From Actinomycetota bacterium (GTDB taxonomy: Bacteria; Actinomycetota; Geothermincolia; Geothermincolales; RBG-13-55-18): a DNA stretch of 33,725 bases. Location of the stretch: positions 1 through 33,725 of the forward strand of contig JABLXL010000041.1 in assembly GCA_013178005.1 (NCBI GenBank), in the 5' to 3' direction. Made by a program: the position numbers and the translations under genes. Below the pieces are notes generated by a model that had not been told where the DNA came from, did not search any database, and worked only from the letters and a program-made list of their open reading frames with translations. Shown here piece by piece: positions 1 through 33,725 of this stretch; positions within the stretch are counted from its first letter, which is position 1; the number at the start of each line of letters is the position of its first letter.

Positions 1-127
1 GGTTTTGCTCCTGCGCTTCCTTCAGACTCAACCTCGCGATTGAGCCCTTGCGCTTCGCTAGTCCTTCACCTCCGTCAGGTTGGACAGGGGACTTTCACCC
101 CCGAGCTGCCGGCCATGCCCGGCACAC
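1..127 (-). mobile_element. Group II intron, 5' end (class C type), cut by window edge
   Basis: Read on the minus strand from 127, the sequence starts GTGTGCCGGGCATGG, the 5' end expected for a group II intron. It continues with GGGTGAAAGTCCCC, a GCAAGGG segment and GTCTGAAGGAAGCG followed by GCAAAACC. As I recall it, the Oceanobacillus iheyensis class IIC intron has the same blocks in the same order (domain I). The start lies 8 nt after the stem of the ftsZ terminator, and class IIC introns are known to insert directly behind terminator hairpins. The intron points the same way as ftsZ. The rest, including any reverse transcriptase, lies outside the window. The family call is strong; class C is inferred from the 5' sequence and the insertion site. 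Confidence 0.87.
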
Positions 128-131
128 AATA

Positions 132-155
132 TAAAGGCGGCCCATAGAGCCGCCT
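132..155 (-). terminator. Probable rho-independent terminator of the ftsZ transcript
   Basis: On the minus strand a 7-bp stem (AGGCGGC with GCCGCCT, 7-nt loop) is followed by TTTATATT. It lies about 55 bases beyond the ftsZ stop. The U-tract is short, but the position and the intron just behind it support a terminator. Confidence 0.6.
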
Positions 156-170
156 CTCAAGCTTCGCGCC

Positions 171-189
171 GGCCGGCCCGCGGCCGGCC
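171..189. repeat. GC-rich inverted repeat between ftsZ stop and terminator
   Basis: GGCCGGC and GCCGGCC form a perfect 7-bp inverted repeat around a 5-nt loop. There is no T-tract on either side, so it is not itself a terminator. It could stabilise the 3' end of the ftsZ mRNA. Confidence 0.4.
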
Positions 190-207
190 ATGGAATCCGG
201 CCCAAAA

Positions 208-1269
208 CTACTTATTGCGCAGAAAGACCGGGATGTCCAGTTCCTCCGACTCGAAGACCATAGTCTTCTCCGGAGGCGCCTCCGTTTTCACCCCGCGACG
301 ACCGGGTTTGGAGGGCACGGTACCGAACTCGAATCCCGTGGCGATGACCGTCACCTTGAGCTCGTCGCCCAGGGAGTCGTCTATGACCGCGCCGAAGATG
401 ATGTTGGCGTCGGGGTCGGCCACGCTGGCTATGATCTCCGCCGCCTCGTTCACCTCGAACAGCCCCAGGTCCGTGCCCCCCGAGATGTTGAGCAGGATGC
501 CCTTCGCCCCCTCGATGGAGGCTTCCAGCAGTGGGCTCGAGATGGCCGCCCTGGCCGCCTCGGAAGCGCGGTTCTCCCCGCTTCCCACACCAATCCCCAT
601 GAGCGCCGATCCCGCGTTGGACATGATGGTGCGCACGTCCGCGAAGTCCAGGTTGATGAGCCCCGGAACCGTGATGAGGTCGGTGATGCCCTGGACGCCC
701 TGGCGCAGGATGTCATCGGCCATGCGGAAGGCGTTGAGGATGGAGGTCTTCTGCTCGGCCACCTCCAGCAGCCGGTCGTTGGGGATGATGATGAGGGTGT
801 CCACCTTTTCCCTTAACTTATCGATCCCCGCCTCGGCCTGCTGCGCGCGCTTGCGACCCTCGAAGGAGAAGGGGCGCGTCACCACGCCGATGGTCAAAGC
901 CCCCTGCTCCTTCGCGATCTCCGCCACGATGGGTGATGCACCGGTCCCCGTCCCGCCTCCCTTGCCGGCGGTTATGAAGACCATGTCCGCGCCTTTGATG
1001 GATTCGCTGATCGCCTCCTTGTTCTCAAGCGCAGCCTGCTCCCCCACCTCGGGGTTGGAACCCGCTCCCAGCCCCCGGGTGATATTTCCGCCGATGTACA
1101 CCTTTACGTCGGCGTCGGACATCAGGAGGGCCTGTGCGTCGGTGTTGATCGCCACGAACTCCACGCCCTTGAGCCCGGCGTCGATCATACGGTTGATGGC
1201 ATTGGTGCCGCCACCTCCCACGCCGACCACCTTGATCACCGCCAGATAGTTGGTCGCTGTCTCCGGCAT
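208..1269 (-). CDS. ftsZ: Cell division GTPase FtsZ
   Basis: Tubulin-like GTPase that polymerises into the Z-ring at mid-cell and recruits the divisome. Visible features are the N-terminal [13 protein letters not shown] nucleotide-binding loop (residues about 16-28), the tubulin signature GGGTGTG (about 104-110), the synergy loop NLDFADVR (about 206-213) and a C-terminal peptide ending [10 protein letters not shown]. This last part is the conserved docking tail. Length is 353 aa, slightly short because the C-terminal linker is brief. The ATG at 1269 was chosen over an in-frame start at 1323 because AAGGAGG (1278-1284) lies 8 nt upstream and homology begins there. It is the last gene of the dcw cluster and has its own long upstream region. 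No ftsA precedes it, as in Actinomycetota. In many actinobacteria sepF-type genes follow ftsZ; here a terminator and a group II intron follow. Confidence 0.98.
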
Positions 1270-1353
1270 CTCCGGTCCCTCCTTATTCCCGGCCTCTCGA
1301 AAAACCTCGAGGCGCGCTCTCAAAGTCTAAACTCGTAGTTGAGACATTGCCGC

Positions 1354-1421
1354 CCTTGTCGTAACTTTTTTCTATCCTATCCTCCTCGCGCCGTCATCAA
1401 TAGACTACGACAAGGCTTGTC
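1354..1421. promoter_or_regulatory. Three CTTGTC/GACAAG motifs in two dyads upstream of ftsZ
   Basis: CCTTGTCGTA (1354-1363) and TACGACAAGG (1406-1415) are a perfect 10-bp inverted repeat 42 bases apart. The second arm also takes part in an adjoining palindrome, GACAAG-G-CTTGTC (1409-1421). The motif thus occurs three times within 70 bases, about 85-150 bases before the ftsZ start. It could be an operator for a dimeric repressor or a folded leader element. No known regulator is recognised. Confidence 0.4.
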
Positions 1422-1943
1422 CCATATCCTTCCCCATCCTCTTCCTTCTTCATACTTTTTCCAGATACCTCCGCATCGTGTTCAGGTTCGATGGGGTTCC
1501 CAAAGTTCCCACGGGCGGGAGTTTCAGTCGCCGTATCCCCCGCGCTTCATATGGACTCCCGGGACCGTACCCGTCCCACCGTTCCATGGTTCACGCCCGG
1601 ATTCCTGCGCCAGCATATCTGCGATGCACCCGCCGATCACAAGGCGCCGACTCCTGCCCTTCCTTTGCCCTTCCCTTCCGCCTCCTTTTCCTTCCCTCTC
1701 TCGCTGACCTGAATTTATTATCCTTGTCTCTCTCGCTCTTCTCTGCCTTCCCGTCTCTCCCACACCCTCCCATGAATTCTCTCCCGCAACCCCGTCGCGA
1801 GCTCACGCGCCGGGATCAACGGCGCGGCTTTATAGTTGACCAAACTCGCTCGCTTACCCGCTACAGATCCCACTCTCGCCATCCGTGGGCGATCCACGCC
1901 ACCGGGCGAGCTATTACTTTAACCATTATACCTTAACGGTAAC

Positions 1944-1973
1944 ATTATACTTGCATAATTGTCTAACTGTTAA
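1944..1973 (-). promoter_or_regulatory. Probable sigma-A-type ftsZ promoter
   Basis: On the minus strand TTAACA (1968-1973) and TATAAT (1944-1949) are separated by 18 nt. A second perfect TATAAT lies at 1925-1930. The -35 overlaps an imperfect palindrome, CTTAACAGTTAG. The region is distinctly AT-rich in a GC-rich window. Transcription from here would give ftsZ a leader of about 670 nt. Confidence 0.55.
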
Positions 1974-2126
1974 GTCTTTATCAATACCGACAGGCGATTC
2001 CTTTTTCGCCATATCCAGAGCTTTGATTACAGACAGGCCAGATGAATGCCGGGAATTGGGGACTCCAGAAATGGATGCCGACATGTGGGGAAACCCGCCC
2101 CTGAGGGGATGGCACTCTCCGGTACC

Positions 2127-3670
2127 CTACGGGACCCCCAAGCTTTCCCCTTCTTCCTCCGCGACCGGTTTTATCGCCGGGCGATCGGGAAAAGAGACGT
2201 CTATATACTCCACCGCCCCGTAGCGATCTACGAGCTCCGCCAAAGCCAGGCAGGTTATGGAATTTTTGCGTTCGAGCTCCGAGAGGTCGCCGTACAGCAC
2301 CTTTATCCCTCGTGCCTCCAGGAAAAGCATGCCGCCTGAGCTGCCGGCCGCGCTCACCAGTGTCGCTAGGGATTCGTCCATGCTTGACAGCAAGGAGGCC
2401 ACCTGGAGGAATCCTTCCGATTCCAGCCGTGTGCCAGGCACCAGGAGGGGCATGCCGGCAACCCGGATCTCCGCCAGGGCGGGGGGTGCCTGCTCCACGC
2501 TCTCCAGCACCATGCCGTCCACCGCGACCAGCGCGAACCTGCCGCTCTGGCACACGTAGCCCACCGGCTTCCTCTCCTTCACGTCCAGCGACACCGTGGC
2601 CGGAAAATGCCTCGACACCTCCACGCTCTCTACGTAAGGCTCCGTGAGCAAAGCCCTCTCCACCGCCTTCACGTCCATTTTCAAAAGGTGCGTTTCGGGG
2701 GTTATGCCGCTGAGTGCGCGCAGGAACGAGGCGTCCAGCCTCTCGTTGCCCCGCACCACGACCTCCCTCACGTTCAGGACCCCCGTAAAGGTGTAGACCC
2801 AAAGGAGGCATCCCGTCGCAGCCACCAGCAAAACACCCAGTATCATCTCTCTCGCGGAGCCAAAGGCTCGCGCTTTCCGAGACCCTTCCTCGATCCCTGC
2901 GCGTCCGGCGCCCTCGCGACCCGTCCCGCCGCCCGGCGAGACGCTCGCCGCCGTCCCCGCGCCCACGAGGGCAGGAGTTCTCTTGCCCTCCTTTCCCCGG
3001 CCCCGGTTCCGACCTTGCGTCGCGGGATCCGCCATGGAGGCCTCAGCCTTTGGGAGCGCGTTGGAAGCATACCGCTTGGTCCCCTTGCCCCGGCCCTTGG
3101 CCTTTCCCTCGGCCGCGCCCCTCGCGGGATCCGCCAGGGGGGACTCCGCCTTTGGGAGCGCGTTGGAAGCATACCGCTTGGTCCCCTTGCCCCGGCCCTT
3201 GGCCTTCCCTCGGCCGCGCCCCTCGCGGGATCCGCCAGGGGGGACTCCGCCTTTGGGAGCGCGTTGGAAGCATACCGCTTGGTCCCCTTGCCCCGGCCCT
3301 TGGCCTTTCCCTCGGCCGCGCCCCTCGCGGCATTTCCGTCGCGACCTTCCGCCCCCGCGCCGGCGGCGTTCTTCACCGCAACGCGCGGCCCCTTCTTTAC
3401 AACGCGGTTGTGCGCCCCAGCGGAGCCTTGCTTCGCTCTTCCCCCCGTCTTTCCTTTAAGCAGCTTCCTATCATTTTCCTCCCGCGCCTCGGCCTCTCCC
3501 GCGCGTACGCCTCTCTCCGCGCTTCCGCCGCCACGCCCGCGGGAAATCGGCAGAGCGCGTGCCTTCCTTGCACGGCTGGAGGCCTCGGCCTTTTTCCTCG
3601 CCGTAACCCGGGACTTGGCCCTTGAGGCCCTTACCCGCGCCCCGCCGCTTCCGCCGCTAACCGACCTCAC
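2127..3670 (-). CDS. ftsQ: Cell division protein FtsQ with long basic, repeat-containing N-terminal tail (1-nt frameshift)
   Basis: FtsQ links cytoplasmic and periplasmic parts of the divisome. The uninterrupted frame 2127-3035 (302 aa) holds a basic stretch, one membrane helix (about residues 64-86, ILGVLLVAATGCLLWV) and a POTRA-like domain from VREVVVRGNERL onward. Its ATG at 3035 lacks a good ribosome site and falls inside a tandem repeat. A second open frame runs from GTG 3670 and overlaps the ddl stop by 14 bases. It has a GGGAGG-rich site upstream and reads a basic sequence into the same repeats, but one base out of phase. Repeat copies 1 and 3 have TTT where copy 2 has TT (3205-3206). 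Restoring that T fuses both frames into about 514 aa. Seen: repeats and missing base. Inferred: a single gene. The conservative call is 2127-3035. Confidence 0.85.
3021..3330 (-). repeat. 102-bp tandem repeat encoding 34-residue units of the FtsQ tail
   Basis: Near-identical copies begin at 3046, 3148 and 3249, with a partial one at 3021-3045. The spacing is 102 and then 101 bases; copy 2 lacks one T in a T-run. In the restored frame each unit encodes KAKGRGKGTKRYASNALPKA followed by a stretch ending ADPARGAAEG. The protein-level period (34 residues), and near identity at DNA level, indicate recent expansion by slippage or unequal recombination. Confidence 0.9.
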
Positions 3671-4631
3671 GGCACCCCCCCTCCCGGTTGATCTTCAGGC
3701 GCGCGGTTTCGAGGACCATCTCCACCACGCGATGAAAGGAAAGTCCCGCCGCGGCGGCCGCCTTGGGGATGAGGCTGAGAGAGGTCATCCCCGGGATGGT
3801 GTTGACCTCCAGGCAATAGGGGCGTCCCTCTTCGTCGAGCATGAAGTCGACGCGGGAAAGGCCCTCGCAGCACAAGGCCGAATGCGCCTCCAGGGACAGT
3901 CGCCGCAGCCTCTCCGCGAGCTCATCGGGAATGGGGGCGGGGACGATGTACTCCGTCATTCCCTGCGTATACTTGCATTCGTAATCGTAAACGCCCTTGC
4001 TGGCAACTACTTCCAGCACGGGCAGGACCACGGGCTCTCCGCCCACCAGTCCCACGGTAACCTCGCGGCCCTCGATAAAGCGCTCGACCAGCAGGAGGTC
4101 ATCGTACCGCAGGGCCTCTTCGATGGCCTCCTCGAGTTCGGCAATGTTGCGTGCCCTGCGTGCCCCCACCGTCGATCCCTCGCAGTTGGGTTTGACCATG
4201 CAGGGGAACCCCAGGCGGGCGGAGACCTCTTCCGCGACTTTCCCCAACCCCCGCTCCGCGACCCTCGCGGCGCCCACCGCTTCGTCCTCGGCCACGGGTA
4301 TGTCGCGAGCGCGGAAGACCTGCTTGCTCAGGTGCTTGTTCATGGCCAAGGCGCTGGCCATGACCCCGGAGCCGGTATAAGGTATCGCCAGTATCTCCAG
4401 CAGCCCCTGGATGGTGCCGTCCTCTCCCATGCGCCCGTGCAGGGCGAGGAAGGCGGCGTCTATGGTTTCCCGGAGTTCCGTCATGCGCAAAGCGATGTCC
4501 GGGCCCACGTCCACCTCCACCACCTCGTGGCCCAGATCGCGCAGGGCGGAGGACACCGCCTGTCCCGAGCGGAGCGAAACCTCCCTCTCGGCGGACGTCC
4601 CTCCCATGAGCACCGCTACGCGCATCGCCAT
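3657..4631 (-). CDS. ddl: D-alanine--D-alanine ligase
   Basis: Cytoplasmic ATP-grasp enzyme joining two D-alanines for the end of the peptidoglycan stem peptide. Seen: MGGTSAEREVSLRSG at the N-terminus, LHGRMGEDGTIQGLLE, the ATP-grasp KPNCEGSTVG block, YECKYTQGMTEY and the C-terminal EVNTIPGMTS metal/ATP site. The retained K-Y pair in ECKY fits D-Ala-D-Ala rather than vancomycin-resistance-type ligases, which differ there. Length is 324 aa, normal for the family. Start ATG 4631 overlaps the murB TGA by one base (TGATG), with GGAGG just upstream. A second ATG at 4625 is also possible. ftsQ follows and overlaps its end. Confidence 0.96.
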   Translation of the reverse strand: MAMRVAVLMGGTSAEREVSLRSGQAVSSALRDLGHEVVEVDVGPDIALRMTELRETIDAAFLALHGRMGEDGTIQGLLEILAIPYTGSGVMASALAMNKHLSKQVFRARDIPVAEDEAVGAARVAERGLGKVAEEVSARLGFPCMVKPNCEGSTVGARRARNIAELEEAIEEALRYDDLLLVERFIEGREVTVGLVGGEPVVLPVLEVVASKGVYDYECKYTQGMTEYIVPAPIPDELAERLRRLSLEAHSALCCEGLSRVDFMLDEEGRPYCLEVNTIPGMTSLSLIPKAAAAAGLSFHRVVEMVLETARLKINREGGCREVG

Positions 4632-5590
4632 CAGGCCTCCAATACCTCCCCTACTATCTTTATTTCCTCTTCCAGCTCTATTCCCTCCCGCCCTTGCACC
4701 TCTTCTTTCACCCTGCGGATCAGGGAAAGGACGTCGTCCGCACTGGCGCCGCCCAGGTTCACGATGAAGTTGGCGTGTTTCTCCGAGATCTGCGCCATGC
4801 CCGAGCGCGCTCCTTTGAGGCCGCAACGCTCAATGAGCTCACCCGCCGAGATCCCCGTCGGGTTCTTAAACACGCTTCCCGCCGAGGGATATTCGAGGGG
4901 CTGGTGCCTCCTCCTCCACTCCAGCACATGCTCCTTTCGCGCCCTTATCTCCTTCCTGTCCTTTTTATAAAGCTCTAGTTTAACTATATATATAATCTCC
5001 CGGTCCTTGACTCCCGAGCGCCGGTATCCGAACCCGGCTTTATCGCGGTCGAGCGCCAGATGTTGCACCTCTCCGCCGCTCTCTCCCATCACGCTCAGCT
5101 CGAGCACCCTGTCTCCTATGCATGTCCCCATGGCGCCCGCGTTCATCCGCGCCGCCCCGCCCATGGTTCCCGGGATGCCCGCAAGGTCCTCCAGCCCCCC
5201 CAGCTCAACCTCCTCAGCCCAGGAAAGGAAGCGGTTTATGGAACAACCTGATTCAACATAAACTTCACATTTATTGTTCTTTTTTACCCTGTTGAATCCC
5301 CTCCCCAGCACCACCACCACCCCGCGGAAGCCCCTATCGGAGAAGAGGAGGTTGGAGCCGTTTCCCATGACCATCCACGGGCACCCCGTTTCTGCTATGG
5401 CTTCGAGCAGGCGTCCCAGGTCGCCGATCCCCTTCGGGAACACCATCAGGTCCGCGGGGCCCCCGATGCGAAAGGTGGTGTATTCGGAGAGCATGGCCCC
5501 CTCGATCATGCTTCCCAGGAAACGGCCCTTTAGCCTCGCCGCCACCTCCGCCCAGGCCCCACCCCCCGCTCCAACGTTTCTCACCCGCAT
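4631..5590 (-). CDS. murB: UDP-N-acetylenolpyruvoylglucosamine reductase MurB
   Basis: FAD enzyme that uses NADPH to reduce UDP-GlcNAc-enolpyruvate to UDP-MurNAc in the cytoplasm. Seen: YTTFRIGGPADL (FAD-binding start), GNGSNLLFSD, LAGIPGTMGGAARMNAGAMG, and PSAGSVFKNP containing the catalytic serine that protonates the product. AGELIERCGLKG and ISEKHANFIVN follow. Length is 319 aa. SAGSVFKN with no long insert fits the type II (short) class. The ATG at 5590 follows GGGAGGAAGG and overlaps murC by 10 bases. An in-frame start at 5638 would lie inside murC and adds a nonhomologous stretch. Confidence 0.97.
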   Translation of the reverse strand: MRVRNVGAGGGAWAEVAARLKGRFLGSMIEGAMLSEYTTFRIGGPADLMVFPKGIGDLGRLLEAIAETGCPWMVMGNGSNLLFSDRGFRGVVVVLGRGFNRVKKNNKCEVYVESGCSINRFLSWAEEVELGGLEDLAGIPGTMGGAARMNAGAMGTCIGDRVLELSVMGESGGEVQHLALDRDKAGFGYRRSGVKDREIIYIVKLELYKKDRKEIRARKEHVLEWRRRHQPLEYPSAGSVFKNPTGISAGELIERCGLKGARSGMAQISEKHANFIVNLGGASADDVLSLIRRVKEEVQGREGIELEEEIKIVGEVLEA

Positions 5591-6972
5591 GCGCCTTCCT
5601 CCCTGGCGCGGATAACGGCGGCTATCTCCGCCGCGCACTGCGACACGTCGCCTGCGCCCATGGTCAACACCAGGTCTCCCGGGCGGACGAAGCGCGCCGC
5701 CCCGTCTCCCAAGGTGGAGCGCTGGGGAAGGTATACCACCTGCCTCCTCGGGTCATGGTCGAGGATGGCGTTCACGATCAGTTTTCCGTTCACCCCCGGA
5801 CGGGGCTCCTCGCCGGCTGAATAGACATCGGTGACGATCACCAGGTCCGCGAGCCCCAGAGCTTTTCCGAACTCCTCCCACAGACACTCGGTGCGCGAGT
5901 AGCGGTGGGGCTGGAAGATGCACACCACGCGATCCGCACCCTCGTTCCTGGCCGCCTCCAGGGTGGCTAGGACCTCGGAGGGGTGGTGGGCATAGTCGTC
6001 CACCAACCTCACTCCCGCCACGACTCCCATTTCCTGGAAGCGCCTCTTCACGCCCCCGAAGGCCTCAAGGGCCCGCACCGCCTTTTCGAGGTCCACCCCC
6101 ATGCTCAGGGCGAGCGCCAGCGCCGCGGTGGCGTTGAGCGCATTGTGGCGTCCAGGCACCCGCAGGCTCACCTCTTTCGATGTCCCTCCCGGCGCGCGCA
6201 GCGTGAATTCCACGCCCCCCTTGAGCAGGCGCACGTCCGCATAGCGATAATCGTTCCCTTCCCCCGCCCCGAAGGTGACCCGGCGCGCCCGGGCGCCGTC
6301 CGCCACGGACGCTGACCCCGGGTCGTCGCCGTTCACCACCAGGATCCCTGCGGGCGGCAACAAGGAAGCGAAGCGACGGAAATGCTCCAGGATGGCCTCG
6401 TGATCCGCGAAGTAATCCAGGTGGTCCTCCTCGATGTTGGTGATCACGGCGGCCCAAGGCTTGAGGAGAAGGAAGGATCCGTCGCTCTCGTCCGCTTCCG
6501 CCACCACGTACTCGCCCTGACCCGCGTGGGCATTGCTCCCCACGTCGTTGAGCTCCCCTCCCACCACGTAGGTGGGATCGAGCCCCGCCTCCCGGAGGAT
6601 CATGGCCAGCATGGAGGTAGTGGTGGTCTTTCCGTGGGTGCCGGCCACGGCGATCCCCTTCCCCCCCTCCATGATCTCCCCCAGCATGGCGGCGCGAGGC
6701 ATGACGGTGATTCCCTTCTCGCGCGCCCTGGCCAGCTCCACGTTTCTCTCCGGTATGGCCGAGGACACCACCACCACGTCGGCGCCCTCCACGTTCTCCG
6801 GACGATGGCCGATGAAGACCCTGGCCCCCATCTGGCGCAGCCTGCGGGTATTGCGAGACTCCTTGAGGTCGGACCCGCTTACCTGCAATCCTCGGGCGAG
6901 GAGGACCACCGCGATGGCGCTCATGCCTGCGCCCCCGATACCTATGAAATGGACCCTTCCTCCTCCCGTCAT
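5581..6972 (-). CDS. murC: UDP-N-acetylmuramate--L-alanine ligase MurC
   Basis: Adds L-alanine, the first residue of the stem peptide, to UDP-MurNAc using ATP. Seen: HFIGIGGAGMSAIA Rossmann start, central-domain P-loop AGTHGKTTTTSM, ADESDGSFL, NIEEDHLDYF and the C-terminal DDYAHHPSEV block. These are the three Mur ligase domains in order. Length of 463 aa is typical. Its ATG overlaps the murG stop (ATGA), so translation is probably coupled. In some bacteria murC is fused to ddl or murB; here all are separate. Confidence 0.98.
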   Translation of the reverse strand: MTGGGRVHFIGIGGAGMSAIAVVLLARGLQVSGSDLKESRNTRRLRQMGARVFIGHRPENVEGADVVVVSSAIPERNVELARAREKGITVMPRAAMLGEIMEGGKGIAVAGTHGKTTTTSMLAMILREAGLDPTYVVGGELNDVGSNAHAGQGEYVVAEADESDGSFLLLKPWAAVITNIEEDHLDYFADHEAILEHFRRFASLLPPAGILVVNGDDPGSASVADGARARRVTFGAGEGNDYRYADVRLLKGGVEFTLRAPGGTSKEVSLRVPGRHNALNATAALALALSMGVDLEKAVRALEAFGGVKRRFQEMGVVAGVRLVDDYAHHPSEVLATLEAARNEGADRVVCIFQPHRYSRTECLWEEFGKALGLADLVIVTDVYSAGEEPRPGVNGKLIVNAILDHDPRRQVVYLPQRSTLGDGAARFVRPGDLVLTMGAGDVSQCAAEIAAVIRAREEGACG

Positions 6973-8075
6973 ACCGCCCTCCCCGCGACCTCCATCACCA
7001 GGTCGGCGAGGCGCGCCGCCGCGTCCGGAGCCGCGGCGCGCCTCGCCGCCTCGCTCATCCTCTCCAGCCTGGCCCGGTCCTCCGTCAAGGCCCGCACCTC
7101 CGCTCGGAGCCTTTCTCCGTTAAGCTCTCTGTCCGGCACCAGCACCGCCGCCCCCAGGGAGACCAGCACCCGCGCGTTCGCGTCCTGGTGACCCGCTGTA
7201 GCATAAGGGTACGGCACCAGTATCGAGGGGCATCCCGCCGCCGCAAGCTCTGCGATGGTCGACGCCCCAGCCCTGCACACCACGAGATCCGCCACGGCGT
7301 ACAGGAGATCCATGCGCTCGATGTATGCAAAGGGCCGGTAGACGAAGGTCCCCGTCTCCCCCTCCTCGAGCATCGAGCTGAACTGGTCAAATTTATCCGC
7401 CCCCACCGCGTGCACCACCTGGAGGTCGCCGCTTTCCCTCCAGGCGGGGAGGGATTCGAGCACGGCCCGGTTGAGGGACGCGGCACCCTGGCTGCCCCCG
7501 ATCACGGCGACGGTCCTGCGCCCCCTCTCGAGGCCGAAAAACGACCATGGGTCCTCATCGTGTCCACCCTCCTGCGAGCGGGGCAGCAAAGGGTTTCCCG
7601 TGAGCACCGCTTTCCTCCTCCAGCGCCGCGATCCCTCCAGGGTCGGCCTGAAGGACACCGCCACCTTTCGCGCCAGGGGAGCCAGCACGCGGTTTGCCAG
7701 GCCCGGAATCGCGTTCTGCTCGTGTATGACCAGGGGTATCCCCATGCTCACGGCGGCCAGCGAGCCGGGCACGCTCGCGTATCCACCGAAGGAGACCGCC
7801 ACGTCAGGACGAAGCTCTTTCATCTCCGCCCGGCATCGCCGGAAAGCGGAGATGAGCAGCGCCAGGGAACGCAGGTTCCCGAACTCGAAGGAACGCGAGA
7901 ACCCCCGCAGCTCCAGCTCCACCACCTTCCTTCCCGCAAGGAGTTTCCCGGTGGGCGACTTGCTGCTGAGAAAGAGGGTGACCTCGACTCCCTCACGCGA
8001 CGCGAGCTCCCCGTCCAGCGCGAGCAGGGGGTGGAGATGCCCCCCGGTTCCTCCTCCGCAGATCGCCACCCGCAC
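6969..8075 (-). CDS. murG: Lipid II synthase MurG (UDP-GlcNAc transferase)
   Basis: Membrane-associated GT28 enzyme that transfers GlcNAc to lipid I, making lipid II on the inner face of the membrane. Seen: GGGTGGHLHPLLAL glycine-rich acceptor loop, SFGGYASVPG, HEQNAIPGLANR, IGGSQGAASLN and RAGASTIAELAAAGCPSILVP (the UDP-sugar site). Length is 368 aa. The start is GTG 8075, supported by AAGGAG six bases upstream. Its first 83 bases overlap the end of ftsW in another frame, by far the largest overlap in the cluster. Confidence 0.97.
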   Translation of the reverse strand: MRVAICGGGTGGHLHPLLALDGELASREGVEVTLFLSSKSPTGKLLAGRKVVELELRGFSRSFEFGNLRSLALLISAFRRCRAEMKELRPDVAVSFGGYASVPGSLAAVSMGIPLVIHEQNAIPGLANRVLAPLARKVAVSFRPTLEGSRRWRRKAVLTGNPLLPRSQEGGHDEDPWSFFGLERGRRTVAVIGGSQGAASLNRAVLESLPAWRESGDLQVVHAVGADKFDQFSSMLEEGETGTFVYRPFAYIERMDLLYAVADLVVCRAGASTIAELAAAGCPSILVPYPYATAGHQDANARVLVSLGAAVLVPDRELNGERLRAEVRALTEDRARLERMSEAARRAAAPDAAARLADLVMEVAGRAV

Positions 8076-9366
8076 GTCCGCTCCTTCTCTCGCGTCCTCT
8101 GCCTTCGCCCGCTTCCTGGCGGGAGATGTTTATGAGTATACCTGCCAGGCACATGCAAATCACCAGCGAGGATCCGCCGTAGCTGAAGAAGGGCAGCGTG
8201 ATTCCGGTTATGGGCATGATCCCCGTGGCCGCGCCCATGTTGATGACCGCCTGGACCCCCAACATGCAGGTAATACCCATGGCCAGAACCCTTCCCAGGC
8301 GGTCGGGCGCCCCCCTTGCCACCTTCAGGCCCAGGTAGGTGAAAAGGGCGAAGAGGAAGAGCACCGCCAGGGTTCCCGCCAGTCCGGTTTCCTCTCCGAT
8401 GATGGAGAAGATGAAATCGGTATGGGCGTTGGGCAGGTAAAAGAATTTCTGCCTGCTCATTCCCAAGCCCAGCCCGGTTATCCTCCCCGAGCCCAGGGCG
8501 ATCATGGACTGGATGATATGGAAGCCGCCCTCCCTGGCCACGCTCCATGGATCCAGGAAGGAGAAGAACCGCGCCTTGCGGTAGGCAGAAGAGAAGATGA
8601 AGATGACGGTGGCTCCGCCCCCCAGGCCGGCCAGCACCATGAGCTTGCGCGCCGGCGCCCCCGCCAGGTAGAGAACGGCGAACACCGAGAAGGCCACGAT
8701 GAACATGCTCCCCAGGTCGGGCTCGATGATGATCAGGCCACAGGCCAGGGCGGTGGCGACAAGCACCGGGTTGATGATCTCGCGCCAGTCGTCGAGCCGT
8801 TCCGAGCGACGGCTGTAGATGAACGCGGCCAGGAGCAACAAGGCGAGCTTCGCTATCTCCGACGGCTGGACCACGATGGGTCCCAGCTCGATGGAGCGCT
8901 TCGACCCGTAGGCCTCCGTGCCGATGACGGGCACCGCCGCCAGGGCCGCGATGGCGACGACGGTGAGCAGGGGCGAGATCGCAGCCACGCGGTGATAGTC
9001 CATGAAGGCCAGGGCGCACATGGCCGCGAGGCCTACCCCGAACCACACCGCCTGCCGCGCCAGGTAGTAATAGCTCGATCCGTGGACGCGGAAGGCGGTG
9101 CCGGAACTGGCGGAGAAGATCATCACCATGCCGAAAAGGAACATCACCAGGGTCACGCCCATGATGGAGTACCCCGTGCCGGTCATCCCCGGCGCGATCT
9201 CGGCCTTTACCCTTACCGCCGGGCGCACGGCCCTCTCCCGCCGCGTCGGATGGCCAGCGGGCTTGGACGCCGCCCGCGCGTCGCGGCGCTTTCGCGCCTC
9301 CACCAGCGAGCGCGGTGGACTCCCTCTCTCCACCTCTATCCTCCGGGCGGCGGCGCGATCAGCCAT
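7993..9366 (-). CDS. ftsW: Septal peptidoglycan glycosyltransferase FtsW (SEDS)
   Basis: Polytopic membrane protein that polymerises lipid II at the septum with its partner FtsI. Seen: a basic N-terminal tail of about 60 residues, then hydrophobic helices with VQPSEIAKLALLLLAAF, EPDLGSM, AYRKARFFSFLDPW, NAHTDFIFSIIGEETGL and PFFSYGGSSLV, the SEDS signatures in order. Length is 457 aa, longer than usual because of both tails. The C-terminal tail is Arg/Gly-rich and partly encoded within the 83-base overlap with murG. ATG 9366 follows GGAGG by 9 bases and overlaps murD by 8. FtsW rather than RodA is inferred from its place in the dcw cluster. Confidence 0.95.
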   Translation of the reverse strand: MADRAAARRIEVERGSPPRSLVEARKRRDARAASKPAGHPTRRERAVRPAVRVKAEIAPGMTGTGYSIMGVTLVMFLFGMVMIFSASSGTAFRVHGSSYYYLARQAVWFGVGLAAMCALAFMDYHRVAAISPLLTVVAIAALAAVPVIGTEAYGSKRSIELGPIVVQPSEIAKLALLLLAAFIYSRRSERLDDWREIINPVLVATALACGLIIIEPDLGSMFIVAFSVFAVLYLAGAPARKLMVLAGLGGGATVIFIFSSAYRKARFFSFLDPWSVAREGGFHIIQSMIALGSGRITGLGLGMSRQKFFYLPNAHTDFIFSIIGEETGLAGTLAVLFLFALFTYLGLKVARGAPDRLGRVLAMGITCMLGVQAVINMGAATGIMPITGITLPFFSYGGSSLVICMCLAGILINISRQEAGEGRGRERRSGRAGGDLRRRNRGASPPPARAGRGARVA

Positions 9367-10795
9367 GGTTCTGTACCTCCGCCGCGTACTTTTTTGCCAG
9401 CTCCTGGAAATGTTTGCCTCTCTGCTTGTAATTCGCGTACTGGTCGAAGGAGGCGCAAGCGGGGGTGAAGAGCACCGTGTCTCCCCTACCGAGCACCGGA
9501 CCGAGCCGCCCGAAGACCTCCTCCAGTCCATGCGCCATTTCCATCTCCGCGGGAAAGCCGCCCTCCTCCAGGGCGGAGGCGATCTCCGCCGCGGCCTCGC
9601 CTATGAGGTATACCGCCTTGACCTCCCCCCTGCGCGCCCGCGCGCGCAGCGCCTCCGCCATCTCCCCGAAATCCAGGCCCTTGTTCCTGCCGCCCATGAT
9701 CAGCACCAGCGGCCCCGGGAAGGACTCCAGGGCACGCATGGCGGCATGGGGGTTGGTGGCCTTGGAATCGTCGTAAAACCGCACCCCGCCGGCCTCGACC
9801 ACCAGCTCCAGGCGGTGGGACAGCCCCTCGAAGGAGCGCAGCGCCTCTCCCGCCTTCCTCGCCTCCACGCCCACTCCCATGGCCGCGGCGGCGGCGGCCA
9901 TGGCGTTCTCCAGGTTGTGCCCCCCCGGCAGGGGCAGGTCGGCCGCCCGCATTATCTCCTCGACCTCCCCTTCGCCCCCCGCCGCGACCTCCACGCGCGA
10001 GAGCATCCTCCCCTCCTTCAGAAAGACGTCCGCCCCCGCCTCCGGCGACCGAGAGAAGTACCTGACCCGGGCCCTGGCGGAGCGCGCGGCCTTCACGCAG
10101 AGCGGATCGTCCAGGTTGCAGACCACCAGGTCGTCGTCGCGCTGGTTGGCCCAGATGCGGCTCTTCGCCGCCACGTATTCATCCATGTCCGCATGCCAGT
10201 CTAGGTGATCCTCGGCCACGTTCAACAGCACCGAGACGCGGGGACGGAAGGTCTCCGTGTGGGCGAGCTGGAAGCTGGAGACTTCCACCACCAGAAGCTC
10301 CCCTTCTCCGGCCTCCTCCGCCGCCCGCACGAAGGGGTGGCCTATGTTGCCCGCGGCTCGCGCCTCCATCCCCGCGCACCGGCATATCCACTCCACCATG
10401 CGGGTGGTGGTGGTCTTGCCGTTGGTGCCGGTGATCGCTATCACCGGGCCGCGCGCGAACCTCCAGGCGAGCTCCACCTCGCTCCATACCGCTATTCCCC
10501 TGGCCCGCGCCTCTCTCAATAGCTTCATGCTCCCAGGCACCCCGGGGCTCACCACCACCAGGTCGACTCCCTCGAGCAGTGAGAGGTCGTGGTGTCCGAG
10601 CTCGCAAGCCGCTCCCATCCCGCGCAGCGCCATGGCGGCGTCAAGGACCTCTCCTTCCCGGGAGATGTCGTTCACCGTGACCCTCACGCCCTCCCGCAGG
10701 AGCTTCTCCGCCGCCGCCCTCCCGGAGATGCCCAAACCCACCACCAGGGCTGAGCTCATTCCCGCCGGCAGGGCGCTACCCCCTCTACCCGTCAT
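9359..10795 (-). CDS. murD: UDP-N-acetylmuramoylalanine--D-glutamate ligase MurD
   Basis: Adds D-glutamate as the second stem residue. Seen: VVGLGISGRAAAE, the P-loop ITGTNGKTTTTRM, EVSSFQL, NVAEDHLDWH, HNLENAMAAAAA and YDDSKATNPHAA, covering all three Mur domains. The protein ends with the ACASFDQYANYKQRGKHF block. Length is 478 aa from ATG 10795, four bases after the mraY stop and preceded by a GGGGGGAAG site. A shorter start at 10759 (MSSALVVG) matches the family N-terminus but has a weaker ribosome site. Confidence 0.96.
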   Translation of the reverse strand: MTGRGGSALPAGMSSALVVGLGISGRAAAEKLLREGVRVTVNDISREGEVLDAAMALRGMGAACELGHHDLSLLEGVDLVVVSPGVPGSMKLLREARARGIAVWSEVELAWRFARGPVIAITGTNGKTTTTRMVEWICRCAGMEARAAGNIGHPFVRAAEEAGEGELLVVEVSSFQLAHTETFRPRVSVLLNVAEDHLDWHADMDEYVAAKSRIWANQRDDDLVVCNLDDPLCVKAARSARARVRYFSRSPEAGADVFLKEGRMLSRVEVAAGGEGEVEEIMRAADLPLPGGHNLENAMAAAAAAMGVGVEARKAGEALRSFEGLSHRLELVVEAGGVRFYDDSKATNPHAAMRALESFPGPLVLIMGGRNKGLDFGEMAEALRARARRGEVKAVYLIGEAAAEIASALEEGGFPAEMEMAHGLEEVFGRLGPVLGRGDTVLFTPACASFDQYANYKQRGKHFQELAKKYAAEVQNHG

Positions 10796-10799
10796 GGCG

Positions 10800-11819
10800 T
10801 CACTTCCCCCCCACGTAATTGATGTAGAAGATGATGAAGCCAATGCCCACGAAGAAGCCCGCCACGATCCACAGCCGGATGAGGGTGGTCACCTCCGACC
10901 ACCCCTTGAGCTCGAAATGATGGTGGAGCGGAGCCATGCGGAAGACGCGCCTGCGCGTGACCTTGAACACCGCCACCTGGATGATCACCGACAGCGCCTC
11001 GAGCACGAAGATGCCCCCCAGCACCGCCAGGAGCAGTTCGGTCTTGGAGAGCACGGCGATGGCCGCGAGGCTGCTGCCCAGCGCAAGGGAACCTGTGTCC
11101 CCCATGAAGATGTATGCGGGCGGAGAGTTCCACCAGAGGAATCCGATGCTTGCTCCCATGAGGGCGCCGCAGAAGATGGCGATGTCCAGTGACCCCTGCA
11201 CGTGGGTGTAAAGATACTGGTGGTTTCGGAACTGGGTGAAGGCGATGAGGATATAGGCGGTGGTGACCAGTATAGTGGATCCGGACGCCAGCCCGTCCAA
11301 GCCGTCGGTGAGGTTGACGGCGTTGGACGCCCCGATGATCATGACGAACACCAGCAGGTAGTAGAAGGGCCCCAGGTCGCAGAGGACGGCGTCTTTGCGG
11401 AAGAAATACAGCTTGGTATCCACCCCGAAACGCTGCGTCGCCAGGTAGGCGATGGCAAGCGAGAGCGCGAGCTGCCAGAAGAGCTTGCTGCGCGCCTTCA
11501 GCCCCAGGGAGCGCGCGTAGCGCAGCTTTGTGTAATCGTCGGCGAACCCCAGCAGCCCCCCTCCCAGCAGGGCCAGGCCGAGCGCGAACCCCGTGCCCGC
11601 CTGCAGCTTCTGCGCCATGGCCAGGAAGCCCACCAGGGTCGACGCCACGATGAGGATGCCCCCCATGGTGGGTGTGCCCTGCTTGGCCAGGTGGGCTTGC
11701 GGCCCGTCCTCGCGGATAAACTGGCCAATGCCCCGGCGTTTGAGCCATCCCATGAGCCAGGGCATGAAGGTGATACACACCACCAGGCTCAACAGCAAGG
11801 CGCCCATCACCCTGTACAA
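10800..11819 (-). CDS. mraY: Phospho-MurNAc-pentapeptide transferase MraY
   Basis: Integral membrane enzyme that moves phospho-MurNAc-pentapeptide to undecaprenyl phosphate, making lipid I. Seen: KQGTPTMGGILI, FADDYTKLR (catalytic aspartates), NLTDGLDGLASG, FMGDTGSLALG and the C-terminal APLHHHFELKGWSE. About ten hydrophobic segments are spread over 339 aa, as usual. The start is taken as TTG 11819 because GGAGGAG lies about 6 bases upstream. The nearby GTG (11810) and ATG (11807) are too far from that site. A 107-base gap with a hairpin separates it from murF. Confidence 0.96.
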   Translation of the reverse strand: MYRVMGALLLSLVVCITFMPWLMGWLKRRGIGQFIREDGPQAHLAKQGTPTMGGILIVASTLVGFLAMAQKLQAGTGFALGLALLGGGLLGFADDYTKLRYARSLGLKARSKLFWQLALSLAIAYLATQRFGVDTKLYFFRKDAVLCDLGPFYYLLVFVMIIGASNAVNLTDGLDGLASGSTILVTTAYILIAFTQFRNHQYLYTHVQGSLDIAIFCGALMGASIGFLWWNSPPAYIFMGDTGSLALGSSLAAIAVLSKTELLLAVLGGIFVLEALSVIIQVAVFKVTRRRVFRMAPLHHHFELKGWSEVTTLIRLWIVAGFFVGIGFIIFYINYVGGK

Positions 11820-11843
11820 GGGCTCTCCTCCTCACGGTTTCCC

Positions 11844-11878
11844 TGCCGCGCGCAATCTCCTTCCCTTCCAGGGAAAGG
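11844..11878 (-). other. Intercistronic hairpin between murF and mraY
   Basis: On the minus strand CTTTCCCT and AGGGAAGG pair around a three-base loop (about 8 bp including wobble), about 30 bases before the mraY ribosome site. There is no U-tract, so it is not a clear terminator. It may affect mRNA stability or mraY initiation. Confidence 0.3.
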
Positions 11879-11926
11879 CAGGCTTCGCGCGGGCGCCGTC
11901 ACCAGGCTGACGTTCAAAGCGATATT

Positions 11927-13342
11927 CTATGCCACCCGGTCGCGCGCCACCAGTTCCGCCAGCTTCTCGAGGCCTAGGAAACGGGAGCCCTTGATGAGCA
12001 CCACGTCTCCCGGCTCCACGATGGCGCGCAGGATCTCCGCCGCCTTGTCAACCCCGTCGGTGGCGAACACGCTTCCCTTGGGAAGGCCCGCCGCGCAGGC
12101 CACCTTTGCCGTGAGGCGTGTCTTCTTGCCCACCGTGATGAGGATGTCCGTGCCGTATTCCACGGCCATCCGGCCCAGCTCCTCGTGGGCTTTCTCCGAA
12201 ACCGGCCCCAGTTCGCCCATGTCCCCGAGCACCGCTATGGCCCTCCGCTCGCGCGAGATGTCCCCAAGGGCCATCAGGGCGGAACGCATGGAGACGGGGT
12301 TCGCGTTGTAGGCGTCGTTGATGATGGTGATCTCATCCGGCCTCTTAATCATCTCCATCCTCCATCCCGTCGTCTCGGCCTCCTGCAATCCTTGCACTAT
12401 GCATTCCATATCAACCCCCATGATCCTTCCCACCGCCGCGGCCGCCAGGGCGTTCTCCACGTTATGGCGGCCCGGCAAAGGCAGCCTGACCCTAGCCTTA
12501 CCACCTCCCTTCACGCCAAGGGTGAAAACCGCCCTCCCTTCGCCGTCCACCTCAACGTCTCGCGCTCTGACCTCGCAGCGCGATGAGTATCCAAAACTTA
12601 CCACCGGGCAAGGGCTGAGTTCCCGTAACAGCCCCGCGTAATCGTCGTCGCCGTTGATCACCGCCCTTCCTCCGGGCGGCAGCGATTCCAGCAGTTCCGC
12701 CTTGGCGCGGGCGAGGTTGTCGCGGGTGCGGAAGAAGCGCAGGTGCGCCACGCCTATGTTGGTGATCACCCCCACTTCGGGCCGGGCCAGCTCGCACAGC
12801 CCGCGAATGTGGCCAACACCCCTGGCACCCATCTCCAGCACCAGGTAATCGGTATCCTGCCTCACCTCCAGCAGGGTAAGCGGCACCCCGATCTCGTTGT
12901 TGAAGCTCCCCCTCGCCGATACCACCTTGCCCGCCCTGGAGAGCACCGAGGCGGTGAAGTCCTTGGTGAGGGTCTTGCCGGTGGAGCCGGTTATCCCGAT
13001 CACCCTCGCCTTTGTCAGCTCTCTCTGCCATGCCGCCAGCCGTTCCAGGGCGGCCATGGTGCCGCGCACACGCACCACCGCCGCGCCCTTTTCGCGCGCC
13101 AGCCGCAGGGCGTCGGGATCCGCCCGCGCCACGAGGAGAGCGGCGGCGCCCCGCTCCAGGGCCGCTCGCAGGAAGGCATGGGCGTCGTAGTGCTTTCCTT
13201 GCAGCGCCACGAAGAGGTCGCCCTTCGCAAGGGTGCGCGTGTCCGTGCTCACCCTTTTCAGGGCCAGGCGCGGCCGGCTCGCGGGAAGCAACACCGTTCC
13301 GCCGGTCGCTCGCGCCAACTCCTCGACCCTCGCCGGTATCAA
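11927..13342 (-). CDS. murF: UDP-MurNAc-tripeptide--D-alanyl-D-alanine ligase MurF
   Basis: Attaches the D-Ala-D-Ala made by Ddl, completing the pentapeptide. Seen: STDTRTLAKGDLFVAL, the P-loop GITGSTGKTLTKDF (the second T of the usual TTTK is L here), RGSFNNEIGVPLTLL, NIGVAHLRFF, HNVENALAAAAV and INDAYNANPVSM. Length is 471 aa. The start is TTG 13342, overlapping the murE TGA (TTGA), with GGGGAAG upstream. TTG starts also occur at mraY and at the phosphoesterase gene in this window. Confidence 0.96.
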   Translation of the reverse strand: MIPARVEELARATGGTVLLPASRPRLALKRVSTDTRTLAKGDLFVALQGKHYDAHAFLRAALERGAAALLVARADPDALRLAREKGAAVVRVRGTMAALERLAAWQRELTKARVIGITGSTGKTLTKDFTASVLSRAGKVVSARGSFNNEIGVPLTLLEVRQDTDYLVLEMGARGVGHIRGLCELARPEVGVITNIGVAHLRFFRTRDNLARAKAELLESLPPGGRAVINGDDDYAGLLRELSPCPVVSFGYSSRCEVRARDVEVDGEGRAVFTLGVKGGGKARVRLPLPGRHNVENALAAAAVGRIMGVDMECIVQGLQEAETTGWRMEMIKRPDEITIINDAYNANPVSMRSALMALGDISRERRAIAVLGDMGELGPVSEKAHEELGRMAVEYGTDILITVGKKTRLTAKVACAAGLPKGSVFATDGVDKAAEILRAIVEPGDVVLIKGSRFLGLEKLAELVARDRVA

Positions 13343-14835
13343 CCCTTCCCCTTTCTCTCCCGCAAAGCCTTGCCTACCTCCTCCGCGTCGTCGAAGGGGA
13401 TCACCCGGTCGGCGAGTATCTGCCCCCTCTCGTGGCCCTTTCCAGCCACCACCACCACATCGCCGGCGGAAGCGGCCTCAAGCGCCGCCCTTATGGCCGC
13501 GCGCCGGTCCGCAATCACCTCGTAGCGCCCCCCGCCTGAGGCGCTCCTCGCGCCGGCCTCGATCTCGGCGATAATGGCGAGGGGATCCTCGCTGCGGGGG
13601 TTGTCGGAGGTGATGAACGCCAGGTCGGCCAGGGCCACCGCCGCCTCGCCCATGAGCGGGCGCTTGCCGCGGTCACGGTCTCCCCCGCAGCCGAAAACCA
13701 CGATCACGCGCCCGGGCGTTATCTCTCTCGCGGCCTCCAGGACGCGACGCAGGGAATCGGGGGTATGCGCGTAATCCACCAGCACCGCGAAATCCTGCCC
13801 CTCCTCCACCGCCTGGAAACGTCCCGGCACGCCGGGATGGGAGAGGATGCCCTCCAGGGCCTCACCGGGCTCCAGGCCCAGGAGGACGCATGCCGCCAAA
13901 GCCGCGAGGATGTTGTGGAGGTTGAAACGACCGGTGAGCCGGGTCTCCCCTTCCCATTCCTCGCCCCGGTATTTGACCGCCACCCTGCTGCGCTTGAGCC
14001 CGGCCTCGAGCAGCACGCCCCGAAGCTCCGCCCCCCGCGCGGTCCCGTAAGTCAGCACCTCCCCCGCGGCGCGCTCCGCCAGGCGCTCCCCGAAGGGGTC
14101 GTCTACGTTCACCGCGGCGGCGCGCGCGGCCAGGCCTCCACGCGAGCGTTCGGCGAAGAGCCTCTCCTTGCTGCGGTAGTAATCCTCCATGTCGGCGTGG
14201 AAATCGAGGTGGTCCTGGCTGAGGTTGGTGAACACGGCCACGGCGAACTCGCATCCGTCCACGCGGCGCAGCGTGAGCGCGTGGGACGACACCTCCATGC
14301 TCGCCACCTCGCAACCCGCCTCCACCATCTCGGCCAGCATGGCCTGGAGGTCGGCGGACTCCGGGGTGGTGCGCGCGGCGGGCACTTCCCTCCCCGCCAC
14401 GCGGTAGGAAACCGTCCCCACGAGGCCGCACGCGCGGCCGCAACGCTCCGCGGCCGCCGCCACCAGGTGGGCGGTGGTGGTCTTGCCGTTGGTGCCCGTT
14501 ACCCCCACCAGGGCGAGTTTTCCGCTGGGGTGCCCGTAATAGCGGTCGCTGAGCAAGGCCAGGGCGAGGCGCGTGTCGGCGGCCCTCACCAGGGCGGCTC
14601 CGGGCTCCGGGTCCGCCCCTCCTTTCCAGTCGCTGGAAACCACCAGGGCCGCCGCCCCCCGCTCCACCGCCTGGCCCAGGAACAGGTGCCCGTCGGTGCG
14701 GAAACCCTTTATGGCCACGAAGAGGTCTCCCCTCTCCACGCGTCGCGAGTCGTATGCGATCCCCCTCACCTCTATATCCGCCCCCCTTGCCAGGGTGAGG
14801 CCTTCGAGCCCGCTTACAAGCTCCCCCAATCTCAT
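13339..14835 (-). CDS. murE: UDP-MurNAc-L-Ala-D-Glu--meso-diaminopimelate ligase MurE
   Basis: Adds the third stem residue. Seen: YDSRRVERGDLFVA near the N-terminus, the P-loop GVTGTNGKTTTAHLV, MEVSSHAL, NLSQDHLDFH with the lysine of YYRSKERLF (expected to be carbamylated), VDYAHTPDSL, VFGCGGDRDRGKRP and SDNPRSEDP. The DNPR motif is typical of enzymes that select meso-diaminopimelate over lysine. Length is 498 aa. ATG 14835 overlaps the ftsI stop (ATGA). Longer in-frame starts lie inside ftsI and are not credible. Confidence 0.97.
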   Translation of the reverse strand: MRLGELVSGLEGLTLARGADIEVRGIAYDSRRVERGDLFVAIKGFRTDGHLFLGQAVERGAAALVVSSDWKGGADPEPGAALVRAADTRLALALLSDRYYGHPSGKLALVGVTGTNGKTTTAHLVAAAAERCGRACGLVGTVSYRVAGREVPAARTTPESADLQAMLAEMVEAGCEVASMEVSSHALTLRRVDGCEFAVAVFTNLSQDHLDFHADMEDYYRSKERLFAERSRGGLAARAAAVNVDDPFGERLAERAAGEVLTYGTARGAELRGVLLEAGLKRSRVAVKYRGEEWEGETRLTGRFNLHNILAALAACVLLGLEPGEALEGILSHPGVPGRFQAVEEGQDFAVLVDYAHTPDSLRRVLEAAREITPGRVIVVFGCGGDRDRGKRPLMGEAAVALADLAFITSDNPRSEDPLAIIAEIEAGARSASGGGRYEVIADRRAAIRAALEAASAGDVVVVAGKGHERGQILADRVIPFDDAEEVGKALRERKGKG

Positions 14836-16550
14836 TCCTCGTTCACCACCTTGTCGCGGGTGTTGACCTTCTCCAGGCTGGGCGTGACCTCCAGGTTCTG
14901 CAGCGCGAACTCCATCACGCGGGCGAAACAAGGGGCGGCCGCGAGGCCCCCGTATACCGTGCCCGGCTCGTCCAGGGTGATCACCGCCACCAGCTTGGGG
15001 TCCTCCATGGGGGCCATACCCGCGAAGGTGGCGATATACGCCTCGCGGTACCCGCCCGCCGGATCCGGCTTCATGGCGGTCCCGGTCTTTCCGGCGCAGT
15101 TGTAGAGGGTCATGGCGGCGCGCGTTCCCGTCCCCATCCTCACCACCTCCCCCAGCACGTAACGCAGGGAGGCCGCGGTGTTGGCGGATATCACCCTCTC
15201 GCCCTCCGGGATTTCGTACTCCACGCTCTCCCCATCGCGCGCGATTTCCCGCAACAGCAGATGCGGGGTCACCCTGGTGCCCCCGTTGGCGATGATCGCG
15301 GCCACGCATGCCAGCTGCAGGGGGGTGACCGTTATTCCCTGGCCGATGGCGATGGTGGGAAGCGAGGTCTGGGTCCAGCTCCCCGGGTCGGGCACTATCC
15401 CCGCCGCCTCACCGGGGAAATCGATCCCCGTGGGCTTCCCCAGGCCGCACGCCTCCAGGTACGAAGCGAGCTTTTCCTTCCCCAGGGCCTGGGCGGTCTT
15501 GATGGTCCCGAGGTTCGAGGAGTAGGCGATTATCTCCGCGAAGGTCAGGTCATCCCTGGGCATGGGGTGGTCGTCCTTGAACTCGTATTCCCCGATCTCT
15601 ATTATCCGCGGCACGTTGATCACCAAGCCGGGCGTAACCGTGCGCTCCTGCAGGGCGGCCATGGCGGTCACCATCTTGAGCACCGACCCGGGCTCGAAGG
15701 CGTCGGTGACCGGCCTGGTCCGCGCCGTCTCCGCTGGCACGGAAGGAAACAGGTTGGCGTCGTAATCGGGCCACGACGACATGGCGAGGATCTCGCCGGT
15801 GTGGCAGTCCATGACCAGCCCCGAGCCGTTCTTGGCCCCGCTCTCCTGCACGGAACGGGCCAACTCCTCCTGCAGCTTGAACTGCACCTGGGAATCGATG
15901 GTAAGCTGGATATCGCTGCCGTCCACGGGGCGCTCGATCATCTTGGTGACTCCGGGTATGGGGTCGCCCATGGGATCGAGCTCCACCGCCGCCTCCCCCT
16001 CTTTTCCCGCCAGGGTCTCGTCGTACTGCAGTTCGATCCCGGAAAGGCCTACGTTGTCCGTGCCCACATAGCCGAGCACATGGGAGGCCAGCGATCCCTG
16101 GGGGTAATACCTCTTGCTCTCCTTCTCCAGGCCTATGCCCGCGATGCCCAGGGCCTCGATCTCCTCCGCCGTCTCCGGGCTCACCTTGCGCTCCAGGTAC
16201 ACGAAACCGCCGTCGGACTTGAGCTTCTCCTCCAGTTCCTGCCGGGGTTTCTGCAACACCAGGGACAGCTCCGCCGCCGCCATCTCCGGGTCCTCCACCA
16301 GGTAGGGGGTGGCGTAGATGGAATAAGCCTCTTTGCTGATGGCCAGGACCTCCCCGTCCCGGTCGAGGATGCAACCCCGGGTGGGGTCGAGATCGGCGAG
16401 ACGGTATCTCTGGTCCTCTGCGAGGGCGCTCAGGCGGTCCGCCTTCACCAGTTGCAGGTCGACGAGGCGGTAGGCGACGCCCGAAAAAGCGAGAAACAAC
16501 ACCAGGGCAGCCAGGTTCACCCTGGCATACCCTTTACCACCTTTTGACAT
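14832..16550 (-). CDS. ftsI: Septal transpeptidase FtsI (class B penicillin-binding protein)
   Basis: Cross-links peptidoglycan at the division site. Seen: one N-terminal membrane helix (about residues 11-30), a PBP dimerisation region with GCILDRDGEVLA (59-70), and the transpeptidase domain with SVLK (Ser289, Lys292), SSN (344-346) and KTG (488-490). GIELQYDETLAG is typical of class B proteins. Length is 572 aa and there is no PASTA domain, unlike many Gram-positive relatives. GGGAGG lies just before ATG 16550. A 109-base gap from the ftsL-like gene contains an AT-rich stretch. Paired with FtsW in the same operon. Confidence 0.96.
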   Translation of the reverse strand: MSKGGKGYARVNLAALVLFLAFSGVAYRLVDLQLVKADRLSALAEDQRYRLADLDPTRGCILDRDGEVLAISKEAYSIYATPYLVEDPEMAAAELSLVLQKPRQELEEKLKSDGGFVYLERKVSPETAEEIEALGIAGIGLEKESKRYYPQGSLASHVLGYVGTDNVGLSGIELQYDETLAGKEGEAAVELDPMGDPIPGVTKMIERPVDGSDIQLTIDSQVQFKLQEELARSVQESGAKNGSGLVMDCHTGEILAMSSWPDYDANLFPSVPAETARTRPVTDAFEPGSVLKMVTAMAALQERTVTPGLVINVPRIIEIGEYEFKDDHPMPRDDLTFAEIIAYSSNLGTIKTAQALGKEKLASYLEACGLGKPTGIDFPGEAAGIVPDPGSWTQTSLPTIAIGQGITVTPLQLACVAAIIANGGTRVTPHLLLREIARDGESVEYEIPEGERVISANTAASLRYVLGEVVRMGTGTRAAMTLYNCAGKTGTAMKPDPAGGYREAYIATFAGMAPMEDPKLVAVITLDEPGTVYGGLAAAPCFARVMEFALQNLEVTPSLEKVNTRDKVVNEE

Positions 16551-16659
16551 CTCGTCCTCCCTGGATGCCTCTCTATATATATTTATGCCGCTTCACGGCC
16601 TCATATTTGGGTTCGCCGCCGCTTGCCGGTTGACCTTTCGCCAGCTTTGCTGCGGCCGG

Positions 16660-17121
16660 TTACATACCCCCTCCCGAAGTCGCGTCGCTCACCATCCCCT
16701 CCCCTCCGGGCTCGTTCCCCGCGTTCCTCGCCGCCCTGAAGGCGGGAGTCTCCAGGTATTCGGCCCGCGCGACCTGCACCATCTTCAACTCCTCGACGGC
16801 GATGCGCTCTATCCTGGAGGGTGCCTCGAGGGAGGCTATCTCCACCCGCAACGCCTCCTGGTCGCGCTTTTCCAGTTCTATCCGCCTCTCCAGATCCCTG
16901 GTCTTCACCTCGTCCTGCACCACCATGACGTGCAGGAAGACCGAGAGGAGGAGCAACCCGCACACGAATGCGGCCACGCAAGCGAAACATGCGAAGATAG
17001 CGCGGTTCCTTCGCCCCTGCGCCGCCGCTCGGCGGGGGCGCTCCACGGCCTCCCGCGGCTCGGGCTCTCGCGCCCGCTCCTCCGGGCCGTGCGAGTATCT
17101 CCACTCCATGGCCAGGGACAT
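16660..17121 (-). CDS. ftsL: FtsL/DivIC-like septum protein
   Basis: Small bitopic protein that stabilises the FtsW-FtsI pair in the divisome. Seen: a 40-residue charged, Arg-rich cytoplasmic tail, one membrane helix (about 41-67, rich in A, V, L, F), then a region of Glu/Arg/Leu heptads suggesting a coiled coil (VKTRDLERRIELEKRDQEAL) and a Ser/Gly tail. Length is 153 aa. The sequence itself is poorly conserved, as is normal for FtsL. The assignment rests on topology and its place between rsmH and ftsI. It starts 7 bases after the rsmH stop. Confidence 0.85.
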   Translation of the reverse strand: MSLAMEWRYSHGPEERAREPEPREAVERPRRAAAQGRRNRAIFACFACVAAFVCGLLLLSVFLHVMVVQDEVKTRDLERRIELEKRDQEALRVEIASLEAPSRIERIAVEELKMVQVARAEYLETPAFRAARNAGNEPGGEGMVSDATSGGGM

Positions 17122-17128
17122 TTCTTGT

Positions 17129-18073
17129 CTACCTCTTTTCCGCCGCCCGCAGCTTGGCGCTGCGGGACCTCGGATTTTCCGACACCTCGCGTTGAGAAGG
17201 CGTGAGGGGTCGGGGGGTCAATATGCGCAGCTCCCCGCCCGCACCGCATCCGCAACCCTCCAGGGCGGGGTCACATGGGCAGCGCGTGCCATGCTCTGCG
17301 AAGAACCTCTTGACCATCCTGTCCTCCAGGGAATGGTAGGAGATGACCACCACCCTTCCCCCGCCGCGCAGAACTTTCATGGCCTGCGGGAGCGCCGCCT
17401 CCAGGTTGCGCATCTCCCCGTTCACCTCCATCCGCAGGGCCTGAAAGGTCCTTCTCGCGGGATGGCCTCCCCGGCGGCGCGCCGCCGCCGGGATTGAATC
17501 CCTCACAATCTCAGCAAGTCGATCCGTGGTATCGATGGGCGCGCGCTTTCTCGCGAGAGCGATGTTCCGAGCGATACGGGAAGCCCAACGCTCCTCGCCG
17601 TAAGCGCGGATAATGCGCGCCAGCTCTCCCTCCTCATAGCGGTTCACCACCTTCCAGGCGTCCAGTTCCTGGCCGCGGTCCATGCGCATATCCAGACGGG
17701 CCCCACGGCGGTAGGAAAATCCTCTCTCCGCCTCCTCCAGCTGCAGCGAGGACACCCCGAGGTCGAAGAGGATGCCGTGCGGCGCCTCCACGCCCGCCCG
17801 CTCCAGCACCTCCTCCAGCCGCGAGAACTCCGCGTGCACAAGAAGCGTCGATTTCGCGTAAGTGGCCAGGCGCTCCCGGGCGATATCCAGCGCCTCCCCG
17901 TCCCGATCCAGCGCTATCAGGCAACCCTTCCCCCCCATTTCTTCCAGCAGAGCCAGGGCATGCCCGCCATCGCCGACGGTGGCGTCCACGAAGACCTTTC
18001 CCGGCCGCGGACGCAGGATGTCCACGACCTCCGAGAGCATGACGGGTACATGCCTGGCCTCACCTTCGCCCAT
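17129..18073 (-). CDS. rsmH: 16S rRNA (cytosine1402-N4)-methyltransferase RsmH (MraW)
   Basis: Uses SAM to methylate N4 of C1402 in 16S rRNA, tuning the ribosomal P site. Seen: HVPVMLSEVVDIL start, SAM-binding VDATVGDGGHA, DRDGEAL, FDLGVSSLQLEEAERGFSY, RRTFQALRMEVNGEMRNLE and VISYHSLEDRMVKRFF. A C-terminal CPCDP...GCGCG cysteine stretch and the NPRSRSAKLRAAE end are typical. Length is 314 aa. ATG 18073 lies within the tail of a putative 33-residue ORF, so initiation may be coupled to it. Confidence 0.97.
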   Translation of the reverse strand: MGEGEARHVPVMLSEVVDILRPRPGKVFVDATVGDGGHALALLEEMGGKGCLIALDRDGEALDIARERLATYAKSTLLVHAEFSRLEEVLERAGVEAPHGILFDLGVSSLQLEEAERGFSYRRGARLDMRMDRGQELDAWKVVNRYEEGELARIIRAYGEERWASRIARNIALARKRAPIDTTDRLAEIVRDSIPAAARRRGGHPARRTFQALRMEVNGEMRNLEAALPQAMKVLRGGGRVVVISYHSLEDRMVKRFFAEHGTRCPCDPALEGCGCGAGGELRILTPRPLTPSQREVSENPRSRSAKLRAAEKR

Positions 18074-18161
18074 TTGCTTCCAGCAGGTGGCGCAGGGTAC
18101 GGCGCGCCTCCCCCCTGACTTGCGGCCACTGGCGGCGGGCTTGCGATATCAACTCCAACAT
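18060..18161 (-). CDS. Putative 33-residue ORF between mraZ and rsmH
   Basis: ATG 18161 is preceded by GGGAGG seven to eight bases upstream, a stronger site than that of rsmH itself. The product starts MLELISQARRQWPQVRGEAR and is basic, predicted helical, with no recognised family. Its TGA (18060-18062) lies 14 bases inside rsmH in another frame. It could be a small protein or simply a coupling ORF that delivers ribosomes to rsmH. Seen: site and frame. Expression is inference. Confidence 0.4.
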   Translation of the reverse strand: MLELISQARRQWPQVRGEARRTLRHLLEANGRR

Positions 18162-18186
18162 GCGCCGACCTCCCTGCGTACCGGCC

Positions 18187-18618
18187 TCAGAAGCCCAACT
18201 CCGAAAGCCTTTCCGCCGTCTGCTCGAAACGCTCCAGGCCTCCCTGGGTGGCCTCTTCCCAACGGCGGCGGTCCCATATCTCCACGCGGTTCATCATGCC
18301 CACCACCTCTACCTCGCGGTCGAGTCCAGCCATCTCCCGCAGCTTGGGGGGAATGGTTATCCTCCCCTGGCGGTCGAGCTCCGCCTCGAACGCGTGGCCG
18401 AAAAAGATGAGCGCGAAATCCCTCCTGTCCTTGCTTCCCTCGGGGAGGGCTTGTATGCGTTCCGCCAACTTGTCGAACTCGCTGCGGGGGAACACCGCCA
18501 CGCACTGCTCGATCCAGCGCGACATCATCACCCCTTCCGCGAGCTTGCCGCGGAACCTGGAGGGCATGATGACGCGCCCCTTGTCGTCCAGCGCGTGCTC
18601 GAAGGACCCGAAAAACAT
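18187..18618 (-). CDS. mraZ: Transcriptional regulator MraZ
   Basis: AbrB/SpoVT-type DNA-binding protein that usually represses its own dcw operon. Seen: two repeats of the fold, beginning MFFGSFEHALDDKGRVIMPS and EAELDRQGRITIPPKLREM. These are the two DxxGR motifs of the family. Length of 143 aa from ATG 18618 is exactly typical. A longer in-frame GTG at 18684 adds a stretch with no family match. It is the first gene of the dcw cluster. Four box-like repeats upstream form its probable operator. Confidence 0.96.
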   Translation of the reverse strand: MFFGSFEHALDDKGRVIMPSRFRGKLAEGVMMSRWIEQCVAVFPRSEFDKLAERIQALPEGSKDRRDFALIFFGHAFEAELDRQGRITIPPKLREMAGLDREVEVVGMMNRVEIWDRRRWEEATQGGLERFEQTAERLSELGF

Positions 18619-18712
18619 CTCCGCTTTCCCTCTACGCTCCCCCGACCCCCGAAACGGGCTCCCGGTCATATCCATCAAGCCCACCGGCGCTCCACATTTC
18701 GGGTTCCTTTAC

Positions 18713-18747
18713 TCCATTATACTCCACAATGAACCATTTTCCTCCAT
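18713..18747 (-). promoter_or_regulatory. MraZ operator (four boxes, 10-bp period) over the dcw promoter
   Basis: On the minus strand ATGGA, ATGGT, GTGGA and ATGGA lie at 18743-18747, 18733-18737, 18723-18727 and 18713-18717, a period of exactly 10 bp. MraZ is known to bind TGGG-type boxes spaced 10 bp apart (usually three). The last box overlaps a perfect TATAAT (18716-18721), so binding should block the promoter. The promoter's -35 is poor (GAGGAA), and TSS would be about 90 bases before mraZ. A CTTTAAA/TTTAAAG inverted repeat lies upstream at 18789-18807. Confidence 0.85.
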
Positions 18748-18995
18748 TATGCCTATATATTCGACCATTTCATCGGGAAAATCAACCACTTTAAACGCTT
18801 TTTAAAGAAATCAACATCGTGTGGCGCCATAGCCATATCAACCACAACTTATTGGGAGTGAGAGTGCGGCGCGGCAGGACGGCGGGTAAACCTAACGCCG
18901 CCGAGGATCAGTCAGGCTTTCTTTTCTGGCGACGCCGGCGAGGGAAAGGCGCGCCGATCGGGGGAGGGCGGCGCGGCCATGCGAAAAAGGCGCCG
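18748..18995. other. Rest of the intergenic region upstream of the mraZ operator
   Basis: No gene is seen. The part next to the operator (18748-18850) is AT-rich and holds a perfect 7-bp inverted repeat (18789-18795 with 18801-18807). The remainder is GC-rich and includes a 6-bp stem (CGGCGG/CCGCCG) with a 12-base loop behind the glycosyltransferase stop, with no U-tract. Two TTGATT hexamers could be -35 elements, but no matching -10 is at good distance. Confidence 0.4.
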
Positions 18996-20288
18996 TCAGC
19001 CGCTCAGGGGAAGGCTGTCGATAGGCGCCCCGCCGGCGAGGGCTTTGGCTTTCAGCCACTTCTCCACCAGGTAAGGCTTGAACCACTCGAACTCCTCCGC
19101 CTGGCGCTGCACCAGGTACTCCGCCTCCATGCTGGTCATGTTGCGCGTCCTGATGGCGCTGTCGGCGGTGCGGGCGCAGTAGAGGGGGATAAGGGAGTCG
19201 ATGAGCTCCCGCCGCGACAACTCGCAGTCGAAGTTGTAGGCCACCGCGAAATCGTACACGACCTTCGCCCACAACTTCTCCGGGAAGGTAAATTCTTCCT
19301 CTTTCTCGGACATCCTCGAAAAGGACACCTCCATCATGTTGGCCGGCTCCAGCACGCGCTCCCAGAGCTCCTGGTATCTCTCAAAGCCGCTCTGGAAATG
19401 GTCGATGAGGTTCTCCACGTTTATCTCCATGGCCTCCGGCTCGATGTATCGCGGATCCCCGAAAACGCGCGTGGCCGTCGATCCCTTAACCTGCATCCAC
19501 TTCACCTCGTGAACTCCCATGAGGTAGAAGATGGTGGATGCGACCTGCCTGAACATGGACCCGAGATCACTGCCGGGATCCTTCACGTCGTGTATCTTGA
19601 CCCCCATGGCCGACTGGCATATGCGGAACCCCTCGGTGATGGCGGTGGTGGTCATCCAGATATCGATGCCGAACTTGGCTATATCCGACTTCCACACGTC
19701 CATGTGCGAATACAGCAGGGCCAGGGAGCCGGTGAAGCCGAAGTCGCCCCCGATGGGCTGGCGTATGCGCCTGCCGTAAAGGGCCTGGGTCAGGGGGTAG
19801 GCGAGGCAGTTGGTGATGGTGCCGTCGTATTTGTGCCGTATGTAATAGGGGGCGACGAAGCCGTAGCTGTTTTTCCATACCGGCTCCCCCAGGAGGCGGA
19901 TCCACTCCGGGGTGATGCTGCGGAGGTCGGAGTCAACCACCACGCATATGCGGGCCTTGAGGCGGGAGGCGATCTCGAAAATGGCGTTGAACGCGGAGCC
20001 CTTCCCCGGCAGTCCCTTGTAGGGGGTCACGATCTTCTCAACCTCGGGGGGAACGGGGGTGTCCAGGACCACCCTCACCGTGTCGTCGGTGGAGCCGCCG
20101 TCGGAGTTCACGATCACCGGCTTCAGGCCGGGGAAATACCTCACCATGCCCTCGGCGGCGGCGCGCACCACGTGGGCGATGGTGTCGGCGTTGCGGAAGC
20201 TGGGAATGCCTACCAGGATGTCCGCACAGCCCATCTCCTCGCAGCGGCGGATGACCTCCGGGTCCAGAACGGTGCGCGATTCGCCCAT
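18996..20288 (-). CDS. GT-A glycosyltransferase, glucosylglycerate synthase-like
   Basis: Nucleotide-sugar-dependent transferase. Seen: ADILVGIPSFRNADTIAHVV start, IVNSDGGSTDDT, YKGLPGKGSAFNAIFE, the VVVDSDLRSITPEW metal site (Asp119/Asp121), and APYYIRHKYDGTITNCLAYP followed by GGDFGFTGSLAL. These blocks recall bacterial enzymes that form glucosylglycerate, a compatible solute, from NDP-glucose and glycerate. Length is 430 aa; the last 150 residues are helical and charged. No signal peptide or membrane helix, so cytoplasmic. It follows another glycosyltransferase by 6 bases. Family is solid; substrate is inference. A glycolipid or glycan role is also possible. Confidence 0.8.
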   Translation of the reverse strand: MGESRTVLDPEVIRRCEEMGCADILVGIPSFRNADTIAHVVRAAAEGMVRYFPGLKPVIVNSDGGSTDDTVRVVLDTPVPPEVEKIVTPYKGLPGKGSAFNAIFEIASRLKARICVVVDSDLRSITPEWIRLLGEPVWKNSYGFVAPYYIRHKYDGTITNCLAYPLTQALYGRRIRQPIGGDFGFTGSLALLYSHMDVWKSDIAKFGIDIWMTTTAITEGFRICQSAMGVKIHDVKDPGSDLGSMFRQVASTIFYLMGVHEVKWMQVKGSTATRVFGDPRYIEPEAMEINVENLIDHFQSGFERYQELWERVLEPANMMEVSFSRMSEKEEEFTFPEKLWAKVVYDFAVAYNFDCELSRRELIDSLIPLYCARTADSAIRTRNMTSMEAEYLVQRQAEEFEWFKPYLVEKWLKAKALAGGAPIDSLPLSG

Positions 20289-20294
20289 CAGGGA

Positions 20295-21533
20295 TCAGCC
20301 TCGATCATCGAATGCCCCCTCCACCACCGACCGCAGGCCCGGGATATCCTCCGCCTCGCGCATGAAGTCCTCCCATCCTCGCCGCCATTCCATGTAGTGC
20401 AGGAACGGGTTCTCCGGCATCCATTCCGGGGAGCGCGCCCTAAGGATGTTGTTCATGCACTCCTCGTACCCCCTGGCGTCGCCCTGGGAGAGGTACCGCA
20501 TGGCCATGAGCACGCAGGTGCGGAATATGAGGTCCTCCAGGTCGTCGCGGAGAAATCGCCCGGGGTATGGGTCCAGCTCCTCCACGCCCACCATCCCCGC
20601 CCCTTCATCCGCGGGCTCCTGGAGCCGCAGCTTCTCGCGGCTGTAGATGAACCGGTCCAGGTCCTCCCTGAAGCGGCGCCAGAGAGGAGAGGTCTTGGGG
20701 GGAGGCAGGTGCCTTATCCAGAGGGTGTTGTCGAGCCGGAAATGGTGCCCGAGGAATTTCGCGTTCACCAGGTAGTCTATGTCCTCGCCGCGGGTGACCA
20801 GGGGGTCGAAGGCCACGCGCTTGAAAAGGTCGCGGTGTATGACCATGTTGCCGCCGAACACCCAGGGCGTGCGCTTGAGCCTCCCGCCGCCCTCGATGAT
20901 ATCGAAGGCGCGGTTCATGCGCTCCACCGCCGGCCACTCCGCCATGACCGGATCGCGGTTGGGCGGCACCCGGTAGCTCCCGTCGGGGTTCACGTAATAG
21001 CCGGCCATGCCGAGAACGAGACCGCCTTCCCGCTCCTCGCCGATGTTCTCTTCCACTTTCTCGAGATAATAGGGGTCCTCGTACACCTGGTCGTCGTCGA
21101 AGAGCACCGCCGCCTCCGCTCCAGTCAGGTGGGCCGCTATGAGGCAGAAGTTCCTGATGTTGGAATATCCCCGCAGGGACACGAACCGCGCGTGCCTTTC
21201 TTTTCCTTTTTCTGCCAGTACGCGCCTCAACCCTTCCTCGTGCCCGTGGGTAAGGAGGGCCAGGGGGTAGTACCTCTTGAAGGGCGCCGTTATCCCCTTC
21301 AGCTTCTCGCCCACCTCCGCCTCCAGATCGGGATGGGTGGCCACCCCCAGGACCACCACGCGGAAGTCCCGGTGCCTAAGCAGGCGCACGCTCTCCAGCG
21401 CGCGGGCCAGGGTGCCCTCGCCGTCCAGGGGCGTGGGGTGATCGTAGACGGCGTCTTCCTCGTTGAAGGGCTCGCCCGACCTCCTCCCCCAGTAGGAGGG
21501 TATCACCACGGTGAAACGCTTTTTCCGCCTCAT
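20295..21533 (-). CDS. GT2-like glycosyltransferase, unknown substrate
   Basis: GT-A fold transferase. Seen: RFTVVIPSYWGRRSG at the N-terminus, a nucleotide-binding region, YSNIRNFCLIAAHLTGAEAAVLFDDDQVYEDPYY with the metal-binding aspartates (146-148), and PWVFGGNMVIHRDLFKRVAFD plus TRGEDIDYLVNAKFLG, the acceptor/ED region. Length is 412 aa; the C-terminal third has no match I recognise. No membrane helix is seen. AAGGAG lies 7 bases before ATG 21533. It is co-transcribed with the next glycosyltransferase, so both may act on one product. Confidence 0.78.
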   Translation of the reverse strand: MRRKKRFTVVIPSYWGRRSGEPFNEEDAVYDHPTPLDGEGTLARALESVRLLRHRDFRVVVLGVATHPDLEAEVGEKLKGITAPFKRYYPLALLTHGHEEGLRRVLAEKGKERHARFVSLRGYSNIRNFCLIAAHLTGAEAAVLFDDDQVYEDPYYLEKVEENIGEEREGGLVLGMAGYYVNPDGSYRVPPNRDPVMAEWPAVERMNRAFDIIEGGGRLKRTPWVFGGNMVIHRDLFKRVAFDPLVTRGEDIDYLVNAKFLGHHFRLDNTLWIRHLPPPKTSPLWRRFREDLDRFIYSREKLRLQEPADEGAGMVGVEELDPYPGRFLRDDLEDLIFRTCVLMAMRYLSQGDARGYEECMNNILRARSPEWMPENPFLHYMEWRRGWEDFMREAEDIPGLRSVVEGAFDDRG

Positions 21534-21715
21534 CCCGTCTCTCCTTCCGTCCTCTCACGCACCCCCCGGGGCCCGCTCGGCTCCCCGCCGGAAATCGGGG
21601 TGCGTATCCTTATTCCCCTTGTCTCGGGTTTTTCTCCGCCACCCTTGAACGCTGTAGGGAAGCCGCGCCGCTCGACCGGCGACGGGCTGCGTGCCATCCG
21701 GGCCGTACGCCGCAT
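21530..21715 (-). CDS. Putative 61-residue basic ORF upstream of the GT2 gene
   Basis: ATG 21715 has GGAGG 8 bases upstream. Its TGA overlaps the glycosyltransferase ATG (ATGA). The product starts MRRTARMARSPSPVERRGF and is Arg/Gly/Pro-rich with no recognised domain. The ribosome site and the stop-start overlap argue for translation; the composition looks like GC-rich noncoding DNA. It overlaps an inverted repeat (GCACCCC/GGGGTGC) in the same stretch. Real or spurious is open. Confidence 0.3.
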   Translation of the reverse strand: MRRTARMARSPSPVERRGFPTAFKGGGEKPETRGIRIRTPISGGEPSGPRGVRERTEGETG

Positions 21716-21749
21716 ACAGCCCACCTCCGGGTTACGCTCGTCCGCTGTA

Positions 21750-22784
21750 TCAACCTCTCCGGCCCCGGCGGATGTCCAAGGCGTCCGGGTTCATAACGTT
21801 ACGGGGTTCGCCCCGGTAGAAAGCCGTCACGTTGTCCACCGCGATGGCGGTCATGCGGTCCTTGGCCTCACGGGTGTTGAAGGCGATGTGCGGGGTGAGC
21901 ACCACGTTGTCCAGCTCCAGCAGCTCGCCCAGGTCGGGACGCGGCTCTCCCGGGTAATTGTCCAGCCCCGCCCCCCAAAGCCTGCCCTCGCGCAGGGCTT
22001 CCGCCAGCGCCGAGAGGTCCAGCACCTCCCCCCGGCTGGTGTTGACGAGGATGGCGCCGTGGCGCAGTAGGGAGATCTCCCTCTCCCCGATAAGCCCGCG
22101 CGTCTCGGGCGTGAGCGCGACGTGCAGGCTGACGAGGTCGCAGGAGGACAGCAGTTCGTCCAGCTCCAGCCAGGTCGCGATATCCTCCATCTCCGGTCGC
22201 CGGCGCGGGTCGTGGTAGAAGACCCGCATCCCGAAGGCGTGACACAGCCTGGCCATCTCGCTTCCCACCGCTCCCAGGCCCACCAGGCCGACGCTCCTTC
22301 CCGCGAGCTGCACGCCCTCCAGCGACGCCGAGGTCCACCTCCCACTCCTGAGGTCGCGGTCACCCCTGGCCACGTGCCGGGCCACCGCCAGGGCCAGGGC
22401 CAGGGCGTGCTCGGCCACGCTGCGGTTGCCGTAATCCGGGGTGTTGGTCACCACGATCCCCCGCCTTGTCGCAGCCTCGATATCCACGAAGTTCGCCGCC
22501 CCCACCCCGATATAGGAAACGATTTCCAGGTTGTCGCACTTCGCCAGCACTTCGGCGTCGAGGTTAGACCAGTCCAGGAACACCGCGTGCGCGTCCCTCA
22601 CGCGCTCCAGGAGGAGGTAGCTTTCGTCCAGGCGATTCTTGTAATAGCGGTAGGACCCGAACTCGAGCAAAGGTTCCAGGAATTCCGCGTAAGCCTCGGT
22701 TCCGGCGATGAACTCCAGCCCGTCCAGGAAAACGAAGAGGCGCCTGCCCGGGCCCCGGCCTTCGCGCTCCGCGACCAGCGGCAT
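21750..22784 (-). CDS. D-isomer-specific 2-hydroxyacid dehydrogenase
   Basis: NAD-dependent oxidoreductase of the SerA/D-lactate dehydrogenase superfamily. Seen: YIGVGAANFVDIEAATRRGI, NTPDYGNRSVAEHALAL, Rossmann GLGAVGSEMAR, catalytic Arg in VNTSRGEVLD, Glu in LDNYPGEP and His in LTPHIAFN. Length is 344 aa with no ACT domain, so an allosteric serine-type 3-phosphoglycerate dehydrogenase is less likely, although a short one is possible. It follows hisC by 8 bases, so it is in the same operon. The N-terminal 60 residues are divergent. Substrate is not decided by sequence. Confidence 0.88.
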   Translation of the reverse strand: MPLVAEREGRGPGRRLFVFLDGLEFIAGTEAYAEFLEPLLEFGSYRYYKNRLDESYLLLERVRDAHAVFLDWSNLDAEVLAKCDNLEIVSYIGVGAANFVDIEAATRRGIVVTNTPDYGNRSVAEHALALALAVARHVARGDRDLRSGRWTSASLEGVQLAGRSVGLVGLGAVGSEMARLCHAFGMRVFYHDPRRRPEMEDIATWLELDELLSSCDLVSLHVALTPETRGLIGEREISLLRHGAILVNTSRGEVLDLSALAEALREGRLWGAGLDNYPGEPRPDLGELLELDNVVLTPHIAFNTREAKDRMTAIAVDNVTAFYRGEPRNVMNPDALDIRRGRRG

Positions 22785-22792
22785 GGTAGCCC

Positions 22793-23896
22793 CTATCCCC
22801 CTCCCGCGATCCCGCGCAGGGCCTTTTCCAGGCGGTCGTTCTGCGCCTCGTCTCCGATGGTCACCCGCACGTGCCCCGGCAAACCCAGGGCCTCCCCGGC
22901 GCGCACGATGACCCCGCTCCTCAACAGGCGCTCGAAGAGATCCGGGTAGGACCCGTTTTTCACCAGGATGAAATTCGCCTGGGTGGGGACGTATCCCATG
23001 CCCAGCTCCTCGAAGAGGCGGTAGAGCCTTTTCTTGCCGCGCTCGTTGGCCTTGCGTGACCTGCGCACGTGCTCCTCGTCCCCCAGGGCCGCCAGCGCGG
23101 CCTCCTGAGCCAGGCGGCTCACGTTGAAGGGCAGCTTGACTTTCTCCATCGCCTCCCTGACCGTGGGGTGGCAGACGGCGTAACCCACGCGCAGTCCCGC
23201 AAGCCCGTAGATCTTGGAGAAGGTGCGGGTCACGACCAGTCGCGGTTCCCTGTTAAAATATGCCATGGCATCGGGGTGGTCGGGATCGCTCACGTATTCC
23301 ACGTAGGCCTCGTCCAGCACCAGCAGCACGTCCCGGGGCAAAGACCCGAGCATCTCCTCCAACTCCCCTCCGCTCACCGTAGTGCCGGTGGGATTGAGGG
23401 GCGAGCAGAGCATGACCATCTTGGTGCGTGCACCCATGGCGTCCAGCATGGCGGGTATGTCCTGGCGGTACTCGCGCAAGGGCACCTTGCGCGCCTTCGC
23501 GCCCATAGTCAGCGCCGCCAGTTCGTAGGAAGTGAAGGTCGGGTCCCCGACCACTATCTCGTCATCACGGTCCAGGAACGCGTAGGCCAGGAGGTCGAAT
23601 ATCTCGTCGGCGCCGTGGCCCACCAGTATGCACTCCGCGGGAACGCCCAGCCTGCGGGAAAGCGCCTCGCGCAGCTTCGTGCAGTTGGGGTCCGGGTAAA
23701 CGTGGGCCATGGACATGGCCCGCTTCACCGCCTCCACCGCGAGGGGTGAGGGGCCGAGGGGGTTCTCGTTGGAGGCCATCTTCACGCAGTCTTGGATCCC
23801 ATACTCCCTCGCCGCCTCCTCGGGAGACTTGCCGGGACTGTACACGGGGAGGTCCCGCAATTCCTCCCTCGCAAGCCTCCGAGCGTCGAACTCCAT
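22793..23896 (-). CDS. hisC: Histidinol-phosphate aminotransferase (HisC-type)
   Basis: PLP aminotransferase of fold type I, transferring an amino group between glutamate and imidazole acetol phosphate in histidine synthesis. Seen: MASNENPLGPSP, GHGADEIFDLLAYAF, CSPLNPTGT, LDEAYVEY, RTFSKIYGLAGLRVGY with PLP-lysine 228, and a C-terminal GVIVRAG plus LPGHVRVTIG. Length is 367 aa. GAGGTGAGGGG precedes ATG 23896. hisG lies about 2 kb upstream, but in another transcription unit. HisC-type enzymes also act on aromatic 2-oxo acids, so the neighbour dehydrogenase may supply a substrate. Confidence 0.92.
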   Translation of the reverse strand: MEFDARRLAREELRDLPVYSPGKSPEEAAREYGIQDCVKMASNENPLGPSPLAVEAVKRAMSMAHVYPDPNCTKLREALSRRLGVPAECILVGHGADEIFDLLAYAFLDRDDEIVVGDPTFTSYELAALTMGAKARKVPLREYRQDIPAMLDAMGARTKMVMLCSPLNPTGTTVSGGELEEMLGSLPRDVLLVLDEAYVEYVSDPDHPDAMAYFNREPRLVVTRTFSKIYGLAGLRVGYAVCHPTVREAMEKVKLPFNVSRLAQEAALAALGDEEHVRRSRKANERGKKRLYRLFEELGMGYVPTQANFILVKNGSYPDLFERLLRSGVIVRAGEALGLPGHVRVTIGDEAQNDRLEKALRGIAGGG

Positions 23897-24283
23897 CCCC
23901 TCACCTCACTCGCGTCTGACGTCCGCCCTTCCGTCCGCTATTAAAGACCGTCTCGGGAGCGCGTCGCGTTTCTTATTTCCATACCCGCGCGCCGCGCGGG
24001 ACGCGCGCCCCGCCTCCAGGCCTTCCGCAAAGACGATAAGATTATATTAGGATACCAGCTTCCCCGTGCAGCTGCGCGCGCAGGCCACGGCGAGCTCAGG
24101 AGACAGCCATCGCGGAGGGCGTATCCCGACGAGGCCTCGGCTCGCAATCCCCCTCACGGGCCTTCGCGCATCAACGATGCCGTCAGCCATATCAGTTTCT
24201 TTCGCTCGAGCCCGATCCTACGCCGGGATCAGGGGCTCCATGGGAAAAGGAGACGGGGCCGGCACCGTCGCGGGATGGAGCGC
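23897..24283. other. 387-base intergenic region, hisC leader and promoter
   Basis: No gene is seen on either strand. On the minus strand a perfect TATAAT (24041-24046) gives a possible start about 140 bases before hisC, but no good -35. Between 24190 and 24283 two short stems lie behind the phosphoesterase stop: GACGG/CCGTC followed by TCCTTTT, and GATCC/GGATC. The first is a weak terminator candidate. Confidence 0.4.
24041..24046 (-). promoter_or_regulatory. Possible -10 element of the hisC operon
   Basis: TATAAT within AATATAATC on the minus strand, in an otherwise GC-rich gap. No recognisable -35 at 16-18 bases, so strength is uncertain and an activator could be needed. Confidence 0.35.
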
Positions 24284-25057
24284 TCAGTCCTCGTGAAGGT
24301 GCACGTAGCCCTGGCGCTTGTAGTACCCGGCGTTGATGACCCGGGTCCTTCCCACGCGCAGCTCGCGCTGGGCCGGCTGATGCACGTGCCCGTGGTAGAG
24401 GAAACCGGGCTGGTTCTCTTCCACGTAGGCCAGGAGGCTGGCGCTCCCCTCCACCGGCCTCCCGGCCACCACGTCGAAGACCGCTTCCTCCAGCCTGGGG
24501 GGAATATGGGTGCAAAGCACGTCCACCGGGCCCAGCTCCCGCAACCGGCTCCCGTAGGCCTCGTCGTCCATTTCCGCCGGCATCATGAAAGGGGAGTAGA
24601 GGGCGCCGTGCACGAACCCGAAACTGCGCCCCCCGATCTCCACCCTAGGCGGCGCCAGGACGGCGTTCCCCATCCCGTCGAGGCATTCGGCGAGCGCCAC
24701 GGGGATATCCCCGTTGCCGTAGATCACGTAGACGGTGCATTCCATGCGGCCCAGCACGGCAGCGAACCTCTCGTAGGAGGACCTGACGCGCTCCTCCAGC
24801 CGCTCGTAGTAATCCCCCTCCGGCCGCAGGAGCTCGTCGCGCAGCTCTACCGCCGCCTGGGGACCCGCCGCCATCGCCGCCAGGAGCTTCCCCACCAGCG
24901 CGTCCTTGCCCACCACCTCGGGCAGGATACCGCTGATATCTGCCCAATCGATGAGGTCTAGAACATCGCCAAGCACGATGAGGACATCACCGGGACTCAC
25001 CCGCTCCGGGAGGTCGTCGAAACGCCCATGGGGGTCGGCAATGAGCTTGACCGCCAA
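24284..25057 (-). CDS. Calcineurin-like metallophosphoesterase
   Basis: Binuclear-metal phosphoesterase; substrate unknown. Seen: DPHGRFDDLP (first metal ligands, D-x-H), LGDVLDLIDW (GD), YGNGDIP (the position of GNHE/GNHD, here N-G-D), GFVHG, CTHIPPR and YHGHVHQP (GHxH). All metal ligands of the family are present except that the usual histidine of GNH is Gly, so the catalytic acid may be lacking or shifted. Length is 257 aa from TTG 25057, chosen because GGAGGGG lies upstream and it sits one base after the GGDEF gene's stop. Longer starts lie inside that gene. It is last in a four-gene operon. Confidence 0.85.
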   Translation of the reverse strand: MAVKLIADPHGRFDDLPERVSPGDVLIVLGDVLDLIDWADISGILPEVVGKDALVGKLLAAMAAGPQAAVELRDELLRPEGDYYERLEERVRSSYERFAAVLGRMECTVYVIYGNGDIPVALAECLDGMGNAVLAPPRVEIGGRSFGFVHGALYSPFMMPAEMDDEAYGSRLRELGPVDVLCTHIPPRLEEAVFDVVAGRPVEGSASLLAYVEENQPGFLYHGHVHQPAQRELRVGRTRVINAGYYKRQGYVHLHED

Positions 25058-25058
25058 C

Positions 25059-26006
25059 TCACGCCCCTCCGTCGGATTCCGACCCGCGGTAGACGGCCAC
25101 CTGGCCCGGTGGGAGATCCCGCGCTCCCCGCATGGCTTCCACGGCGCAGGCATAGAGCTTCTCCGGGAAGCGTACCTCCTCCGGGAAGGAGGCCAGCCCC
25201 CAGAGGAACGACGGCGGCTCTGCGCCCCCCGACTCCACCAGCTCCCGTTGGAAATAGCCGCTCAGCCTCTCGGCCATCACCTTTCCCCCACGCCATCCCG
25301 TCTCCGGAAGCAGCACCGCGAAGCTTCCCTCCCCCAGCCGGGCCACCACGTCACAGTCCCTGGTCATGCGCACCATCGCCGACGCCATGGCGCGCAGGAG
25401 GTCCAGTGTCCGCTCCGCGCCCTCGGAGGCGAGCACGTCGGCGTAGTTTCCGATCTCGAAGAGCACCAGGGTTATGTCGTGCCCGTAACGCACCGAGCGC
25501 CGCAGCTCCTCGATCATGCGGCCGTGGAAGTAGCTCTTGTTGTAGATGCCAGTGTCGCGATCCCGCAGGGGATTTTCCATAATCTCCCTGGAATGCTCGT
25601 AATGGTAAGCGGAGGCGGACGCCTGCATCATGAGGTCGAAACAGCCGTTGAGGCGTTTCTCCAGGTGAAAGTCCACCACGTACTTGAGGTCCACCTGCTC
25701 GCGGAAGAGGTTCCAGAACTCGTTGCGCATGATGACATGTTCCTGCACCAGCTCCTCGATGGAATACCCCTGCTGCCTGCGCTGCCTCCCCAGCTCCTCC
25801 GCCACGGCGTAGGCCTCGCCGCCTGGCTCGAACCGCTGGGAGAAGTCCTCGTCGTCCACGGCGGCGATGAGGGAGGAGGCCAGCCTCTCCATCCTCTCCC
25901 CCGCCTCGCCCTCGGTTACCTGCACGTGCGCCGGGAGGGGCAGGCGTTGCAGCTCCTGTTTCCACCGCTCCATGAGGAGGTCCGCCCGTTCCTGCAGCGC
26001 CGCCAT
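25059..26006 (-). CDS. Degenerate GGDEF-domain protein with RsbR-like N-terminal helical domain
   Basis: Likely signalling or scaffold protein. Seen: an N-terminal helical region with GRQRRQQGYSIEELVQEHVI, typical of RsbRD-like sensor domains, then RDRDTGIYNKSYFHGRM, the start of a GGDEF domain. The catalytic GGDEF loop reads RLGEGSFAVLLPE (GEGSF at about 225-229). The metal/GTP residues E-F are altered to S-F, so diguanylate cyclase activity is unlikely. Length is 315 aa. ATG 26006 follows GGGGG by 6 bases. It is directly followed by the phosphoesterase. It may bind nucleotide or act as a receptor. Confidence 0.8.
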   Translation of the reverse strand: MAALQERADLLMERWKQELQRLPLPAHVQVTEGEAGERMERLASSLIAAVDDEDFSQRFEPGGEAYAVAEELGRQRRQQGYSIEELVQEHVIMRNEFWNLFREQVDLKYVVDFHLEKRLNGCFDLMMQASASAYHYEHSREIMENPLRDRDTGIYNKSYFHGRMIEELRRSVRYGHDITLVLFEIGNYADVLASEGAERTLDLLRAMASAMVRMTRDCDVVARLGEGSFAVLLPETGWRGGKVMAERLSGYFQRELVESGGAEPPSFLWGLASFPEEVRFPEKLYACAVEAMRGARDLPPGQVAVYRGSESDGGA

Positions 26007-26071
26007 GGTTGTCCCCCTTTCTCTCAAGCGATCACTCTCTCAGGCGAGCGCACCGACACATGGCCTTACCA

Positions 26072-26950
26072 TCAGGAGATTATCTTCGAGATGGGCAGCT
26101 CGATGATGTCTTCGGCTCCCTTTTTCACCAGCTCCGGGATGAGCAGGTTGATGCCCTTCTTCTCCACCACGCTCTCCACGGCGTAATAACCCTCGTCGTG
26201 CAGCCTAGACAGGGTCGGGGCTTTCATGGAAGGCAGGACCTTCACCGCTTCCTCCAGGTTCTTTTCCGCCACGTTGAACTTGATAAGCACCTTACCGCGG
26301 GCGTTCATGGCCCCCAGGATAAGGAGCCGCAGCTCCTCCATGAGGCCCCGCTTCTCGGGATCGGCGTGGCTCTCGCGGTTGGCGATCAGCCGCGTGGTGG
26401 ATTCGAGAACCGTGTCGATGATGCGCAGCCCGTGCTTGCGCAGGGTGCCGCCGGTCTCGGTCAGCTCCACCACCGCGTCCGCCATCTCCGGTATCTTGGC
26501 CTCGGTGGCTCCGTAGGAGAGGTAGATGTTGGCTCTTATTCCCAACCCCTCGAAGTAGTCCGCGACCAGGTTGGGGTATTCGGTGGATACCCGGACCCCT
26601 TCGGGCAGGTCCCCGGGCGCCTGGTAGGGAGAGTCGCCCGCCACCGCCAGCACCACGCGCACGATGGTCCCCACCGCCGTCTTGGTATAGGGGAGGTCCG
26701 CAATTTCCACCACGTCGGCGCGGGATTCCCTTATCCAGTCGTACCCGGTGATGCCCAGGTCGAAGAAGCCGTCCTCCACGTACTTGGGGATCTCCTGGGG
26801 GCGCAGTATGCGCACCTGGTCGATGCGGGGATCCTCGATGACGGCGTGGTATTCGCGGTCGCCGCTCCTGCGCACCGCGAGGTCGGCGTCGCGCAGTATC
26901 TCCAGGGTGGTGTTCTCCAGGCTGCCTTTGGGGATGACCAGCTTGAGCAT
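26072..26950 (-). CDS. hisG: ATP phosphoribosyltransferase HisG, long form
   Basis: First step of histidine synthesis: joins ATP and PRPP. Seen: LVIPKGSLENTTLEIL, VRILRPQEIPKYVEDGFFDLGITGYDWI, ADLPYT, STEYPNLVADYFEGLGI, ELTETGGTLRKHGL and a C-terminal region (GKVLIKFNVAEKNLEEAVKVL) typical of the ACT-like histidine-sensing domain. At 292 aa it is the long, self-contained form, so no HisZ partner is needed. Feedback inhibition by histidine is expected from the family. GAGAGGAGAG precedes ATG 26950. hisC is in another operon about 2 kb away; other his genes are absent. Confidence 0.96.
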   Translation of the reverse strand: MLKLVIPKGSLENTTLEILRDADLAVRRSGDREYHAVIEDPRIDQVRILRPQEIPKYVEDGFFDLGITGYDWIRESRADVVEIADLPYTKTAVGTIVRVVLAVAGDSPYQAPGDLPEGVRVSTEYPNLVADYFEGLGIRANIYLSYGATEAKIPEMADAVVELTETGGTLRKHGLRIIDTVLESTTRLIANRESHADPEKRGLMEELRLLILGAMNARGKVLIKFNVAEKNLEEAVKVLPSMKAPTLSRLHDEGYYAVESVVEKKGINLLIPELVKKGAEDIIELPISKIIS

Positions 26951-26983
26951 CTCTCTCCTCTCTCCATATCCGGCTTGCTCTTC

Positions 26984-27343
26984 CTATATTCCCTCTTCGT
27001 CCTTTTCCTCCAGCTTGCGGCCGTACTGGTCCTTGAGCCGGTAATTGTCGTCCTCGCTCGTGAAGCCGATGTCTATCTCCAGTACCCGACCCCTGCCTCC
27101 AAGCGACCTTATCTTGTGCAGCCCCATGGCGGGCACCATGAACTCCTCCCCTTCTCCCGGGAGGTAAACCTTGTCGCCTATGGTGACCTCGAGGCCTTCG
27201 TCCAGTATTATCCACATATCGTCACGCAGCTTGTGGTAATGCAGGCTGGTTTCCTCGCCCGCCTCCACGGTAATAAGCTTCACGGTGCAAGGCTGGTTGA
27301 CGGCGTATGCCTTGATGCTCCCCCATGGCTTTTCTATGAGCAT
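26984..27343 (-). CDS. Cupin, mannose-6-phosphate isomerase type II-like
   Basis: Small metal-binding beta-barrel. Seen: IEKPWGSIKAYAVNQ, SLHYHKLRDDMWIILDEGLEVTIGD and GLHKIRSLG. These match the cupin part of bifunctional mannose-1-phosphate guanylyltransferase/isomerase (ManC/ManA type II): H-x-H, an acid (D for E) and a final H. Here only the cupin is present, 119 aa. ATG 27343 is preferred to an upstream TTG (27382) that has no better site. It is the first gene of the cupin-hisG-GGDEF-phosphoesterase unit. Its link to histidine synthesis is not obvious. Confidence 0.82.
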   Translation of the reverse strand: MLIEKPWGSIKAYAVNQPCTVKLITVEAGEETSLHYHKLRDDMWIILDEGLEVTIGDKVYLPGEGEEFMVPAMGLHKIRSLGGRGRVLEIDIGFTSEDDNYRLKDQYGRKLEEKDEEGI

Positions 27344-27382
27344 GATCCTACTTCCCTTCACTATCACGCGCGGACTCCCCAA

Positions 27383-27546
27383 GGCCAGACAACGCTTACC
27401 GCAACATCGCTTTGCGGAACCCGACCTTGTCCGCTACTCCTTATACTCGACGCGGAAGCCCCGCTCGCGGGATAGCCTTCCCGCACTTTCTCCGCGTGAT
27501 TTTTATCAGTATAATACCAATTCCGGCCGTCGGCGTGCCCATCCGG
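27383..27546 (-). promoter_or_regulatory. Leader of the cupin-hisG operon with extended -10
   Basis: TGG-TATTAT (27511-27519, minus) fits an extended -10 promoter, giving a leader of about 160 nt. Within the leader CCGCAA and TTGCGG can pair (6 bp, 7-nt loop), as can GCGGA/TCCGC. These could form alternate structures as in an attenuator, but no leader peptide with histidine codons was found. Confidence 0.4.
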
Positions 27547-28428
27547 TCAGTTCCTCACCCGGCGCGGCGCTATGCAGCCCTCCGCGCTGCCGTGCCCACG
27601 GGGTCGCCTGGACGCCAGCCACCGCAATATATCTTGCTCCCTTCCCGCGAGTTCCGTGTGGCCCGCCCCCTCCACGAGCATGAATTCCGCCCTATCCCCG
27701 AGGATTTTCAGTATGGCGTCGAGGTCTTCTCGCGCGTAGAAGGCCTCGTTCTCCGCGTGCACCACCAGCAGGGGGATATGGGGAAAACGCGCCGCCGCCT
27801 CCACGGGAACGGGACCGCCCTCGTTGACGGCGCGGAAGCGCGCCCCGAGGAAGCGCAGGAACAGCGACCAGAACGGCAACAAGCGGCGGTAGGGATCGAT
27901 GTCCGGCAGCGTGGGAGGTGCGCCCACGGTCACCACCGCGTCCAGGCTCCCGTCAAGCGCGGCGATGAGAAAGGAGGCCATGCCGCCCAGGGAGAAGCCC
28001 ACCGCCCCCACCCACGCGTATCCCCGACCCCGCACCTCGCGCACCACCGCCCGCATGTCCTCCAGCGGACCGCGCAGGCTCATCTCCAGCCTGCCCGAGC
28101 TCCCGCCGTGACCCCGGAAGTCGAAGGTGAACACGTCGAAGAACGACGCCGCGGCCTCCGCGAGATCCACCAGGGGAGCGTAACGCTGCCCGGTGACCGC
28201 CGGGTGGGCGACGATGAGCGCCGCGCCGCCCTCGCCCCTTATGTGCCTAACCGATACCTCCACGCCGTCCGTGGTCTTTACCCTGAACCCCGCCCAGGGA
28301 AGCCGCGGGTCGCGTCTCGGCATCATCGCCGACCTCCAGCGATACAGCCCGGCCGTCGCGGCCAGGACGGCCGCCGCGCAGAACGCGCCGGCGTGGGCAA
28401 TCCGCGTCTTCGGCCTACCGCCGGCCAT
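27547..28428 (-). CDS. Alpha/beta hydrolase, membrane-anchored
   Basis: Serine hydrolase of unknown substrate. Seen: a membrane-like helix near the N-terminus (HAGAFCAAAVLAATAGLYRW), then ALIVAHPAVTGQRYAPLV (oxyanion region), FDFRGHGGSSGRL, nucleophile elbow GFSLGG, an acid in VVHAENEAF and GHTEL with the catalytic His. The helix suggests a membrane-bound or exported protein. Length is 293 aa from ATG 28428. Starts at 28497 (GTG) or 28575 (GTG) are possible, adding a basic stretch. No clear site decides. No function can be named. Confidence 0.82.
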   Translation of the reverse strand: MAGGRPKTRIAHAGAFCAAAVLAATAGLYRWRSAMMPRRDPRLPWAGFRVKTTDGVEVSVRHIRGEGGAALIVAHPAVTGQRYAPLVDLAEAAASFFDVFTFDFRGHGGSSGRLEMSLRGPLEDMRAVVREVRGRGYAWVGAVGFSLGGMASFLIAALDGSLDAVVTVGAPPTLPDIDPYRRLLPFWSLFLRFLGARFRAVNEGGPVPVEAAARFPHIPLLVVHAENEAFYAREDLDAILKILGDRAEFMLVEGAGHTELAGREQDILRWLASRRPRGHGSAEGCIAPRRVRN

Positions 28429-28786
28429 CGCCTTCGTCCCAACTCCAGTTTTCTCGCGCTCCCTGTCGTTACTTCCCCTGCTCCGCTTCACTCCTTCACC
28501 CCATGCCCTTCTCGTCTCCGGGATCAGTGACGTCTTCCATACCGGTTGAACAGCGGTTAAACCCTCCCTATGCACGCCTTCGCGTTTCCTTGCCCGCCTC
28601 CCTGATTATCCCATAACGGGGAAGAAAAGGGTGTTCTTCGGGTCACGGCAACGAGTGGTAGGGAGGATGCCGGTGGCGCGGAGGCTATGAGGTCGTCGTG
28701 GACCAGGCAACGGCATGCAGACGGCGCGCCCGCCGCGCGCCGTCCTGGGCCGTAATGCGGCCTCGAGAAGAGCCGCCCATCGCAGC
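28429..28786. other. Region between mutase small subunit and hydrolase, with strong hairpin
   Basis: If the hydrolase starts at 28428, this holds its leader. A perfect 10-bp inverted repeat (GACGGCGCGC at 28720-28729, GCGCGCCGTC at 28735-28744, 5-nt loop) stands behind the mutase stop, with a second 5-bp hairpin (GGCCG/CGGCC) near 28749. Neither has a T-tract, so they are probably 3'-end stabilisers or rho-type boundaries. A GATAAT on the minus strand near 28604 is a weak -10. Confidence 0.45.
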
Positions 28787-29218
28787 TCAGCCCGAGGCGG
28801 CCTTCTCCTTCGCCGCGCTTCCGGCCGCCAGCCCGCGGATAAAGGATGCGATTTCCTCCAGGTCGCTGCCGGGCCCGAACACCGCCCTGATCCCCATGGC
28901 CTTGAGGGCCTCGGCGTCGCCTGGCGGCAGGATGCCCCCCACGATCAGGGGTATATCGCGGGTGGCCTCGTTTTGCTGCATGGCTTGGAATATCTTGGGG
29001 ATGATGGTCATGAGCCCGCCGGAGAAGATGCTGATGCCCACCACGTCCACGTCCTCCTGTATGGACATCTCCACCACCTCCTCCGGGGTGATACGCAGGC
29101 CGCCGTAGAGCACCTCCATGCCCGCATCCCGCAGCGCCTTCCCCACCAGCTGTATGCCCCGGTTGTGGCCGTCAAGGCCCGCCTTGGCCAGCAGTACCCT
29201 GATAGGTTTCCCCTCCAT
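28787..29218 (-). CDS. B12-binding small subunit of acyl-CoA mutase
   Basis: Carries adenosylcobalamin for the mutase. Seen: VLLAKAGLDGHNRG with the DxHxxG motif (Asp16, His18, Gly21); His18 should ligate cobalt. VDVVGISIFSGGLMTIIP and IVGGILPPGD follow, the usual flavodoxin-like fold. Length is 143 aa, the separate small-subunit form known from archaea and some bacteria. It follows the large subunit by 85 bases, with an imperfect stem (GCGTCC/GGACGC) between them. Confidence 0.93.
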   Translation of the reverse strand: MEGKPIRVLLAKAGLDGHNRGIQLVGKALRDAGMEVLYGGLRITPEEVVEMSIQEDVDVVGISIFSGGLMTIIPKIFQAMQQNEATRDIPLIVGGILPPGDAEALKAMGIRAVFGPGSDLEEIASFIRGLAAGSAAKEKAASG

Positions 29219-29303
29219 AGTCTAAACCCCTTTTACGAACTCGACTTGCGTCCTACGCTTCACCAAACGTTGGACGCTACCCGAAAACACATGGCATGTC
29301 GCG

Positions 29304-30992
<1,689 letters not shown>

Positions 30993-31047
30993 GGCGACAG
31001 CCCCCTTGGCTTAAATACACGAGATTTTCCCATAGACAGCCGAAGTT

Positions 31048-31077
31048 ATTTTATTCATGGTGTATTTATAATGTCAA
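31048..31077 (-). promoter_or_regulatory. Promoter of the acyl-CoA mutase operon
   Basis: TTGACA (31072-31077) and TAAAAT (31048-31053) are 18 bases apart on the minus strand, close to sigma-A consensus. It lies about 50 bases before the large-subunit ATG and in AT-rich DNA. It is divergent from the GH3 gene. Confidence 0.7.
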
Positions 31078-31097
31078 GATTAACTTTAGTAATAGTG

Positions 31098-31440
31098 TAC
31101 ATTATTCATCGCGTCTGGTAGGTGTAGTCGAGCCATCTTCGTGCTTGAGGGAGATAAGGCCGCCGCCCCCGCGTTTCCTGGCGTTGCCGAGCGGGCGTCT
31201 CGGCTGCTCGGTCCGTTGTTGTTATAATCATCGCGCATGCAAGGCATGGTCGAAGCCATCGTCGTACCCATGAAAGATGAACGGACGCTCCGGCGTTTCC
31301 TTGCGTTGCTGGGCAAGCGCACCAGCCGCTTGGCCTGTTATAATCATCGCGCCTGGAATGCATGGTCGAAGCCGTCGTCGTACCCACACTGAAGAGATGC
31401 CGCTGCACGGCGTTTCCTTGTATTGCCGAGCGAATCAGAA
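31098..31440 (+). repeat. Tandem repeat, about 116 bp, three copies, with promoter-like elements
   Basis: Matching landmarks recur at a 116-bp step: GTTATAATCATCGCGC at 31221 and 31337 (a decayed TACATTATTCATCGCG at 31098), CATGGTCGAAGCC at 31245 and 31361 (decayed at 31124), and GGCGTTTCCTTG in each. Period is not a multiple of three, so it is not coding. The two clear copies contain TGT-TATAAT, an extended -10 on the plus strand (31220-31228 and 31336-31344). They lie 130-250 bases before the GH3 gene, so they may be duplicated promoters. A role as a degenerate mobile unit is also possible. Confidence 0.75.
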
Positions 31441-31471
31441 CGCATCACGGTAAGTCAAGGGGAGGTAGATT

Positions 31472-33571
31472 ATGGACGCGGGAACGAACGGCCGCGGAGA
31501 GGATGCCTGGAACTCCGTGCTCAAGGCACAAGGGGAAGAGCGCGAGAAGCGCATAGCGGAGCTCGTCTCCTCCATGTCCCTGGGCGACAAGATACGCGAG
31601 ATGTCGGGGACCACGAACCTCTTCAAGCAGTTGTACATGGTTCTGCATTACAACAAGTTCCCCTTCCTGGCTGGCGGCAACCGGCGCCAGGGCATACCGC
31701 CCATAAGGTTCACCGACGGGCCGCGGGGCGTGGCCCTGGGCAACTCCACCTGTTTCCCCGTCTCCATGGCCAGGGGATCGAGCTGGGACAGGGAGCTGGA
31801 GGAGCGTATCGGGGAGGCCATGGGCGTAGAGGCAAGGTCACAGGGATCGGACTTCTTCGGGGGGGTATGCGTCAACCTCCCGCGCCATCCCGGCTGGGGC
31901 AGGGCGCAGGAGACCTTCGGGGAGGACCCTTACCTCGTGGGGGAGATGGGCGCGGCACTGGTCAGGGGACTGCGCAAACACGTCATGGCGTGCGTGAAGC
32001 ATTTCGCCTGCAACAGCATCGAGGAATCGCGCTTCTATGTCGATGTGCGGGTGGGCGAACGCCCTTTGAGGGAGGTGTATCTTCCCCACTTCAAACGCTG
32101 CCTGGACGCGGGCGCGGCCGCGGTGATGAGCGCGTATAACCGGGTGAACGGAGAGTACTGCGCCCACAACCGTCACCTCCTGCGCGACATCCTCAAGGGC
32201 GAGTGGGGGTTCAAGGGGCCGGTGATGTCGGATTTCCTCTGGGGCACGCGGGACACGGTCAAAGCCGCCCTCGGGGGCTTGGATATCGAGATGCCCTTGC
32301 GCATCCATTTCGGCCGCAAGCTGAAAAAAGCGGTGCGGGACGGAAGGGTTCCCGAATCGCTCATCGACGAATCGGTGACCAGGATCCTTCGCGTCAAGGC
32401 GGCCTACGCCGAGGCGGGAGATCGCGCCCGCTACTCCCGCGAATGCGTGGCGTGCGGGGAACACCGGGCGCTGGCGCTGGAATCCGCGCGTAAATCCATG
32501 GTCTTGCTCAAGAACGAGGGCGGCCTCCTTCCCCTGGATCGAGGCTCCATCAAGAGCCTGGCAGTGATCGGAAAACTGGCGGACATGCCCAATATCGGAG
32601 ACAAGGGAAGCAGCCGGGTCAGGCCTCCCTACGTGATAACGCCCCTGCAAGGCATACGCGACCTGGCGGGAGAGGTAGAGGTGCGATACCACGACGGGTC
32701 CGACCCCGGGCAGGCGGCTGCCGTCGCCGCAGGGTGCGACGCCGCCGTGGTGGTGGTCGGCTTCACGGGTAAAGACGAGGGGGAGTCCATACCTTACATG
32801 AAGGGGGTAGGGGGCGACCGCGAGGACCTCTCCCTGCGCGCCGAGGACGTCTCCCTCATCGCTTCCGTCGCCGGGGCGGTCGAGCGATGCGTGGTGGTGG
32901 TGGAAGCGGGGTCCGCCTTTCTTACCGCGGGGTGGAGGGATAAGGCGGGAGCCATCCTGGTGGCGTGGTACCCGGGCATGGAGGGCGGCAGGGCCCTGGC
33001 CGAGATCGTCTTCGGCGAGGTCAATCCCAGCGGCAAGCTCCCCGTCACCTTTCCCGAAGACAACGGCCAGCTCCCCTATTTCGACAAGCGCGCGCGATCC
33101 ATCGAATACGGGTACTACCACGGTTACCGCCTCTTCGACAAGGAGGGCATGGAGCCCGCCTTCCCCTTCGGCTTCGGGCTCAGCTACACCGAGTTCGTCT
33201 ACTCCAACCTGCGGCTGAGCGCGGGGGTCCTGGAGGATGGCGGCTCCATCACCGTCAAGGCGGACGTGACCAACGAGGGGGAACGTGCCGGAGAGGAGGT
33301 GGCGCAGCTTTACGTGTCCTGCCCCGCCAAGGCGATCGACCGGCCTCTCAAGGAGCTTAAGGGCTTCGCCCGTCTTCGCCTGGAACCCGGGGAGACCGGC
33401 ACGGCGTCCTTTGAGCTCAAGACGGAGGACCTCGCCTACTACGACGAGGAATCCTCCTCCTGGCGCATGGAAGAGGGGTCCTATACCGTCCTCGTGGGCT
33501 CGTCCTCGCGCTCCGGCGACCTGCCTCTCTCCTCTACCTTCACCTTCAGGAAGTCAGGCACCGGATCGTAA
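31472..33571 (+). CDS. Glycoside hydrolase family 3 (beta-glucosidase-like)
   Basis: Retaining glycosidase. Seen: PPIRFTDGPRGVALG, GGVCVNLPRHPGWGRAQETFGEDPYL, CVKHFACNS (KH, 176-177), MSAYNRVNG, VMSDFLWG with nucleophile Asp254, then the C-terminal GH3 domain (LALESARKSMVLLKNEGGLL) and an FnIII-like end (VTNEGERAGEEVAQLYV). Length is 699 aa. No signal peptide, so cytoplasmic, acting on imported sugars. GGGGAGG precedes ATG 31472. Only plus-strand gene in the window. Sugar specificity is not fixed by sequence; beta-glucosidase is the common activity. Confidence 0.95.
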   Translation: MDAGTNGRGEDAWNSVLKAQGEEREKRIAELVSSMSLGDKIREMSGTTNLFKQLYMVLHYNKFPFLAGGNRRQGIPPIRFTDGPRGVALGNSTCFPVSMARGSSWDRELEERIGEAMGVEARSQGSDFFGGVCVNLPRHPGWGRAQETFGEDPYLVGEMGAALVRGLRKHVMACVKHFACNSIEESRFYVDVRVGERPLREVYLPHFKRCLDAGAAAVMSAYNRVNGEYCAHNRHLLRDILKGEWGFKGPVMSDFLWGTRDTVKAALGGLDIEMPLRIHFGRKLKKAVRDGRVPESLIDESVTRILRVKAAYAEAGDRARYSRECVACGEHRALALESARKSMVLLKNEGGLLPLDRGSIKSLAVIGKLADMPNIGDKGSSRVRPPYVITPLQGIRDLAGEVEVRYHDGSDPGQAAAVAAGCDAAVVVVGFTGKDEGESIPYMKGVGGDREDLSLRAEDVSLIASVAGAVERCVVVVEAGSAFLTAGWRDKAGAILVAWYPGMEGGRALAEIVFGEVNPSGKLPVTFPEDNGQLPYFDKRARSIEYGYYHGYRLFDKEGMEPAFPFGFGLSYTEFVYSNLRLSAGVLEDGGSITVKADVTNEGERAGEEVAQLYVSCPAKAIDRPLKELKGFARLRLEPGETGTASFELKTEDLAYYDEESSSWRMEEGSYTVLVGSSSRSGDLPLSSTFTFRKSGTGS

Positions 33572-33580
33572 GGCAAGAGC

Positions 33581-33602
33581 GGTTTTCCGGCGTTTTCAGC
33601 CG
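33581..33602 (+). terminator. Weak hairpin behind the GH3 gene
   Basis: CCGGC and GCCGG pair around a 7-base loop (GTTTTCA) ten bases behind the stop. No T-tract follows, so a rho-independent terminator is only possible. Confidence 0.25.
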
Positions 33603-33725
33603 GGCGGGCACCGACCCGGGGCAGTGATCGCGTGAAGGCGCCGTCATTGAAAAGGGGCCGATATGCCGCCTTTAACCCCTGCCGCCTGGTTCGCCGCCAC
33701 TTGCCGGGCGGCCACCGACGCGGGG
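33599..33725 (+). repeat. Imperfect 23-base direct repeat, 104 bases apart, at window edge
   Basis: GCCGGGCGGGCACCGACCCG (starting at 33599) recurs as GCCGGGCGGCCACCGACGCG (starting at 33703), 21 of 23 bases matching over the full length. The second copy ends at the window edge, so it may be part of a longer repeat. It follows the GH3 stop. Confidence 0.4.

Follow-up and report, generated by a model that had tools for sequence, protein, structure and literature searches.

A multi-copy class C group II intron at the terminator-like hairpin behind ftsZ in an Actinomycetota genome

The class C group II introns B.h.I1, the O. iheyensis intron and GsI-IIC are inserted behind intrinsic terminator hairpins (PMC4424553, PMC7161350, PMC8919778), a habit of class C introns whose primary papers (PMC1871835, PMC1702495) are cited here through PMC8919778 and PMC7161350. 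Class C introns lack an endonuclease, and their priming is attributed to the replication fork (PMC4424553, PMC8919778, PMC7161350). The intron that we analysed in the genome of an uncultured Actinomycetota bacterium (G000; 98 contigs, 3.61 Mb) shares with these three systems the insertion behind terminator hairpins, a GUGYG 5' end, and a reverse transcriptase (RT) with a maturase domain and without an endonuclease; the short IBS1-EBS1 pairing plus IBS3 of these systems has candidate counterparts here. It differs from them in its host lineage, its copy number (17 or more, the ends being identical between copies), the placement of one copy in a hairpin within an ORF, and an ATG that precedes the 3' splice site by 8 nt. 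A closer relative occurs in Actinobacteria bacterium SURF_21 (QZKE01000034.1, taken as contig C20 of our genome G012): it is 88% identical in DNA over its length and 84% identical in RT, and it likewise lies behind terminator-like hairpins, but the ftsZ site of that genome is empty and the EBS1 loop reads AAGTG instead of AAGAG. Terminator targeting by class C introns is already published, and the G000 intron is ordinary in kind. Its interest lies in the natural data set that it provides on class C target choice, namely one family with 15 5' junctions, and with 14 insertions for which sister species offer an intron-free counterpart.

The window, that is the whole stretch of 33,725 nucleotides analysed here, is a complete contig (C36) of this genome, and it begins inside the intron. 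On the minus strand, the ftsZ gene (208..1272; TIGR00065, 436 bits) is the last gene of the dcw cluster, downstream of ddl, murC, murG, ftsW, murD, murF and murE, as well as mraW. It is followed by a terminator-like hairpin (135..155, minus strand), which comprises a 7-bp stem (155-149/141-135, AGGCGGC/GCCGCCT) and the loop TCTATGG (148-142), and which is kept in the congeners devoid of the intron. The DNA fold of positions 160-128 has an energy of −9.7 kcal/mol, as compared with −2.9 for shuffled sequences (z = −4.9). The hairpin is separated from the intron by a 5' exon tail of 7 nt, TTATATT (128..134, minus strand), the last six bases of which (TATATT) occupy the IBS1 position and form 4 of 6 pairs with the candidate EBS1 AAGAGA. 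The 5' splice site lies between positions 128 and 127, about 80 nt downstream of the ftsZ stop codon. From position 127 on the minus strand the intron reads GTGTGCCGGGCATGG, and up to the window edge GTGTGCCGGGCATGGCC..., thus leaving the contig at position 1. This initial 127-nt segment of the class C group II intron (GTGTGCC...; 1..127, minus strand) recurs without a difference at the 5' end in 14 other copies, and positions 43..1 match the start of the Rfam model RF02001 (group II D1-D4-3) with 30.8 bits, a match that ends at the contig edge. No Rfam match was found in the window at the gathering threshold, because only 127 nt of the intron are present there. The succession of a 7-bp hairpin and an intron start behind ftsZ, as noticed in the initial annotation, was thus confirmed by the stem, the tail, the intron sequence and the fold. 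Elsewhere in the window, the long minus-strand ORFs at 18999-20288, 20298-21533 and 31841-33121 had no Pfam match at 1e-5.

Repetition of the intron across the genome is the reason why the window ends within it. Searching the window end against its own genome yielded 15 intron 5' ends (124-129 nt matching), mostly located at contig ends, and 17 domain V matches with intron 3' ends were found, mostly 56-126 nt from a contig end. The 3' ends set a minimum of 17 insertions. The constant spacing of 127 nt would reflect an assembly k-mer of 127, with contigs ending where the repeated intron begins, and the repeated intron explains where this draft genome breaks. Four copies were assembled through (in contigs C34, C38, C40 and C67), with lengths of 1877-1879 nt (1879 nt in C34). 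The near-identity of the copies is directly seen for the terminal ~127 nt only, the interior being a collapsed consensus. We considered, and rejected, the existence of two intron variants, one with a frameshifted RT: the differences (at intron positions 126-127 and ~1753) are of one base each, and they are regarded as joining artefacts because each lies one k-mer (127) from an intron end. As a separate observation, the flanks of the copy at C38:26525-28404 are not neighbours in the congeners: its 5' flank pairs with the 3' flank of the copy in C64, and its 3' flank with the 5' flank of the copy in C2, which reflects either misassembly or recombination between intron copies.

As for the copy behind ftsZ, only its two ends are seen, its interior being unassembled. 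Hence the ftsZ copy might be a dead, internally deleted relic, with its RT gene gone or broken, which would neither splice nor move by itself. Its weak IBS1 is also in line with this reading, and the genome does contain such a relic from this family, at C11:9094. We nevertheless regard this reading as improbable for two reasons. First, the ends of the ftsZ copy (127 nt and about 126 nt) match those of the other copies at 100% identity, as compared with about 89% for the C11:9094 relic. Second, the contigs break at ftsZ at the same distance as they do for the other copies. The C11:9094 relic itself, which is reduced to about 55 nt from the 5' end and 119 nt from the 3' end, sits behind the end of a tRNA-like gene and a hairpin, and it suggests an older presence of the intron family.

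The anatomy of the intron was read from the C34 copy, which contains, in that order, matches to RF02001 (141 bits) and RF01998 (51 bits), both above gathering, and a domain V-VI match (RF00029, 38.9 bits) just below the gathering threshold of 40; this domain V is present at all 17 3' ends. The termini are constant, with GTGTG at 15/15 5' ends and ...CGAT at 17/17 3' ends, and the first base of the 3' exon is T in 15 of the 17 cases, C in one and A in one. The intron has one RT/maturase ORF of about 469 amino acids, which was found in the four assembled copies and which matches RVT_1 (PF00078), GIIM (PF08388) and TIGR04416. The domain search returned RVT_1 and GIIM only, with no endonuclease (HNH) domain in this protein. 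The best PDB match of the RT is the class C enzyme GsI-IIC RT, with 454 bits over nearly the whole protein length, as compared with 133 bits for LtrA (133-136 bits for LtrA and 6me0), and by these match scores the predicted protein is a class C enzyme. The introns with RTs of the neighbouring bacterial types g6, U1 and U2 also insert behind terminators (PMC8919778), and an intron of such a type, instead of class C proper, would use the same mechanism. Considering both the extent of the match to the GsI-IIC RT and the class C style of the domain I match, this assignment appears very unlikely.

Turning to the choice of targets, the copies are inserted in sense orientation, a few nucleotides behind a hairpin. 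From the reading of the flanks, 14 of the 15 5' junctions are intergenic, behind terminator-like hairpins, and one is at a coding hairpin. A strict test (hairpin score of at least 15, plus at least four T within the last 8 nt) was passed by 13 of the 15 junctions, versus 0.2% of 4000 random positions; the remaining two (C29 and C74) have strong hairpins with fewer T. Regarding the coding hairpin (C51, positions 1-129, and the end of C8), the intron lies in the last codons of an ORF similar to low-molecular-weight tyrosine phosphatases, behind GACATG...CATGTC and a TT that abuts the junction, and the relatives keep an uninterrupted frame. There, splicing would restore the ORF frame, and without splicing the last residues would be replaced.

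The candidate EBS1, AAGAG (intron 182-186), belongs to the domain I loop GCAAGAGA (intron 180-187), which is closed by GCGA/UCGC in the Rfam structure. It is complementary to the T/C-rich 5' exons, with 4-6 of 6 pairs, and the ftsZ site, with 4/6, is among the poorest matches. A blind search of the intron returned other EBS1 candidates, which we rejected as A/G-rich matches inside the ORF; only 182-187 falls in the domain I loop. The T that opens the 3' exon in most copies would serve as IBS3; no EBS3 was located for it in the intron. In the G012 intron, the loop is GCAAGTGA (AAGTG) and the site is TTGCTT, with a G at −4. As judged from the bases, loop and G would fit an EBS1-IBS1 pairing, this being one instance that carries no statistic.

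The initial annotation had proposed a comparison with empty sites in relatives and a search for domain V. The intron was searched in the congeners G001 and G002 and found in neither; among other relatives, it occurs in G012 (88% identity) and as fragments in G015 (80-92%). Both intron-free congeners have an exact empty ftsZ site. In G001 it reads GCCGCCTTTGTTTT followed directly by TGAAAGGACGG, and the filled site of G000 reads GCCGCCTTTATATT, intron, TGAGAGGAAGG; over a longer stretch, ...GGGCCGCCTTTGTTTT TGAAAGGACGG... in G001 corresponds to ...GGGCCGCCTTTATATT, intron, TGAGAGGAAGG... in G000. Relative to the empty site, zero bases were lost or duplicated. The 3' half, TGAGAGGAAGG, lies on the end of C38, where an intron 3' end with its domain V precedes it and the gene that follows ftsZ in relatives comes after it. 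The outcome named as refuting in the initial annotation, a missing domain V, was thus not what was seen, and we conclude that the intron bridges the adjacent contigs C36 and C38. An assembly chimera, in which an intron end would be wrongly joined to the ftsZ flank, is suggested by the collapsed state of the repeat and by at least one assembled copy (in C38) with flanks not syntenic to relatives, but it is scarcely credible given that the intron starts exactly where the congeners run continuously from hairpin to gene and that the other half of the congener sequence lies behind the intron 3' end on C38. Overall, 14 insertions could be paired by synteny with an empty counterpart, both flanks of each falling at a single locus in one or both of the intron-free congeners G001 and G002. 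Just beyond several other sites the intergenic sequence is too diverged for base-exact alignment, and the pairing there was made via flanking genes. Site C25 has no unique empty site in the relatives, since the gene upstream of it has many matching places there.

The proposal that a class C group II intron sits on the ftsZ terminator therefore holds, on the evidence of the RNA domains, the RT class, the multi-copy targeting of terminators and the two exact empty sites. We are almost certain that the element is a class C intron retroelement of 1877-1879 nt, present in sense at 17 or more sites behind GC-rich, T-tailed hairpins (mostly intrinsic terminators), that of ftsZ included. By analogy with what is published on class C introns, the RT/maturase and the spliced intron RNA would together recognise the hairpin DNA, in addition to a short IBS1-EBS1 pairing (T-rich exon with the AAGAG loop of domain I) and an IBS3 T. 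The intron RNA would then reverse-splice into the target and be copied to cDNA, with priming probably at the replication fork because the RT lacks an endonuclease domain. Splicing, reverse splicing, cDNA priming, present activity and readthrough are steps that we infer. Terminator-inserted introns have been argued to be seldom transcribed (PMC8919778), which weakens the earlier idea that expression of the intron is coupled to that of ftsZ.

The insertion site had also been described as a harmless landing place, a view that the downstream gene does not support. In the relatives, the gene order is ftsZ, hairpin and a TIGR03960 B12-binding radical SAM gene. In G000 the TIGR03960 gene is on the same strand, and its probable native start, a TTG as in G001, lies 22 nt beyond the insertion. 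Unless the intron splices, some 1.9 kb of DNA now stand between this gene and its former source of transcription. The presence of a mobile intron between ftsZ and its downstream neighbour makes effects on expression testable at this site. The ATG in the intron 3' end on the end of C38, which follows a GAGGG and precedes the splice site by 8 nt, shares its reading frame with the TIGR03960 gene; about one ATG in three would do so by chance, and the agreement by itself means little. It is conceivable, if doubtful, that the intron ATG supplies the genes behind it with a translation start (at ftsZ, where the leader of the TIGR03960 gene is displaced), and that recombination between the copies, as perhaps at the exchanged flanks on C38, rearranges the chromosome.
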